Shown: positions 1 through 64,000 of the stretch, piece by piece
How the letters are laid out: every line of letters starts with the position of its first letter
Position numbering within the stretch: position 1 is the first letter of the stretch
NCBI GenBank assembly: GCA_947474645.1
Contig: CANJJD010000010.1
Location: 1-64,000 of the forward strand
Source: Alphaproteobacteria bacterium
GTDB taxonomy: Bacteria > Pseudomonadota > Alphaproteobacteria > Micropepsales > Micropepsaceae
DNA length: 64,000 nt
Direction of reading: 5' to 3'
The notes under the pieces: generated by a model
Databases searched by the model: none
What the model was told of the DNA's origin: nothing
Seen by the model: the letters and a program-made list of their open reading frames with translations, nothing else
Position numbers and translations under genes: made by a program

Positions 1-707
1 ACTTCGCCCACCACGGTGCGCTGCATGTCGGTGACTTCTTCCGGGCGTTCGTCGATCAACAGCACGATCAGGAAGGCGTCGGGATGATTGGCGGCGATGG
101 CCTTGGCGATGTTCTGCAGGATCACCGTCTTGCCGGTGCGCGGCGGCGCGGTGATCAGGGCGCGCTGGCCCATGCCCTGCGGCGCCACGATGTCGATCAC
201 CCGGCCGGTCTTGTCCTTGATGGTCGGATCGTCCAGCTCCATCTTGAGCGCCTTGGTCGGATAGAGCGGCGTCAGATTGTCGAAATGGACCTTGTGCTTG
301 ATCTGCTCAGGGTCCTCGAAATTGATCGCGGTAACCTTCAGCAGGGCGAAATAGCGCTCGCCTTCCTTGGGGGCGCGGATCGGGCCTTCGGCGGTGTCGC
401 CGGTGCGCAGGCCGAAACGGCGGATCTGGGAGGGGGAGACATAGATATCGTCGGGGCCGGGCAGGTAGTTGGATTCCGGTGAGCGCAGGAAGCCGAAACC
501 GTCCTGCAGGATTTCCACCACGCCCTGGCCGGTGATCTCGACTTCGCGGTCGGCCAGCTCCTTGAGGATGGCGAACAGCATGTCCTGCTTGCGCATGGAC
601 GAGGCGTTCTCGACTTCGAGTTCCTCGGCAAAAGCCAGCAAATCGGCGGGTTTTTTGTTCTTGAGATCCTGCAGCTTCATCGCTTGCAGGCCGTCTTGGA
701 CAGTCAT
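1..707 (-). CDS. rho: Transcription termination factor Rho (N-terminal part; 3' end outside window)
   Basis: Rho is the hexameric RNA helicase/ATPase that terminates untranslated transcripts. About 235 N-terminal residues are visible and the gene runs off the left edge. The order is the N-terminal helical part ([14 protein letters not shown]), the cold-shock-like RNA-binding domain (DGFGFLR, then [16 protein letters not shown]), and the start of the ATPase with Walker A (APPRTGKT) followed by [12 protein letters not shown]. The start is taken at the ATG at 705-707, with an AGG a few bases before it; a second in-frame ATG at 678-680 (MKLQDL) also fits the family. A sigma70-like promoter lies about 140 bases upstream, so the mRNA should have a leader. 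It is co-oriented with hemJ-hemH-hemE, a common alphaproteobacterial arrangement. Confidence 0.95.
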
Positions 708-848
708 GATCGGTACCTGGGATAAATTAGGGGATTGTGTTCGATGCACGGAGGGCGCGGGGGCCCGGACCGATCGTCGAAGGAGGTTGGTTTCGACCCA
801 GTACCGTTTTCACGGTCCGCATGTGCGTGGGTCGTTCAGACGAGAAGG

Positions 849-876
849 GTTATAGCGCGATTTGCCGGGCTTGCAA
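849..876 (-). promoter_or_regulatory. Probable sigma70-type promoter of rho
   Basis: Read leftward, TTGCAA (871-876) and TATAAC (849-854) are separated by 16 bases. Transcription would start near 842, giving a leader of roughly 135 bases before the rho start codon at 707. This is judged from sequence similarity to the -35/-10 consensus only. Confidence 0.5.
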
Positions 877-882
877 ATATGC

Positions 883-906
883 CCGGCCCCTCCGGGCAGG
901 GGCCGG
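883..906. other. GC-rich hairpin upstream of the rho promoter
   Basis: CCGGCCCC at 883-890 and GGGGCCGG at 899-906 form a perfect 8-bp stem with an 8-base loop. It lies downstream of the hemJ stop (leftward) and just upstream of the rho promoter, so it could mark the end of the haem operon transcript. There is no T-tract, so it is not a classical intrinsic terminator. The rest of 708-965 shows no credible gene. Confidence 0.35.
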
Positions 907-965
907 TCCTGCAATTAATGTTTCAGGCGGTTCATCGAGCCTTGGTAACGGTTGTTTGCCGCCAG

Positions 966-1053
966 CCGCGGCCGCTCGCCCAAGCTCGCGGCGTTCTTCG
1001 CTCTCGCAGGTCCACCGGACCTGCTCACGCGCTTTGCGCGCCGCTCCTCACTC
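966..1053 (-). repeat. Dispersed three-hairpin repeat, copy 1 (after hemJ)
   Basis: This is one of three related elements in the window (others at 10252-10341 and 45757-45842). Read leftward it begins TGAGGAGCGGCGC, and the TGA is the hemJ stop codon. Hairpin I is CGCGC-AAA-GCGCG, hairpin II is GCAGGTCC-GGT-GGACCTGC, and a conserved tail follows (AACGCCGCGAGCT...GCGAGCGGCC), itself able to pair GCCGC with GCGGC. It is in the same orientation as the gene it follows. Stem sequences differ from those of the 10252 copy but stay complementary. Confidence 0.8.
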
Positions 1054-1506
1054 ACCAAAAGGTTGGAGCTTCACCAAGAGCACGATCAGCACCAGCAGCA
1101 CCGCCGGCACTTCGTTGCAGATCCGGTAGAAGCGGGCGCTGCGGGTGTTGCGGTCATTGGCGAAGTCGCGCCAGCAGCGCACCAGAAATCCGTGCATGCC
1201 GCTCATCAGCAGAACCAGCACGAACTTGATCTGCAGCCAGGTGTCCAGATAGGCGCCGGTCAGCCAGGCCAGCAGCGGCCCCAGGATCCACACCGCGATC
1301 ATCGCCGGATTCATGATCGACTTGAGCAGCTTTCGCTCCATCACCTTGAAGCGCTCGCTGGACTCTGAGCCCGGTAAGGTCTCGGTGTGATAGACGAACA
1401 ACCGCGGCAGATAGAGCATGGCGCTCATCCAGGCCACCACCGCGATGAGATGGAAGGCCAGGAGCCAGGGAAGGTAATTGGCCAGTTCGTTGCGCAGCGC
1501 GTCCAT
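1048..1506 (-). CDS. hemJ: Protoporphyrinogen IX oxidase HemJ
   Basis: This is a 152-residue integral membrane protein of the HemJ (UPF0093) family, which oxidises protoporphyrinogen IX to protoporphyrin IX in bacteria lacking HemG/HemY. Four hydrophobic segments are visible, with a conserved-looking His in the first (LLAFHLIAVVAW) and the RxxE-like stretch MERKLLKSIMNPAM before the second. Length is normal for the family. It lies a few bases downstream of hemH, so hemE-hemH-hemJ looks like one leftward operon for the last steps of haem synthesis. A structured repeat starts at its stop codon. Confidence 0.9.
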   Translation of the reverse strand: MDALRNELANYLPWLLAFHLIAVVAWMSAMLYLPRLFVYHTETLPGSESSERFKVMERKLLKSIMNPAMIAVWILGPLLAWLTGAYLDTWLQIKFVLVLLMSGMHGFLVRCWRDFANDRNTRSARFYRICNEVPAVLLVLIVLLVKLQPFGE

Positions 1507-2535
1507 TCAAGTCTCCCCGTAACCACAGCGTTTATGTTCTGGCGGGCAGATGCGCCCCGCACCGCAGGTGACAGTCTTGCCTTCCAGGGCGGCCCGCACA
1601 AGACCCGCCAGGCCCGTGATAAAAGCCGATTGCGACCCAACCGTGGCGGCGCGGCGATAGTCCGGCACCCCGGCCTCGGCCGCCAGCTTGCGGTACTCGA
1701 TGTCCAGCTCCACCAGGGTTTCGGAATGCTCGCTGACAAAGGCGATGGGCGCCACGATCACGCCCTTGCCGTCCCGGCCGGCGCGTTCGATCTCCGCATC
1801 GGTGGCGGGGCCGATCCATTCCAGCGGCCCCACCCGGCTCTGGTAGCAGACGATGGCCTCAAGCATCGGCATGTCCAGCGCCTTGACGATGGCGGCGGCG
1901 CTTTGCTCGACCTGCCACTGATAGGGGTCGCCCTTGTCAATCATGCGTTTGGGCAGGCCATGCGCCGACAACAGCAGGCGATAGGACGTGCCGCTGGGCG
2001 CCCCCGTCATGGCGGCGCGGACATTGGCGGCGGCGGCGCTGACAAAGCCCGGCTCCCAGGGATAGCAACAGACCCGCGACGTCGGCACGGCCAGCCCCGC
2101 CTTTTTTGCCGCGCGGTGCCAGTCCTTGATCGAGGATGCCGTGGTGCTGGTGGAATATTGCGGATAAAGCGGTAAAAGCACGATTCTATCGGGGTTAAAC
2201 GCTGCAACAGCCTTGGCCGCACCGTCGCTGAACGGATGCCAGCAGCGCATGGAAATAAAGGCTTTCGCCTCCGTGCCGTCACCGCTCAGCGCTTTTTCCA
2301 GCGCCTCGGCTTGCTTGCGGGTTTCCGCGAAGATGGGCGAAGACCCGCCGATCTGCGCATAGATTTCTTTCGCCACCGGCGCGCGCCGCCGCGCGATTAG
2401 CCGCGCCAATGGCAGGCGGATGATTGCGGGCAGGCTGATGATCGCGGGATCGGAAAACAGATTGCGCAGGAAAGGCTCAACCGCCTCCGGAGAATCCGGC
2501 CCGCCCAAATTGAACAGGACAACCGCGAGCTTCAC
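1507..2535 (-). CDS. hemH: Ferrochelatase
   Basis: HemH inserts Fe(II) into protoporphyrin IX, the last step of haem synthesis. The 342-residue protein has the N-terminal signature FNLGGPDSPEAV, the catalytic SAHGLP (His192) and SEHSETL (around 269-272). It starts with GTG overlapping the hemE stop (GTGA), so the two are probably translationally coupled. Cys156/157 and a C-terminal trio (Cys324, Cys330, Cys337) match the arrangement that binds a [2Fe-2S] cluster in Caulobacter-type ferrochelatase; the cluster is inferred, not shown. Confidence 0.96.
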   Translation of the reverse strand: MKLAVVLFNLGGPDSPEAVEPFLRNLFSDPAIISLPAIIRLPLARLIARRRAPVAKEIYAQIGGSSPIFAETRKQAEALEKALSGDGTEAKAFISMRCWHPFSDGAAKAVAAFNPDRIVLLPLYPQYSTSTTASSIKDWHRAAKKAGLAVPTSRVCCYPWEPGFVSAAAANVRAAMTGAPSGTSYRLLLSAHGLPKRMIDKGDPYQWQVEQSAAAIVKALDMPMLEAIVCYQSRVGPLEWIGPATDAEIERAGRDGKGVIVAPIAFVSEHSETLVELDIEYRKLAAEAGVPDYRRAATVGSQSAFITGLAGLVRAALEGKTVTCGAGRICPPEHKRCGYGET

Positions 2536-3557
2536 CCGCGTATCCGCTTCAGCAATTGTTCGACATGGGGAATCGGCGTTTCCGGCAGGATGCCATGGCC
2601 CAGGTTGAAAATGTGCGGCTTGCCCGCCGTCTGTTGCAGGATGTTATCCACCGCCCGGTCCAGCGCCGCGCCGCCGGCGATCAGGGCGATGGGATCCAGA
2701 TTGCCTTGCAAGGCGCAGCCGAGATTTCCGGCCGCCCAGTCCATCGGCATGGCGGTGTCCAGCGACACCGCATCCACGCCGGTGGCCCGGACATAATTTT
2801 CATACCCCGCCAGGGTGGCGGCGCGTGGAAAGCCGATGATCCGCGCCCCCGGCTTTGCCGCCCGCACGGTTGCAACGATCTTCTTGGTGGGTGCGATGAC
2901 CACCTGCTCAAACAGCGGAGCCGGCAAACCGCTCGCCCAACTGTCGAAGATCTGCACCGCATCGGCGCCGGCTTCGATCTGGTGAATGAGATGGAAGGCG
3001 ACGCATTCGCCCAAGATATCCAGAAGATATCCAAAGCCCTGCGGATCGCGGTACGCCCACAGCTTGGCCGCCTTCTGCTCATCGCCGCCTGCGCCGGCCG
3101 CCAGATAGGTCGCCAAGGTCCAGGGCGCGCCCGCAAAGCCCAGCAAGGTGGTCTCCGGGGGTAGGCCAGCCCGGGTCAGCCGCAACGCCTCGTAGACCGG
3201 CTCAAAATAGCTGGACCATTTTTCGCGATCAGTGATGAAACCCTGGGAAGACGTCACCGGCACCAGGCTGGGGCCCTCGCCCTCGGTGAAGGTCACTTTC
3301 TGGCCCAGCGCCTCGGGCACCGTCAGGATGTCGGAAAACAGGATGGCGGCATCAAACCCGAAACGGCGGATCGGCTGCAGGGTCACTTCCGCGGCATAGT
3401 CCGGGGTCAGCGCCAGTTTCCAGAAAGATCCCGCCTTGGCCCGCAGCTCGCGATATTCCGGCAGGTAGCGGCCGGCCTGGCGCATCAGCCAGACAGGCGG
3501 CGTCTTCTCCGCCGTTCCTTCCAGCACGCGCACAAGTTTCCGATCACTACTCAACAC
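2532..3557 (-). CDS. hemE: Uroporphyrinogen decarboxylase
   Basis: HemE converts uroporphyrinogen III to coproporphyrinogen III by four decarboxylations in the cytoplasm. The 341-residue protein carries both family signatures, PVWLMRQAGRYLPEYR near residue 21 and GFAGAPWTLATYL near residue 140. The start is taken as GTG at 3555-3557, with TTG at 3552-3554 as an alternative; a TAGGAG Shine-Dalgarno lies just upstream and serves either. It heads the leftward haem cluster and faces the PDRP gene across the gap discussed as a possible replication origin. Confidence 0.96.
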   Translation of the reverse strand: MLSSDRKLVRVLEGTAEKTPPVWLMRQAGRYLPEYRELRAKAGSFWKLALTPDYAAEVTLQPIRRFGFDAAILFSDILTVPEALGQKVTFTEGEGPSLVPVTSSQGFITDREKWSSYFEPVYEALRLTRAGLPPETTLLGFAGAPWTLATYLAAGAGGDEQKAAKLWAYRDPQGFGYLLDILGECVAFHLIHQIEAGADAVQIFDSWASGLPAPLFEQVVIAPTKKIVATVRAAKPGARIIGFPRAATLAGYENYVRATGVDAVSLDTAMPMDWAAGNLGCALQGNLDPIALIAGGAALDRAVDNILQQTAGKPHIFNLGHGILPETPIPHVEQLLKRIRG

Positions 3558-3850
3558 AAGACTCCTAGGATTCTAAGATGATGAAGATGATGTTAGGGCT
3601 GTGAGTTGTGGGCGCAATTGTGCGGGGTTTTTGGCTTAAGGGAAGCCGCGCGCGGACTCAAGCACTTGGGTGCCCGGCGGCAAATTGTGGCGGCGCAAAA
3701 GGGCGGTCATGGTATGTTGGCGGTTAAGGCTAGCGTCCCCAAACCATACCGGGTTTGAACCTGTGAGCATTTTGCCGCTAAGAGCCTGTGTCCGGTTTGC
3801 CCCCTTACCCCCAGGCTGCGCACAGGCGCCGCCCCATCTTGGATAGTGCT
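3558..3850. other. hemE/PDRP divergent gap: candidate replication-origin region
   Basis: In Caulobacter and Rickettsia the gap between hemE and the RP001-type gene (the PDRP family, as I recall) is the chromosome origin region. The same divergent pair occurs here, and genes on both sides point away from it. A DnaA G-box-type site (TGTGGATCA, complement TGATCCACA) sits at 3850-3858, and a purine-rich A/T-richer stretch lies at 3569-3597. No perfect TTATCCACA box and no TTAA-N7-TTAA CtrA site was found. The location is supported by synteny; function is inference. Confidence 0.35.
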
Positions 3851-4672
3851 GTGGATCACAAGTTTCACGTTCATCTGGTGTCGGATTCCACCGGCGAAAC
3901 CCTGAATGCCATGGCCACCGCCGCCCTGGCCCAGTTCGAAAATGTCGATGTGATGGTCCACCCTTACGCCCTGGTGCGGGCGGAGGCGCAGCTTGTCCGC
4001 GCCCTGGACCATATCGCCATCCTGCCGGGCATCGTCTTCTTCACCCTGGCCAATCAGGGATTGCGCGACCGGCTGATGGCCCGCTGCAAGGACATCGAGG
4101 TCCGCTGCATCGACATCCTGGAAGGACCGGTGACGGTGCTGCGCCAGTTCCTGGGCCAGGCGGAAACCCACAAGGTGGGCCGCCAGCATGAGGTGGACGC
4201 CCGCTATCTGGACCGGATCGAGGCGCTGAACTTCACCATCGCCCATGACGACGGCCAGTCGCTGGATTCCATTGACGATGCCGAAGTGATCCTGACCGGC
4301 GCCAGCCGCACATCGAAAACGCCCACCTGCGTCTATCTCGCCATTCGCGGGGTGCGCGCCGCCAATGTCCCCCTGGTGCCGCGCATGCCGCCGCCGCCGC
4401 AATTGCTGGCGGCGCGCAGCCCCCTGATCGTGGGGCTGTGGGTGTCGCCCGACCGGTTGGTGCAGGTGCGGCGCAACCGGCTGACCAGCATGGGCGAAAA
4501 CCGCGACAGCGATTATGTCGAACTGGATGCGGTGAGGGCCGAGGTCGCCGCCACCCGCCAACTGTTCGAGAACCAGGATTGGCCGATGATAGACGTGTCG
4601 CGCCGCTCCATCGAAGAGACGGCTGCGGCAGTGCTGAACCTGCTGGCGGATCGCAAGGAAGGCGCGGCGTGA
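3851..4672 (+). CDS. Pyruvate,phosphate dikinase / PEP synthase regulatory protein (PDRP, DUF299)
   Basis: This bifunctional ADP-dependent kinase/phosphorylase switches PPDK or PEP synthase off and on by phosphorylating and dephosphorylating a threonine near the catalytic histidine. The P-loop-like GASRTSKTPT and the N-terminal HVHLVSDSTGET are diagnostic. I take the GTG at 3851 (M-DHKFHVHLVSDSTGET, 273 residues), which matches where family members begin; an in-frame GTG at 3788 would add 21 residues without family resemblance. Its stop overlaps the maf start (GTGA). Confidence 0.92.
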   Translation: MDHKFHVHLVSDSTGETLNAMATAALAQFENVDVMVHPYALVRAEAQLVRALDHIAILPGIVFFTLANQGLRDRLMARCKDIEVRCIDILEGPVTVLRQFLGQAETHKVGRQHEVDARYLDRIEALNFTIAHDDGQSLDSIDDAEVILTGASRTSKTPTCVYLAIRGVRAANVPLVPRMPPPPQLLAARSPLIVGLWVSPDRLVQVRRNRLTSMGENRDSDYVELDAVRAEVAATRQLFENQDWPMIDVSRRSIEETAAAVLNLLADRKEGAA

Positions 4673-5262
4673 ATCTAATATTGGCGTCAGGCAGCGCCAG
4701 CCGCAAGGCGCTGCTGACCGCGGCCGGCGTCGTCTTCACCGCCGATCCCGCCGACCTGGACGAAGACCGGTTGATGGCCGATCTGAAGGCGCGCGGCGCC
4801 GATGCCGCCGGCGTGGCGTCGGAGCTCGCAGGACAAAAAGCGCTGGCGGTGTCGCGGCGTCATCCGGGCAAGACCGTGCTGGGCGGCGACAGCATCATCG
4901 CATTCGGCGGCGAATATCTCAGCAAATGCGCCAGCCTGGACGAGGCGCGGGACCTGCTCGCGCGCCTCTCCGGCCATGAACATCTGCTGGTTTCGGCGGC
5001 GGCGCTGGCCCGGGACGGCGCCTTGCTGTGGACACATGCCAGCCCCTGCCGGATGACCTTGCGCGATTTAAGCCCCGAATTCCTGGGCGATTATCTGGCG
5101 GCAGAGGGCCCCGCGGTCCTGTCCTCGGTGGGCTGCTATCATTTCGAGGGGCGCGGGGCGCAACTCTTCGCTAAAGTGGACGGGGATTATTTTTCGGTGC
5201 TGGGCCTGCCATTGCTTCCGGTCCTGGCCCAGTTGCGCAAGGAAGGCCTTTTGGGGTCATGA
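4669..5262 (+). CDS. maf: Maf-family nucleotide pyrophosphatase
   Basis: Maf proteins hydrolyse non-canonical nucleoside triphosphates to monophosphates, a house-cleaning role linked to cell division arrest in some bacteria. The 197-residue product starts with the family signature LILASGSASRKALL and has the metal/catalytic segment VLGGDSII and the C-terminal VDGDYFSVLGLPLLPVL. The usual GADT/GADQ is GGDS here, closer to the second Maf paralogue common in alphaproteobacteria. It starts at the GTG inside the PDRP stop (GTGA) and overlaps aroE by ATGA, so the run is co-translated. Confidence 0.92.
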   Translation: MNLILASGSASRKALLTAAGVVFTADPADLDEDRLMADLKARGADAAGVASELAGQKALAVSRRHPGKTVLGGDSIIAFGGEYLSKCASLDEARDLLARLSGHEHLLVSAAALARDGALLWTHASPCRMTLRDLSPEFLGDYLAAEGPAVLSSVGCYHFEGRGAQLFAKVDGDYFSVLGLPLLPVLAQLRKEGLLGS

Positions 5263-6110
5263 GTCTGACGGGAAAAGCCAGGATCGCCGGTGTCATCGGC
5301 TGGCCGGTCAGCCATTCGCTGTCGCCGGTGCTGCATGGCCATTGGCTGGCCGAGCATGGCATTGACGGCGCCATGGTGCCGCTGGCGGCGGGCCGCGAGG
5401 ATTTCTCCGCCGTGATCGATGGCGCGCGCCGCGCCGGCTTCCGGGGCGTCAACGTCACCGTGCCGCACAAGGAATCCGCTTTCGCCATCGCCCACAGCGT
5501 GGATGCGGCGGCGCAAGCGGCAGGCGCCGCCAATCTTCTGATATTCCGCGACGGAAAAATCGAAGGCCGCAACACCGACAGCATCGGCCTGGCGGAATCC
5601 TTGCGCGAAACTATCGGCAGCCTGAACGGCAAAAGCGTGGTGTTGCTGGGAGCGGGCGGGGCGGCGCGCGGCGCGCTCCTGGCCCTGGAAATGCTGGGCG
5701 CGGCGAGCATTCACCTGCTCAATCGCGACGCGCATCGCGCCAAGACGCTTGCCTCGTCGCTGGCGCGGCAAGTGAAAGCGCCGGTCCATCCCGGTTCGCT
5801 GGAGGATTGGAAAGACGTCGCCGGCAGTGCCGTCTTGCTGGTCAACTCCACCAGCGCCGGCATGGGCAACAACCCGCCTTTGAATATTGACCTTGGCGCG
5901 CTGCCCAAGGACGCCGCGGTTTGCGACATCGTCTACAATCCGCTGGAAACCAAGCTGCTGAAAGATGCGGCGGCGCGGGGCCACAAGACCATTGATGGCC
6001 TGGGCATGCTGCTGCACCAGGCGGTGCCGTCCTTCGAAGCTTTTTTTGGCGTCCGCCCCACGGTGACGCCGGCCCTGCGCGCGGCATTAGTTAAGGTGTT
6101 GGGTGGCTAA
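5259..6110 (+). CDS. aroE: Shikimate dehydrogenase
   Basis: AroE reduces 3-dehydroshikimate to shikimate with NADPH in aromatic amino acid synthesis. The 283-residue protein has the shikimate-binding SHSLSP near residue 18, the catalytic Lys in NVTVPHKE, and the NADP-binding LLGAGGAARGALLAL in the second domain, followed by NSTSAGM and the C-terminal DGLGMLLHQA. It overlaps maf by 4 bases and coaE by 8 bases in the origin-proximal operon. Confidence 0.96.
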   Translation: MSLTGKARIAGVIGWPVSHSLSPVLHGHWLAEHGIDGAMVPLAAGREDFSAVIDGARRAGFRGVNVTVPHKESAFAIAHSVDAAAQAAGAANLLIFRDGKIEGRNTDSIGLAESLRETIGSLNGKSVVLLGAGGAARGALLALEMLGAASIHLLNRDAHRAKTLASSLARQVKAPVHPGSLEDWKDVAGSAVLLVNSTSAGMGNNPPLNIDLGALPKDAAVCDIVYNPLETKLLKDAAARGHKTIDGLGMLLHQAVPSFEAFFGVRPTVTPALRAALVKVLGG

Positions 6111-6690
6111 GCCTTTTGTTATCGGCCTCACCGGCTCGATCGGCATGGGCAAGAGCGAAACCGCCAAACTGTTCGCCGCGGAAGGCATTGCGGTGTTCGA
6201 CGCCGATGCCGTGATCCATGATCTTTATGCCGGCGAGGCCGCGGCGATGATCGAAGCCGCCTATCCCGGCACCACCAAAAACGGCGCTGTGGATCGCGCC
6301 GCTTTGTCCAAAGTCCTCGGCAGCGATGCCGGCGCGCTGGCGCGGCTGGAAGGGTTGATGCACCCCCTGGTGGCCGAGCGGCGGGAACAGTTTTTGGCGC
6401 AGGCGCGCGCGCCTATTGTGCTGCTGGACATTCCCCTGCTGCTCGAAACCGGGACGAAGGTTGACGCGGTGGTGGTGGCCAGCGCGCCCGAAGACGTCCA
6501 GCGGGCGCGGGTGCTGGCCCGTCCCGGCATGAGCGAGGCCAAGTTCCAGGCCCTGAAGGCACGCCAGATGAGCGATGAACAAAAGCGTGCACAGGCCGAT
6601 TATGTGGTGCTCACCGACAAGGGCTTGGATCACGCCCGCGAACAGGTGAAAATGATTCTTGCTGACGTGCGGGCCAAATTGAATGCGTGA
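6103..6690 (+). CDS. coaE: Dephospho-CoA kinase
   Basis: CoaE phosphorylates the 3'-hydroxyl of dephospho-CoA, the last step of coenzyme A synthesis. The 195-residue P-loop kinase begins VIGLTGSIGMGKSETAK, with DADA of the Walker B region shortly after and the lid-like HPLVAERR. The start codon is GTG at 6103, inside the end of aroE; its own 3' end overlaps dnaQ by 8 bases. Confidence 0.95.
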   Translation: MAKPFVIGLTGSIGMGKSETAKLFAAEGIAVFDADAVIHDLYAGEAAAMIEAAYPGTTKNGAVDRAALSKVLGSDAGALARLEGLMHPLVAERREQFLAQARAPIVLLDIPLLLETGTKVDAVVVASAPEDVQRARVLARPGMSEAKFQALKARQMSDEQKRAQADYVVLTDKGLDHAREQVKMILADVRAKLNA

Positions 6691-7369
6691 GATTGTTTTC
6701 GATACCGAAACCACCGGCTTTGAGCCCAGCGATGGCCATCGCATCGTGGAAATCGGCTGTGTTGAGCTGATGGATCACCTGCCCACCGGCCGCACCCTGC
6801 AATTCTATCTCAATCCCCAGCGCGACGTTCCCATCGAGTCCCAGCGGGTGCATGGCCTGTCGGCGGAATTTCTGGCCGACAAGGCGCTGTTCGCCCATGT
6901 GGTGGAAGAGTTCCTGGAATTTCTGGGCGATGCGCCGCTGGTGATCCACAATGCCAGCTTCGACATCAAGTTCATCAACGCCGAGCTGGAGCGGGTGAAC
7001 CGCCCGCGCATTCCCTTGTCGCGTGCGGTGGACACCATCGAGATCGCCAAGCGCAAGATTCCGGGGGCGCGCTATTCGCTGGATGAATTGTGCAAGCGTT
7101 TCGGCGTGGACCTGTCGGCCCGCTCAAAGCATGGCGCGCTGCTGGACGCGCAACTGACCGCGGAAATCTATCTGGAGCTGATCGGCGGGCGCCAGCGCGG
7201 CTTGATGCTGGCGCCGGTGGAAATCGCCGCCGCGCAAGTGGGCGAGATCGTGCGCGCGGCGCGCCAGCGGCCCGTGAAGCTGGCGCCGCTGATCACGGCG
7301 GTGGAGCTGGAAATCCACATGGCCTTTGTCGCCAAGGAGCTTGGCGATAAGGCGCTCTGGAACGCTTAA
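6683..7369 (+). CDS. dnaQ: DNA polymerase III epsilon subunit (3'-5' proofreading exonuclease)
   Basis: This is the proofreading subunit of the replicative polymerase. The 228-residue protein has a DEDDh exonuclease core: Exo I VFDTETTGF, Exo II HNASFDIKFIN and Exo III KHGALLDAQ. The last 40 or so residues are the C-terminal segment that contacts the polymerase alpha subunit in the family. It overlaps coaE by 8 bases and meets secB tail to tail, sharing the palindrome TTAA (7366-7369) as both stop codons. Confidence 0.95.
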   Translation: MREIVFDTETTGFEPSDGHRIVEIGCVELMDHLPTGRTLQFYLNPQRDVPIESQRVHGLSAEFLADKALFAHVVEEFLEFLGDAPLVIHNASFDIKFINAELERVNRPRIPLSRAVDTIEIAKRKIPGARYSLDELCKRFGVDLSARSKHGALLDAQLTAEIYLELIGGRQRGLMLAPVEIAAAQVGEIVRAARQRPVKLAPLITAVELEIHMAFVAKELGDKALWNA

Positions 7370-7854
7370 GCCGTGCCCTGCGGCGCGGTCGTCGCCTGGG
7401 CCACGCGCGCCTGGTAGAGCTGCATGAAGTCGATCGGCTCGATCATCAGGGGCGGCATGCCGCCGTCGCGCACCACATCGGAGACGATCCGGCGCACAAA
7501 GGGGAACAGCATGTGGGGCGCCTGGATCAGCAGGATCATCTGCTGGGTGGCGGTGTCCGGCACGTTGCTCAGGCGGAAGATGCCGGCATAGGCGACTTCC
7601 AGCAGGAACAGCGGCTTGGCGTCATTCTTGGCGTCAACCCGGATCTTGAGTTCCACTTCGTACATGTCGGCTTCGGCCATGCGGGCGGCATTCAGGTCCA
7701 CCGCCAGCTCGATCTGCGGCCTATCGTTGATATTGGAGGTGGCGCCGGGATTTTCGAAGGACAGGTCCTTGATGTACTGGCCAACCACCTGGAGGTTGGG
7801 CAGGCTAGGAGCGCCGGCCTGGGGTTGGATCGCGGGGGTTCCTTCGTCGCTCAT
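7366..7854 (-). CDS. secB: Protein-export chaperone SecB
   Basis: SecB is the cytosolic tetrameric chaperone that keeps preproteins unfolded and delivers them to SecA. The 162-residue product contains the family stretch VVGQYIKDLSFENPGA and the C-terminal LIEPIDFMQLY. I choose the ATG at 7852-7854 (MSDEGTPA); the reading frame stays open to a TTG at 7872 that would add six residues. It is convergent with dnaQ and divergent from the Tim44-like gene, with a 174-base gap holding both promoters. Confidence 0.95.
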   Translation of the reverse strand: MSDEGTPAIQPQAGAPSLPNLQVVGQYIKDLSFENPGATSNINDRPQIELAVDLNAARMAEADMYEVELKIRVDAKNDAKPLFLLEVAYAGIFRLSNVPDTATQQMILLIQAPHMLFPFVRRIVSDVVRDGGMPPLMIEPIDFMQLYQARVAQATTAPQGTA

Positions 7855-8028
7855 TGTTCGTCTTTCATGCAATTTCGGCCCAAAAATTTTGGGAAGTGGG
7901 CGCTACCATGGATTGCGCGTCGGTGACAAGCGAAGGCACTGGCGCCATGGGACAAAAGGCGCTTTTCAGGCTCGTTTGCGCCCGCTAGGGTCGCCCCGGG
8001 CGGGACGGCCATACATAAGGTTCCTGGA

Positions 8029-8607
8029 ATGCCGGATTCGCAGACATTGGTTCTTCTGGTCGCCGCCATGGTGGCGGGGGTCGTCTGTTTTCGCCTCTAC
8101 ACGGTGCTGGGCCGCCGCACCGGCCATGAAGCGCCGCCGCAGCCCGCGCCCCGGCCCACCGTCGTGCCGCAGCCGGCGCCGGCGCAGATCGCGCCGTCCC
8201 CTGGCGGTCTTTTGGACATCCAGCTTGCTGATCCCAAGTTCGACGCCGCCATGTTCCTGGCTGGCGCGCGCGCCGCCTATACCCAGATCGTGAATGCTTT
8301 CGCGGCGGGCGACCGCGCCGTCTTGCGCCCGCTGCTGTCGCCGGATGTGTTTGCCGCCTTCGACGCCGGGATCACGGGCCGGACCGAACCGCCCGCAGCC
8401 CTGGTGAAGCTTTCCGATGCTCGCATTGTGAGCTCGGCCCTGGCAGGGCGCACCGCGGAAATCACTCTCGCCTTCACCTCCGAATTCGCCGGCGCCGAAG
8501 AAGACAATAACGTTGTCACCGATGTGTGGACCTTCGAGCGCAACCTGGATTCCAAGGACCCCAACTGGGCGCTGATTGCCACCTCCGGCGATGATGCCCC
8601 GCAGTAA
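8029..8607 (+). CDS. Tim44-like domain protein (TimA type)
   Basis: This 192-residue membrane-anchored protein has an N-terminal hydrophobic helix (residues 6-24), a proline/alanine-rich linker to about residue 60, and a Tim44-like C-terminal domain (FDAAMFLAGARAAYTQIVNAFAAGD and VVTDVWTFERNL). Alphaproteobacterial relatives of mitochondrial Tim44 lie beside secB, as here. The role in protein export or membrane protein handling is not settled. An AAGG precedes the ATG by 8 bases. It overlaps the mltA start. Confidence 0.85.
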   Translation: MPDSQTLVLLVAAMVAGVVCFRLYTVLGRRTGHEAPPQPAPRPTVVPQPAPAQIAPSPGGLLDIQLADPKFDAAMFLAGARAAYTQIVNAFAAGDRAVLRPLLSPDVFAAFDAGITGRTEPPAALVKLSDARIVSSALAGRTAEITLAFTSEFAGAEEDNNVVTDVWTFERNLDSKDPNWALIATSGDDAPQ

Positions 8608-9778
8608 GCAGCTTCTTGTCCTGGCGCTGCTGGCCGTGGCGGCGTGCAGCACCCCGCCGCCGCCCCCGCCCAAGCCGCAAACGACTGCGTCTCTCCATCT
8701 GTCCCGCGCCGGTTTTGCCGGTCTGCCGGAGTGGAACACGGCAAGCGCCGACGCGGCGCTCGCCGCCTTCCGGCGCAGTTGCGCAACACTCATGGCCAAG
8801 CCCGACACCGCGCCCATGGGTGGGGCGGGCTATGCCGGCACGGTGGCGGACTGGCGCGGCGCTTGCGCCGACGCAAACGGAGACGCCAAGGCATTTTTTG
8901 AAAAAACCTTCACGCCCTATGCGGTGAGCGGCAGTGCCCCTGAAAGTATCAGCTTGTTCACCGGCTATTACGAGCCGCAAATCCGCGGCAGCCTCATCAA
9001 GACAGGCGTCTTCCAGACACCAGTCCATGGCATGCCGCCCGACCTGGTGCGCGCCGATCTCGGCCTGTTCAATTCCAAGCTGAAAGGCGAACACATCTCG
9101 GGCAAGGTGGCGGGACACGCCCTGGTGCCTTATGCCGACCGCGCCCAGATCAACGCCAAGGGCGTGGACGCGCCGGTGCTGTTCTACACCGACGATGCGG
9201 TGACGTTTTTCTTCCTGCAGATCCAGGGCTCGGGCCGGGTGGTGTTCGAGGACGGCAGCACGGCGCGCATCGCCTATGCCGGCGAAAACGGCCAGCCTTA
9301 CACCGCCATCGGCCGCACCCTGATCGCCGAAGGAGCGCTGACGCGCGAGCAAGTTTCGCTGCAGACCATTCGCGCCTGGCTGCTTGCCAATCCTGCGCGC
9401 GCGGGCGCCGTGATGGAAACCAACCGCAGCTATATTTTCTTCGAACAAAAACCGCTGGGCGATACCGCGCTGGGCAGCACCGGATCGCAAGGCGTCAACA
9501 TAACTCCGCTGGGCAGCATCGCGGTGGACCAGCGCATCCACGCCCTGGGTGCGCCTTTCTATGTCGCCGCTGACGGGCCCGATCCGGTGCGCGCTGTAAT
9601 GGTGGCCCAGGATACCGGCGGCGCCATTCGCGGGCCGGTGCGCGCCGACATATTCTTCGGCTTTGGCGCCGAAGCCGAGCGCCGCGCCGGCGCCATGAAG
9701 GCGCCGGGCCGCCTCTATGTGCTGCTGCCCAATGCGCTGGCTTTGAAGCTGGGCGAGGGGCGCGACTATCCGCCATGA
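8591..9778 (+). CDS. mltA: Membrane-bound lytic murein transglycosylase A
   Basis: MltA cleaves glycan strands of peptidoglycan with formation of 1,6-anhydro-MurNAc. The protein begins with a lipoprotein signal ending LAVAAC-S, so it should be anchored by the Cys. The MltA domain is recognisable (LFTGYYEPQIRGS; YADRAQINAKG), followed by the 3D domain with MVAQDTGGAIRGPVRADIFFG near the C-terminus. The start is one of two adjacent ATGs (8591 or 8594) inside the end of the Tim44-like gene. The stop overlaps the next gene by ATGA. Confidence 0.93.
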   Translation: MMPRSKQLLVLALLAVAACSTPPPPPPKPQTTASLHLSRAGFAGLPEWNTASADAALAAFRRSCATLMAKPDTAPMGGAGYAGTVADWRGACADANGDAKAFFEKTFTPYAVSGSAPESISLFTGYYEPQIRGSLIKTGVFQTPVHGMPPDLVRADLGLFNSKLKGEHISGKVAGHALVPYADRAQINAKGVDAPVLFYTDDAVTFFFLQIQGSGRVVFEDGSTARIAYAGENGQPYTAIGRTLIAEGALTREQVSLQTIRAWLLANPARAGAVMETNRSYIFFEQKPLGDTALGSTGSQGVNITPLGSIAVDQRIHALGAPFYVAADGPDPVRAVMVAQDTGGAIRGPVRADIFFGFGAEAERRAGAMKAPGRLYVLLPNALALKLGEGRDYPP

Positions 9779-10254
9779 GCCGCCGCATCCTCAGCGACGA
9801 AGAGCGCAAGCTGTTCGAGCAGACTTTCAAGGAAGGCCGCCCGATCCGCGCCGCGCCGCCCAAGGCGTCCCTGAAAAAGAAAAGTGCGGTCTCCGGCACC
9901 ACGGGCGTCAATGGCGCCACCAATGACCGCCTTCGGCGCGGACTGATCGAGCCGGATGCGCGCATTGACCTGCATGGCATGACCCAAAGCGCGGCGCACC
10001 GCACCCTCTTCGCCTGGCTGGCCGCGGCGCATGCGCGAGGGTTTCGCCTGGTGCTGGTGATCACCGGCAAGGGCAATCCCAAGAATGGCGACGACGCGCC
10101 CTGGATGACGTCATCGCACGGCGTCTTGAAACAAATGGTGCCGCGCTGGCTGAACGAGCCGGAGCTTGCTGCACTGACGGCCGCCGTCACCCCCGCCCAT
10201 GCCAAACATGGCGGCGGCGGCGCGCTGTATGTCTATTTGCGGAAAATGCGATGA
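9775..10254 (+). CDS. Smr-domain protein
   Basis: This 159-residue protein has a basic, flexible N-terminus (to about residue 50) followed by an Smr domain: IDLHGMTQSAAHRTL, then LVLVITGKGN and the C-terminal YVYLRKMR. Smr domains nick nucleic acids, and in some bacteria resolve collided ribosomes or branched DNA; which applies here is unknown. Conserved neighbours (mltA, Tim44-like) match other alphaproteobacteria. It overlaps mltA by 4 bases and is followed at its stop codon by a copy of the three-hairpin repeat. Confidence 0.9.
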   Translation: MSRRILSDEERKLFEQTFKEGRPIRAAPPKASLKKKSAVSGTTGVNGATNDRLRRGLIEPDARIDLHGMTQSAAHRTLFAWLAAAHARGFRLVLVITGKGNPKNGDDAPWMTSSHGVLKQMVPRWLNEPELAALTAAVTPAHAKHGGGGALYVYLRKMR

Positions 10255-10341
10255 GTGAGGTGCGGTCCGGCGCAGCCGGACGAAATGGTCCAGCGGACCA
10301 TTTCGAGCAACGAACGCCGCGAGCTCAAGCGAGCGGCCGGG
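10252..10341 (+). repeat. Dispersed three-hairpin repeat, copy 2 (after smr gene)
   Basis: Starts at the TGA stop of the Smr gene (TGAGTGAGGTGCGG). Hairpin I is GTCCGGC-GCA-GCCGGAC and hairpin II is AAATGGTCC-AGC-GGACCATTT; both stems differ in sequence from the other two copies but keep full pairing. The tail AACGCCGCGAGCT...GCGAGCGGCCGG is conserved. Same orientation as the preceding gene. Confidence 0.8.
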
Positions 10342-10357
10342 GAAAGTGAACAGCAGC

Positions 10358-10774
10358 ATGAAGCAGAAAATCGAAACCATCACCGTGGCGACCCGCGGGC
10401 CGGGGCTCTATGAATGTACCGATGCGGTGATTGAATTTGTGCGGGGCGCCAATATCGTGGACGGGCTCTTGACCTGTTTCATCCGCCACACTTCGGCGTC
10501 GCTGCTGATCCAGGAAAATGCCGATCCGGATGTGCAGAAGGATTTGCAGGATTTCTTCGCCTGGCTGGCCAAAAGCGGGCCGCGCCTCCGCCACACCACC
10601 GAAGGGCCGGACGACATGCCCTCGCATATCCGTTCGGCGCTGACGCAAGTCAGCATCGGTATTCCGCTGCACAAGGGCAAGCTTGCGCTGGGCACCTGGC
10701 AGGGGATCTATGTGTTCGAGCATCGCGACGCGCCGCACCGGCGCGAAGTGACGCTGCACGTGATTGGGGAATAG
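10358..10774 (+). CDS. YjbQ / UPF0047 family protein
   Basis: This 138-residue protein belongs to the YjbQ family (secondary thiamine-phosphate synthase activity reported for E. coli YjbQ; physiological role uncertain). The family core is clear: FIRHTSASLLIQENADPDV, and the C-terminal GTWQGIYVFEHRD. I use the ATG at 10358 (MKQKIETI), with GGGGAAAG about 12 bases upstream; a GTG at 10346 would add four residues. It stands alone between the hairpin repeat and a second palindromic repeat. Confidence 0.88.
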   Translation: MKQKIETITVATRGPGLYECTDAVIEFVRGANIVDGLLTCFIRHTSASLLIQENADPDVQKDLQDFFAWLAKSGPRLRHTTEGPDDMPSHIRSALTQVSIGIPLHKGKLALGTWQGIYVFEHRDAPHRREVTLHVIGE

Positions 10775-10789
10775 GCGATAAAGCTAAAT

Positions 10790-10892
10790 TGTCATGGCCC
10801 GCAAATGCGGGCCATCCAGGTGACGCCAGCGCTTCACTTTCAGAACGGTCGCAAACCCAACTGGATGGCCCACACTCCGGTGGGCCATGACA
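10790..10892. repeat. Composite palindromic repeat (TGTCAT...ATCCAG / CTGGAT...ATGACA), copy 1
   Basis: Left half is TGTCAT-GGCCCGC-AAAT-GCGGGCC-ATCCAG (10790-10819) and right half CTGGAT-GGCCCAC...GTGGGCC-ATGACA (10861-10892), so each half is a hairpin and the halves are inverted relative to each other. The same plan recurs at 59344-59407. It fills the gap between two convergent genes. Such GTCAT/ATCCAG palindromes are widespread in proteobacteria. Confidence 0.75.
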
Positions 10893-10898
10893 GTTTTG

Positions 10899-11912
10899 CT
10901 AAAGCAGCCCGGCCTTGGCGGCCAAATCCTTCAATGACGTCTCAGGCCGCGCGCCATAATGCGAAATCACTTCCGCCGCCGCCAACGCGCCCAACCGGCC
11001 GCAATCGGGCAGGCCCTTGCCATGGGTCAGGCCATAGAGGAATCCGGCGGCGAACTGGTCACCGGCGCCGGTAGTGTCAATCACCCGCGATACGGGCGCG
11101 GCGGGAATTTCGTGCACCATGCCTTCCTCGACAATGACGCAGCCCTTGGCCGAGCGGGTGAGGGCGGCGATGCCGCCCCATTTTTTGGCGCCGGCGATCA
11201 CGCCGTCGAAATCCTCGGCCTGGAACAGCGCCTTGGCCTCGTCCTCATTGGCGAACAGGATGCCGACATCCTTGTCCAGCAGATGCAGGAATTCGTCGCG
11301 GAAGCGCCCCACGCAGAAGGGGTCCGACAGCGACAGGGCGATGCGTCCGCCCGCGCCCTTCACCGCCGCGATAGCCTTGCGCGAAGCCTCCTTGGCCTTT
11401 TCCTCGTCCCACAGATAACCCTCGATATAGAGGACGCGGGCGGCGGCCACTTGTTCTTCGTCCACATCGTCCGCCACCATTTCGCGGCAGGCGCCCAAGA
11501 AAGTGTTCATGCTGCGCTGGCCATCCGGCGTCACCGCGATCATGGACGAGGCGGTGGAAGCGCTGGTCTTGCTGCTGCCATTGTGAAAGCGGATGCCGGT
11601 TGCGACCATGGAGTCGGCGAACACCTTGCCCAGCCGGTCGTCGGACACCTTGCCCAGGAACAAGCCATTGCCGCCCAGCGAGGCCAGGCCCGCCATGGTG
11701 TTGGCGGCCGATCCGCCGGCGACTTCACGCGCCGAGGACATGGTCTGCTGATTGTCGGCCAGCGCCTTGAGCAGTTCCTTGGCCCGGAATTCGTCGATCA
11801 GGGTCATGGTGCCCTTGGCGATCTTGTGGGTCAGCAGGAAGCGGTCATCCACCGAGGCGATGATGTCCACGATGGCATTGCCCAGGCTGGCGACGTCATA
11901 TTGCTGCGGCAT
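10899..11912 (-). CDS. PfkB-family sugar/nucleoside kinase (adenosine kinase-like)
   Basis: This ribokinase-superfamily kinase of 337 residues carries the N-terminal signature GGSAANTMAGLASLG and the C-terminal signature DTTGAGDQFAAGFLYG with the catalytic Asp in GAGD. The overall form (DVASLGNAIVDIIASVDD; SLSDPFCVGRFRDEF) resembles the alphaproteobacterial adenosine kinase group, but substrate cannot be read from sequence. The start is set at the ATG at 11910-11912 (MPQQYDVASLGNA); the frame is open further upstream but that part is antisense to the next gene's leader and lipoprotein. Confidence 0.88.
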   Translation of the reverse strand: MPQQYDVASLGNAIVDIIASVDDRFLLTHKIAKGTMTLIDEFRAKELLKALADNQQTMSSAREVAGGSAANTMAGLASLGGNGLFLGKVSDDRLGKVFADSMVATGIRFHNGSSKTSASTASSMIAVTPDGQRSMNTFLGACREMVADDVDEEQVAAARVLYIEGYLWDEEKAKEASRKAIAAVKGAGGRIALSLSDPFCVGRFRDEFLHLLDKDVGILFANEDEAKALFQAEDFDGVIAGAKKWGGIAALTRSAKGCVIVEEGMVHEIPAAPVSRVIDTTGAGDQFAAGFLYGLTHGKGLPDCGRLGALAAAEVISHYGARPETSLKDLAAKAGLL

Positions 11913-12009
11913 GGAGCCCCCAAATTTGAAGTCTCCGCTTACACGCCGAAAGCGCCTTGGTGCAAGCATTTCACTTGTCCAAGGGGTGTGGCTGGGGCAG
12001 AAGGCAGAC

Positions 12010-12372
12010 ATGATCCGCCGCGCCGCCCTTCTGTTGACCCTGCTGGCTCTTGCAGGCTGTGCCGCAAAAGGCCCAACGGGCGCGCCCCAGGCGTCGCGCA
12101 TTCCCGCGGCGCCGCCGCGCGGCGAGCCCGGCCAATATCTCAACATGGCGGCGGGCGGGCTGACGGCCGCCTTCGGGCGCCCCGCCTTTGTGCGCAAGGA
12201 CGGCGCCACCGAAATGTGGCGCTATGACGGGACGGCCTGCCGCGCGTTCTTCTTTCTGTATGGCGCGCCCCTGGCGGTGCGCCATGTCGAGACCCTGCCG
12301 CATGCCGCCGGCAGCGCCGCCGACATAGCCTGTCTCAACGCGCTGCGCGCTTCGCCCGCAAAGACTTCGTAA
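12010..12372 (+). CDS. Small putative lipoprotein, function unknown
   Basis: This 120-residue product has a lipoprotein signal peptide (RRAALLLTLLALAGC, lipobox LALAGC, Cys at about residue 17), a proline/alanine-rich spacer, and a compact domain with two more cysteines (GTACRAFFFLYG and DIACLNAL). AAGG precedes the ATG. I do not recognise a named family. It is divergent from the PfkB-type gene and its last 38 bases overlap the 3' end of nth on the other strand, so each gene's tail constrains the other. Confidence 0.7.
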   Translation: MIRRAALLLTLLALAGCAAKGPTGAPQASRIPAAPPRGEPGQYLNMAAGGLTAAFGRPAFVRKDGATEMWRYDGTACRAFFFLYGAPLAVRHVETLPHAAGSAADIACLNALRASPAKTS

Positions 12373-13039
12373 CGGTCTTCGGCTTTTCGGACGGCAGCTC
12401 TTTTGTCTTGTCCTTGAAGCGGCACAGGTCGCGCACCACGCAAACCGGGCATAGCGGCTTTCGGGCGATACAAGTGTAGCGCCCATGCAAGATCAGCCAG
12501 TGATGGGCATGGCTCTTGTAATGGGCAGGCACGATCTTCTCGAGCCCCATCTCCACCGCCACCACATCCTTGCCGGGCGCCAGGCCCGTGCGGTTGGAAA
12601 CGCGGAAGATATGGGTGTCCACGGCGATGGTCGGCTCGCCGAACGCCACGTTCAAAATCACGTTGGCGGTCTTGCGCCCCACGCCGGGCAATTCTTCCAG
12701 CGCTTCACGATCCTTCGGCACCACGCCGCCATGTTTCTCGACCAGGATTTTCGCCGCCGCCAGCGCGTTCTTGGCCTTGCCGCGATAAAGCCCGATGGTC
12801 TTGATGTGCTCGGTCAGGCCCGCTTCGCCCAGCGTTAGCATCGCCTCGGGCGTCGTGACCTTCTGGAACAGGCTTTGCGTCGCCTTGTTCACGCCCTTGT
12901 CGGTGGCCTGGGCCGACAGCGCCACGGCCACCAGCAGGGTGTAGGGATTGACGTAGTTGAGTTCGGTCTTGGGCTCGGGGTCCAGCTTCTTCAACAGCGC
13001 GAAAAACGCTTCAGCTTCCGCAGCGCTGAATTTCTTCAC
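12335..13039 (-). CDS. nth: Endonuclease III
   Basis: This bifunctional DNA glycosylase/AP lyase removes oxidised pyrimidines in base excision repair. It has the helix-hairpin-helix [11 protein letters not shown] with the catalytic Lys, the catalytic Asp in [11 protein letters not shown], and a C-terminal [4Fe-4S] motif C-x6-C-x2-C-x5-C ([17 protein letters not shown]). The start is the GTG at 13037-13039, overlapping the dapB stop as GTGA (234 residues); the upstream open frame lies within dapB. A Lys/Arg-rich tail ends the protein. Confidence 0.95.
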
Positions 13040-13839
13040 AGGCCGAGAACATCCGTCATGGCATAGAGGCCGGGCTTCTTGCCATGGCCCCACTTGGCCG
13101 CGGTCAGCGCGCCATGGGCGAAGATGGAACGATCTTCCGCCGAATGCGACAGGGTGATGCGCTCGCCCGTGCCGGCAAAGATCACCGAATGCTCGCCCAC
13201 CACGCTGCCGCCGCGCAGGGTGGCAAAGCCGATATCGCCATCCTTGCGCGCACCGGTATGACCGTCGCGCGACTTGACCCAGTTCTTTTCCAGCGCGATG
13301 CCGCGGCCCTTGGCGGCGGCGTTGCCCAGCAGCAGCGCGGTGCCGGACGGTGCATCCACCTTGTTGCGGTGATGCATTTCCAGCACCTCGATATCGTAAT
13401 CGGCCAGGGCCTTGGCGGCGCGCTCCGCCAGTGCGGCCAGCAGGTTCACGCCCATGCTCATATTGCCGGACTTGACGATCACGGCATGGCGCGCGGCGGC
13501 GTTGATGCGCGCCTCGCCTTTATCGTCAAAGCCGGTGGTGCCGATGACATGGACGATGCGCGCCTGGGCGGCGAGGTCCGCCAGCATGGTGGAGACCATC
13601 GGCGTGGTGAAATCCACCACGGCCTGGGCATGCGCCAGCAGCGGCAGGGGATCGGCGGTCAGCTTGATGCCGTTGGGCTGCATGCCGGACAGGGTGCCGC
13701 TGTCCAGCCCCAGATTGGGATGGCCTTCCATCTCCAGCGCGCCGCACAGGGTGATGCCGGAGCCCTGCGCGATTTCGCGAATGAGCGTGCGGCCCATGCG
13801 CCCGGACGCGCCGGTGACGACGATCTTGAGTTCAGACAT
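13036..13839 (-). CDS. dapB: 4-hydroxy-tetrahydrodipicolinate reductase
   Basis: DapB reduces HTPA to tetrahydrodipicolinate in the lysine/diaminopimelate pathway. The 267-residue protein begins with the nucleotide-binding [13 protein letters not shown] and contains the active-site signature [19 protein letters not shown] around residue 155. [10 protein letters not shown] and [14 protein letters not shown] are typical of the C-terminal domain. It is 21 bases downstream of grpE and translationally coupled to nth. Confidence 0.96.
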
Positions 13840-13860
13840 GACGTCCCCTCTTAGACCAAC

Positions 13861-14424
13861 TTAAACCTTAGTATCGACGTTGCCGGGTTGGGCGGACACG
13901 TCTTTTTTTGCAACCGTGACCATGGCGGGACGCAATAGCCGCTCGCCGATCATGAAGCCGGACTGGACCACTTCCACGATGGCGCCGCCGGCCTTGTCGC
14001 CGCCCGGCACTTCGGCGATGGCCTGGTGCAGGTTGGGATCGAACTTGCCGGAAGTGTCCACCTGCGTGACGCCATAGCGCTCCAGCGTCTGGATCAACTG
14101 GCGGTCGGTGGCTTCGACGCCGTCCAGCACAGCTTGCACCTGCGGGTCGGCAAGGCTGCGCACATCGGCGGGCACGGCCGCCAAGGCGCGGGCGAAATTG
14201 TCGGCGATGCCCACCATGTCGCGCGCGAACTTGGTCACGGCATACTGGCTGGCTTCGGTCTTTTCCTTCTCGGCGCGGCGGCGCACATTTTCCAGTTCGG
14301 CCAGGGCGCGCAGGCGCTGGTCCTTGAGGATCGCCACCTCTTCCTGCAGCGCCGCCAGCACCGCGAATTCGGCGGCATGGGGGTTCTCGGAATCGGGCAG
14401 TTGCATGGGTTCGTCGTCACTCAT
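13861..14424 (-). CDS. grpE: Nucleotide exchange factor GrpE
   Basis: GrpE releases ADP from DnaK in the heat-shock chaperone cycle. The 187-residue protein has the long N-terminal helix (EEVAILKDQRLRALAELENVRRR) that forms the coiled-coil dimer and the C-terminal beta domain (GVTQVDTSGKFDPNLHQAI). It follows hrcA by 17 bases, the usual alphaproteobacterial order; dnaK is not in the window. Confidence 0.95.
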   Translation of the reverse strand: MSDDEPMQLPDSENPHAAEFAVLAALQEEVAILKDQRLRALAELENVRRRAEKEKTEASQYAVTKFARDMVGIADNFARALAAVPADVRSLADPQVQAVLDGVEATDRQLIQTLERYGVTQVDTSGKFDPNLHQAIAEVPGGDKAGGAIVEVVQSGFMIGERLLRPAMVTVAKKDVSAQPGNVDTKV

Positions 14425-14441
14425 ATGCGCGTCCTTAAACG

Positions 14442-15491
14442 TTAAGCGAGCAGTCGTCCAATGACTTTGGCGGTGTGATCCACCATGGGGATAATGCGGC
14501 CATAATTCAGCCTTGTCGGGCCCAGAACCCCGATCACGCCCACGATCTTGCCCTGGGCATTGGCGTAAGGGGCGGCCACGATCGAGGAACCGGACAGCGA
14601 GAACAGCCGGTTCTCCGAGCCGATGAAGATGCGCACCCCGGCGCCTTCCTTGGCCAGTTCCAGAAGCTGGATCAGATCGGCCTTGCGCTCGATATCCTCG
14701 AACAGGGTACGGATGCGTTCCAGGTCGGCCTGGTTGTCCAGGAGGTTCGCGGTGCCGCGCACGATCAGCACTTTTTCGGGACCGGCCAAAGTGGCCAGGC
14801 CCTCTGCCACCATCTTGGCGGTCAGCGTGTCCAGTTCCCGCTTTTCGCCATCCAGCTCGGCCAGGATCTCGGCGCGGGCGGCATCAAGGTTGCGGCCGCG
14901 CAGCCGCGCGCCCAGATAATTGCTGGCTTCCTGCATGGCCGAAACCGGCAGGCCCACGGGCGTGTCGATGACGCGGTTTTCCACCTGGCCGTCTTCGCTG
15001 ACCATGATGACCATGGCCTTGCCGGGGGCGACGGCGACGAACTCCACATGCTTGAGGGGGCTATCCTGTTTCGCGGTGACCATGAGTCCGGCGCAGCGCG
15101 ACAGGCCCGCCAGGCTTTGCGTCGCCTGGGTCAGCATGTCCTCGATGCGCTGGCCGCTGCCGGACATGCGCGCCTCGATGGCGATGCGCTCATCGGGCGC
15201 CAGCTCGCCGATTTCCAGCAAGCCATCCACGAACAGGCGCAGGCCTTTTTCGGTGGGCGCGCGGCCGGCGCTGGTGTGCGGGGCGTATAGAAGACCCATG
15301 GATTCCAGGTCCGCCATCACGTTGCGGATCGAGGCCGGGGACAGGGCCAAAGGCAGGCGCTGGGACAGGGTGCGTGAGCCCACCGGCTCGCCCGAGGCCA
15401 GGAAAGCCTCGACCAAGTGGCGAAAGACCTCCCGGGGCCGCTCGGTAAAGCCTTGGGGGATCAGGAAAGGGGAGCGGGTTTCAAGGCTCAA
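14442..15491 (-). CDS. hrcA: Heat-inducible transcription repressor HrcA
   Basis: HrcA represses chaperone genes by binding CIRCE elements and is kept active by GroEL. The 349-residue protein has the winged-helix N-terminus (REVFRHLVEAFLASGEPVGSRTLSQR; SPASIRNVMADLESMGLL) and the HrcA GAF-like core. The listed start is a TTG at 15489-15491. No CIRCE inverted repeat (TTAGCACTC-N9-GAGTGCTAA) is visible in its own upstream gap, so its targets lie elsewhere. It is divergent from rph. Confidence 0.94.
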   Translation of the reverse strand: MSLETRSPFLIPQGFTERPREVFRHLVEAFLASGEPVGSRTLSQRLPLALSPASIRNVMADLESMGLLYAPHTSAGRAPTEKGLRLFVDGLLEIGELAPDERIAIEARMSGSGQRIEDMLTQATQSLAGLSRCAGLMVTAKQDSPLKHVEFVAVAPGKAMVIMVSEDGQVENRVIDTPVGLPVSAMQEASNYLGARLRGRNLDAARAEILAELDGEKRELDTLTAKMVAEGLATLAGPEKVLIVRGTANLLDNQADLERIRTLFEDIERKADLIQLLELAKEGAGVRIFIGSENRLFSLSGSSIVAAPYANAQGKIVGVIGVLGPTRLNYGRIIPMVDHTAKVIGRLLA

Positions 15492-15588
15492 GCTATTGAA
15501 GGTCCTGGTAAATATGCGGTCGGTTGCGCGGCGGGGACGGCTGCCTGTAGGTAACGCCTCAACTTAGCAGACCCATATATGAGGCTCC

Positions 15589-16298
<710 letters not shown>

Positions 16299-16302
<4 letters not shown>

Positions 16303-16910
16303 GACTGCCGCGCGGCAGCCACTTGGTCGTCGCCTCGCACAACGAAGGCAAGGTGCGCGAGATCAAGGCGCTGCTGGGCCCGCACGGCATCGTCGCCGTC
16401 AGCGCCGGATCGCTGGGTTTGCCGGAGCCGGAAGAAACGGGCCTGACGTTTGCGGCGAATGCGGAAATAAAAGCGCATGCCTCCGCCAAGGGCAGCGGCC
16501 ATGCCGCGCTGGCGGATGATTCCGGGCTTTGCGTCGAGGCGCTGGATGGCGCGCCCGGCATCTATTCGGCGCGCTGGGCGGGCCCGACCAAGGATTTCCG
16601 CATCGCCATGACCCGCATCCATGACGAGTTGCGCCACAAGGGCCTGACCACCAGTGCCGCGAAATTCGTCTGCGCCCTATGTGTGGCGCTGCCGTCGGGG
16701 GAATTTCAGACTTTCGAAGGCGAAGTGCATGGCCGCCTGACCTTCCCGCCGCGCGGCGATCACGGCTTCGGTTATGATCCCATCTTCATCGCCGACGGCA
16801 TGGAAGAAACTTTCGCGGAAATTGACCCGGCGAAAAAACACGCCATGAGCCACCGCGCCAAGGCGTTCGAGAAGCTGCTGCACTCCGGCATTTTCACGGA
16901 ATCGCTCTAA
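16299..16910 (+). CDS. rdgB: RdgB/HAM1 non-canonical purine NTP pyrophosphatase
   Basis: RdgB removes ITP, dITP and XTP from the nucleotide pool. The 203-residue product has [14 protein letters not shown] for triphosphate binding, [14 protein letters not shown] with the catalytic acidic residue, and HGFGYDPIF and MSHRAKAF in the C-terminal half. The start is the GTG at 16299 that overlaps the rph stop; a longer open frame upstream lies inside rph and is ignored. hemW begins directly after the stop codon. Confidence 0.95.
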
Positions 16911-18044
16911 GTGTCTTTCGGCGTTTACGTCCACTGGCCGTTCTGCGCCGCCAAGTGTCCCTATTGTGATTTCAATTCCCATGTCCGCACCGCCATTGAC
17001 GAAGACGGCTGGGTGGACGGCATCCTGTCGGAACTGGACTGGGTGGCGAAAAATAAAATCGGACGTCCGGTTGTCGAGACCATTTTCTTTGGCGGCGGCA
17101 CACCCTCGCTGATGACGGGCAAATCTGTCGGGCGCGTCCTGGAAAAGATCGCCGCGCTTTGGCCGATGTCGAATGATCCGGAAATCACCCTGGAAGCCAA
17201 TCCGGCCAGCGCCGATGCGGCGCGCTTTGCCGATTACCGCGCCGCCGGCGTCAATCGCGTGTCGCTGGGGGTGCAGGCGCTGAACGATGCTGACCTGAAA
17301 AAACTTGGCCGCCTGCATGACGTGGCCGAAGCCAAGGCGGCGCTGAAACTGGCGATGAGCAATTTCGGCCGGGTTTCATTGGATTTGATCTATGCCCGCC
17401 CGGACCAGACCGAGGCGCAATGGCGCGAGGAATTGCGCCAGGCGCTGGCGTTCGGCACCGATCATCTGTCGCTCTACCAGCTCACCATCGAGCCGGAAAC
17501 GCCTTACGCCTTGCTGCACCGGAACGGCAGCTTGCAAATCCCGAACGACGACATCGCGGCGGGACTTTATGAAACCACCCAGGAGATGACCGAGGCGGCG
17601 GGGCTTCCCGCCTATGAGATCTCCAACCATGCCCGCCCGGGCCAGGAAAGCCGCCACAACCTGATCTATTGGCGTTATGGCGATTATGCCGGCGTGGGCC
17701 CGGGCGCGCATGGCAGGATCAATCTTGGCGGACAACGCACCGCCACCGCCGCGATCAAGCTGCCGGAACGCTGGCGCGACACGGTGACGAAAAACGGCCA
17801 GGGCTTTGCCGAACAGGCCGCCGTCTCAAACGACGAAGCGGCGCGCGAGCACCTCTTGATGAATCTGCGGCTGGCGGAAGGACTGGATCTTGCTGGCTAT
17901 GAGCAACGCTGGGGCGCCCGGCCCGATGCGGCGAAAATTGCTGCATTGGCCGAACAAGGATTTCTGCACCAAGACGGCGATGTGCTGACGGCAACACCCG
18001 CCGGGCGCTTGCTGCTCAATCGCGTGATCGAGGAATTGCTCTAG
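16911..18044 (+). CDS. hemW: Radical SAM haem chaperone HemW
   Basis: HemW (formerly HemN-like) binds haem and delivers it to respiratory enzymes; it is not the coproporphyrinogen dehydrogenase. The 377-residue protein starts with the extended cysteine motif CAAKCPYCDFNSH characteristic of HemW, then ETIFFGGGTPSLM and a C-terminal HemN_C domain. The start is a GTG immediately after the rdgB stop. It ends convergently with the LpoA-like gene: the palindrome CTAG at 18041-18044 provides both stop codons. Confidence 0.93.
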   Translation: MSFGVYVHWPFCAAKCPYCDFNSHVRTAIDEDGWVDGILSELDWVAKNKIGRPVVETIFFGGGTPSLMTGKSVGRVLEKIAALWPMSNDPEITLEANPASADAARFADYRAAGVNRVSLGVQALNDADLKKLGRLHDVAEAKAALKLAMSNFGRVSLDLIYARPDQTEAQWREELRQALAFGTDHLSLYQLTIEPETPYALLHRNGSLQIPNDDIAAGLYETTQEMTEAAGLPAYEISNHARPGQESRHNLIYWRYGDYAGVGPGAHGRINLGGQRTATAAIKLPERWRDTVTKNGQGFAEQAAVSNDEAAREHLLMNLRLAEGLDLAGYEQRWGARPDAAKIAALAEQGFLHQDGDVLTATPAGRLLLNRVIEELL

Positions 18045-19264
18045 CTGTTTCTACCCTGGAAGGTCGTCGGGGCGGGGCTCACCACCACCGGACCGCCGGC
18101 GGTCATTTCCAGCACCGCCAGGCCGCGCTCCGAAGTGCCGTCATTGTTGAAGCGGAAGATGCCGTTGACGCCGGCAAAGCCGTTGGGATCCGCCAGTGCC
18201 GCCGCGGTGAAGCGGTGATAGGGCGCGCCTTGCGACAACAGCGCCACCAGCGACACCGCGTCATAGGCCAGGCTGGCGATCTGCGCGGGAGCGCTGCCGA
18301 AGGCGGCGCGGTATCTTTCCACGAACTCGGCGTCGGCATTGGGTGCCGGCGCGGCATACCAGCTTCCCTGCAGGCTGGACTCGCGCGCGATCGCCTTGTC
18401 ATCATCCCACAAGCCTGTTCCCAGCAGCTTGACCTTGTCCCGCGTCGCGCCATCCAGCGACAAAGTGGGGGCGATAGCGCGCAGGATCACGCCGCCTTGC
18501 GCGATCAGCACCGCATCGGCGCCGCTCTTGGCCACGGCGCTGGCCGGACCGGCCACGGCGCCGGCATTGGGTGCGAAGCGTTCCACATCCACCACCGTGC
18601 CGCGCGCGGCGGCGACCGACTCGCGGAAAGCATCCTGGGTCACGTCGCCATAGGCGGTCTGCGGCACCAGCGCCGCGAACTGGCGATGGCCGTTGGCGGC
18701 GGCATAACTCACCACCCGCCGCACTTCGTTCTGGGGCAGGAAGCTCAGCAGATAGGCGCCATTGCCCGCCACGCTTTTTTCGGTGGAGAAGGCCAGCACC
18801 GGCACGGCGCGGTCGCGCGCGATGGGTGCAACCGCCGCCACTGACGCTCCGAACAAGGGCCCCACGATCACTTCAGCGCCCTGGCTCAAAAGCTGCTGCG
18901 CCGCATCGCCGGCCTTGGCGCCGCCATTGCCTTCATCGGCGGTGATCAAAAGGATGTTGCGGTTGCCGGAGGCGAACATCGCCAGCTCCGCCGCCTTCAG
19001 CATGGAGGCGGCCAGGGCGCGGGTGGGGGCGGAGGTGCTGGTAAAGGGCAGGATGATGCCGACCCGCACGGGGGTGACGCCATCGGCCAGGCCGGGCAGG
19101 CGCAGATAGCTGGGCTGGTCCCGGTCCAGGGGATTGGCGGCGATGGGCCCTTGCGGCACCACGATCATCGGGGGCGCCGGCGGGGGGGCACTTTCCGGCC
19201 TGGGGGTACAGGCGGCTATCGCAACAGCTACGGCAATGGCACAAAAGCGGGACATGAAACGCAT
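18041..19264 (-). CDS. Penicillin-binding protein activator (LpoA-like) lipoprotein
   Basis: This 407-residue outer-membrane lipoprotein candidate has a signal peptide ending AVAIAAC (Cys at about residue 19), a Pro-rich spacer, then a type-1 periplasmic-binding fold from about residue 65 (VRVGIILPFT; VIVGPLFGASVAAVAPIARD). The position next to rsmI and yraN mirrors E. coli rsmI-lpoA-yraN, where LpoA activates PBP1A. The N-terminal TPR domain of E. coli LpoA is absent, as usual in alphaproteobacteria, so the exact partner is inferred. Confidence 0.8.
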   Translation of the reverse strand: MRFMSRFCAIAVAVAIAACTPRPESAPPPAPPMIVVPQGPIAANPLDRDQPSYLRLPGLADGVTPVRVGIILPFTSTSAPTRALAASMLKAAELAMFASGNRNILLITADEGNGGAKAGDAAQQLLSQGAEVIVGPLFGASVAAVAPIARDRAVPVLAFSTEKSVAGNGAYLLSFLPQNEVRRVVSYAAANGHRQFAALVPQTAYGDVTQDAFRESVAAARGTVVDVERFAPNAGAVAGPASAVAKSGADAVLIAQGGVILRAIAPTLSLDGATRDKVKLLGTGLWDDDKAIARESSLQGSWYAAPAPNADAEFVERYRAAFGSAPAQIASLAYDAVSLVALLSQGAPYHRFTAAALADPNGFAGVNGIFRFNNDGTSERGLAVLEMTAGGPVVVSPAPTTFQGRNS

Positions 19265-19275
19265 CGGGCAATCCT

Positions 19276-20160
19276 TTGACGCGCGAACTTAAGCCTTCGA
19301 GCCGGGCCGGTAAATCACCGGAACAGGGCGATTTGGCGGCAGGGCTCTATATCCTGGCGACCCCAATCGGCAACGCCCGCGACATTTCCTTGAGAGCGCT
19401 GGACGTGCTGAAAGGTTGCGACGTTATCGCCGCCGAGGATACCCGCGTCACCTCCAAGCTTCTGTCCATCCATGGCATCTCCCGGCCGCTGATCCCCTAC
19501 AACGACCATAACGGCCAGCAGATGCGGCCCCAGATCCTGGAGCGGCTGGAAAGGGGCGGGGCGGTGGCGTTGGTGTCCGATGCCGGCACGCCCCTGGTAT
19601 CCGACCCCGGTTACAAGCTCGTGCGCGAGGCCATCGCGGCGGGCGCCAATGTGGTGGCGATCCCCGGCCCCTCGGCAGTGCTGGCGGGGCTGACCCTCAG
19701 CGGCTTGCCGTCCGACCGTTTCCTGTTCGCCGGCTTTTTGCCGTCGCGGGGCGGGGAGCGCAAAAGCGCCTTGGAAGAATTGAAGGGTGTGTGCGCCACT
19801 TTGGTATTTTTTGAATCGGCGCAGCGGCTGGCCGAATCGCTTGATGCAATGGCCGATGTGCTGGGCGACCGCGCCTGCGCCATGACGCGGGAGCTGACCA
19901 AGCTGCATGAGGAAGTCCGGCGCGGATCTTTGCGCGAACTGGCGGCGCATTATGCCAAGGCCGGCGCCCCCAAGGGTGAAGTGACGTTGCTGGTGGGCCC
20001 GCCGCTGGAAGCGGCGACCGACAACGCCAAGGTGGACGCCGCCCTGCGCGCGGCGTTGGCCTTCATGCCGGTCAAGGCCGCCGCCGAGATGATCGCGGGG
20101 CTGACCGATGGTTCGCGCAAGGCGCTGTATGCCCGGGCGCTGGAATTGAAGGATGAGTGA
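19276..20160 (+). CDS. rsmI: 16S rRNA (cytidine1402-2'-O)-methyltransferase
   Basis: RsmI methylates the ribose of C1402 in the 16S decoding centre using SAM. The 294-residue protein has the tetrapyrrole-methylase fold with LYILATPIGNARDISLRAL, AEDTRVTSKLL and the SAM-binding ALVSDAGTPLVSDPG. The start is a TTG at 19276, 11 bases from the divergent lipoprotein gene; an in-frame TTG about 55 bases further in would still keep the whole domain. Overlaps yraN by 8 bases. Confidence 0.95.
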   Translation: MTRELKPSSRAGKSPEQGDLAAGLYILATPIGNARDISLRALDVLKGCDVIAAEDTRVTSKLLSIHGISRPLIPYNDHNGQQMRPQILERLERGGAVALVSDAGTPLVSDPGYKLVREAIAAGANVVAIPGPSAVLAGLTLSGLPSDRFLFAGFLPSRGGERKSALEELKGVCATLVFFESAQRLAESLDAMADVLGDRACAMTRELTKLHEEVRRGSLRELAAHYAKAGAPKGEVTLLVGPPLEAATDNAKVDAALRAALAFMPVKAAAEMIAGLTDGSRKALYARALELKDE

Positions 20161-20518
20161 TCGGCAGGCGGCCCACCAGCGCGGCCAGACAAGCGAAAGC
20201 CTGGCGGCCTGGTGGCTGCGGTTGAAGGGTTACCGCATCCTGGCGCGGCGGCTGAAAACCCATGCCGGGGAGATTGATTTGGTGGCCGCCGCCCCCTTCG
20301 GCCCGGCCTGTTTTGTCGAGGTCAAGGCGCGGAATCTGGCGAGGAGCGCCGCGGAATCGGTGGGGCCGGGGCAGCAGACTCGCATTGCCCGCGCCGCCTC
20401 CTTATATCTCGCCAGCCGTCCGGGCCTGGCCCGGCGCGGCAGCCGGTTTGATATTGTCGCCGTCGCGCCCAATGCCCTGCCGGTGCATCATCGTGATGTG
20501 TGGCGTCCAGACTTCTGA
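20153..20518 (+). CDS. YraN/UPF0102 family protein (predicted endonuclease fold)
   Basis: This 121-residue protein of the YraN family has a restriction-endonuclease-like core: LKTHAGEIDLVA and FVEVKAR supply the E-D-ExK-type acidic residues and Lys. The cellular role is not established, although it is near-universal beside rsmI. It overlaps rsmI by 8 bases and is followed 23 bases later by gshB. Confidence 0.9.
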   Translation: MSDRQAAHQRGQTSESLAAWWLRLKGYRILARRLKTHAGEIDLVAAAPFGPACFVEVKARNLARSAAESVGPGQQTRIARAASLYLASRPGLARRGSRFDIVAVAPNALPVHHRDVWRPDF

Positions 20519-20541
20519 TTTTTCTTTGGTAAAGGTGTGAC

Positions 20542-21483
20542 ATGGCGTTGACCGTCGCGATCCAGATGGACCCGATCGAGAAGATCGACATCGCCGGCGA
20601 TTCCACTTTCGCTCTGGCGATGGAAGCCCAACAGCGCGGCCACGGCCTGCTCTATTATGGGCCGCGCGACCTGTCGTTCCGCGATGGGAAGATCACCGCC
20701 CATGTGCGCCCCCTGAATGTGCGCGCCGTGAAGGGCGATCATTTCGCGCTGGGCGATGCTTTTGTCTATGACCTGACCAGCGCGGACGTGGTGCTGATGC
20801 GCCAGGACCCACCTTTCGACATGGCCTACATCACCGCCACCCATATTCTTGAGCGCATCCACCCCAAGACACTGGTGGTGAACAATCCGGCGGAAGTGCG
20901 CAACGCGCCGGAAAAACTGTTCGTCACCGAATTCGCCGAATTCATTCCACCCACTTTGATCACCTCGGACCTGCGCGAGATCCGCGCCTTCCGCGACGAA
21001 CACAAGGACATCATCCTAAAGCCGCTGTACGGCAATGGCGGCGCCGGCGTGTTCCGGGTCAAGCCGGACGACGAGAATTTCGGCGCCCTGATGGAGATGT
21101 TCACCCTGTTCTATCGCGAGCCGGTGATCGTGCAGCGCTATCTTCCCGAAGTGCGCAAGGGCGACAAGCGCATCATCCTGGTGGACGGGGAATTCGCCGG
21201 GGCGATAAACCGGGTTCCCGCCAGCGGCGAGGCCCGCTCCAACATGCATGTCGGGGGCCGCCCGGAAGCCACGGAACTCACGGCGCGGGAAAAGGCGATA
21301 TGCGCCGCGATCGGGCCAGAGTTGAAAAAACGCGGGCTTATCTTCACTGGCATAGACGTGATCGGTGACTATATGACCGAGATCAACGTTACCTCTCCCA
21401 CCGGCATCCAGGAAGTGCGCCGTTTCGGCGGTTCCGACATTGCGGCGCTGGTTTGGGACGCCATTGAAAGCAAATGCAAATGA
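20542..21483 (+). CDS. gshB: Glutathione synthetase
   Basis: GshB joins gamma-glutamylcysteine and glycine with ATP to form glutathione. The 313-residue ATP-grasp protein has [23 protein letters not shown] at the N-terminus, [27 protein letters not shown] for ATP binding, and [12 protein letters not shown] near the C-terminus. The order rsmI-yraN-gshB is conserved in alphaproteobacteria. It ends inside the start of the pirin gene. Confidence 0.96.
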
Positions 21484-22178
21484 TCACGGTGCGCAAATCC
21501 GAAGACCGCGGCAAGGGCAAGATCGATTGGCTGGATTCGCGCTTTACCTTTTCGTTCGGCGACTATTACGACCCGGCCTTTGAAAGCTTCGGGCCGCTTC
21601 GGGTCATCAACGAAGACTGGATCAAGGGCGGCGCTGGCTTTCCGCCCCATCCTCACCGCGACATGGAGATCGTTACCTACATCCTGGACGGCGCCATCGC
21701 CCACAAGGATTCCACCGGCGGCGGCGGCACCATCCGCCCCGGCGAAATCCAGCGCATGAGCGCCGGCAGCGGCATCGTCCATGCCGAGTTCAACGCCAGC
21801 CCTACTGAGACCTGCCATCTGCTGCAGATCTGGATCATGCCGTCCAAGCGCGGCATCGCGCCCGGCTATGAACAGAAGACCATTGATGCGGAGGCGGTGC
21901 ACAACCATTTCGGCCGCATCGCCGCGCCTGAGCCGCGCGAGAATGAAGTGCGGCTGGTGCAGGACGCCGAAATCTGGGTCGCCAAGCTGGACGCCGATGT
22001 CGAGGCGATTCACCCCCTGCCCCAAGGACGCAAGGCCTGGTTGCAGGTCGCCAAGGGCGAAGTCATGCTGGACGGACAGGTCCTGAAAGCCGGCGACGCC
22101 GCCGCCATCACCGACCAGGCCCAGATCGCGGTGCGCTCACAAACAGCAGCAGAAGTACTTCTCTTCGATCTGTCCTGA
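21474..22178 (+). CDS. Pirin family protein (bicupin, YhhW type)
   Basis: This 234-residue bicupin resembles YhhW-type pirins, some of which are quercetin 2,3-dioxygenases. Metal ligands are visible in the N-terminal cupin: [13 protein letters not shown] (two His and a Glu pattern) and [12 protein letters not shown] at 21474 or 21480 is possible, both within the end of gshB. The substrate is unknown. Its stop directly abuts the stop codon of the convergent M20 peptidase gene. Confidence 0.88.
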
Positions 22179-23687
22179 TTACCAGTCCAACTGCGCCATC
22201 ATGGCGGCGTAGAGGTTGATCCCGTCCCACAGGTTGCGCAGCCGCATGTTTTCGTTGGCGGCATGCTGGTTGTTGTCGTGGTTGCCGATGGGCAGTCCGA
22301 TGATCGGCACATGGAACAGCTCGTCGAACAGGTTGATCGGCACGCTGCCGCCCATCATGGGCAGGATTGCGATGGGGCCGCCGGCGCCGCTTTGCGCCGC
22401 CGCGATCACGCCTTTGGCTGCCGGACTGGTCATGTCGCTGCGCAGAGCCGGATAGCCGCCGCTCCAGGCCAGCTTGATGATGCGCGGGTTGGCCAGCCGC
22501 ATGGCCGCATCCGGTGTGGTGGTCACCACCGTCCAGCCCTTGGCTTTCAGGAATGCCTCGACCTTTTCCTGCACGCGCCGGGTGGTCTGGCCGGGCACCA
22601 GGCGAAAATCCATCGACAGCACCGCATCCACCGGGATGGCGTTGTTGGCCTCCAGCCCGACCTGGCCGGAGCGAATGCCGCGAATATTGATCGCGGGCCG
22701 CATGGTGCTGGCGGTCAGGCCCTCGCCGCCTTCGGTGCGGGCGATGCCGAATTCCTTTTTCAAACCGTCTTCCACCGGGGGAAGGCGCGCGATAGCGGCC
22801 TGTTCGGCGGCGCTCTGGGGGCGGACATCATCGGCATAGTTGGGAATTGTGATGCGGCCTTCGCCGTCGCGCATCTGGGTGATCAGTTCGGCGGCCATGG
22901 CGGCCGGATTGGGCACCCAGTTGCCGTAATGGCCGTCATGCAAGGCGCGCAGCGGGCCATAGATGGTGGCATCCAGTCCCATGCTGCCACGCGCGCCGAA
23001 ATAGATCGTGGGCGCGCGCGACTGGTGTACCGGGCCATCGCCGATCAGCCAAACATCGGATTGGAGCTCCGCCGCATGGCTCTTGAGAATTGTTTCCAGA
23101 TGGGCGGAGCTGGCTTCTTCCTCGCCTTCCCACACCACCTTGATATTGACCGATGGCTTGCGGTTCGCCGCCTTCAAGGCATCGAAGGCGGTGAGGAACG
23201 CAACAATGGCGCTCTTGTCGTCGGCCGCGGCACGGCCGAACAAGCGCCATTCAGGATTGAAAGGGGGCCTCTCGGCTTTCCAGTCCAGGTCCTTGCCCGC
23301 AAGCCCATCGCGCATCACCGGCACAAAGGGATCGGAGGACCACCCCGCCCGCGTCACCGGCTGGCCGTCATAATGGGCATAGAAAATCGCGGTGCGCGTG
23401 GCGCCGGGCGTCTTGAGCAGGCCATAGACAATCGGCGCCGAGCCGCCCACCGACCAGGACGCGGTCTCGAAGCCGCGCGCCTTGAGTTGGCTTTCCAGAT
23501 AGGCGCCCGTCGCCGTCAAGCCTTGGGGATCGGCCGCCACGCTTTTGAGGCGAACCAGCTCGTCAAGCTGGCCGACAATGGCGGCTTCATGGGCGGCGCG
23601 ATAATCGCTGACGTCCTTGCGCAAATCCGCCGCCCAGACAGGATTGGCGACCAGAAGCGCCAAGCCCGCTGCGATCAGGCGTTTCAC
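22179..23687 (-). CDS. Secreted M20 family metallopeptidase
   Basis: This 502-residue zinc exopeptidase begins with a Sec signal peptide (MKRLIAAGLALLVANPVWA). Metal-site motifs are YAHYDGQPV, the bridging Asp in AADDKSAIVA, and the catalytic Glu in WEGEEEASS. The length and layout match M20 dipeptidases/carboxypeptidases with an inserted dimerisation domain. Its GTG start overlaps the stop of the secreted RidA gene (GTGA), suggesting a shared periplasmic job, perhaps on peptides or their imine products. Confidence 0.9.
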   Translation of the reverse strand: MKRLIAAGLALLVANPVWAADLRKDVSDYRAAHEAAIVGQLDELVRLKSVAADPQGLTATGAYLESQLKARGFETASWSVGGSAPIVYGLLKTPGATRTAIFYAHYDGQPVTRAGWSSDPFVPVMRDGLAGKDLDWKAERPPFNPEWRLFGRAAADDKSAIVAFLTAFDALKAANRKPSVNIKVVWEGEEEASSAHLETILKSHAAELQSDVWLIGDGPVHQSRAPTIYFGARGSMGLDATIYGPLRALHDGHYGNWVPNPAAMAAELITQMRDGEGRITIPNYADDVRPQSAAEQAAIARLPPVEDGLKKEFGIARTEGGEGLTASTMRPAINIRGIRSGQVGLEANNAIPVDAVLSMDFRLVPGQTTRRVQEKVEAFLKAKGWTVVTTTPDAAMRLANPRIIKLAWSGGYPALRSDMTSPAAKGVIAAAQSGAGGPIAILPMMGGSVPINLFDELFHVPIIGLPIGNHDNNQHAANENMRLRNLWDGINLYAAMMAQLDW

Positions 23688-24127
23688 TTTCTGGCCGCGA
23701 TGACGCTGATTTCCACCTTGACGCCGCGCAGCAGCTTGGCGACCTGGACAAAAGCCCGCGCCGGATAGGGCGCGTGGAAGTAGCTGGCATAGACCGCGTT
23801 CACCGCCGGGAAGTCATCCACGTCGGTGACATAGACGGTGGCCGACACCACATCGTCCAGGGTCAACTTGGCCGCCGCCAGTGTCAGGGCGATATTGTCG
23901 ATCGTCCGCCTGGTCTGGGCGGTGATGTCCTGCTTGCTGTAATCAATCTTGCCGGCGGGATCGAAGGGCAGCGAGCCGGAGACGAACACCAGATTGCCGC
24001 TCTGGATCGCCTGGGAATAGGGCCCGATGGCCTTGGGCGCGTCAGGGGATTCAATCAGGGTCTTCTCGGCGAGAGCGGGCGAAGCGCAGGCAAGCGTCAA
24101 GCCCAGCGCGAGTGTGAATTGGCGCAT
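23684..24127 (-). CDS. Secreted RidA-family protein (predicted periplasmic imine deaminase)
   Basis: RidA proteins hydrolyse reactive 2-aminoacrylate-type imines. This 147-residue member carries a signal peptide (QFTLALGLTLACASPALA), unlike cytosolic E. coli RidA. The family core is present: GPYSQAIQSGNLVFVSGSLP and the Arg-containing PARAFVQVAKL that anchors the substrate carboxylate in active RidA. I choose the ATG at 24125-24127; the open frame upstream lies within olsB on the same strand. It is coupled to the downstream M20 peptidase gene. Confidence 0.88.
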   Translation of the reverse strand: MRQFTLALGLTLACASPALAEKTLIESPDAPKAIGPYSQAIQSGNLVFVSGSLPFDPAGKIDYSKQDITAQTRRTIDNIALTLAAAKLTLDDVVSATVYVTDVDDFPAVNAVYASYFHAPYPARAFVQVAKLLRGVKVEISVIAARK

Positions 24128-24152
24128 TGTGATCCCCCAAAAAGAAAAGTGA

Positions 24153-25001
24153 TTACTTCGCCAGCCCGAAGCGGCTCTTGTAACGAGCATCCATGTCCGA
24201 CAGCGGGAAAAAGATGAAGACGTCGGTGGTGCCGAATTGGCGGTCCACCACAGCGCCATCGCCGATCATGCATCCGGCGCGGACATAGCCCTTGAGCAGC
24301 GGCGGCAGTGCACGCAGCGCTTCGCGCGGATCGACCGCATCCTTGGGCAGCCGGTTCATGTCCACGAACAGTTCGGGCCGCGCCTTGAGCCGGACTTTCT
24401 CGGGCATGGGATGATAATGGTGCAGATAGGACAGCGGCAGCGCCATTTCCGTCACGTCGGTGCCGGGCAGCGAGGCGCAGCCGAACATCACATCAATATC
24501 GAAGCGCGCGACATAGGCCATCAGGCCCTTCCACAAAAGCTGCAGGGTGCCGGGGCGCGAGCGATAGCTTTTCACCACGCAGGAGCGGCCCAGTTCCAGA
24601 TACTTTGTGTTCGCCGGCATGCCGTTCAGCATCCCCGACAGGTCATATTCGCTGGCGGTATAAAATCCACCGGCGCGCATGGCGTCCTTCTCGCGCGTCA
24701 GGCGATAGGTGCCGACCACCAGGGGCTGGCCGTCTTCATCATGGGCGTCGCGGTCCACCACCAGCAGGTGGTCGCAGACATCGTCATACTTGTCGAAGTC
24801 GCGCCGCTGCTCGCGCATCTGGTGCGAGGGGATGGCGCTCATCTCTTCGTAGAAAACCGAATAGCGCAGGCGCTGGGCCTGCTCGATCTCGTGCTCGGTC
24901 TCGGCCAGGCGCACTTCCAGCGCGCCCGAGATGGCCAGTACGGGCCATTGCTCCAGGCGGCCTTCGAAAGGTCCGGCTTCGTAGATATTGACCACAGTCA
25001 T
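24153..25001 (-). CDS. olsB: Ornithine-acyl-ACP N-acyltransferase-like GNAT protein
   Basis: OlsB makes lyso-ornithine lipid by transferring a hydroxyacyl chain from ACP to ornithine. The 282-residue protein has the family core EIEQAQRLRYSVFYEEM, DFDKYDDVCDHLLVVD, LELGRSCVV and GCASLPGTD, as in alphaproteobacterial OlsB. olsA is not adjacent, although a PlsC-type acyltransferase lies at 50.4 kb. The 195-base upstream gap contains a TTAA-N6-TTAA sequence. The name rests on family likeness. Confidence 0.82.
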   Translation of the reverse strand: MTVVNIYEAGPFEGRLEQWPVLAISGALEVRLAETEHEIEQAQRLRYSVFYEEMSAIPSHQMREQRRDFDKYDDVCDHLLVVDRDAHDEDGQPLVVGTYRLTREKDAMRAGGFYTASEYDLSGMLNGMPANTKYLELGRSCVVKSYRSRPGTLQLLWKGLMAYVARFDIDVMFGCASLPGTDVTEMALPLSYLHHYHPMPEKVRLKARPELFVDMNRLPKDAVDPREALRALPPLLKGYVRAGCMIGDGAVVDRQFGTTDVFIFFPLSDMDARYKSRFGLAK

Positions 25002-25196
25002 TTCCTGTTCGGTGCGATCGAGCCTCGTCCCATTTCAGGGGCGACTCACCGCACCTTCGGCTCCTGTCAGGGGATAGACCCCAATTGCGACAGTTTGGAG
25101 ATTTTACCTCATCGCCGGGTTCTGGGGCAATGGATTGTGACAGTCAAAAAACCAAGGATTAAATGGGGTTAACCCGGCGACGGCTCATGCATGCCC

Positions 25197-26513
25197 TCAA
25201 GGGCCGCTCTTCCTGCCCGCGGTGCCTATGGAAGCATCAATCAGCCCCGACCGCATCATCAGCCAGAACAGCAGGATGCCGGGGACCGCCGCCAGGGTGG
25301 TGAGCAGGTAGAAATTCACATAGCCCATGGATTCCACCAGCCCCCCCGCGGTGGTGCCGGTCAGCAGCCGCCCGAAGATGCTGGCCGCCGCCGAGATCAG
25401 CGCATATTGCGATGCGGTAAAGCGCAGGTCGGTCAGGGCGGAGAAATAGGCCACCACGGTGACGCCGCCGATGCCGCTGGCGAAATTCTCGAACCCGATC
25501 GCCGCCGCCATGCCGAGGTTGGAGTGGCCGACCTGGGCCAGCAGGGCAAAGCTGAAGTTGGTGATGCCCATCAGCACCAGGCTGATCAGCACCGAGCGTT
25601 TCATGCCCAGCCGCGCATACAGCACGCCGCCGACAAAAATCCCGATCAGATAGGCCCAGAAGCCGACGCCGACATCGAAGATGGCGATCTCGTCATTGGT
25701 GAAGCCCAGGTCCACGAACAGAAGCCGGACGGTGAGCTGGCTCAGCGTGTCGCCGATCTTGTGCAGCAGGATGAACAGCAGCACCAGGAACGCGCCCTGG
25801 CGCATGAAAAATTCGACAAAAGGCCCATAAATGGCCTTCACCGCCGCCGCGACCCCCTTGGTCTGTGCCGGCGCGCGGTGCCGCTCGGGCTCGCCCATCA
25901 CCAGGCCGGTGATCATGGCGGGCAATGCCAGGGCGGCGCAGGCCATATAGGCCCAGGACCAGCCCACGCGCGACGCCAGCACCAGCGCTAGCGCGCCGGC
26001 GGTGACCGATCCAATGCGCCAGCCATATTGCGTCATGCCCGATCCCACGCCGAGCTGGCGCGGCTCCAGGATCTCGATGCGGTAGGCGTCGATCACGATG
26101 TCGAAGGTCGCCCCCGCCGCGCCCATCAATATGGCGGCATAGGCGGTGTGGATCAGGCTGGTGGTGGGATCAACCAGGGCAAGATTGACGACCGCGGCGA
26201 TCACCAGCAGGCCTGCGAAGATCAGCCAGGAAACGCGTTGCCCGAGCCGTCCCAGAAGCGGGATGCGCACGCCATCCACCACCCAGGCCCAGAGGAATTT
26301 GAAATTGTAGACCAGGAAGGCGAGCGTGAAGGCAGTGACGCTTCTTTTGTTGATGCCGTCCTGGGCCAGGCGGGTGGTCAGGGTGGCGCCGATCATCGCA
26401 TAGGGAAAACCGGACGACACGCCGAGGAAGAACGCCGCGATCGGGGCCTTCTCGCCATAGGGCTTCAGACCGTCAAGCCATGCCCGGGGTCCGGTTGCCG
26501 CTGTGCCGCTCAT
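25197..26513 (-). CDS. ampG: AmpG-like muropeptide MFS permease
   Basis: This 438-residue membrane protein with about 12 hydrophobic segments belongs to the AmpG/PAT branch of the MFS, which imports anhydro-muropeptides for peptidoglycan recycling. Visible signs are FFLGVSSGFPYAMIGATLTTRL at the N-terminus, FDIVIDAYRIEIL in the central part and GFENFASGIGGVTVVAYF in the second half. MltA, which makes the transported anhydro products, is also in the window. Substrate not proven. Confidence 0.85.
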   Translation of the reverse strand: MSGTAATGPRAWLDGLKPYGEKAPIAAFFLGVSSGFPYAMIGATLTTRLAQDGINKRSVTAFTLAFLVYNFKFLWAWVVDGVRIPLLGRLGQRVSWLIFAGLLVIAAVVNLALVDPTTSLIHTAYAAILMGAAGATFDIVIDAYRIEILEPRQLGVGSGMTQYGWRIGSVTAGALALVLASRVGWSWAYMACAALALPAMITGLVMGEPERHRAPAQTKGVAAAVKAIYGPFVEFFMRQGAFLVLLFILLHKIGDTLSQLTVRLLFVDLGFTNDEIAIFDVGVGFWAYLIGIFVGGVLYARLGMKRSVLISLVLMGITNFSFALLAQVGHSNLGMAAAIGFENFASGIGGVTVVAYFSALTDLRFTASQYALISAAASIFGRLLTGTTAGGLVESMGYVNFYLLTTLAAVPGILLFWLMMRSGLIDASIGTAGRKSGP

Positions 26514-26585
26514 GATGTCGCCTTCGCTTGCCCAGCCGGAAGGCTACAGAATTCCTGTGTCCTGCCTAGTCCTTAAGCGATGCCC

Positions 26586-28925
26586 CTAAGCGACAGCCGT
26601 GTAGGCGCGCTCCTCGCTGGGGAACAGCATCAGGAACATCTCCTCCAGTTCGGCGGGGTCCACCGGCTTGGTCAGGAAGCCGTCCATGCCGGCCTCCTGG
26701 CAGGCGCGCTTGCCGCCGTCCAGGGCGTCGGCGGTCAGCGCCACGATGGGTGTGCGGGCGCGACCCTCGCGCGTCTCGCCGGCGCGGATCGCCCGCGCCG
26801 CCTCGATGCCGTCCATGCCGGGCATGTGGATGTCGGTCAACAGCAGGTCATAGGTGCCCTCCAGCATCGCCTGCACCGCGTCATTGCCGGTGGTGACTTC
26901 GGTGACGGTGTGGCCGCGGCGGCGGAGCAGCTCGCGGATCAGCATCATGTTGATGGGATTGTCCTCAGCCAGCAGGATGTGAAGGCCTTCTTCCGCCGAT
27001 GGCGCACGCACGATGGCGGGCCCCGCGCTGCGCGCTTCCGGGGGATGATCCGCCATGAAGGGCGCGGGGATGGCGGGCGGATCGAAATCCGGCGCCTCGA
27101 TGATTTCCGGTTCCTGCGCCACGGGCTGGTTGATCAGCGGCGGCAACTCGTCCAGCACCGGATTGGTTTGGGCCGGCGCATCTTCCACCGGCAAATATGC
27201 CATCGGCATTTCCGGGGCCGCATACGGCACGTCGCGGCGGCTGAGGATCAGGCGCGTTACCAGCGAGGACATGCGCACCGGCTTGACCAGATAGCCCGAA
27301 AAGCCGATGGCGCGCATCTCTTCCAGCGCGCCGCGCGCATTGGGCGTCAGCAGCACCAGCGCGGGAATGGACGGATCGGGCTGCACCGTCAGGTCCGGCA
27401 CGTTCGTGGTGCCTGCATCGATCAGCACCGCGTCGGTGGCGCCGGCCGGATCGGCGGGAATGCCGCCGGCCGCGGCGATCTGCAGATACATGCCTTCGCG
27501 CAGCGCTTTGTTCTTGCTCATCACCGCCACGCGCATGCCGGCCAGCGGCTTGCCCGACACCGCCGGGGTGACGATCTTGGCGGGCAAGGTGAACCAGAAG
27601 CAGGAGCCGCCTTCGGGCGCCGCATCCACCGCGATCTCGCCGCCCATCGTGTCCACCAGGCGCTTGGAAATGGCCAGCCCCAATCCGGTGCCGCCGAACT
27701 TGCGGGCATGGCTGGAATCGGCCTGGACGAATTCCTCGAAAATCTCCTGACGCTTGGCGGGCGGCACGCCCACGCCGGTGTCGCGCACTTCAAAGCGCAG
27801 CATCTCGCCGCTCAATTTGACTTCGACGCAGACGCCGCCTTTTTCCGTGAACTTGACCGCGTTGCCCATCAGGTTGGTGATGACCTGGCGCAGGCGCCCC
27901 TCATCGGCCGTGATGACCTGCGGCACATCGGCGGCGACGATGACAGTGACTTCCACGCCCTTGGCATGGCCGCGCGGGCACAGAAGTTCGGAGATGTTGC
28001 ACAGCATGATGCGCAGATCGACATCGTCTTCGTCGAGTTGCAGCATGCCCGCTTCGATCTTGGAGAAGTCCAGGATGTCGCCGATCAGGGTCAGCAGCGC
28101 TTCGCCCGACTGGGTGATGGCTTCGGCATAGGTGCGCTGTTCGGGGCGCAGTTCGGTTTCCAGCAAAAGGCGCCCCATGCCCAGCACGCCGTTCATGGGG
28201 GTGCGAATCTCGTGGCTCATGGTGGCCAGGAAGCCCGACTTGGCGCGGCTGGCTTCCTCGGCATTGTCGCGCGCCTCGGTCAGCGCGTCTTCCAGCACCT
28301 TGCGGTCGGTGATGTCGCGGCCCACGCTCTGCACTTCCACCAGCCGGCCATGGGAATCGCGCACCGCGAAATCTTCCCAGGCGATCCAGCGATAGCCCTG
28401 CGCGGTTTTCACATGCTGGTCGTAGCGGGCGCGGCTGCGGCCCGATTCCAGGAAGCTGCCGAACAAGGGCGCGCGGCTTTCGGGATGCGGCTCTGGCGCG
28501 AAGGGATAGCCGACGGCGCGCGCCGGATTAATGCCGAACAGCTTGAAGAAGGCGTCGTTGCCATAGGTGAGGCGGCTGGAGCCGTCGCGGCGGAAGATGG
28601 CGTCGCCTTGCGCGTCCACCAGGCCCTTGTAGCGCGCCTCGCTCTGGTTCAAGCGGGCATTGATGGTGGCGGCGTTCTTGAGCGAGGCTTCCAGCCGCCC
28701 GGCGACGGTCTTGAGCTGGGCGGCCTGGCGCGACAGGATTTCGCCGCGCTCGCGCGCGGTCAGCAGGTTCTTCAGCACAAAGGCCAGCGCCACGGCCAGC
28801 AGCGCGCCAAAACTGAAGGGCGAGACCAGGGTGAGATGACCGGTCAGCACGACGCTGGCCAGCGACGCCACCAGCATGACGCCGGCCACGCTGCCAAAAA
28901 CCATGCGAACGATGCGCGTCAACAC
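26586..28925 (-). CDS. Hybrid histidine kinase (TM-PAS-HisKA-HATPase-pseudoREC-REC)
   Basis: This 779-residue membrane sensor kinase has two N-terminal hydrophobic helices (about 8-55), a coiled linker, a PAS domain (about 95-210), HisKA with phospho-His238 ([11 protein letters not shown]), and a HATPase ([28 protein letters not shown]). A first receiver-like domain follows that lacks the usual Asp pocket (about 480-595), then a second receiver with the acceptor in [13 protein letters not shown] and the conserved Lys in LTKPVD. It starts with GTG, divergent from pstC. No dedicated response regulator or Hpt gene is adjacent; the signal is unknown. Confidence 0.92.
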
Positions 28926-29075
28926 CGGGTCTGAGGCCTTTTTGCTGGGTTTACCGGCCGCCAGTGTGCCCCGCCGTACCTTCAGAAACGCTTAAAGTTC
29001 CGGGTGCTTTGTTAACCCGGCGCCGCCGGTCCGGTTAAGGACTGAGAATGTAAAAATACAAGCAAAAACAACACC

Positions 29076-29103
29076 TTGTGACCATCAGCCACCGACGTCA
29101 CAA
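29076..29103. promoter_or_regulatory. Inverted repeat upstream of pstC
   Basis: TTGTGAC (29076-29082) and GTCACAA (29097-29103) are perfect inverted repeats 14 bases apart, in an A/T-richer stretch between the divergent kinase and pstC genes. This could be an operator for a dimeric regulator. It does not match the direct-repeat Pho box (CTGTCAT-N4-CTGTCAT). Confidence 0.35.
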
Positions 29104-29143
29104 AAGCTTTGCAAGACTGTGATGTTCGTGGCGTGGGCGGGGT

Positions 29144-30172
29144 GTGAATTGCCCCCGTTCCACGACTTGCCGGGGCCGTCTTTTGACAGATATCAGCTTG
29201 AGCGAACCTTCTGCCCTCACCGTCCGAGTTGAAACCGCGCGCAAGGCTGGGGCGGGCGACTTCCGCTTCCGTCTTCTGACCTTGCTGGCGGCGCTGGCGG
29301 TGCTGGCCATCTTCAGCGGCGTAGTACTGTCGCTGGTGATCGGCGCCATGCCCGCCTTCAAGGCGTTCGGCCTGGGCTTCATCACCACCGAGGCCTGGAG
29401 CCCGACCCGCGAACGCTTCGGTGCGCTAGCCCCCATCTACGGCACACTGGTCACCAGCCTGATCGCCATGCTGATCGCGGTGCCGGTGGGCATCGGCATT
29501 GCCATCTTCCTGACCGATCTTTGCCCGCGGCCCTTGCGCCGCCCCATCGGCACCGCCATCGAATTGCTGGCCGGCATTCCTTCCATCATCTACGGCATCT
29601 GGGGCCTGTTCGTGTTCGCGCCCTGGTTCCAGCTCCATGTGCAGGAGCCCGTGGTCGAAGCGGTGGGCAATATTCCGGTTCTGAGCACCCTGTTCGGCGG
29701 CGCCACCTTCGGCATCGGCACCCTCACCGCCGCATTGATCCTGTCCATCATGATCCTGCCCTTCATCTCGGCGGTGACCCGCGATGTGCTGGAAACCGTG
29801 CCCAGCGCGCTGAAGGAAGCGTCCTACGCCCTGGGTTCGACGAGTTGGGAAGTGATGTGGAAAGTCTGCCTGCCTTTCTGCCAGACCGGCGTGGCGGGCG
29901 GTGCCATGCTGGCGCTGGGCCGCGCCCTGGGCGAAACCATGGCCGTCACCTTCGTGATCGGCAATGCCCACAGGATATCGCCTTCGCTATTCGCGCCGGG
30001 CACCTCCATCTCGGCCACTATCGCCAATGAGTTCAGCGAAGCCACCAGCGAGCTCTACACTTCGTCCCTGATTGAGCTCGGTTTCCTACTGTTCGTCATC
30101 ACCTTCATCGTGCTCGCCTGTGCCCAACTGATGCTGCGCCAGATGGAAAAGGGCAAGGGCAAGGTCACATGA
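29144..30172 (+). CDS. pstC: Phosphate ABC transporter permease PstC
   Basis: PstC is one of two permeases of the high-affinity phosphate importer. The product of up to 342 residues has about six transmembrane helices, the family stretch [19 protein letters not shown], and the cytoplasmic coupling loop [18 protein letters not shown]. The first possible start is GTG at 29144; the in-frame TTG at 29183 ([10 protein letters not shown]) is a good alternative that removes 13 cysteine/arginine-rich residues. No pstS gene lies upstream. Overlaps pstA by ATGA. Confidence 0.95.
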
Positions 30173-31017
30173 ACATGAACCGCGCTTTGTATTTCCGCCG
30201 CCGCCTGGCCAACTATGTCTTTGTCTCCATGTCGCTGGCCATGGCCCTGTTCGGCCTGGTGTGGTTGGCTTTCATCCTGGGCGCGCTGCTCAAGAATGGT
30301 ATCGCCGCCCTGTCGCCGTCGCTGTTCACCGAAGCGACGCCGCCGCCCGGCAGCGCCGGCGGTCTTTCAAACGCCATCTTCGGCAGCGCGGTGATGAGCC
30401 TGGGCGCGGTGCTGCTGGGCACGCCCATCGGGCTTTTTGCCGGCACCTATCTGGCGGAATATGCCCGCTTCGGAAAGCTCGCCTTCGTGGTGCGCTTCGT
30501 CAACGACACCCTGTTGTCGGCGCCGTCCATCGTCACCGGCCTGTTCATCTATGAATTGGTGGTGACGCGCATGGGCCATTTCTCGGCCATTGCCGGCGCG
30601 CTCTCTCTGACCGTGATCGTGATCCCGGTGGTGGTGCGCACCACCGAGAATATGCTGCTGCTGGTGCCCAGCGGACTGCGCGAAGCGGCCAGCGCCCTGG
30701 GCGCGCCGCGCAGCATGGTGATCAAGCTGGTGACCTGGAAGGCGGCCCGTGCCGGCATCATCACCGGCGTGCTGCTGGCGGTGGCGCGCATCTCCGGCGA
30801 AACCGCGCCGCTGCTGTTCACCGCGCTCAACAATCAGTTCATGTCCACCGACATAACCCATCCGATGGCCTCGCTGCCGGTGGTGATCTTCCAATATGCC
30901 CTGTCGCCTTACGAAGACTGGCACACTTTGGCCTGGGGCGGCGCGCTCCTGGTCACCGCCACCGTGCTGACGCTTTCCATCATCGCCCGCCTGCTTGAAG
31001 GCAAGAAACGGACCTGA
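30169..31017 (+). CDS. pstA: Phosphate ABC transporter permease PstA
   Basis: This is the second permease of the Pst phosphate importer, 282 residues with about six transmembrane helices. It has [16 protein letters not shown] and the ABC-contacting loop [16 protein letters not shown], followed by [14 protein letters not shown]. It overlaps pstC by 4 bases and pstB begins 3 bases after its stop, so the three are one operon. Confidence 0.95.
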
Positions 31018-31020
31018 CCC

Positions 31021-31827
31021 ATGGATGCCGCTGTTCACCTCGTTCCGGAACAACACGCCGCGCACAGCGCCGGCGAGAAGACCAAGGTTGATATCAAGAA
31101 TCTCAATTTCTATTACGGCGCCAGCAAGGTGCTGAAAGACATCAGCCTGCCGCTGATGGAGCGCAAGGTGACCGCCTTTATCGGCCCGTCGGGCTGCGGC
31201 AAGTCCACGCTTTTACGCGCCATCAACCGCATTTTCGAGCTGTATCCCGGCCAGCGGGCCGAAGGCGAAATCCTGATGGATGGCGAGAACCTGCTCACCA
31301 CCAAGGATCTCAACCTGCTGCGCGCGCGCATCGGCATGGTGTTCCAGAAGCCGACGCCGTTTCCCATGTCCATCTATGACAACATAGCCTTCGGCATAAA
31401 GCTGTATGAGCGCATCCCGCGCTCGGAGATGGACGGCCGCGTCGAACATGCCCTGACCCGCGCCGCCCTGTGGGGCGAGGTGAAGGACAAGCTGAACGCC
31501 AGCGGATTGTCGCTATCCGGCGGCCAGCAGCAGCGCCTGTGCATCGCGCGCAGCGTGGCAACCCGTCCGGAAGTGATCCTGATGGACGAGCCCTGCTCGG
31601 CGCTGGATCCGATTTCCACCGCCAAGATCGAGGAGCTGATCGAGGAACTGGCGGCCGACTACACCATCGTGATCGTCACCCACAACATGCAACAGGCCAG
31701 CCGCGCCAGCGACTATACCGCCTTCATGTATCTGGGCGAGCTGATCGAGTATGGCGCGACGGAAAAGATCTTCACCGCGCCGGACAACAAGAAAACTGAA
31801 CAGTATATTACGGGCCGTTTCGGATAA
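31021..31827 (+). CDS. pstB: Phosphate ABC transporter ATP-binding protein PstB
   Basis: This is the ATPase of the phosphate importer, 268 residues. Walker A is GPSGCGKST, the signature [14 protein letters not shown] and Walker [13 protein letters not shown]; a C-terminal [12 protein letters not shown] is typical of PstB. A strong bidirectional terminator follows at once, so phoU and phoB, which often follow, are not part of this operon. Confidence 0.97.
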
Positions 31828-31847
31828 GCGCCGTGCCGTACAAGGAA

Positions 31848-31879
31848 AAAAGGCCGCTCTTTCGAGCGGCCTTTTCTTT
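31848..31879. terminator. Bidirectional rho-independent terminator between pstB and the SSS symporter gene
   Basis: GGCCGCTC (31852-31859), loop TTTC, GAGCGGCC (31864-31871). The right side continues TTTTCTTT for the rightward pst transcript, and the left side is AAAAAA, which gives a T-run for the leftward symporter transcript. The symporter's TAA stop lies in the T-rich tail. Confidence 0.92.
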
Positions 31880-33425
31880 ATCCGAGATAATCTGCCGGTG
31901 CGGTTTCGTCCAGGCGAGGCGCCTTAGATGTCGCGTTGAGCACCACGCTGACCACCAGGCCCACCGCGATGTTCAGGATCAGCGCCGACAGGGCGGCGTA
32001 GCAGGGAATGGTCAGTCCGAAGATGTGGATCGGATAGATCGAACTTTTCAGCCCCAGCTCCCACACCATCCAGGTACCGGCCGCGATGCCCGCGACCCAG
32101 CCCGCCAACAAGCCGACGGGATGGAAAAAGCGGGTGTACAGCGCGATCATCACCGAAGGCAGGGTCTGGCAGATCCAGATGCCGCCCAGAAGCTGCAACT
32201 GGATGGCATAGGAGGTCTGAAACTCCAGCACGAAGAACAGCGCCCCCAGCTTCATCGCCATGGAGGACAGCTTGGCCGCTGCCGCTTCCTGCGCCGGGGT
32301 GCAGTTGGGCACCAGGAATTCCTTGTAGATATTGCGGGTGAAAAGATTGCCGCTGGCGATCGCCATGACCGAGGCCGGCACCAGCGCGCCGATGGCGATG
32401 GCGGCGAAGGCGACGCCGGCGAACCACGGCGGGAAGCTGTGCAGGAACAGCGCGGGAATGGCGAAGTTGTTGCCGAAGGCGGCAAAGCCGGCGGCATAGT
32501 CCGGCATGCCCTTGATCCCGGCGGCGACCGCCGTGTAGCCGAGCAGCGCCAACAGGGCCAGCGCCAGCGAATAGATCGGAAGCAGAATCGCATTGCGCCG
32601 GATCGCCTGGCTCGAGGCCGATGACAACAGGCCCGTCAGCGAATGGGGATAGAGGAACAGCGCCAACAGCGAGCCGACCGCCAGGCTGATATAGGAAAAG
32701 CTCTGTCCCAGATTGTCGCCGGTGCCGGGTGCCAGCAGCAGCGCCTTGGGATCGATGCTGGAGAACACTTTCTCATAGCCGCCCAGTTGCGACGGGATGA
32801 TGATGATCGCCGCCAGCACCGTGACATAGATCAATATGTCCTTGACCACGGCGGTCAGGGCGGTGCCGCGCAAGCCGCTGACATAGGTGTAGGACGCCAG
32901 CACCAGGAAGGCGACGATCAGCGGCAGGTTGGGAATGCCCCACAGTGTGGTGGGAATGCCCAGCGCGGCGATCACCACCTGCATGCCGGCCAATTGCAGT
33001 GCGATGTACGGCATGGTGGCGACCAGGCCGGTCAGCGCCACCACCAGCGCCAGGCCGCGATGGCCGAAGCGGCCGCGCACGAAATCGGCGGCGGTGACAT
33101 ATCCGTGCTTGCTGGCCACCGACCACAGCCGCGGAAAGACGATGAACAGAACCGGATACATCAGGATGGTGTAGGGCACCGCGAAGAATCCGGTGGCGCC
33201 CGCCCCGAACATCAGCGCCGGCACGGCGATGAAGGTATAGGCGGTGTAGAGATCGCCGCCGAGCAGGAACCAGGTGATCAGGGTGCCGAAGCTGCGCCCG
33301 CCCAAGCCCCATTCCGAAAGGCTGTGCAGGTCGGCCTTGCGCCAGCGGGTGGCGACAAAGCCCAGGCACGCCACCAAGGCGAACAACACGAAAAAGACGG
33401 TCAGTGAAACAGGATTGGCGGTCAT
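31878..33425 (-). CDS. Sodium:solute symporter (SSS family, monocarboxylate permease-like)
   Basis: This 515-residue membrane protein has about 13 hydrophobic helices. SSS-family hallmarks include SEWGLGGRSFGTLITWFLLGGD in the first part, YVTAADFVRGRFG, and GALVPASVMAIASGNLFTRNI. With a DUF3311 partner it resembles MctP-type monocarboxylate permeases, but the substrate is not readable from sequence. The gene overlaps DUF3311 (ATGA). Confidence 0.88.
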   Translation of the reverse strand: MTANPVSLTVFFVLFALVACLGFVATRWRKADLHSLSEWGLGGRSFGTLITWFLLGGDLYTAYTFIAVPALMFGAGATGFFAVPYTILMYPVLFIVFPRLWSVASKHGYVTAADFVRGRFGHRGLALVVALTGLVATMPYIALQLAGMQVVIAALGIPTTLWGIPNLPLIVAFLVLASYTYVSGLRGTALTAVVKDILIYVTVLAAIIIIPSQLGGYEKVFSSIDPKALLLAPGTGDNLGQSFSYISLAVGSLLALFLYPHSLTGLLSSASSQAIRRNAILLPIYSLALALLALLGYTAVAAGIKGMPDYAAGFAAFGNNFAIPALFLHSFPPWFAGVAFAAIAIGALVPASVMAIASGNLFTRNIYKEFLVPNCTPAQEAAAAKLSSMAMKLGALFFVLEFQTSYAIQLQLLGGIWICQTLPSVMIALYTRFFHPVGLLAGWVAGIAAGTWMVWELGLKSSIYPIHIFGLTIPCYAALSALILNIAVGLVVSVVLNATSKAPRLDETAPADYLG

Positions 33426-33613
33426 TTGCGGCGGCGCTCTTCATAGATATAGACCGGCAGGATGCAGAAGGCGCCCAGGATGGTCCAAAGCATCTGGTAC
33501 CAGTAGAAAAAGGGAATGCCGAACAGGCTGGGCTCGATGCGGTTGTACAGCGGCACCCAGCACAGGCACGCAAAGGGCAGCACCAGGAACAGATAGACGG
33601 GATGGAATTTCAC
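33422..33613 (-). CDS. DUF3311 small membrane protein
   Basis: This 63-residue protein has two hydrophobic helices with the typical YNRIEPSLFGIPFFYWYQ between them and a basic tail (EERRRK). DUF3311 proteins are encoded next to SSS symporters and are thought to be small partner subunits. GTG start; stop overlaps the symporter's ATG. Confidence 0.85.
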   Translation of the reverse strand: MKFHPVYLFLVLPFACLCWVPLYNRIEPSLFGIPFFYWYQMLWTILGAFCILPVYIYEERRRK

Positions 33614-33699
33614 GACGGCCCCCTTGATTCATCGGTCGCGCCGGAAGGCGCTCGCTATTCGCGCGCGTTTCCGGCCGCTTCCGGGTCGCACTATGCATT

Positions 33700-34233
33700 T
33701 TATGGCGGCGGGACGAAATCCTGACCCTCGGGCGCCTTGCTGGGGTCCTTGGGCACATAGCGGACGGTTTTCACCGGGCCTTCACCCACCAGCATCAGGA
33801 TGGCCGGGCCGGTTTCCGCCCGGGCGCCGTCCCAATGGATGGTGCCCGGCATATCGGTGACATAGGTGCCCGCCGGCACCGGATACATCTTGGCGGGATC
33901 GTAATGGGTGCTGGACGACACCCACCAGGTCCCCGACACGACATAGGCGTGACGTGCGGTGGAATGGAAATGGGGCGTGGAATTGCGTCCCGGCTCCCAT
34001 TTGATCAGCACGCCATAGATGCCCGGCTTGCTGGAATCGCCGAACAGCACCGCGCTCTGCGATCCCGGACCGCCTTTCCAGGGAATGTCCTTGCCGAACA
34101 CCAGCGGGATATGGCTGGGATCCGGCAAGGGCAATTTGCTCGTGGGCCCCTGGGTCAGAAGCTGTTGTTGTGTTTCGGCATAAGCCGGAACAGCCAACAA
34201 TCCCGTCAGCGCCAGGGCGGCGAGTGCGCGCAT
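33700..34233 (-). CDS. Secreted cupin protein 1
   Basis: This 177-residue protein has a Sec signal peptide (MRALAALALTGLLAVPAYA) and one cupin domain. Metal-ligand candidates are PHFHSTARHAYVV (H-x-H, then His where canonical cupins have Glu) and IHWDGAR in the second motif. It is clearly paralogous to the next gene (shared FGD..KPG.Y, SGTWW, HWDGAR) and separated from it by 5 bases. Function unknown; a periplasmic metalloenzyme or binding protein is plausible. Confidence 0.8.
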   Translation of the reverse strand: MRALAALALTGLLAVPAYAETQQQLLTQGPTSKLPLPDPSHIPLVFGKDIPWKGGPGSQSAVLFGDSSKPGIYGVLIKWEPGRNSTPHFHSTARHAYVVSGTWWVSSSTHYDPAKMYPVPAGTYVTDMPGTIHWDGARAETGPAILMLVGEGPVKTVRYVPKDPSKAPEGQDFVPPP

Positions 34234-34238
34234 CGCTC

Positions 34239-34778
34239 TTAGCGCGCCGGACCGCTGTCCTTGCCGTTTTCGTCCACGCCCTGGGTGATGTTGGGACCGA
34301 TGCCCGACAGGATCAGCACCGCGGGTTCTTTCTCCCCGGTGCGCGCGCCGTCCCAGTGGATGCCGTTCAGCTTGTCCACCGCCACCGTGCCGGCATGGAC
34401 CGGATAGGTGAGGCGCTCGTCATAGACGCTGCTGGAGGATGTCCACCAGGTGCCGGAGATCACATAGGCCCAGCGCACATTGTTGTGATAGTGCGGCTTG
34501 GAGAAATTGCCGGGATACCACTTGTACATCACCATGTAGGGACCGGGCTTGGCGGGATCGCCGAACAGGATGCAGGTTTCCTGCTTGCCGACGGCGCCGC
34601 TGCATTTGAAGTCCTTGGGCAAGGTCGCGGTGACGCGGGCCGGATCGGGCACCGGGCCGATGGGATCATTGACGGTGACGCCGACCTTCGGGTCCTTCTG
34701 CGCCATGGCGGAAAAGCCTGTGGCGCCGATGCCCGCCGCGACGATGGCGGTCAGGACATATTTTATGGCAGTACGCAT
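34239..34778 (-). CDS. Secreted cupin protein 2 (paralogue of the preceding cupin)
   Basis: This 179-residue protein has a signal peptide (AAGIGATGFSAMA) and a cupin domain with PHYHNNVRWAYVI and IHWDGAR. At the position of the usual Glu ligand it has Trp, where the paralogue has His. Two cysteines (KCSGAVGKQETC) could form a disulphide and are absent from the paralogue. The pair appears to be a tandem duplication read as one operon. Function unknown. Confidence 0.8.
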   Translation of the reverse strand: MRTAIKYVLTAIVAAGIGATGFSAMAQKDPKVGVTVNDPIGPVPDPARVTATLPKDFKCSGAVGKQETCILFGDPAKPGPYMVMYKWYPGNFSKPHYHNNVRWAYVISGTWWTSSSSVYDERLTYPVHAGTVAVDKLNGIHWDGARTGEKEPAVLILSGIGPNITQGVDENGKDSGPAR

Positions 34779-34876
34779 GATCTTCTCCCCATGGAATTAT
34801 GGGCAAGATGATAGGCGGGAACTGTGACGGCCCGCAACGCACGTGCCGCCTTCGCTATTGCAGCGAAACCCGATGC

Positions 34877-35098
34877 TTAGCTGCTGCGCCTGCCGGCAAA
34901 CACCAAGCCCAGCCCGGCCAGCACCGCGACCACCCCGGCGGCGGTGGGAATCCAGACGGTATGGTCTTCCTGGGCATTGACCTGCAGCGGGCCCAGCTCC
35001 ACCACCGGCTTGGTCTCGGTCCAGGTGACGCGGCTGAAGAACAGCCCGGCCACACCCAGAACAATCAAAAGCACGCCCAAAATCGCAATCGGCTTCAT
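34877..35098 (-). CDS. Small two-helix membrane protein, function unknown
   Basis: This 73-residue protein has a transmembrane helix at about 4-23, a short extracytoplasmic segment (WTETKPVVELGPLQVNAQED), a second helix at about 48-68, and a basic C-terminus (GRRSS). I do not recognise the family with confidence; DUF3185-like is possible. A strong GGAGGTA ribosome binding site precedes the ATG but is paired in a hairpin (35103-35124). It lies between the secreted cupin pair and the PPC-domain gene on the same strand. Confidence 0.65.
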   Translation of the reverse strand: MKPIAILGVLLIVLGVAGLFFSRVTWTETKPVVELGPLQVNAQEDHTVWIPTAAGVVAVLAGLGLVFAGRRSS

Positions 35099-35102
35099 GA
35101 GA

Positions 35103-35124
35103 TACCTCCAAATATGGGGAGGTA
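35103..35124 (-). promoter_or_regulatory. Ribosome-binding-site hairpin upstream of the two-helix membrane protein gene
   Basis: In the leftward mRNA, UACCUCC (35124-35118) and GGAGGUA (35109-35103) pair perfectly over 7 bp with an 8-base loop (CCAUAUUU). The second arm is the near-perfect Shine-Dalgarno, four bases before the AUG. Translation could be limited until the stem opens, by temperature, a ribosome from upstream or a ligand. Confidence 0.5.
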
Positions 35125-35149
35125 ACGGGGGCCGGGAACCAAAAGTTCC

Positions 35150-35683
35150 CTAGCGGTAGCTCTTGTCGTCGATCCGGCTGAGGTCCGTGCCGTTCATCAC
35201 GCCAATGGTGACGATGGCATAGGTGAAGACTTCGGTGCCCGGCTCCAGGTGGCCGTTGATAGCCTTCTCGCCGGTGCCCAGCATCATGTGGGCGTGGACC
35301 ACGCCGTTCACGACATAACCGTTCATGCCGACCAGGTCGCAGGGCGTGTCCAGCGCCTTGGTGAAGACGTTGCGGGTGGGAAAGTCGCGGTTGTTGATCT
35401 GGTGGACGTGATAGCCGCGCAAGCTACCGATGCCTGACAGGATGACGCCGTTCTTGATGCCCTGCTGTTTGACCATGTCTTCCAGGCCGCGCAGCAGATC
35501 GCTCTTGTTCTTCATCCGCAGCACCACGACGCGCTCGAACTGTCCGCTCAGGGCATAGGCATCGGGCACGGACGGATCGTTGGGTTTGCTGTCCGCCGGG
35601 GTGGTGGGGTTCTGGATCACCTGCACTTGGGCGTAGGCGGGTGCGGCGAGAAGGAGAAGGGCAAGTGCGGTGGGCAGCTTCAT
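35150..35683 (-). CDS. Secreted PPC/DUF296-domain protein
   Basis: This 177-residue product has a signal peptide (LPTALALLLLAAPAYA) and a PPC (DUF296) domain: YALSGQFERVVVLRMKNKSDLLRGL at the start, the glycine-rich GVILSGIGSLRGYHVHQI in the middle and NGVVHAHMMLG with conserved His. Bacterial PPC proteins are trimeric and usually cytosolic; a secreted one is less common. The start is the ATG at 35681-35683. The open frame continues upstream only as antisense of the TPR gene. Confidence 0.82.
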   Translation of the reverse strand: MKLPTALALLLLAAPAYAQVQVIQNPTTPADSKPNDPSVPDAYALSGQFERVVVLRMKNKSDLLRGLEDMVKQQGIKNGVILSGIGSLRGYHVHQINNRDFPTRNVFTKALDTPCDLVGMNGYVVNGVVHAHMMLGTGEKAINGHLEPGTEVFTYAIVTIGVMNGTDLSRIDDKSYR

Positions 35684-35785
35684 GGCGGTTCGCCTCTTTG
35701 GGTTCGCAAGGCGCCAGTATGACGCCACAAGACGCGAACACGAATAGGGCTTGCATCGCCCCGCCTGTCCGTCTGGAATCCCGCC

Positions 35786-37216
35786 ATGGCGCAAGATGTC
35801 CTGGGCACCGCCCAATTTTTGCTGCAGAGCGGCCGCGTGCTGGAAGCGCGCGATGTGCTGGCCGGGGCCGCCGGCCAGGGCAGCGCGCCGGTCCATAGCC
35901 TGCTGGGCCTGGTGCTGCACCAGTTGGGCGATCTGCCCGGCTGTCATCGCGAGCTGCGCCAGGCGGTCCGGCTGGCGCCGAATGACGGGGCGGCGCAATT
36001 CGCGCTGGCGTCCATCGCGGCGGCGCGGGGCGATGAAGAAGAAGCCGAGGCCGCCGCCCGGCGCGCCATCAAGCTGGGGATGGACGACATTCATTCCTAT
36101 GTGCTGCTGGGGCGGATCTTCAACAAGCAGGGACGGCTGGAGGAGGCCGAAACCGCCTGGCGCAAGGCGGTGCGCTGCAATCCGTCTTCGCCGCAGGCCC
36201 AGCGCGAACTGGCGCAACTGGTATGGATGCGTACCGGCGATCTTGCCAAGGCGCGCGCGGAACTGGATGCCGCGCCCCAGACGCATGACATTGTCGCCGT
36301 CACGGTGCGGCTGCTGCAGGATGCCGGCGACGAAGCCGGCGCTTATGAATTGGCGGCGGCGCGGGCCGACCGCGATCCGTCGCTGAATGTGCTGGCGGCG
36401 CGCACCGGCCTTCGCTTCGATCCGCAGGAGTCCGACCGCCGGCTGGCCGCCGCCGCGCCGGGCATCACGCCGCAAGCGCGCGCCAAGGCCGAGATCGAAG
36501 TGGATCTGGCGCTGGGCCGCATCGCGCAAGCGGCCAAGCGCGCCGAGGCGCTGTATGCCGCGCGGCCCAGCGATCAGCATGCCACCGCGCTGTTGGCGGT
36601 GGCATGGCGGCTGGCGGGCGATCCCCGCTATGCGTCGCTTTATGATTATGACCGGTTGGTCAAAACCTATCGCATCACGCCACCCGAAGGCTGGAGCGGC
36701 CTGGAGGAATATCTGCGTGATCTTGGCGATGCGCTGGATGCCATCCACGGACCGCTGACGCATCCGGTGGGCCAGTCGCTGCGCCATGGCAGCCAGACCT
36801 TGCGGGGTCTGCAGGATTATCCCGATCCGGCGATCCGCGCCTTGTTCGATGCGATCGATGCGCCGATCCGCGCCCACATCGCCGCGCTAGGCGAGCCCGG
36901 TCAGGACTACGGTTTCGGCGGCGCCTGGTCGGTGCGGCTGAACGGCGGCGGCTTTCACATCAACCACATCCATCCCGAAGGCTGGCTGTCGTCGGCTTTT
37001 TATGTGCGGCTGCCGGAAAAAATGGAAGGCCAGCAAGGCTGGCTGAAATTCGGCCAGCCAGGCCCGCCCACGTCGCCGCCGCTGGAGCCCGATCACCTGG
37101 TCAAGCCGGAGTCGGGTCTGCTGGCGCTGTTCCCGTCCAACATGTGGCACGGCACCGTGCCGTTTGACTCCGGCGACAAGCGCCTTTCCTGCGCCTTCGA
37201 CATCGTGCGGCGGTAA
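35786..37216 (+). CDS. TPR-repeat protein with C-terminal 2OG-Fe(II) oxygenase domain
   Basis: This is a 476-residue protein. The N-terminal 250 or so residues are TPR-like helical repeats (LLGLVLHQLGDLPGCHRELRQAV; LLGRIFNKQGRLEEAETAW). The C-terminal third matches the putative 2OG-Fe(II) oxygenase family (2OG-FeII_Oxy_5): GGFHINHIHPEGWLSSAFYV carries the metal-binding His residues, LLALFPSNMWHGTVPF the distal His, and RLSCAFD the Arg. It probably hydroxylates a protein or small molecule recruited through the TPRs. It is divergent from the PPC gene with about 100 bases between. Confidence 0.85.
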   Translation: MAQDVLGTAQFLLQSGRVLEARDVLAGAAGQGSAPVHSLLGLVLHQLGDLPGCHRELRQAVRLAPNDGAAQFALASIAAARGDEEEAEAAARRAIKLGMDDIHSYVLLGRIFNKQGRLEEAETAWRKAVRCNPSSPQAQRELAQLVWMRTGDLAKARAELDAAPQTHDIVAVTVRLLQDAGDEAGAYELAAARADRDPSLNVLAARTGLRFDPQESDRRLAAAAPGITPQARAKAEIEVDLALGRIAQAAKRAEALYAARPSDQHATALLAVAWRLAGDPRYASLYDYDRLVKTYRITPPEGWSGLEEYLRDLGDALDAIHGPLTHPVGQSLRHGSQTLRGLQDYPDPAIRALFDAIDAPIRAHIAALGEPGQDYGFGGAWSVRLNGGGFHINHIHPEGWLSSAFYVRLPEKMEGQQGWLKFGQPGPPTSPPLEPDHLVKPESGLLALFPSNMWHGTVPFDSGDKRLSCAFDIVRR

Positions 37217-37224
37217 GACGCGCT

Positions 37225-37243
37225 GCCGGCCTGTCAGGCCGGC
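37225..37243. other. GC-rich palindrome after the TPR-oxygenase gene
   Basis: GCCGGCCTG-T-CAGGCCGGC is a near-perfect palindrome just 9 bases beyond the stop codon. It could act as a transcript-end hairpin but lacks a T-tract. Confidence 0.35.
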
Positions 37244-37300
37244 GATGGAGGATTCCTGTCACGCCGGCGCCTGCGCCCGAGCACCAAGTAAGCGCGGAAT

Positions 37301-37495
37301 CTATCCGCGTGAGCGTGTTGCAGCCTTTTGCGCAATCCTGACGGCCTTGGCGTGGGCCTCACTGGCCAAGGTATGCTTCTTGACCGCGGCATGGTGTGCG
37401 GATGTGCCTACGGCAAGCTTCATTTCCTTGTGGGCGGCTGCGCGTTCCGCTGCGCGCTTGTCCAATTCGATCTCTTCCGAACTTTTATCAGCCAT
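37301..37495 (-). CDS. Small charged Ala/Lys-rich protein
   Basis: This 64-residue product is predicted to be almost wholly helical (EEIELDKRAAERAAAHKEM) with many Ala, Lys, Glu and His. AAGGAAA sits 4 bases before the ATG at 37493-37495, which is why I shorten the open frame. It has no signal peptide or recognisable domain. The gene is isolated between the TPR-oxygenase gene and a gene remnant. Confidence 0.5.
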   Translation of the reverse strand: MADKSSEEIELDKRAAERAAAHKEMKLAVGTSAHHAAVKKHTLASEAHAKAVRIAQKAATRSRG

Positions 37496-37632
37496 TTGAT
37501 TTCCTTTTGACTTGGACGGCGATGATCGCCTTGCATCCTCTGTAGCAGAATAGACGGTGTTGACCCTGAAAATTCCTGCGCTCACAATTGACGGCCTGCC
37601 AGGAAGGTCGCCAACATGCACCGCTTCTTTAG

Positions 37633-37896
37633 GGTCCAATTCTTAGCCCGGATGAGCGTGGCGGCGTTTCTGGCGATGCTTGGGGCGGCAAGAATGGCTT
37701 TGAGCAGATCGTGCTACACCCGGTGCAGTTGAACGATACCGGCCTGGGCGGGCCCACCGACATGGTCACGCGCGGCACGCCGTCTCTGGCGAACGGGGAC
37801 AATGGCGAGAAAATCCTGGCGCGACTGGCCGCGATTTCTGCCCCCTATGGCACGCGCATCAAGATCGCGGACGGCAAGGCCATCATCGCCCTCTAA
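37633..37896 (+). pseudogene. 3' remnant of a CapA-like (poly-gamma-glutamate synthesis type) gene
   Basis: The frame is open from just after a TAG at 37630-37632 to the TAA at 37894-37896. It reads like the C-terminal end of CapA-family metallophosphatase-like proteins: GFEQIVLHPVQLN, RGTPSLANGDNGEKIL, and ISAPYGTRIKI, then stop. No upstream part of the domain is present in any frame, so this is a truncated relic rather than a working gene. The rest of 37496-37926 shows nothing else. Confidence 0.55.
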
Positions 37897-37926
37897 CCAG
37901 GCGGCGGATGTAGCGGTCGAACGTCC

Positions 37927-39281
<1,355 letters not shown>

Positions 39282-39373
39282 TCACACCTAACTTCGTGTA
39301 ATCGCTGGGAAAACGTCGTTCTTATAGTGTAAAAATAGCCAAGCCAACAACCCCCGCCTATAACAGTGCTGCG

Positions 39374-39685
39374 ATGCAAAATGATGCTCCCCCAAAGCCC
39401 GCCCAAAGCTGCGGTTCCATGGCCGAACTGCGAGTGGCGATCGACACGCTGGATGCGCGGTTGGTGGCGCTCTTGGCGGTGCGCCAGGCCTATATCGAGC
39501 GGGCGGCCCAACTGAAAACCGGCCGCGAGCAGGTGCGCGATCCGGCGCGGATCGAAGACGTGGTAGCGAAAGTGATCGCTGAGGGGCGCAAGCTGGGCCT
39601 AAGCCCGGGCATTGCCGAACCGGTCTGGCGGACCTTGATTGAAGCCAGCATCGCGCACGAATTCGAAGCGTTCGACAAGCGCTGA
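39374..39685 (+). CDS. Chorismate mutase (AroQ class)
   Basis: This 103-residue all-helical AroQ-type mutase converts chorismate to prephenate (an isochorismate-pyruvate lyase function is possible in relatives). Active-site pattern: LRVAIDTLDARLVALLAVR, AAQLKTG, and the third helix PVWRTLIEASIAHEFE. It starts at the ATG at 39374; a start at ATG 39419 would remove the non-conserved N-terminal tail. Confidence 0.88.
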   Translation: MQNDAPPKPAQSCGSMAELRVAIDTLDARLVALLAVRQAYIERAAQLKTGREQVRDPARIEDVVAKVIAEGRKLGLSPGIAEPVWRTLIEASIAHEFEAFDKR

Positions 39686-39696
39686 AACGCTTTGTT

Positions 39697-40041
39697 TTAG
39701 GCCGCCAGATAGTCGGCGATGAACGCCTGAACCGCTTCGCCTTCGACGCGCAGCGCTTCGATCACCTGGATGGCGTGCTCGGGATCGGTGATGGGATCCA
39801 CCGGTTCGGCATCGGCAGCGGCTTCGCCCATGGCAAAGGCGCCGACGCCGCGCGCCGCACCCTTGATGGTGTGGGTGACTTCGCGCCACTAGCGGGCATC
39901 GCGCTGTTCCAGCACGCCCAGCAACTGACCGACCATCTCGCTGACCTGGCCGTCGAACAGCTTGAGAATCTCGGCATTCAGGCTCTTGTCGCCGCCGGTG
40001 TAGCGGGCGAGGTGGGTCAGATCGACGGGCGCATCGGCCAT
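39697..40041 (-). pseudogene. Hpt-domain phosphotransfer protein interrupted by an in-frame amber codon
   Basis: From ATG (40039-40041) to TAA (39697-39699) the frame gives 114 residues with one internal stop, TAG at 39889-39891 (codon 51). The Hpt signature THTIKGAARGVGAF lies just after it, with the phospho-His at codon 57. Upstream (LARYTGGDKSLNAEILKLFDG) and downstream parts both read as normal Hpt sequence with no frameshift. This is either a recent nonsense mutation, a sequence error or a readthrough site. Convergent with chorismate mutase. Confidence 0.75.
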
Positions 40042-40182
40042 GGCAGGCATCCAAAAACGGGCAGGCTTATCCTGCGCCCGGGACCGCTAAAGCCGCGTTA
40101 ATGCGTGCTTTTGGGTGTGAAACCCTCGCCAGTTCCCCAAAATAATGCTTAAAATCAAAGGGAAAGTCGAAGAGACGCGCCC

Positions 40183-42156
40183 ATGGCCAAAACATTCGGG
40201 CAGCCCGCCCTGCTGCAAAAGCCGGAAGGCACCAAGCCTGCCGCGCCCGCCGTGGCGGCCGCCCCCATCCCTAAATTGCGCCCCAGCCGTTTTGGCCTGT
40301 TCGCCGTGCTGGGCGGCGTGCTGCTGTCCTTGTTCTGGATCGGAGTGTCGAGCGCCTTCATCTGGGGCTTCCTGGGACCGCAAGGCCTGACCCATCTCAC
40401 TTTGACTGCCCAAGCGGCTTTCGCCGCCGGCGTTTTCCTGCCGCCGTTCCTGTTCCTCACCATCGCCGCGGCGCTGGCGCGCAGCGCCGCCATGACCGAC
40501 GCCACCCGCACGCTTCTTGTGGCCAGCGAGCGGCTGTTCGCCGCCGACGAAACCGCCGCCAACAATGCCGCCCGTCTGGCGCGCGCGGTGCGCCGCGAAC
40601 TAGACGGCCTCAACACCGGACTGGATGTGGCCTTCCAGCGCATGCGCACCATGGAAGCGGTGCTGGAAAAACAGATTTCCACTTTGGACGATGCCGGCGC
40701 GCGCGCGGCCGTGCGCGGCGACACCATCGCCGCCCGCCTCAACCAGGAATCCACCCGCATCGAGGCGTTGGGCGATCATCTCAATGAAGCGGCCGGCCGC
40801 GCCGGCGAAAGCATGGCGGGCCGCACCGCCCAGCTTCGCGCTATGATGGAATCGGCCGAAGGCACCTTGAAGATGGCGACCCAGTCGCTGGACGTGCAGT
40901 CGGCGGGTTTCCGCTCGGCCATCACCGCGGCGGCGGAAGCGCCGCTGGAAGCGGCCAAGTCGCTGGAAGCCCAAGCCGCGCGCATCGAGGCAGTTTCCGA
41001 CACGGCCATGGGCCGCGCCGAATTCGTGCTGGCGCGCCAGGAAAAGCACCGCGCCCAGATGAGCGAGCTGGTGCAGAAGCTGAAAGAGGAAAGCGAGCTT
41101 TTCGAAACCGCGCTCTCCGGCCAGCGCACGGGCATGGAAAACGCCATCGAAGCGTTGGGCGGGGAAGCGCGCAAGTTCGAGATGGTCACCGGCGATGCCG
41201 AGCGGCTGAAGGAAACCAGCGAAGCGGCCAGCGCCGTGCTGGCGACCCTGTCGGCGGCGCTGAAGGATGCGGGCACCAGGGCCCAGACATTAATCGGGGA
41301 AAGCGCCGCCCAAGCCAAGCATGACGCGCGCCTGCTGGTGGGCGAGGCGATGGCGGAATGCGAGCGTCTGCTGCGCGCCTCCGGCGAAATGAGCGCCGAA
41401 GCCGGCAAGATCCGCAGCCTGTTGTCGGAAACCACCCGCGACGTGGAAAAGCATCTCATCCGCCTGCCGGGCCTGGCCCAGGAAGAAGCCCGCCGCGTGC
41501 GCCAGATGATGGCGTCGGAAACCGAACAGATACTGGACCTGTCGGCGCGCACCATGTCCACGCTTCATGCGCGCTCGACCGCCAAGGTGACGGCCCCCGA
41601 TCAGGGCGGGCCGATGAAGCCGGCGGCGGAAGCCGATGGCGACGGCCTCAAAGGCCTGGCGCGCAAGCTGACCACCCGCAAAGCGCCTGAGAAAAGTGGC
41701 GGCAGCGCCAAGGCCTGGGAAATGAAGACCCTGCTGGCCGCGGCCGAACAGGAAAGCGATATCCGCCTGCCCAAAAGCGACAAGCAGGGGCTGGATACCG
41801 CCGCGACTCTGGGGGCGCTGGAACTGGCGCTGGCCGACATGGCGATCGATCTGTCGGCGCTGGATGATGCCCAGCCCAGCGACGAGGACTGGAAGCGCTA
41901 CCTGGCGGGCGACCGCGCCGTGTTCGCCCGGCGGCTGGCGGAGACGATCAATGAATCCGCGGTGGACCGCATCACCAACCTCTATCGCGACGACAAGCGC
42001 TTCCACGGCGCGGCCGACGCCTATCTGGCGGAGTTCGAGACGTTGCTGACCCGCGCCCGCGAAGGCGATGGCGGCGGCTTGCTGACTTCGACATTGCTGT
42101 CAGCCGATACCGGCAAGGTCTATCTGACGATTGCCTACGCTTTGGGGCGTCTCTAG
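40183..42156 (+). CDS. Coiled-coil membrane protein, possible TipN-like polarity factor
   Basis: This 657-residue protein has two transmembrane helices near the N-terminus (about 38-62 and 78-98), a long helical/coiled-coil Ala/Glu/Arg-rich region (about 100-450), a low-complexity stretch, and a conserved-looking C-terminal domain (DEDWKRYLAGDRAVFARRLAE; DTGKVYLTIAYALGRL). This layout resembles Caulobacter TipN, a new-pole marker, but I place it by architecture only; it could be another alphaproteobacterial coiled-coil protein. Confidence 0.75.
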   Translation: MAKTFGQPALLQKPEGTKPAAPAVAAAPIPKLRPSRFGLFAVLGGVLLSLFWIGVSSAFIWGFLGPQGLTHLTLTAQAAFAAGVFLPPFLFLTIAAALARSAAMTDATRTLLVASERLFAADETAANNAARLARAVRRELDGLNTGLDVAFQRMRTMEAVLEKQISTLDDAGARAAVRGDTIAARLNQESTRIEALGDHLNEAAGRAGESMAGRTAQLRAMMESAEGTLKMATQSLDVQSAGFRSAITAAAEAPLEAAKSLEAQAARIEAVSDTAMGRAEFVLARQEKHRAQMSELVQKLKEESELFETALSGQRTGMENAIEALGGEARKFEMVTGDAERLKETSEAASAVLATLSAALKDAGTRAQTLIGESAAQAKHDARLLVGEAMAECERLLRASGEMSAEAGKIRSLLSETTRDVEKHLIRLPGLAQEEARRVRQMMASETEQILDLSARTMSTLHARSTAKVTAPDQGGPMKPAAEADGDGLKGLARKLTTRKAPEKSGGSAKAWEMKTLLAAAEQESDIRLPKSDKQGLDTAATLGALELALADMAIDLSALDDAQPSDEDWKRYLAGDRAVFARRLAETINESAVDRITNLYRDDKRFHGAADAYLAEFETLLTRAREGDGGGLLTSTLLSADTGKVYLTIAYALGRL

Positions 42157-42168
42157 GAAAAACAAAAG

Positions 42169-43662
42169 ATGCGCGGCACGATCTGGGGCTTGCTGGCCGG
42201 CTGTTTTCTGCTTCCCGCCAGCGCGCCCTTCGCGGCCACGGCGCCTTACGATCTGGTCATCCTGCATGGCCGCGTCATGGACCCGCAGACCCGCACCGAC
42301 CGCATCGCCAATGTCGGGGTGCGCGGGGGAAAGATCGCGGAGATTTCCGATCACGCGCTGCAGGGCGTTCGGACCATCGACGCCAAGGGCCTGGTGGTAG
42401 CGCCGGGCTTCATCGATCTTCATTCCCACGCCCAATATGCCTTCGGTTATGACCAGCAGGCGCAAGACGGCGTCACCACGGCGCTGGAACTGGAGGAAGG
42501 CGTCTATCCCATCGCGCCCTTCTATGCCGTGCGCCGGGGCAAGACCCGCATCAACTTCGGCGCCAGCGTGGGGCTGCAGAGCATCCGGGTGAAGATCAAG
42601 ACCGGTATCGACGAGGAAGGCAGCCTGAACGCGCCCTTCGTCAGTTGGGGCAAGATCCTGCCGCGCAAGTCCGAATGGGCCGAACAAAAGCTGTCGCCGG
42701 CGGAACTGGCGCGAGAACGCGCCATGTTCGCGGAAGGCTTCGCCGCCGGCGGGCTGGGTATTGGTGTGCTGTCCGAATATCTGCCGGGCGCGGGGCGCGA
42801 CGAAATCTATCTGCTGATGAAGGAAGCGGCCCGGCTGCATGCGCCGGTCTTTGTCCATGCCCGGGCGGCGGCGCTGGCCGACGCCGACAATCTGATGACC
42901 CCGGTGCAGGAACTGATTGCCGATGCCGCCGCCACCGGCGCTGCCGTGCATCTGTGCCATATCGGCTCCAAGGCGCTCAGCGCCATCGGCATGGTGCTGG
43001 ACATGATCGATGGCGCGCGGCGCCATGGCGTGGACGTCACCACCGAAGTCTATCCCTATGATGCCTCTTCCACCGCCATCGGCAGCGCCCTGTTCAATCC
43101 GGGCTGGCAGGAGCGGCTGGCCGCGAAATATGAAGACATCGAATGGCCGCCGACCGGCGAGCGGCTGAACGCGGAAAGCTTTGCCCGCTACCGCAAGGCA
43201 CAGCCGGGCATGGCCATCGTCAATCACCGCATTCCGGAAACCACCGTCACCGCGGCGGTTGCCCATCCCGGCGTGATGATCGCCTCCGACGCCATCGTCT
43301 ATATCCAGGGCAAGGGCCATCCGCGCGCCACCGGCACCTATGCCCGCGTGCTGGGCGTTTATGTCCGCCAGAAACGCGCCCTTACTCTGATGGAAGCCTT
43401 GAACAAGATGAGCTACCTGCCGGCCCATCGCCTGGAAGCGATTTCGCCGGCGATGCGGCGCAAGGGCCGGGTTCAGGTCGGGGCCGATGCCGACCTGACC
43501 TTGTTTGATGCGGCCACCGTGATCGACCGCGCCACCTACCAGAAGCCGACCCTGACCTCGGCCGGCATTCCTTATGTGATCGTGGGCGGGGTGCCGGTGG
43601 TGGATGGCGGCAAGATCGTGCCGTCGGCCTATCCCGGCAAGGGCGTGCGGTCAGGCGCCTGA
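42169..43662 (+). CDS. Secreted amidohydrolase, D-aminoacylase type
   Basis: This 497-residue protein has a signal peptide (IWGLLAGCFLLPASAPFAA). The amidohydrolase metal site is GFIDLHSHAQY, with later VHLCHIG; the motif GKGHPRATGTYARVLG is typical of N-acyl-D-amino-acid deacylases. The natural substrate may be an N-acyl or D-amino-acid peptide in the periplasm. It begins 12 bases after the coiled-coil gene and overlaps rsmB convergently by 12 bases. Confidence 0.87.
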   Translation: MRGTIWGLLAGCFLLPASAPFAATAPYDLVILHGRVMDPQTRTDRIANVGVRGGKIAEISDHALQGVRTIDAKGLVVAPGFIDLHSHAQYAFGYDQQAQDGVTTALELEEGVYPIAPFYAVRRGKTRINFGASVGLQSIRVKIKTGIDEEGSLNAPFVSWGKILPRKSEWAEQKLSPAELARERAMFAEGFAAGGLGIGVLSEYLPGAGRDEIYLLMKEAARLHAPVFVHARAAALADADNLMTPVQELIADAAATGAAVHLCHIGSKALSAIGMVLDMIDGARRHGVDVTTEVYPYDASSTAIGSALFNPGWQERLAAKYEDIEWPPTGERLNAESFARYRKAQPGMAIVNHRIPETTVTAAVAHPGVMIASDAIVYIQGKGHPRATGTYARVLGVYVRQKRALTLMEALNKMSYLPAHRLEAISPAMRRKGRVQVGADADLTLFDAATVIDRATYQKPTLTSAGIPYVIVGGVPVVDGGKIVPSAYPGKGVRSGA

Positions 43663-44925
43663 TCGCCTGAGCCGCGCGGCGTAAAAGCCATCCATGCCGC
43701 CGGGCAGATGACAGGGCAGGGTGCGCAGGTCGCCGTCCGGCGTGATCCAGTCCTGATGACCGAACACTTCCTCCGCCTTGATCGGCAGCCGCGAAAATTC
43801 CGGATGACCGGACAGGAATGCGGCGATCTGCTCCTCGCCTTCCTCACGTTCCAGCGAGCACACGGCGAATACCAAGATGCCTCCCAGCGCTACCAGCCGC
43901 GCGCCGCTTTCCAGGATTTCATACGCGGCCCCGGCCGACACCGTGACGTCGGCGGCGCCCTTGATCCAGGGCAGGTCGGGATGGCGGCGGATGGTGCCGG
44001 TGGCGGTGCAGGGCGCGTCTATCAGCACGAAAGGTGCGCTGCCTTCAAAATCGCGCGCATCGGCCAGCACCACCTCGGCACTAAGCTTGGTGCGCGCCAG
44101 GTTATCCCGGATGCGCTCGGCGCGCGTGGGTTCGATCTCCACGGCAGTGACGTTGGCGCCGCGGGCCGCAAGCTGCATGGTCTTGCCGCCCGGCGCGGCG
44201 CACAGGTCAATCACGCTTTGGCCTGCGACATCGCCCAGCAGCAGCGCGGGCAGGGCGGCGGCGGCGTCCTGCACCCACCAGTCGCCACTGGCAAAGCCGG
44301 GCAGCTCGTCAATGCGGCCCGCCTCGTTCAACCGCCGCACCGGACCGAACAGCGCTTCGCTGGGCGGGAACGCGGCATCTTGTGACTTTAAAACGATATC
44401 CACCGGCGCGGCCTGTTGATGGGCGCGCCCGATGATGCGCGCCGTGCCGGCGCCATATTGCGCCGTCCAGCGCGACCACAGCCAGTCGGGGGTGGAGAGG
44501 CGCTCGCGGTCCAGCCCGGACAGCACCGCTTCGCCTTCCTTGGCGACCTTGCGCAGCACCGCGTTGATCAGCGGCTTGAAATGCACCGCCTTGGAATCCT
44601 TGGCCGCCAGTTCGTTGGCGGCATCCACCGCGGCATGGGGCGCGACTTTCAACACCAGCAGTTCGCAGGCCCCCAGCAGCAAGATCTCGCTGGCGGTGCC
44701 GGCCTTGTGCGGCGCCAGGGGTTTGGCCATGAACTTGCGCAGCACCGCATCCAGCGCGCCCATGTGGCGCAAGGTTTCGCTGGCCAGCGCACGGGCAAAC
44801 CCGGCGTCGCGCACGGCAAGCCCCGCAAGCTGGTCCAGCCCGGCATCCAGCGGACGGCACTTCTGCAGCACGCCCGAAAGAATGGCCAATGCCGCGCGGC
44901 GCGCGGGCAATCCTGTGTCAGTCAT
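43651..44925 (-). CDS. rsmB: 16S rRNA (cytosine967-C5)-methyltransferase RsmB family
   Basis: This 424-residue protein has an N-terminal NusB-like RNA-binding domain (AGLAVRDAGFARALASETLR), then a class I methyltransferase with VIDLCAAPGGKTMQLA for SAM, the catalytic-loop DAPCTATGTIRRHPD and FAVCSLEREEGEEQI, whose two cysteines are the nucleophile/release pair. It methylates C5 of C967 in 16S rRNA in relatives. Confidence 0.92.
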   Translation of the reverse strand: MTDTGLPARRAALAILSGVLQKCRPLDAGLDQLAGLAVRDAGFARALASETLRHMGALDAVLRKFMAKPLAPHKAGTASEILLLGACELLVLKVAPHAAVDAANELAAKDSKAVHFKPLINAVLRKVAKEGEAVLSGLDRERLSTPDWLWSRWTAQYGAGTARIIGRAHQQAAPVDIVLKSQDAAFPPSEALFGPVRRLNEAGRIDELPGFASGDWWVQDAAAALPALLLGDVAGQSVIDLCAAPGGKTMQLAARGANVTAVEIEPTRAERIRDNLARTKLSAEVVLADARDFEGSAPFVLIDAPCTATGTIRRHPDLPWIKGAADVTVSAGAAYEILESGARLVALGGILVFAVCSLEREEGEEQIAAFLSGHPEFSRLPIKAEEVFGHQDWITPDGDLRTLPCHLPGGMDGFYAARLRRSGA

Positions 44926-45006
44926 GGCCTCTCTTTAGAGCAAGCATGCCCGTGGCCAAAGGCCCTTCCCAAAGGCATGATCGCACTTCAAGCAGCGAGG
45001 GTTGGC

Positions 45007-45759
45007 ATGGCGGCGTTCGATCTGACGGGAAAGGTTGCCCTGGTAACGGGCGGCAATGGCGGCATCGGGCTGGGCATGGCCAAGGGCCTGGCCGAAGCCG
45101 GCGCGACGGTGATGGTGGCGGGGCGCGATGCCGACAAGAACCGGCAAGCGGTGAAAGCGCTGGGCGCAAACGCCGACGCTGTGGCGGCGGATATGGCCGA
45201 GGAAGCTGGCGTGAAGGCGGTGGTGGCTGCGGCAGTCCAAAAATTTGGCCGCCTGGATATCCTGGTCAACAATGCCGGCATCAATATCCGCAAGCCCCCG
45301 CAGGACTATGTGATGGAGGAATGGCATCGGGTGATGAACATCAACTTGACCAGCCTGTTCGTCTGCTGCCAGGCCGCCTATCCGCACTTGAAGACCCGCG
45401 GCGGCAAGATCATCAATATCGGCTCCATGATGTCGATTTTCGGCGCGTCGTTCGCGGCGCCCTATGGCGCCAGCAAGGGCGGGGTGGTGCAGTTGACCAA
45501 GTCGCTGGCTTCCGCCTGGGCGGGCGATAACATTCAGGTCAATGCCGTGCTGCCCGGCTGGATTGATACCGAACTGACCAAGGGCGCGCGTGAACAGGTG
45601 TCAGGCCTGAACGAAAAGGTGTTGGCGCGTACGCCGGCGGCGCGCTGGGGCACGCCGGAGGACATGGCGGGGATCGCGGTGTTTCTCGCCAGCCCGGCTT
45701 CGGACTTCATCACCGGCACGGCGATTCCGGTGGATGGCGGGTACTCAGCGCAGGGGTGA
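45007..45759 (+). CDS. SDR-family oxidoreductase
   Basis: This 250-residue Rossmann enzyme has GGNGGIGLGMAKGL for NAD(P), NNAGIN, the catalytic Ser in NIGSMMS and Y-x3-K in PYGASKGG. The C-terminal GTAIPVDGGY is typical of classical SDRs such as gluconate 5-dehydrogenase or 3-oxoacyl reductases, so the substrate is open. The start is the ATG at 45007. A three-hairpin repeat starts at its stop codon. Confidence 0.9.
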   Translation: MAAFDLTGKVALVTGGNGGIGLGMAKGLAEAGATVMVAGRDADKNRQAVKALGANADAVAADMAEEAGVKAVVAAAVQKFGRLDILVNNAGINIRKPPQDYVMEEWHRVMNINLTSLFVCCQAAYPHLKTRGGKIINIGSMMSIFGASFAAPYGASKGGVVQLTKSLASAWAGDNIQVNAVLPGWIDTELTKGAREQVSGLNEKVLARTPAARWGTPEDMAGIAVFLASPASDFITGTAIPVDGGYSAQG

Positions 45760-45842
45760 GGAGCGGCGCGGCGAAGCCGCGTGAGCAGGTCCAGTGGACC
45801 TGCGAGAGCGACAAACGCCGCGAGCTAAGGCGAGCGGCCGGG
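45757..45842 (+). repeat. Dispersed three-hairpin repeat, copy 3 (after SDR gene)
   Basis: Begins with the SDR stop (TGAGGAGCGGCGC). Hairpin I is CGCGGC-GAA-GCCGCG, hairpin II GCAGGTCC-AGT-GGACCTGC, then the tail AACGCCGCGAGCT...GCGAGCGGCCGG. Same orientation as the gene. Closest to the copy at 966-1053. Confidence 0.8.
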
Positions 45843-45859
45843 CGATGCTAGAGCCAAGC

Positions 45860-46732
45860 TCAGCCCCAGGGACCTTTGCGTACCGGCATGGCATCCGCAC
45901 CCGCCATGGCGGTGAGCCGCGCGATGCGTTCTTCCGTCGAAGGGTGCGTCGCGAACAAGCTGCCGATGCCGCCATGCAGCGGATTGATGATGAACATGTG
46001 CGCCGTGGCGGGATTGGCATCGGCGGGATAGTTCGGGGTGCGCTCGGCCGCGCGCTCGATCTGGCCCAATGCCGAAGCCAGCCACATCGGGCGGCCGGTG
46101 ATTTCCGCGCCGGCGCGGTCGGCTTCGAACTCGCGCGAGCGCGAAATGGCGGCCTGGACCAGCATCGCGGCAATGGGCGCCAGCATGGTCACCACCAGCA
46201 TGCCGACCATGCCCATGGGATGGTCGCGGTCTCTGGAGCCGCCCATGAAGAAAGCCATGTTGGCCAGCATGGAAATGGCGCCCGCGATCACCGCCGTGAT
46301 GGTCATGGTCAGGGTGTCGCGATGCTTTACATGCCCAAGCTCATGCGCCAGCACGCCGGCCAGTTCTTCCTGGCTGCATTGCTGCATCAATCCGGTGGTG
46401 ACGCAGACCGCGGCATGCTGGGGATTGCGCCCGGTGGCAAAGGCGTTGGGCTGGGGATTCTCGGTGATGTAAACCTTGGGCATGGGAAGCTGTGCCTGCG
46501 CCGCCAGCTTTTCGACCATGCCATACAGGCCGGGCTCGCTGGCTGCGTCCACCTGGCGCGCGCCATACATGGACAACAGCACCTTGTCGGAATTCCAATA
46601 GGCGAACAGGTTCATCGCCAGCGCCATGGCAAAGGCGATCACCACGCCGGTGCCGCCGCCCAGGAGCGCACCCACCGCCAGGAACAACCCGGTCAGCGCC
46701 GCCATCAGGATGCCGGTACGAAGCGTATTCAT
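45860..46732 (-). CDS. htpX: Membrane zinc metalloprotease HtpX
   Basis: HtpX is an M48 inner-membrane protease for quality control of membrane proteins. The 290-residue protein has two N-terminal helices, [12 protein letters not shown], the zinc motif [11 protein letters not shown], two further helices, and [14 protein letters not shown] with the third zinc ligand. The length is normal. It is divergent from the small sdhAF4 gene. Confidence 0.96.
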
Positions 46733-46769
46733 CGTTTTCTCCCTATCCCTTCAGATGTAAGATCGATCC

Positions 46770-46964
46770 ATGGCCAATCAAGCAACACAAGAACAAGTCG
46801 CCGCCCGCCTCGCCGAAGCGGCCCAGCGCGCCACGGCCGAAGCCGACGCCCGCCGCGCCAAGGAAGCTAAAAAGGAATTGCCGCCAGAATTGGGCGGACC
46901 CAAGGGCCCCGAGCCCACGCGCTATGGCGACTGGGAAGTCAGAGGCATCGTTTCCGACTTTTAA
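46770..46964 (+). CDS. Succinate dehydrogenase assembly factor 4-like (DUF1674)
   Basis: This 64-residue protein ends in the diagnostic DUF1674 motif PPELGGPKGPEPTRYGDWE followed by GIVSDF. SdhAF4 helps load FAD-SdhA onto the complex in mitochondria and alphaproteobacteria. The N-terminal half is a charged Ala-rich helix. Located between htpX and DUF2239; sdh genes are not in the window. Confidence 0.9.
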   Translation: MANQATQEQVAARLAEAAQRATAEADARRAKEAKKELPPELGGPKGPEPTRYGDWEVRGIVSDF

Positions 46965-47015
46965 AATGGTCGCGCCGGACGGGCCCTCGCTACGCTCGGG
47001 TCGCCGGTCGCTCCG

Positions 47016-47507
47016 TTAGAAAGCCTCGGCTGTCATTTCTTCCAGCGCCCGGCGCACATCCGCCGGCCAGGCCTCGATATGGGCGGCGAATTCCTCGCCA
47101 TGCCCGGCATACAGCGCGCGAATGGCTTCTTCGTAACCCGGCGCATTGCCCACCAAGGCGGTGGCAAAGCGATAGGCGGCGTCGCGCCGCGCACGCTGCT
47201 GGGCGCGTGGATTGCGGCTCGCCTCTTCCACCAGCTTGCGCAAGGCCACCGAGGCACCGCCGGACTGGGTGGCCAGCCAGTCCCAGTGCCGGGGCAGAAG
47301 CGTGACCTCCCGCGCCGTCACCCCCAGCCTGGGGCGGCCGGGACGGGGGGCGTCCTCGCTGGGCGGAAAGCGGGGATCAATGTCCACCACCCGGCCCGTC
47401 TCCTGGTCGAAGATCAGGGCGGCGGCGTCGTGGCGGCAGGCTTCATAGACTTGGGGCAGGGGGCCGGAAGCCAGGCAATCAAAGCCGGAATAGGCAGTAT
47501 AGCTCAT
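47016..47507 (-). CDS. DUF2239 family protein
   Basis: This 163-residue protein of unknown function matches DUF2239: YSGFDCLASGPLPQV at the N-terminus, AALIFDQETGRVVDID, TLLPRHWDWLATQSGGASVALRKLV and a C-terminal segment (EEFAAHIEAWPADVR). A near-consensus promoter lies so close that the transcript would start at or next to the A of the ATG, i.e. leaderless; repeated TTYATCCGGGT boxes overlap it. Confidence 0.85.
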   Translation of the reverse strand: MSYTAYSGFDCLASGPLPQVYEACRHDAAALIFDQETGRVVDIDPRFPPSEDAPRPGRPRLGVTAREVTLLPRHWDWLATQSGGASVALRKLVEEASRNPRAQQRARRDAAYRFATALVGNAPGYEEAIRALYAGHGEEFAAHIEAWPADVRRALEEMTAEAF

Positions 47508-47513
47508 AGCCAG

Positions 47514-47553
47514 TATTTATCCGGGTGAAATTGGAAAGTCAATTCATCCGGGT
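47514..47553 (-). promoter_or_regulatory. Promoter with direct-repeat operator, predicted leaderless start for DUF2239
   Basis: Leftward, TTGACT (47537-47542) and TAAATA (47514-47519) are 17 bases apart; the -10 ends 6 bases before the ATG. Two copies of the box TTYATCCGGGT (47543-47553 and 47516-47526), 27 bases apart, lie upstream of the -35 and over the -10. A repressor covering both would block the promoter. Confidence 0.6.
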
Positions 47554-47629
47554 AAAAGTAATTCGGCCATTTGCCTTGATGCCGCGGGCTCCAAGGTTCA
47601 TTTAAAGAGCGCATCCCGAAAGCACCGCC

Positions 47630-48187
47630 ATGTTCATCCAGACCGAATCCACCCCCAATCCCGCCACCCTCAAATTCCTGCCCGGGCAGGCCGTGATGGG
47701 CGAGGGCGGGGTGGCCGATTTCCCCAGCGCCGACACTGCCGGCCGCTCGCCCCTGGCCAAGGCGCTGTTCGACATCCCCGAAGTCTCGCGCGTGTTCTTC
47801 GGCGCGGATTTTATTTCGGTGACCAAGCGCGACGGCGACTGGAAGCATTTGAAGCCCGCCATCCTGGGCGCGGTGATGGAGCATTTCACCCGTGGCTTGC
47901 CGCTGCTGGAAGGCGGCGCCGACGAGACCGAAGAAACATTCAATGACGAAGACAGCGAATTGGTTGAGCAGATCAAGGAGCTGATCGAGACCCGCGTTCG
48001 CCCCGCCGTGGCGCAGGATGGCGGCGACATCATCTTCAGGGGCTTTGACGGATCCAGCGGCATCGTCTCGCTGGAGCTCAAGGGTTCTTGCGCCGGTTGC
48101 CCGTCCTCGACCATGACCTTGAAGAACGGCATCGAGAACATGTTGCGCCATTACGTGCCCGAAGTGACGGCCGTCGAATCGGTGTGA
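47630..48187 (+). CDS. NifU-family Fe-S scaffold/carrier protein (NfuA type)
   Basis: This 185-residue protein has an N-terminal Nfu_N domain (MFIQTESTPNPATLKFLPG) and a C-terminal NifU domain with the cluster-binding CAGCPSS. It carries [4Fe-4S] clusters to client apoproteins. It heads the run nfu-nitroreductase-tsaB-rimI-fur that is conserved in alphaproteobacteria. The next gene starts 2 bases after the stop. Confidence 0.94.
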   Translation: MFIQTESTPNPATLKFLPGQAVMGEGGVADFPSADTAGRSPLAKALFDIPEVSRVFFGADFISVTKRDGDWKHLKPAILGAVMEHFTRGLPLLEGGADETEETFNDEDSELVEQIKELIETRVRPAVAQDGGDIIFRGFDGSSGIVSLELKGSCAGCPSSTMTLKNGIENMLRHYVPEVTAVESV

Positions 48188-48189
48188 GG

Positions 48190-48816
48190 ATGAGCAACGC
48201 CGAGCCGTACCTGGCGCAAGACGATCACGCGATTTCCGACGCCGCGCTGGACACCATCTTCCGCAGTGCGAGCACCATGCGCGAATGGCAGGACAAGCCG
48301 GTCTCCAATGCGCTGTTGATGGCGATCTATGACCTGATGCGCTGGGGCCCCACCGAATCCAACATCACGCCCGCGCGCTTTCACTTCGTGGTGTCGAAAG
48401 ACGCGAAAGCACGGCTGGAGCCGCTGCTGGACGAAGGCAACCGCAAACAGACCATGGCGGCGCCGGCCACCGCTATCATCGGCTATGACCTGGATTTCGC
48501 CGCCACCCTTCCCATCCTGGCGCCGCGCGCCGCCGAAAGCCTCGGCAAGAAATTGGCCGGCGATCCGGAGCGCGTGAAGCTGATGGCGACGCGCAGCGCC
48601 GGTCTTCAAGGCGGTTATTTCATGATCGCGGCGCGGGCGCTGGGGCTGGATTGCGGCCCCATGTCCGGTTTCGACAACGCCGCCGTGGACCGTGAATTCT
48701 TTGCCGGCACCGCCATCAAGTCCTATTTCCTTTGCAATCTGGGCTATGGCGTGGCCGCCAGCGTGCGCCCGCGCGGCGCCCGGCTGGGCTTTGATCAAGC
48801 CAGCAAGATCCTGTGA
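48190..48816 (+). CDS. Nitroreductase-family protein (RutE/malonic semialdehyde reductase-like)
   Basis: This 208-residue FMN-type nitroreductase has RSASTMREWQDKPV at the N-terminus, MRWGPTESNITPARF and a C-terminal GLDCGPMSGFDNAAVD, all resembling RutE/HadB. RutE reduces malonic semialdehyde in pyrimidine breakdown, but no rut genes are adjacent, so the name is provisional. The start is the ATG at 48190. Overlaps tsaB as GTGA. Confidence 0.85.
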   Translation: MSNAEPYLAQDDHAISDAALDTIFRSASTMREWQDKPVSNALLMAIYDLMRWGPTESNITPARFHFVVSKDAKARLEPLLDEGNRKQTMAAPATAIIGYDLDFAATLPILAPRAAESLGKKLAGDPERVKLMATRSAGLQGGYFMIAARALGLDCGPMSGFDNAAVDREFFAGTAIKSYFLCNLGYGVAASVRPRGARLGFDQASKIL

Positions 48817-49466
48817 AAATTCTCGCGGTCGATACGGCGCTGGGCGGTTGCTCGGCTGCGCTGCTGGAAGACGGCAAAATCCTGGCCCACAGTTTCGAAG
48901 CCATGGACCGCGGCCATGCCGAGCGCCTGGCGCCTATGGTGGAAGAGACGATGCGCGGTTTCGATTTTGCCGCGCTGGACCGGTTGGCCGTCACCACCGG
49001 ACCGGGCACCTTCACCGGCCAGCGCGTCGGACTGGCCTTCATGCGCGGACTTCGTTTGGCGCTCAAACTGCCGCTCACGGGTGTCACCACTTTGGAAGTG
49101 ATCGCCGCCGCGGCGATGGACGAAACAAAAACCACCAAGGCCGCCGTCATCCATGACGCCCGGCGCGAGGAAGCCTATCTGCTGCTGCAGGATGGCAAAG
49201 ACACGGTGCAGCAGCCTGTTGTGATATTGTTTGCCGATGCCATTACCCGCATCCGCGCCTTCGGGCCGTGCGCATTGGCGGGCACCGGCGCGGCGATGGC
49301 CAAGGACAGCCTGGGCGCGGACTTCGTGCTGTCGAGCATCCGGCAGCCTGATGCCTTGTGGGTGGCGCGGCTGGCGCAAAAGCACGAACCCTCAAATGAC
49401 GCGCCCGGGCCGCTATATTTGCGGGCGCCCGACGCCAAGCTGCCGGGCGGAAAAGTCCTTGTCTGA
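48813..49466 (+). CDS. tsaB: tRNA t6A37 threonylcarbamoyl transferase component TsaB
   Basis: TsaB is the scaffold partner of TsaD in making t6A at position 37 of ANN-decoding tRNAs. The 217-residue protein has LAVDTALGGCSAALLEDG and TTGPGTFTGQRVGLAFMRGL of the ASKHA fold. GTG start overlapping the previous stop, and it overlaps rimI by 8 bases. Confidence 0.93.
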   Translation: MKILAVDTALGGCSAALLEDGKILAHSFEAMDRGHAERLAPMVEETMRGFDFAALDRLAVTTGPGTFTGQRVGLAFMRGLRLALKLPLTGVTTLEVIAAAAMDETKTTKAAVIHDARREEAYLLLQDGKDTVQQPVVILFADAITRIRAFGPCALAGTGAAMAKDSLGADFVLSSIRQPDALWVARLAQKHEPSNDAPGPLYLRAPDAKLPGGKVLV

Positions 49467-49893
49467 TATCGCCCCCTTTGACTCCGTTGCCGGCGCCCAT
49501 GTCCTGGCCGTGGTGCACGCCGCCTGTTTCCCCCAGCCCTGGGATGCCGCGGCGCTCAGCGCGCTGCTGGTGACACCGGGCACCTTCGCCTATGCCCATG
49601 ATGACGGCTTTGTGCTGGCCCGCGCCGCCGGCGGCGAAGCCGAAATCCTCACCCTGGCGGTGCTGCCCCAGGCGCGCGGCAAGGGGTTGGGGCGCCGCCT
49701 GTTGCAAGCCGCTATCAAAAAGGCGCGCGATATGGGTGCGCAGACCATGTTCCTGGAAGTGGGCGTTGAAAATCCGGCGGCCCTGGCACTGTATGCCGGG
49801 CTGGGTTTTACCAAGGTTGGCGCGCGCAAGGGCTATTACAGCGGCACCGATGCACTGGTTCTCAGGCTTCCGCTGCCCGCCAATATCGAATAG
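49459..49893 (+). CDS. rimI: Ribosomal-protein alanine N-acetyltransferase RimI-like
   Basis: This 144-residue GNAT protein has VLPQARGKGLGRRLLQAAI for acetyl-CoA and FLEVGVENPAALALYAGLGF typical of RimI. The start appears to be TTG at 49459, within the end of tsaB; no ATG is available before the domain. The tsaB-rimI pairing is standard. Confidence 0.88.
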   Translation: MSDIAPFDSVAGAHVLAVVHAACFPQPWDAAALSALLVTPGTFAYAHDDGFVLARAAGGEAEILTLAVLPQARGKGLGRRLLQAAIKKARDMGAQTMFLEVGVENPAALALYAGLGFTKVGARKGYYSGTDALVLRLPLPANIE

Positions 49894-49929
49894 CCTCATG
49901 TCCTTCCCGCACGGCCACAGGAGTAACAG

Positions 49930-50349
49930 GTGACGCGGATTGAAAAAGCTTGCGTCGACAAGGGTCTTCGGATGACCGACCAGCGCCGGGTCATCGCCCG
50001 GGTGCTGTCGGACGCCTATGACCATCCCGATGCGGAGGAGCTGTACCGCCGCGCCTCGGCGATTGATCCGCATATCTCCATCGCCACGGTCTATCGCACC
50101 GTCAAGCTGTTCGAGGATGCCGGCATCCTGGAGCGCCACGATTTCCGCGACGGCCGCTCGCGCTATGAAGAAGTGCAGGAAGCCCATCACGATCACCTGA
50201 TCGACGTGGCCACCGGCAGCGTGATCGAATTCCGCAACGAGGAAATCGAAAAGCTCCAGCGCCGCGTCGCCGAAGAGCTGGGCTTTGAATTGATCGATCA
50301 CCGGCTGGAATTGTACGGCGTGCCCAAAGGGCGCAAGCCCCAGTCATGA
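49930..50349 (+). CDS. fur: Fur-family metal-responsive regulator
   Basis: This 139-residue repressor has the winged-helix N-terminus (GLRMTDQRRVIARVL; SIATVYRTVKLFEDAGIL) and metal-site residues in EAHHDHLIDV. It lacks the CxxC structural zinc motifs, as is usual for alphaproteobacterial Fur/Mur. Whether it senses iron or manganese cannot be told. AGGAG precedes the GTG start by 7 bases. It follows rimI in the conserved order. Confidence 0.9.
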   Translation: MTRIEKACVDKGLRMTDQRRVIARVLSDAYDHPDAEELYRRASAIDPHISIATVYRTVKLFEDAGILERHDFRDGRSRYEEVQEAHHDHLIDVATGSVIEFRNEEIEKLQRRVAEELGFELIDHRLELYGVPKGRKPQS

Positions 50350-50382
50350 TGTGGCGCAAGCGGCCGGCAGCCTGACTTTCTG

Positions 50383-51168
50383 ATGGCACGTCTTCGCGCC
50401 GCCTTCATCGCCATCGCCTTTATCCTGTTCACCCTGCCCTTGATGCCGGTGCAATGGCTGTTGCTGAAATTGCGCAGCCCTGCCGCGCGCGCCTTTCCGC
50501 ACTGGTATCACCGCCAGGTGGCGTGGCTGTTCGGCATTCACATCCGCGTCATCGGCCGGCCGGTGACGGGCGAAGGCGTGCTGATGGTGGGTAATCACAC
50601 AAGCTGGGCCGACATCATCATTTTTTCGGCGGCCACGCCCGTGTCCTTTGTCGCCAAGGCCGAGGTCGGGACCTGGCCTTTCTTCGGCACCCTGGCGCGG
50701 CTGCAGCGCACCGTGTTTGTCGAGCGCACGCGCCGCAGCGCCACCGGGACAGCGGCGAATGCCATCAACCAGCGGCTGGCCGCGGGCGATGCATTGCTGC
50801 TCTTTCCCGAAGGCACCAGCCATGACGGCAACAGCGTGCTCCCATTCAAGAGCGCGCTGCTGGGCGCCGCCGAAGCGCGGCTGGCGGGCGGGGCGCATGT
50901 GAAGGTGCAGCCGGTCTCGGTCGCCTTCACCGGCCTGCACGGACTGCCGATGGGGCGGGAAAACCGCCCGCTATTTGCCTGGTATGGCGACATGGAAATG
51001 GTGCCGCATCTGTGGGAGGCGCTGCTGGCCGGGCCGCTGGATGTGGAGGTCCGGTTCCACGAACCGCTGAGCCTGGACCGGATGGACCGCAAGACATTGG
51101 CGGCCAAAGCGCAGGAAATCGTGCAAACCGGCCAGGCCGAAGCCCTGGCGGGTCGGGGTTTACCTTGA
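50383..51168 (+). CDS. Lysophospholipid acyltransferase (PlsC family)
   Basis: This 261-residue membrane acyltransferase has an N-terminal hydrophobic helix, the catalytic NHTSWADI (H-x4-D), the substrate-binding [10 protein letters not shown], and VQPVSVAFT. It could make phosphatidic acid (PlsC) or, given olsB elsewhere in the window, act as an OlsA. The position between fur and miaB is common in alphaproteobacteria. Confidence 0.88.
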
Positions 51169-51202
51169 ACTTGGGGGCTTTGGACCCGATAAACCGCACC
51201 CG

Positions 51203-52513
51203 ATGAAGACGCTCTACGTCAAAACCTATGGCTGCCAGATGAACGCCTATGATTCCGCCAAGATGGCGGATCTGCTGGCGCCGCTGGGCTATGCCACGAT
51301 CGATGCGCCCGAAGGCGCCGATATGGTGATCCTCAACACCTGTCACATCCGCGAAAAGGCGGTCGAGAAAGTCTATTCCGAGCTGGGCCGGTTGCGCGGC
51401 TTGAAAGCCAAGAAGGCCAGGGACGGCGGCCGCATGGTGCTGGCGGTGGCCGGTTGCGTCGGCCAGGCGGAAGGCGCGGAAATCGTGGCGCGCGAGCCGG
51501 CGGTAGATTTGGTGGTGGGGCCGCAATCCTATCACCGCCTGCCGGAGATGATTGCCCGCACGGCGCGGGCCGGCGGCCATGCGCTGGAAACCGATTTCCC
51601 CGCCCTGGAGAAATTCGATTCCCTGCCGGCGCCCGCCAGCAGCACGGTCAGCGCCTTTCTCACCGTGCAGGAAGGTTGCAACAAGTTCTGCACTTTCTGC
51701 GTGGTGCCTTATACGCGCGGCTCCGAACAATCGCGCCCGGCCGAGGCCATCCTGCGCGAGGCGCGCCAGTTGGCGGACAAGGGCGCGCGCGAACTGGTGC
51801 TGCTGGGCCAGAACGTCAATGCCTATGACGCAGACGGCTGGAGCCTCGCCAAACTGTGTGACGCGCTGTCGAACGTCCAAGGCATTGAACGCATCCGCTA
51901 TACCACCAGCCATCCCCGCGACATGGCCGATGATCTGATCGCCGCCCATGGCAGCAACAAAAAGCTGATGCCCTATCTGCACCTGCCGGTGCAGTCGGGA
52001 TCGGATGCGGTGCTGGAGGCGATGAACCGCCAGCACAGCGCCGATGATTATCGCCGCCAGATCGATCGTGTCCGCAAGGTGCGGCCCGACATCGCCTTGA
52101 CGTCGGATTTCATTGTCGGCTTTCCCGGCGAAAGCGACTCGGATTTCGAAGCCACGCTCCAACTGGTGCGCGACATCGGTTACGCCACGGCTTTCTCGTT
52201 CAAATATTCCAAGCGCCCCGGCACGCCGGCTTCCACCATGCGCAAGCAGGTGGGTGAAGAGGTGAAGACAGCGCGGCTGGACGCGCTGCAAAAGCTGCTG
52301 CTGTCGCAGCAACATGCCTTTGACGATTCCCAGATCGGCAAAATCCAGCCGGTGCTGTTCGAGAAGACCGCGCGTGAAACGGGCCAGATCATGGGCCGCA
52401 CGCCTTACCAGCAGCCGGTGCATGTGATCGCGCAACCTTCCCTGATCGGCAGCGTTGCCGATGTGCGGATCGAACGGCGTACCGCCAACAGCCTGCATGG
52501 GACCTTGGCTTGA
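51203..52513 (+). CDS. miaB: tRNA-2-methylthio-N6-isopentenyladenosine37 synthase
   Basis: MiaB adds the methylthio group to i6A37 in tRNA. The 436-residue protein has the auxiliary-cluster cysteines in [19 protein letters not shown] and AGCVGQAE, the radical SAM motif CNKFCTFC, and a C-terminal TRAM domain. Its stop overlaps the TTG start of phoH (TTGA). Confidence 0.96.
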
Positions 52514-53448
52514 GCAGCCGGAAAAATACCCTGACCCTGGAATTTCCCGACAACCGGCTGGTGGCGGCGCTGTCGGGTCCGCATGCCAAGCATTTTTCCC
52601 GCATCGAACAGAAGCTCAACGCCGTGCTGGACATGCGCGGCAACCTGGTGGCGCTGGACGGCAAGGATCGCGAGCGTGCCGCCGCCATCCTCCGCGCGCT
52701 GTATGCGCGGGCGGAAGCGGGCGAAAGCATCACCCTGGCCGAAGTGGATGCGGAAATCCGTTTCACCGACGAAGCCCGCGCCCATGCGCCGGGCGCGATC
52801 AAGACTGCGTCCTCCCGCGCGGTGCGGCCGCGCTCGCCGGCGCAGGCCGCCTATATCGAGATGATGCGCCAGCACCCGCTCACCTTCGGCATCGGGCCGG
52901 CGGGCACCGGCAAGACCTATCTGGCCGCCGCCTTTGCCGCGCACATGCTGCATGAAAAGCGGGTGGACCGGCTGATCCTGTCGCGCCCGGCGCTGGAAGC
53001 GGGCGAACGGCTGGGCTTTCTGCCGGGCGACCTGAAAGAGAAGATCGATCCTTACTTGCGTCCGCTCTATGACGCACTGTTCGACGTCTTGGGCGACAAG
53101 GCCGCCCGGCTGATGGAGCAGGGCGTGATCGAAGTGGCGCCGCTGGCTTTCATGCGCGGCCGCACCCTCTCCAGAGCCTTTGTCATCCTCGACGAGGCTC
53201 AGAACACCACTCCGGCGCAGATGAAAATGGCGCTGACCCGGCTGGGCGAGGACAGTCACATGGTCGTCACCGGCGATCCGTCGCAAAGCGATCTGCCGGG
53301 CGGGCGGGCGGAGGGGCTGAACGAGGCCCTGGCCTTCCTGGAAGGTGTCGAAGGCGTGGGTGTCAGCCGTTTTGGGGAAAAAGACGTGGTGCGCCATCCC
53401 CTCGTCGCCCGCATCGTTGCCGCCTATACTCACCACGGCAAATCATGA
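52510..53448 (+). CDS. phoH: PhoH-like ATPase (PhoL)
   Basis: This 312-residue P-loop protein has Walker [14 protein letters not shown] and Walker [14 protein letters not shown]. PhoH/PhoL proteins are encoded next to ybeY and are linked to RNA metabolism. It starts with TTG at 52510 within the miaB stop and overlaps ybeY as ATGA. Confidence 0.94.
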
Positions 53449-53906
53449 GCGGGATTACCCTGCTGATCGAAGACCCCAAATGGCGTACCCATCGCGGGCT
53501 GCAGGCGCGTTTGAAGACCGCTGCCGAAGCGGCACGCAAAGCTGGCAAGCTGCGCGGGGAATTCACCGTCCTGCTCACCAGTGACAAGGCGCTGCGCGCC
53601 CTGAACCGCGACTTTCGCGGCAAGGACAAGGCGACCAATGTCCTGTCGTTTCCCTCCGGTGACGGTTATGCGGGCGACATCGCCATGGCGTATGGCGTCA
53701 CCAGCAAAGAAGCCAGGGCGGCGGGCAAGCGCTTCGCCGATCATGCCGCCCATCTGGTGGTGCATGGCGTGCTGCATCTGGCCGGTCACGACCATGAACG
53801 CCCCAAGGACGCCAAGGTGATGGAGCCGCTGGAAGTGAAGATTTTGGCCCGGCTGGGCATCGCCGATCCGTATGTGCCCACTTCTTCGTTAAAAGAAGCG
53901 CCATGA
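53445..53906 (+). CDS. ybeY: Endoribonuclease YbeY
   Basis: YbeY is the zinc RNase needed for 16S rRNA 3' maturation and 70S quality control. The 153-residue protein has the metal motif [12 protein letters not shown] and [17 protein letters not shown]. It lies between phoH and corC with 4-base overlaps both sides. Confidence 0.95.
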
Positions 53907-54784
53907 GCGATCATTCCCTAAAACGCCTGTTCCAGAAGCTCACCGGCCAGGACACCGAGGCCGCCGCCATCCGCGAAAGCCTGGAGGAGGTGATCGAGGA
54001 AAGCGAGCGCGAGTCCCCCGCCTTGTCCGCGCAGGAGCGGGTGATGATGGGCAACCTGCTCACCTTCGGCGAATTGAAGGTGAGTGACGTGATGGTGCCG
54101 CGCGCCGAGATCGTGGCGGTGGACGAGACCATCGGCCTGGCCGAATTGCTCAGGATGTTCCGCGAGGCGCAGCATTCGCGCCTGCCGCTTTATTCCGAAA
54201 CCCTGGACGACCCCACCGGCCTGATCCACGTCAAGGATGTGCTGGGCCTGCTGGAGGCAGATGCCGACGGCCCCTATTGCCTGCCGCCCAAGGCGAAGAT
54301 CACCGCCTTGCGCCGCCCCATCCTGTTCGCGCCGCCGTCCATGCGGGCGCTGGATCTGCTGCTCAAGATGCAGGCCAGCCATACCCATCTGGCGCTGGTG
54401 ATTGACGAATATGGCGGCACCGACGGCCTGGTTTCCATCGAGGATATCATCGAGGAGATCGTGGGCGACATCGCCGACGAACATGACGAGGAAGCGTCCG
54501 TCATCAAGCCGGACGGCAACGGCTTCATCGCCGATGCGCGCATGGACCTGGACGACTTCAAGGTCCAGACCGGCCACGACCTGTTGGTGCAGGATGCCGC
54601 GGACGAGATCGAGCGCGAGATAGACAGCCTGGGCGGGCTGGTGGTGTCGCTGCTGGGACGGGTGCCGCTGCGCGGCGAAATCATCGCCCATCCCGACGGC
54701 ACCGAATTCCAGGTGCTGGATGCCGATCCGCGCCGGGTGCGCCGCTTGCGCGTCACCCTGCCAAGGACGCTTGCCACGGAATGA
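53903..54784 (+). CDS. CBS-domain protein CorC/YbeX family
   Basis: This 293-residue cytosolic protein has two CBS domains ([47 protein letters not shown]) and a C-terminal CorC_HlyC domain. YbeX-type proteins are implicated in ribosome maturation and magnesium/cobalt handling. It overlaps lnt as ATGA. Confidence 0.93.
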
Positions 54785-56340
54785 GTTTTCTGGCGCGAAC
54801 CGGCGACTGGATTCGCGGGGCTGGCGGCCGGCGGGGTTTTCTGCTGGCCTTCGCCGCGGGCGCAGTCTCGGCATGCGGCTTCGCACCGCTGCAATTTTTT
54901 CCCGCGCTTCTTGTCGGCTATGCCGTGCTGGTGCTGCTGTTGGACGGGGCCGATGGCGGGCCCAAGCCGGTGCGGCGCGGTGCGGCGCTGGGCTGGGCCT
55001 TCTTCTTCGGCCAGTTTCTGGTGGGGCTGCACTGGATCGTCTATCCCTTCCTGATCTATCCCGACGCCAATCTGTGGCAATTGCCCTTCGCGCTTTTCCT
55101 GCCCGCCGGGCTGGCGCTGTTCGGGGCGCTGGCCGCAAGCCTGGCCATGTATTTCTGGCAGGACGGTTCCGGCCGCATCTTCATCTTCGCCGTCATGCTG
55201 GCGGCAAGCGAATGGCTGCGCGGCCATATCTTCACCGGCTTTCCCTGGAATCTCTCCGCCTATGGCTGGGGCGCCAGCCTGGCGCTGCTGCAATCGGCCG
55301 GCCTGGTGGGCGCCTATGGCCTGTCGCTGCTGACCATCCTGTTCGGCGCCTCGCTGGCCGAACTGGCGGCGCGGCGCTGGCAGTTGCCGGCGGCGATGTT
55401 GCTGCTGTTTGCGGCGCTATGGGGCTTTGGCGCCTGGCGGCTGTCGGCCGCGCCCATTGAGAATGTGCCCGGCGTCAGCATCCGGCTGGCGCAGCCCAAT
55501 ATCCCGCAAGCGGAAAAATATGTCCGTCGCCTGATCCTGCGCAATTGGCAGCGGCTCATCACCCTCAGCACGCGGCCCGGGCAGGTCACGCATATTGTAT
55601 GGCCGGAAGCCGCCACCGGCTTTCCCGTGGCGCGCGCGGCCGGCGCGCTGGACCAGATCGGCCTGTTCACCGCGCGCGGCCAGACATTGATCACCGGCTC
55701 CGACCGCTTTATCCGCGATGCCAAGGGCCTCACCGCCTATAACAGCCTTTATCTGTTCGCGCCCGGCGGCGGCTTGCCCCAGACCTATGACAAATTCCAT
55801 CTGGTGCCGTTCGGCGAATATCTGCCGCTGACCGGGCTGCTCAGCAGCATCGGCCTCAGCCAGCTTGCGGTGGGCCCCGGCTTCAGCGCCGGCGACCATC
55901 CCCATGTGCTGGACGCACGCCCTGCGCCGCCGGTGACGCCGCTGATCTGCTATGAAGTGATCTTTCCCCATGCCGTGACCGATCCCAAAGCCCCGCGTCC
56001 TGGTTGGCTTGTCAACATCACCGATGATTCCTGGTTCGGTCCCTGGGCCGGCCCGCACCAGCATCTGCTGAGCGCGCAAGTCCGCGCCATCGAGGAAGGC
56101 TTGCCGATCGCGCGCGCCGCCAATACCGGCATCAGCGCGATGATCGACGCCAATGGCCGCGTGCGCGCGAGGTTGGCGCTGAACAGCATGGGCGTGGTGG
56201 ATGCGCCCTTGCCGCGGGCACTGGCGCCGACGCTTTATGCGCGTTTCGGCGATCTTCTGTTCCTGGCGCTGCTGGTTGCCGCTGCTGCTGCCGCATCCGG
56301 GTTAGGTTCGGTTAAGCTTCGCGCCAAAGAGCGAAATTAA
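54781..56340 (+). CDS. lnt: Apolipoprotein N-acyltransferase
   Basis: Lnt adds the third acyl chain to lipoproteins at the inner membrane. The 519-residue protein has several N-terminal membrane helices and a carbon-nitrogen hydrolase domain with the catalytic triad visible: Glu in VWPEAATGFP, Lys in YDKFHLVPFGEY and Cys in LICYEVIFP. It would process the window's own lipoproteins (MltA, the LpoA-like activator). Confidence 0.96.
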   Translation: MSFLARTGDWIRGAGGRRGFLLAFAAGAVSACGFAPLQFFPALLVGYAVLVLLLDGADGGPKPVRRGAALGWAFFFGQFLVGLHWIVYPFLIYPDANLWQLPFALFLPAGLALFGALAASLAMYFWQDGSGRIFIFAVMLAASEWLRGHIFTGFPWNLSAYGWGASLALLQSAGLVGAYGLSLLTILFGASLAELAARRWQLPAAMLLLFAALWGFGAWRLSAAPIENVPGVSIRLAQPNIPQAEKYVRRLILRNWQRLITLSTRPGQVTHIVWPEAATGFPVARAAGALDQIGLFTARGQTLITGSDRFIRDAKGLTAYNSLYLFAPGGGLPQTYDKFHLVPFGEYLPLTGLLSSIGLSQLAVGPGFSAGDHPHVLDARPAPPVTPLICYEVIFPHAVTDPKAPRPGWLVNITDDSWFGPWAGPHQHLLSAQVRAIEEGLPIARAANTGISAMIDANGRVRARLALNSMGVVDAPLPRALAPTLYARFGDLLFLALLVAAAAAASGLGSVKLRAKERN

Positions 56341-56402
56341 CTGTTCCAGTTCGATGACAGATGGGGCAAGTTCCCGCCGTCAATGATTTGAGAACAAAAA
56401 CA

Positions 56403-56798
56403 GTGGCGAAAAAACAGGCCAATCCCATCGACATCCAGGTCGGCAATCGCGTGCGCATCCGGCGCATGCTGATCGGCATGAGCCAGGAACGGTTGGGAGA
56501 TTTGCTGGGCCTGACATTCCAGCAAGTGCAGAAATACGAAAAAGGCGTGAACCGCATCGGCGCCGGCCGGCTGTTTGAAGTCTCGCGCATCCTCAATGTG
56601 CCGGTGGATTTCTTTTATGAAGGCGTCGCCGCGGCGGGCCAGCCCGAATCCGACGGCGCGCCGGTGATGGAATTCGTCTCCAGCGGCGAGGGGCTTCAGC
56701 TTGCCCTGGCCTTCATGAAGATCAAGGACACCAAGGTGCGCAAGCGCATGCTGGATCTGGTGAAGAGCCTGGCGGAAGAAGAAGAGCAGAAGAGCTAG
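56403..56798 (+). CDS. XRE-family HTH regulator
   Basis: This 131-residue regulator is typical of the one that follows lnt in alphaproteobacteria. The HTH is NRVRIRRMLIGMSQERLGDLLGLTFQQVQKYEKG, with FFYEG after it and a C-terminal helical tail (KIKDTKVRKRMLDLVKSL). The start is taken as GTG at 56403 (MAKKQANPIDIQVG); the upstream open frame does not resemble the family. metK, which usually follows, is absent. Its TAG is shared with hisE as CTAG. Confidence 0.9.
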   Translation: MAKKQANPIDIQVGNRVRIRRMLIGMSQERLGDLLGLTFQQVQKYEKGVNRIGAGRLFEVSRILNVPVDFFYEGVAAAGQPESDGAPVMEFVSSGEGLQLALAFMKIKDTKVRKRMLDLVKSLAEEEEQKS

Positions 56799-57112
56799 CC
56801 TTTGCGGCCGGCCTTTTCTTCCAGGCCCGACATCGCCTCGCGCGCCCGCAGCACCGCATAAACATCTTCAGGCGTGATGCCGCTGGCCGCCCACAACACC
56901 GCCAGGTGATACAGGACGTCGGCGGATTCCTTGGCCAGCTCGGTCTTGTCCTGTTGGATGGCGGCGATCACCGTTTCAGTGGCTTCCTCGCCGAATTTCC
57001 GGGCGCACTTTTCCACCCCCGCCGCCAGCAGCTTGGCGGTATAGGACTGGCCGGGGTCGGCATCCTTGCGGGATGCGATGGTGGCGAACAATCTGTCGAG
57101 GCCTTCGGACAT
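56795..57112 (-). CDS. hisE: Phosphoribosyl-ATP diphosphatase
   Basis: HisE hydrolyses PR-ATP to PR-AMP, step two of histidine synthesis. The 105-residue MazG-fold protein has KFGEEATETVIAAI and KESADVLYHLAVL, which carry the metal-binding acidic residues. It usually lies beside hisF; here it stands alone next to gluQ. Confidence 0.94.
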   Translation of the reverse strand: MSEGLDRLFATIASRKDADPGQSYTAKLLAAGVEKCARKFGEEATETVIAAIQQDKTELAKESADVLYHLAVLWAASGITPEDVYAVLRAREAMSGLEEKAGRKG

Positions 57113-57138
57113 GGCTGCTCCCTAGCACAAGCTCCGCA

Positions 57139-57957
57139 TCAAAGGCCAATTCTGGCTCTTATGTCGGCGGAGGTGGCGCCCGCCTCGCGCAGGCTTTCCA
57201 GGCTGACGGCGCCGTCGCGCTTGGAAAATTTCCTGCCGTTCTCGTCCAGCACCAGCGGGTGATGCGCATAGCTGGGTTCGGGCAGTTTCAGAAGCGCCTG
57301 CAGCAGCCGCTGGATATGGGTGGCGGGCAGCAGGTCCTCGCCGCGCGTCACCAGGCTGACCAGCTGATGGGCGTCATCCATCACCACCGCCAGATGGTAG
57401 GAAGTGGGCATGTCCTTCCTCGCAATCACGATGTCGCCGAAGCGCATGGGATCCACCGCATGGCGCAGGCCCCGTTCCAGGAAGGTCAGCGGCCCCACCA
57501 GCGCTGCCGCGCGTGCCACGTCCAGCCGCAAGGCATGGCCTTCACCGGCCGCGATGCGCGCCATGCCTTCATCGCGCGACAGGTTGCGGCAGGTGCCGGG
57601 ATAAAGCGGCCCGTCGGGACCGTGCTGGGCCTCGCCGGCGCGGGCGATCTCGGTAGCGATCTCGGCCCGGGTGCAGAAGCAGGGATAGACCAGCCCGCGC
57701 GCCTTCAGGTTCACCAGCGCCTCGGCATAGGCGCCCATGCGGGTGGATTGGCGCATGGTGGGCTCGTCCCAGCTCAGCCCCAGCCATTTCAGGTCATAGA
57801 AAATCGCCAGGATGAATTGATCGCGGCTGCGGCCCTTGTCGATGTCCTCGATCCGCAGCAGGAAGTCGTCGCCGCTCTCATGGGCGGTGATGGCGGCATA
57901 GGCATGGCCCAGATGCAAAGGGCCGGTTGGACTGGGTGCGAACCTTGTGACAATCAT
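57139..57957 (-). CDS. gluQ: Glutamyl-Q tRNA(Asp) synthetase
   Basis: GluQ-RS attaches glutamate to the queuosine of tRNA-Asp. The 272-residue protein is a truncated class I glutamyl-tRNA synthetase with TRFAPSPTGPLHLGHAY (HIGH), the FCTRAEI cysteines and the KMSKS equivalent KFSKRDG. It lacks the anticodon-binding domain. Only 29 bases separate it from the divergent esterase gene. Confidence 0.94.
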   Translation of the reverse strand: MIVTRFAPSPTGPLHLGHAYAAITAHESGDDFLLRIEDIDKGRSRDQFILAIFYDLKWLGLSWDEPTMRQSTRMGAYAEALVNLKARGLVYPCFCTRAEIATEIARAGEAQHGPDGPLYPGTCRNLSRDEGMARIAAGEGHALRLDVARAAALVGPLTFLERGLRHAVDPMRFGDIVIARKDMPTSYHLAVVMDDAHQLVSLVTRGEDLLPATHIQRLLQALLKLPEPSYAHHPLVLDENGRKFSKRDGAVSLESLREAGATSADIRARIGL

Positions 57958-57986
57958 CGTGCCGAGTTTAACCGATAGAAACGCTC

Positions 57987-58679
57987 ATGCCACTTACCGG
58001 TCCCACCCTTGCGCCCGCGCGCGGCCCCGCCACCCATCTGGTGGTGCTGGTGCATGGCTATGGCGCAGACGGCCAGGACCTGATCGGCCTGGCCAATCAC
58101 TGGCAGGGGCTGCTGCCGACCGTGGCCTTCGCGGCGCCCAATGCGCCGACCCCCGTTCCCGGCAGCCCGGGCTTTCAATGGTTTCCCATTTCCCGCATCG
58201 ACCCGCACGAAATGCAGAAGGGCGTCGAAGTCGCCGGTCCCCAGCTCGACGAATATCTGGACGGCGAACTGGCGCGGCTGGGCCTGCCGCCGGAGAACCT
58301 CGCCTTGGTGGGATTTTCCCAAGGCACCATGCTGTCCTTGCATGTCGGTTTGCGCCGCAAGGTACAGCCGGCGGCGATTGTGGGATTCTCCGGGATGCTG
58401 GCGGGCGCCCTGCCCCAATCTTCTGAATCGGGGGGCGAGCTTGCGCCTATCCTGCTCACCCATGGCGAAAGCGACCAGGTGATCCCACCCCAGGCCATGT
58501 TCCTGGCCGCCACCCAGTTGGGCGCGGCCGGCGCGCGGGTGCAATGGCATCTGGCGCGGGGCATGGGCCATGGCATCGATCCCGAAGGCCTCAGCCTTGC
58601 CGGGAATTTCCTGGACCTGGCGTTCCGCGGGTTGTTGAAAAGCCACGGGCCCGGCACTTGCGTCCTCAAACCGTCATGA
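57987..58679 (+). CDS. Carboxylesterase/phospholipase-type alpha/beta hydrolase
   Basis: This 230-residue alpha/beta hydrolase has LVVLVHGYGADG at the oxyanion hole, GFSQGTM with the nucleophile Ser, THGESDQVIP with the Asp and GMGHGID with the catalytic His. It resembles YpfH/acyl-protein thioesterase-like carboxylesterases. Substrate open. Confidence 0.88.
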   Translation: MPLTGPTLAPARGPATHLVVLVHGYGADGQDLIGLANHWQGLLPTVAFAAPNAPTPVPGSPGFQWFPISRIDPHEMQKGVEVAGPQLDEYLDGELARLGLPPENLALVGFSQGTMLSLHVGLRRKVQPAAIVGFSGMLAGALPQSSESGGELAPILLTHGESDQVIPPQAMFLAATQLGAAGARVQWHLARGMGHGIDPEGLSLAGNFLDLAFRGLLKSHGPGTCVLKPS

Positions 58680-58766
58680 CGAATCGGCTAGCCTCTTGAG
58701 ACATTGCCGGGCTTGGCCCTAAGGTTCAGGCCTTAAAGGGGGAAGTGCTTTCACAGGATCTGATCC

Positions 58767-59336
58767 GTGCTAGCCGTCGCAACCGTCCCAAGAGCCGCCA
58801 GCCATTGTCCGGCGCTGGTGCTCAACGCCGATCATCGGCCCCTCAGTTATTATCCGCTGTCGCTCTGGTCGTGGCAGGACACCATCAAGGCGGTGTTCCT
58901 GGAGCGGGTCACCATCCTGGAAGAATATGACCGGGTGGTACGCTCGGCGCGTTTTGAGATGAAGCTGCCCTCGGTGGTGTCGCTCAAGACCTATATCCGG
59001 CCCGCACGACGCCCCGCCTTCACTCGGTTCAATGTCTTCCTGCGCGACCAGTTCGAATGCCAGTATTGCGGCGATCCCAAGGACCTGACCTTCGATCACG
59101 TGATCCCGCGCAGCAAGGGCGGCCGCACCACCTGGGAAAATGTCGTCACCGCCTGTTCGCCTTGCAACCTCACCAAGGGCGGGCGCATGCCGGGTCAGGC
59201 TAAAATGCATCCGCGCATCCGGCCGCACCAGCCCACAGTGATCGAGCTGCGCGAACATGGCCGCAGGTTTCCGCCGAATTATCTGCACGATAGCTGGGCG
59301 GACTATTTGTATTGGGATTCCGAGTTGGAGCCGTAG
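58767..59336 (+). CDS. HNH endonuclease family protein
   Basis: This 189-residue protein has an N-terminal domain beginning ALVLNADHRPLSYYPLSLWSW and a C-terminal HNH motif with zinc cysteines: CQYCGD, then FDHVIPRSKGG, W-E-N-V, CSPCN. It is a widely conserved chromosomal HNH protein, not an obvious phage or homing enzyme; role unknown. GTG start at 58767. Confidence 0.85.
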   Translation: MLAVATVPRAASHCPALVLNADHRPLSYYPLSLWSWQDTIKAVFLERVTILEEYDRVVRSARFEMKLPSVVSLKTYIRPARRPAFTRFNVFLRDQFECQYCGDPKDLTFDHVIPRSKGGRTTWENVVTACSPCNLTKGGRMPGQAKMHPRIRPHQPTVIELREHGRRFPPNYLHDSWADYLYWDSELEP

Positions 59337-59343
59337 GCCCTGT

Positions 59344-59407
59344 TGTCATTCCCGCGCAAGCGGGAATCCAGCGGCGCTTCTGGATGCCCGCTTGCGCGGG
59401 CATGACA
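59344..59407. repeat. Composite palindromic repeat (TGTCAT...ATCCAG / CTGGAT...ATGACA), copy 2
   Basis: Left half TGTCAT-TCCCGC-GCAA-GCGGGA-ATCCAG, right half CTGGAT-GCCCGC-TTGC-GCGGGC-ATGACA, with only 8 bases between. The flanks match those of 10790-10892 while the stems differ, keeping complementarity. It separates the convergent HNH and coq7 genes and could end both transcripts. Confidence 0.8.
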
Positions 59408-59411
59408 AGTT

Positions 59412-59966
59412 TTAGATGCGCTCCGACAATTTGATCGCGATCCTGCAACCCGCCTTGATGGTTTCGCTCAGTAGCTTGTAGCCCGGCGCCTGTTCGGCGC
59501 CTTGCGCGATGGCGGTTTCGCGGTGGGCGGCCTCGTCGGCGCGGAAATCCTCGATCGAGCTTTTCAGCGCCGGATCCTTGTCCTCCAGCGCCGCGATTTG
59601 GGCGGCGTAATGTTCGTCAATCACTTCTTCCACTGCGGCGGTGCAGGCGAAGGCGGCCTTTTCGCCCAGCGCGGCGGTGGCTGCGCCCAGGGCAAAGCCG
59701 GCGATGCGCCATACCGGCTCCAGCGCGGTGGGCCGCACTTTGCGTTCATTCACCAGCTTGTCGAACGCCTTCAAGTGCCGCTGTTCCTGCTCGGCCATGT
59801 GGGTGATGGTCGCCACGCTGGCCTCGGTACCCTTGCGCCGCTTCAGCACCGCAAGCTGGCCTTCATAGATGCGCACCGCGCCATATTCGCCGGCATGATC
59901 CACCCGGATCATGGATTCGATGTCGGCGGCGGCGCCGGGGGCGGAGGGTCTGGATTTACGCGGCAT
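59412..59966 (-). CDS. coq7: Demethoxyubiquinone hydroxylase Coq7
   Basis: This diiron monooxygenase performs the last ring hydroxylation in ubiquinone synthesis. The 184-residue protein has two iron-binding repeats: MIRVDHAGEYGAVRIYEGQL with EQEQRHLKAFD, and VEEVIDEHYAAQI with DEAAHRETAI. It overlaps dsbB by 11 bases on the same strand. Confidence 0.94.
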   Translation of the reverse strand: MPRKSRPSAPGAAADIESMIRVDHAGEYGAVRIYEGQLAVLKRRKGTEASVATITHMAEQEQRHLKAFDKLVNERKVRPTALEPVWRIAGFALGAATAALGEKAAFACTAAVEEVIDEHYAAQIAALEDKDPALKSSIEDFRADEAAHRETAIAQGAEQAPGYKLLSETIKAGCRIAIKLSERI

Positions 59967-60552
59967 GTTTGCGGCCCAGAAGGGATACGCCGGTCCCGGC
60001 GATCAGGAAAGAAAAGATGGCGTTATAGGCCGGCATCGCCAGGCCGAACAGGAACCAGGTGGCGATGTCACAGCGTATCGGCGGCGGCGGGGCGCCCGAG
60101 CCCAGAATATAGCGCGGCGCGGTACAGCCCTGCGGCCCCGGCAGGATGTGATACTGCATGCCGGTCTGGTAGGCGCCGATCAGGCCGGACACCGCAACCA
60201 GCGCGATCACCATCATCGCCAGCATGCGCGCATCTTTCTTCCATAGCGCCGCGGTGACCGCCGCACTGATGACCAGGATCAACAGCTTGGCTTGCCAGAC
60301 GCCCAGCATGTCCCATTGCCATGCCGCCGCCAGCGCAACCAGCGCGCCGAGCGCCATGGTGACGGTGGCCAGCTTGTCGCTCCGCACCACGCCGATCAGG
60401 CCGAGCGCGGCGGCGGCGATATGCGGCCAGCGCTGCCAGTGGCACATCTCGCATGGTGGAAGATGCTGAAGATATTGGAAACCAAGCGCACCCAGAATCA
60501 GCGCCGCTGCGCCGGCGCCCACCCCTCTTGCAATATGTTCATCACGCATCAT
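59956..60552 (-). CDS. dsbB: Disulfide bond formation protein B (DsbB family)
   Basis: DsbB reoxidises DsbA using quinone. The 198-residue protein has four membrane helices, the first redox pair in PPCEMCHWQRWPH, and the second pair flanking a Pro-rich loop (GCTAPRYILG...RCDIATW). I choose the ATG at 60550-60552 (MMRDEHIARG); the frame stays open to 60642 but the extra part overlaps the divergent gene's start. Confidence 0.9.
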   Translation of the reverse strand: MMRDEHIARGVGAGAAALILGALGFQYLQHLPPCEMCHWQRWPHIAAAALGLIGVVRSDKLATVTMALGALVALAAAWQWDMLGVWQAKLLILVISAAVTAALWKKDARMLAMMVIALVAVSGLIGAYQTGMQYHILPGPQGCTAPRYILGSGAPPPPIRCDIATWFLFGLAMPAYNAIFSFLIAGTGVSLLGRKHAA

Positions 60553-60628
60553 CACGGGAGATTTTCTTTCGACCCGGCGGGAAACCGGAGTACAAATATC
60601 ACTCATCCGTGCGCCACAGGCAAACCTC

Positions 60629-61354
60629 GTGTTGTTCCGCAAACCGCCCGTTCCCCGTCATGAATTGCTGAAAATCGACGGCCGCGAGCTGGAAGTAAGG
60701 CTGCGCCTCAACCCCCGCGCCCGGCGCATGATCGTCAAGGTCAATCCCGCCACCGGCGAAGTCAGCGTCACCGCGCCGTCGCGGCGAGGCCTGGCGCATG
60801 CGATGGATTTCGCGCGAGGGCAGCAGGACTGGATCAAGGAACAACTCGCCAAGGTGCCCGGACCCGTGTTGCTGGGCGCCGGCATAACCATTCCATTTCA
60901 CGGCGTGCCGCACCAAATCCGCGCCGCCGCCAAGGGCCCGGCCCCGGTATGGGCCGAGGACGGCGTGATCTGGGTGCGGGGCCGCGAGGCGCATGCATCG
61001 CGCCGGGTACTGGATTTCCTCAAGAAGGAAGCGCGCACGGCGCTGGAGGCGCGTGTGGTGGACCATGCCCCCCGGCTGGCCACCAAGCCGTCGCGCATCA
61101 CCGTGCGCGACACTGCCAGCCGCTGGGGCTCCTGTTCCTCGGGCCGCTCGCTGTCCTTTTCCTGGCGCCTGATATTGGCCCCGTCCTTCGTGCTGGATTA
61201 TGTGGTGGCGCATGAAGTGGCACATTTGCGGGAAATGAATCACGGCCCCAGCTTCTGGGCGCATGTGAAAAGCCTGGTCGCCGACATCAAGACGCCGCAA
61301 GCCTGGCTCAAGAAAAACGGCCGCGAGCTGCAGCGCTACGCCGTGAAGGCTTAG
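60629..61354 (+). CDS. YgjP/DUF45-type metal-dependent hydrolase
   Basis: This 241-residue protein has the zinc motif VAHEVAHLREMNH preceded by SRWGSCSSGRSLSFSWRLI, both hallmarks of the YgjP-like metallopeptidase domain. GTG start at 60629. Target unknown. It ends 30 bases before the convergent PBP1A gene. Confidence 0.88.
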   Translation: MLFRKPPVPRHELLKIDGRELEVRLRLNPRARRMIVKVNPATGEVSVTAPSRRGLAHAMDFARGQQDWIKEQLAKVPGPVLLGAGITIPFHGVPHQIRAAAKGPAPVWAEDGVIWVRGREAHASRRVLDFLKKEARTALEARVVDHAPRLATKPSRITVRDTASRWGSCSSGRSLSFSWRLILAPSFVLDYVVAHEVAHLREMNHGPSFWAHVKSLVADIKTPQAWLKKNGRELQRYAVKA

Positions 61355-61383
61355 AAGCGTAGGCGAGAGCCGGAGCGACCAAA

Positions 61384-63390
61384 TTAGGTCCCGCCGAATA
61401 ACCCGTTGAGCAGGCGCTGGAAGGTATCGGGCTTGGATTTTTCTTCCACAGGCGCTGCCGCCGGCTCTTCTGCCGGCACATCCGCCGAAGCCAGCAAGGT
61501 ACTTCCCGTCAGCGGACGCGGGGGCAGGCTTTGTTCAGCATCGCTCATGAAGGCGCGGAACATGCGCGCCGGCAGGGCGCCGCCGGGGGCCTTGAGCATC
61601 GGCGCGTTATTGTCATTGCCGGTCCACACACCGCAGACCAGGTCGGCGGTGAAGCCGACAAACCAGGCATCGTGGAAATCCTGGGTGGTGCCGGTCTTGC
61701 CGGCGGTGGGCCGGTCGTCCAGCCGCCCCGCCTTGCCGGTGCCGGTGGCGGTGACTTCGCTCATCAGCCGCGTCATCGCGATATTGTCGTCAGCGCTCAT
61801 CACCGCGCCCCAGCCGGCGGCCTTGCGCTGATACAAAATCGTGCCGGAGCGTGTCTTGACCCGCAGCACGCCGAACGGCGTCACGCCATTGCCGCCATTG
61901 GCGAAGGGCGCATAGGCGCCGGTCAATTCCAGCGGCGTCACGCCGGAGGTGCCTAGCGCCAGGGATGACACTTCCATCATCGGCGAGGCGATGCCCAGCC
62001 GCCGCGCGGTGCGCGCCACTTCCTTGGGACCGACTTCCGCGGTGAGCTGGGCGGCGACGGAGTTGGAGGAGGCCGCAAAGGCCTGGAGCAACGGCATCCG
62101 GCCCTTGAAACGGTCTTCAAAATTGGTGGGCTGCCAGCCTTTAATGTTCACCGGCCCGTCATTCACAATTTCATCCAGCGTGTGGCCGTGCTCCAGGGCG
62201 GTCAGATAGACGAAAGGCTTGAAGGCGCTGCCCGGCTGGCGCACCGCATCGGTAGCGCGGTTGAAACCTGACCCGCCATAGGTCCTGCCGCCCACCATGG
62301 CGCGCACCGCGCCGTCCGGCGTCATCGCCACCAGTGCCGCCTGGCGGACATTGAGCTTGTCGCCTTCGCTGTCCAACCCATTGGTCACCGCGCGTTCCGC
62401 CATGGCCTGGGTTTCCAGATCGAAGCTGGTCTCCACGATCACCGGCTCGGCGGACGGCTCTACCACCTCGCCCAGATGCGCCATGATCCAGTCGGCAAAC
62501 CAGCCTGAACCCGGCGTGGCGTTGGCGCGCAGGATGCGCGGCCGCGTCGCCGCCGCCAGGCTCTGTGTGTTTTCGTCGATATAACCGCCATCCTGCATGG
62601 CCTTCAGCACAAGCTGGGCGCGCTTCAGCCCGGCATCAATGTCGGACAGGGGATTGTAGCGAGCCGGCGCCTTGACGCTGCCGGCGATCATAGCCGCCTC
62701 GGTCAGGCCCAGCTCGGAGGCATGCTTGCCGAAGAATTTCTGCGACGCGGCCTCGATGCCATACGCGCCGGCGCCGAAATACACGCGGTTGAGATAAAGG
62801 GTGAGGATCTGGTTCTTGGTATAGCGGCGCTCCAGATACAGCGCCAGCATGGCTTCCTGCATCTTGCGCTCAAGGGTGCGGTTGGCTGACAGGAACAGGT
62901 TCTTGGCCAACTGCTGCGTCAGGGTGGAACCACCCTGGACGACATGACCGGCCATGGCGTTGTTGAAGGCGGCGCGACCCAGGCCGATGGGATCGACGCC
63001 GAAGTGGGAGCGGAAGCGCCGGTCTTCGATCGCAATGAAAGCGTTCGGGACATACTCCGGCAGGTCTTCGGCCCGCACCATCTGCCCTTGCGTCAGGCCG
63101 CGCCGCGCGATCATGCGGCCGCGGTCATCCAGAATGGTGATGTCCTGCGACGGGCCGCTGACCATCAGGTTGCCCACATCGGGCAGGTTGGACAGGAAAT
63201 GCGAGAAGAACAGCCCGCCGAAAATCAGGCCCCAGGCGCCCAGCATCAGCAGAATATAGGGCCAGGTGGCGCGCGCCTTGGACTTGGGACCCTTGGAAGC
63301 TTTTGAGGGTGGCGGGCCGCCTTCGGCGCGGGTTCCCGGCGCGCGGGTCTTCTTGCGCGGCGCGTCCGGTTTGGGGGGGTGTCTGCCCAT
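61384..63390 (-). CDS. Bifunctional penicillin-binding protein, PBP1A type
   Basis: This 668-residue class A PBP has a long basic/proline-rich cytoplasmic tail, one membrane helix (about 45-68), a glycosyltransferase domain ([12 protein letters not shown] with the catalytic Glu, [27 protein letters not shown]), and a transpeptidase domain with SxxK in PGSAFKPFV, SxN in ASSNS and KTGTT. A Pro/Ala-rich C-terminal tail follows. The LpoA-like lipoprotein at 18 kb is a plausible activator. Confidence 0.93.
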
Positions 63391-63441
63391 GCCCCTGTTC
63401 TAGGGACCGGCAGGTTAATGGGAGTTAAACAAGTCTGGGCG

Positions 63442-64000
63442 TTAAGCCGAAAGCCGGTAGCCGCCGCCCTCGGTCAGCAGGATCTGGGCCCTGGCCGGGT
63501 CCTGCTCGATCTTCTTGCGCAGGCGGTAAATGTGGGTTTCCAGGGTATGGGTGGCCACTGCCGGGCCATAGCCCCACACTTCATGCAGCAGGATATCGCG
63601 CGATACCGTGCCGGCGCTGGCATGAAGGAACTTGAGGATATTGGTTTCCTTTTCCGTCAGCCGGACTTTTCGCCCCTCGGCCTGCAGCAGCTTGGCGGAG
63701 GGGTGGAAGGTATAGGGCCCAATCCGCACCGCCACGTCATTGGCCGGGGCATGATGGGTGGAAAGCGCATGCAAACGCTGCAACAGGGCCGAAAAACGGA
63801 ACGGCCGCGCGAGGGATTCATGAACCGTCGCCGCCTCGCCCTCGGTCAGCAGCAGCACCGGACAGGACAGGCCCTCCTGGCGCAGCGCCGCCGCCAGCGC
63901 GTCGCCCTCGGCCAGGCCGATGATGGCGAAGGCGAGTGTTTCGCGCACCGCGGCCTTGGCGGCCTGGACATCGGCGGCCGTCACCACGTCATAGCCTTCA
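63442..64000 (-). CDS. Winged-helix response regulator with degenerate receiver (N-terminus outside window)
   Basis: About 186 C-terminal residues are visible, reading in from the right edge (EGYDVVTAADVQ). The receiver part lacks the phospho-Asp (strand 3 is FAIIGLAEGD) and has Arg for the conserved Lys (LARPFRF), while the OmpR-type winged helix is normal: VRLTEKETNILKFL, RDILLHEVWGYGPAVATHTLETHIYRLRKKI. It should bind DNA without ordinary phosphorylation. No kinase is adjacent. Confidence 0.85.
   Translation of the reverse strand, partial: EGYDVVTAADVQAAKAAVRETLAFAIIGLAEGDALAAALRQEGLSCPVLLLTEGEAATVHESLARPFRFSALLQRLHALSTHHAPANDVAVRIGPYTFHPSAKLLQAEGRKVRLTEKETNILKFLHASAGTVSRDILLHEVWGYGPAVATHTLETHIYRLRKKIEQDPARAQILLTEGGGYRLSA

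Follow-up and report, generated by a model that had tools for sequence, protein, structure and literature searches.

The stretch of DNA analyzed here, referred to below as the window, comprises bases 1 to 64,000 of contig C10 of an alphaproteobacterial genome (G000; 2.64 Mb, 54 contigs). It holds three copies of a repeat family of ∼85 nt. A sequence-only reading of the window had already placed the three copies and claimed that each starts at or near the TGA stop of the preceding gene; sequence inspection and covariance-model matches confirmed the places and strands, and the relation to the stops held at all three genes (Table 1). The matches spanned positions 963 to 1052 (−), 10254 to 10345 (+), and 45755 to 45846 (+) of the contig, with E values of 1.7e-17 to 3.6e-21 that are not independent, since all three copies were among the 20 sequences used to build the model. 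A fourth copy lies on the same contig just past the window end (C10:65354).

Table 1. Coordinates of the repeat copies in the window and of their parts
Feature	Position	Strand	Remarks
Element copy 1	971..1051	−	5′ G at 1051, P4 end at 971; downstream of hemJ-like gene
Copy 1 TGA = hemJ-like gene stop	1048..1050	−	Gene 1048-1506, PF03653 (UPF0093)
Element copy 2	10255..10337	+	Between Smr gene (PF01713) and UPF0047 gene
Smr gene TGA stop	10252..10254	+	Gene 9775-10254; one base ahead of element TGAG
Element copy 3	45756..45838	+	Between convergent SDR and M48 peptidase genes
Copy 3 TGA = SDR gene stop	45757..45759	+	
Copy 3 P1 5′ strand, GGAGC	45760..45764	+	Pairs with 45808-45812, tandem G.A inside; from alignments
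Copy 3 P2 (hairpin I)	45766..45782	+	From alignment
Copy 3 P3 (hairpin II)	45783..45805	+	GGTCC-AGT-GGACC core, GA/GA at base
Copy 3 P1 3′ strand, GCGAC	45808..45812	+	From alignments
Copy 3 P4	45817..45838	+	GCCGC-GA-GC loop GC-GA-GCGGC

As the sequence-only reading had proposed, a covariance model was built, here from 20 copies, and used to scan G000 and its relatives. It identified 37 copies in G000 (51 matches at E ≤ 1, minus 12 antisense shadows and 2 weak rows with E values of 0.90 and 0.95); a plain DNA search found 25 places. Matches were obtained in 22 of the 61 genomes searched, G000 included, and copy number was patchy within the genus, with 0 to 54 matches per genome, counts that may include antisense shadows. 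A shorter form of the element gave one or two matches in 2 of 24 genomes from other families (G057 and G042). The hosts of the element are soil and freshwater bacteria and some phages.

Each unit consists, in order, of G-TGAG with the 5′ strand of P1, then P2, P3, the 3′ strand of P1, a GAA linker, and P4, so that the outer stem P1 encloses hairpins P2 and P3 and P4 comes after. In an alignment of 83 copies, 84.4% of the cells pair, compared with 27 to 36% when the partners were slid by one to three columns, and both sides had changed in 402 cells versus a shuffle mean of 110; because the copies were aligned by fitting them to the model, the pair counts of this alignment (A2) favor the structure. 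In 20 hand-picked copies, aligned with MAFFT and with the structure drawn from the alignment by hand, the corresponding numbers were 83 and 27.9. The stems thus covary, and the earlier suggestion that structure rather than sequence is kept was borne out. The fold is real, and covariation, not single-sequence folding, carries the case: folded as RNA, copies 1 to 3 gave z scores of −1.4, −3.1, and −2.9, with copy 1 missing the consensus, and folded as DNA they gave −2.3, −3.7, and −3.5, with the consensus recovered from copy 2 only.

Noncanonical pairs recur in the fold. Two adjacent P1 positions form tandem GA/GA in 37 of the 83 copies, are both Watson-Crick or wobble in 29, and take other forms in 17. 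At the base of P3, 30 copies have GA/TC, 23 have GA/GA, and 21 have AA/TT, and P4 retains GA/GA in 76. G-U pairs are rare (43 of 2,149 paired cells, counted by hand in the same alignment). In 57 of the 83 copies, GAA stands opposite the stop-like TGA and forms a T-A and two G.A pairs with it, which places TGA itself in the fold, at the base of stem P1. At C1:152458, P1 even reaches into the last codon of the gene, where TAC is paired with GTA. In some copies (L007, L020, L318, L223, and L228), an extra hairpin like GTCSATAGC..GCGTATSGAC replaces or precedes P4, which suggests module exchange.

Gene context was analyzed for 108 copies from five genomes (37/37 in G000, 28/33 in G025, 19/27 in G036, 14/14 in G001, and 10/10 in G018), weaker matches in G025 and G036 being omitted. 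Gene offsets in these genomes and in the viral contigs described below rest on a simple purpose-written codon-usage caller, and RefSeq annotation served for plasmids only. In 47 copies, the upstream sense gene terminated precisely on the TGA or TAA at the 5′ end of the element, and 15 more lay 0 to 6 nt past a sense stop, giving 62 of 108 at a stop or within 6 nt after it. The other 46 comprised 19 copies farther than 6 nt downstream of a sense stop, 14 after an antisense gene, 10 with read-in in another frame, and 3 inside called genes. The preference for stops in gene orientation noticed in the window therefore extends beyond it but is not universal. The histogram of sense-stop offsets had 47 copies at +3, 8 at 0, 7 at −1 to −4, and none at +4 to +16. 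Under a null of random intergenic placement computed in the window, 0.8% of copies would be exact and 3.5% would lie within −6 to +3, compared with 34/84 and 45/84 observed, an excess of ∼50-fold for the exact offset. Among at-stop copies with a called downstream gene, 34 were in tandem and 27 in convergent arrangement. The last residue was G, E, K, or V in 38 of the 47 exact copies versus 66 of 280 control genes, and the third base of the last codon was G in 39/47 versus 50/280. Only three of the 108 copies start with CGAG, none of them at a stop.

We compared orthologous places in near relatives for the Smr site, for 23 other G000 sites, and for 12 G001 or G018 sites. The G000 sites (23 of 37) were picked for a usable upstream gene; for G001 and G018, 14 of 24 sites were picked, mostly at stops, and relatives were obtained for 12. 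Sites were labeled as empty or filled by a loose pattern, which mislabeled a few copies as empty (G081 C4:41741, G072 C7) and wrongly scored one antisense copy (G001 at C10:45755) as present at a stop. Protein length was unchanged at 21 of the 22 exact sites having an empty relative, the exception being L319, where 11 residues were lost. The ancestral stops at empty sites were mixed (TGA, TAG, or TAA), with typical changes from GGC-TGA to GGG-TGAG, GAA-TAG to GAG-TGAG, AAA-TAA to AAG-TGAG, and GTT-TAG to GTG-TGAG. At the window sites, the hemJ-like gene ends in FGE-TAG (G061 and G001) or FGD-TAA (G072) in empty relatives, and the SDR gene ends in GGC-TAA (G001) or GGT-TGA (G081) in relatives without a copy at that stop. 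Some junctions departed from the typical changes: CAC became CGG at L306, turning the last residue from His to Arg, TAC was kept (L310, C1:152458), and the stop was retained at L308 and L311, where TAA became TAG-TGAG. The changes fit an element whose 5′ G-TGAG is attached directly behind the first two bases of either the last codon or the stop.

The Smr stop was free of the element in all 29 congeners examined besides G000, and in near relatives the gene ends in an overlapping ATGA. In G080, a copy lies ∼13 codons into the following UPF0047 gene, interrupts the start of that gene, and carries a second P4-like unit (L120). This copy and the one at C8:2369 are the two copies away from stops for which a relative is clearly empty, and neither has TRR at the junction.

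The 5′ junction was constant and the 3′ junction ragged, ending in P3 or P4, at P4, or with an extra tail of ∼7 to 20 nt. The 3′ end lies after P3 at L319, at a CGCC common to the target, inside P4 at L311, and at P4 at L304 and L308, with ∼5 target bases lost; tails of ∼17 to 19 nt are present on L306 and L318 (tail lengths and target losses were judged by eye). At L304, L308, C14, C15, and C34, the right flank resumes at the old stop or no more than ∼5 nt from it, so no spacer was lost there. Direct repeats were found at three copies: a perfect one of 10 nt at L312, one of 13 nt at C1:63576, and at C8:2369 a longer imperfect one that includes 9 exact nt; a 17-nt word shared at G025 C1:69928 is hairpin sequence and was excluded. 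In the 62 of 108 copies with both ends recognized, the longest word shared by the two flanks averaged 5.37 nt versus 4.86 nt after permutation and reached at least 8 nt in 6 copies versus 0.85.

In the convergent gap at C10:45755, the G000 copy sits at the stop of the left gene, and the G081 and G001 copies sit exactly at the stop of the right gene; these are independent insertions. At C3:74652, the same gene end is occupied in G000, G081, G001, and G072 by copies with different P2/P3 sequence classes (L172, L170, L173, and L043), which may reflect replacement, gene conversion, or repeated insertion. Copies of G001 or G018 that are missing from near relatives already lie on stops, in a sample chosen largely for being at stops, which gives no unbiased rate.

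The element also occurs outside the genus, with full-length copies both on plasmids of Rhizobium and in phage contigs. In several Rhizobium species, BLAST located the unit on plasmids, directly behind a gene for the substrate-binding protein of a sugar ABC transporter and ahead of the permease gene. Of 389 matching records, 11 plasmids were read: 7 were filled, with GGG followed by TGA or TAA, and 4 were empty, with GGC followed by TGA or TAG. The seven filled copies matched the covariance model with E values of 4.6e-11 or better, and 18 of 31 matching plasmid records, a number of which come from near-identical strains, kept the position. In RefSeq annotation, queF of R. leguminosarum ends exactly on the element TGA, as does a tripartite tricarboxylate transporter binding-protein gene of Neorhizobium. 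The stop-replacement rule thus recurs in Rhizobium. Another rhizobial site lies in a divergent promoter region (two records), and a partial Paracoccus copy is intergenic. Rhizobium intergenic regions also contain a mini element without P2 and P3 (L361, 1651-1705; L362, 1685-1737; L367, 619-672), beside which stand palindromes (CTTCTCCCC...GGGGAGAAG) that resemble RIME repeats.

The element is present on nine IMG/VR contigs, three of which (L355, L357, and L360) look near-identical. On eight it follows a gene resembling that of the terminase small subunit, with an offset that is exact in 3 and −3 in 5, and on the ninth it lies within a called gene. PHROGs, applied to one small and one large subunit, identified the small terminase subunit of L352 and the large one of L353; the other neighboring proteins look similar to these by eye. 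The INPHARED phages yielded only a 20-nt match.

The family has the broad features of REP-like repeats: it consists of dispersed, mostly extragenic palindromic units, present in many copies and patchy between relatives. More specific signatures were sought in the 62 of 108 copies with both ends recognized. GTAG, the tag of one REP class, stood no more than 6 nt from the 5′ end in 3 copies, the logo of that end being GTGAG, and close to the P4 end in 1 copy. CGTC, which together with a CCA-like tail marks another class (PMC3733652), occurred near the P4 end in 2 copies and never at the 5′ end, and the 3′ tail was variable rather than CCA-like. There were no terminal inverted repeats of the MITE kind in these copies, whose ends share words of 3.60 nt (3.60 when shuffled) with a positional identity of 0.29 versus 0.28. 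Nor was there a fixed-length target site duplication: three copies have exact repeats of 9 to 13 nt, and others have none or a small loss. Rfam gave no match in the window, and four loci searched at E ≤ 1 gave one weak match off the element.

No Y1 transposase of the RAYT family (PF01797) was found in G000. Of the 61 genomes of the genus sample, 18 have this family, but among the 14 copy-bearing genomes just 3 do, each with at least 6 matches, and G018 has none; we therefore rejected it as the resident mobilizer, as it is missing from 11 of 14 and shows no tie to copy number. A retroelement or reverse transcriptase (PF00078) mobilizer was rejected on the same count, being found in 3 of the 14 copy-bearing genomes versus 6 of 13 genomes without matches. 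One reverse transcriptase gene of G000 (C8:57437-57988, L346) lies ∼2 kb from an element copy at C8:59834.

Genomic islands that insert in tRNA 3′ ends bring an incoming end that restores the function of the site entered. The present unit differs in having no integrase or cargo and in using a protein stop instead of a tRNA end. E. coli REP/BIME repeats occur in operons such as malE-malF, between binding-protein and permease genes, with possible 3′-end protection; the present element differs from them in sequence, size, and 5′-end rule, and the RAYT family was not found in G000. PMC5082802 makes related statements on REP roles in mRNA 3′-end protection and notes that E. coli REPs located up to 15 nt from a stop are reported to stall ribosomes, and PMC3733652 ties E. 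coli REPs to RAYT.

According to PMC3733652, the termini of GTAG REPs often supply a TAG stop to neighboring ORFs, the CGTC REPs of S. wittichii lie close to 3′ ends, and CGTC REPs, the prevailing class in the alpha division, have no transposase dedicated to them. Our element resembles these two classes as a dispersed palindromic repeat of Proteobacteria near gene 3′ ends (PMC3733652, in part) but has three to four hairpins in ∼85 nt, a closing stem, tandem G.A pairs, and a 5′ GTGAG, and it replaces the stop together with the last wobble base. The pneumococcal BOX, a modular repeat, supplies the stop of 36 CDSs without clear truncation; it differs in host, sequence, and modules, and the portions of PMC3049150 consulted mention no exact-offset or empty-site analysis. 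Br-REP1 of Bradyrhizobium is alphaproteobacterial, has three palindromes in 3′ UTRs, and is transcribed; its central-stem consensus CCGGAATCTCGAGATTCCGG is unlike P3 by eye, and the available sections of PMC5082802 do not give it as one closed multibranch fold. That a repeat can supply a stop is thus already known from GTAG REPs and BOX. We found no description of the present family in the open-licence PMC text searched, and in the parts of that text consulted we met no precedent for a multibranch fold with tandem G.A, for replacement of wobble base plus stop with empty sites, or for the spread through Rhizobium and phages.

We consider it likely that the family is a new REP-like mobile palindromic repeat and that its 5′ end regenerates the stop of the gene it enters. 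Movement is shown by the constant left and ragged right junctions, the absent or variable target repeats, and the independent insertions in one convergent gap. The sequence-only reading had offered a mobile REP-like unit that targets TGA. Its mobile part stands, given presence and absence at orthologous sites and patchy copy number in addition to the independent insertions, but its target does not: the ancestral stop was TGA, TAG, or TAA, and it is the element that brings TGA, its 5′ G usually replacing the wobble base. We thus rejected TGA as a DNA target. The unit inserts in sense after a mostly purine-purine dinucleotide (GG, GA, or AA), which very often consists of positions one and two of the last codon. 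The element G then serves as the wobble base (39/47) and TGA as the stop, which keeps protein length whatever the prior stop, and usually the last residue too. In the mechanism we propose, an enzyme recognizing a sequence like RR^N-TRR would make the 5′ junction, and purifying selection would remove most insertions in genes. Gene ends would be a safe site because the 5′ end of the element rebuilds the stop, much as islands that target tRNA genes regenerate the 3′ end they enter. Points against this reading are the failure to find a mobilizer, the lack of TRR at both junctions away from stops that have a clearly empty relative, the 46 of 108 copies located elsewhere than at stops, and the changed last residue at L306 and the 11 residues lost at L319.

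The bias toward purine-purine ahead of the junction, seen as G, E, K, or V last residues, points to a sequence preference; protein conservation alone is insufficient for it, since A, L, S, P, and T, for which NNG codons would also be silent, are underused. A model combining the target motif with purifying selection predicts 13 to 18% of copies at stops versus 55/88 observed. This shortfall implies that intergenic sites are mostly closed, that stops attract directly, or that at-stop copies are functionally kept. Accordingly, purifying selection acting on insertions at any stop-like trinucleotide or at an RRN-stop motif, which accounts for 13 to 22% at stops, was rejected as the whole explanation and kept as part of it.

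Functional retention is the core of a reading that we judge unlikely, in which insertions are random and those starting at a stop are retained by selection as cis-acting 3′-end RNA elements, for mRNA 3′-end protection, limited downstream expression, or termination coupling. The sense orientation and exact stop position agree with it, as in the gap between the sugar ABC substrate-binding-protein and permease genes of Rhizobium, a position conserved among the plasmid records, several of them near-identical. So do the stop codon within P1, the structure retained under sequence change, and the C3:74652 gene end occupied in four species with different stem sequences; the literature also assigns such roles to REPs (PMC5082802, in part). 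However, the G001 and G018 copies absent from near relatives are already on stops, in sites chosen largely at stops, so that very long retention is not needed. The scarcity of G-U pairs, which are not rare in most RNA families, and the copies after antisense genes, more than 6 nt past a stop, in another frame, or inside genes also argue against it. RNA effects, of the kind that the sequence-only reading had offered as its other option, are nevertheless plausible for the mobile repeat that we prefer: in the transcript, the unit would open the 3′ UTR and could affect mRNA 3′-end stability, read-through, or termination.

A bolder possibility, which we regard as doubtful, is that insertion reads the translation stop signal and not a fixed DNA word, as any stop, in frame and in sense, would be replaced by G-TGA with length unchanged in three settings (the genus, Rhizobiaceae, and tailed-phage terminase operons). 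If true, the element would be inserted by the translation stop rather than by DNA sequence. A scheme in which translation termination itself specifies insertion, element RNA joining the mRNA at the stop and the chromosome then receiving a copy of the product, is very improbable. All three stops are used with exact frame, no truncations of 1 to 5 residues were observed (1 of 22 exact sites is cut, by 11 amino acids), and the 5′ junction is constant and the 3′ junction ragged, as this route would have it, but PF00078 is absent in 11 of 14 copy-bearing genomes, copies also lie after antisense genes and in a divergent promoter region, and the purine bias of the left flank suggests a sequence preference. 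Finally, chance crowding of short gaps in a gene-dense genome (∼62 intergenic nt per gene), with elements brought against stops by spacer deletion, can practically be dismissed given the excess of exact offsets over the null, and a spacer-deletion ratchet is disfavored by the right flanks at empty sites.

The stop-restoring mobile repeat that we favor sharpens a loose remark in the literature, that some REP and BOX repeats supply stops, to a rule that is exact enough to be tested and is backed by empty-site controls from two lineages of bacteria. The family is also a concrete handle for seeking the mobilizer of palindromic repeats that lack a known transposase, and the rhizobial copy, in an annotated operon of culturable strains, makes both the movement and the RNA-effect readings testable at the bench.

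Other repeats were observed at some of the gene ends compared. A different palindromic repeat (GTCGCGCGTGCTCACG...GCGCGACGCT) follows gene ends that bear the element in G000 or G001 (L168, L191, and L341; G072 and G081), and a G016 repeat that by eye is like TGTC/CGTC-type REPs (TTGTCATGGCCCGC...GCGGGCCACC) lies at two of the compared ends (L174 and L194).
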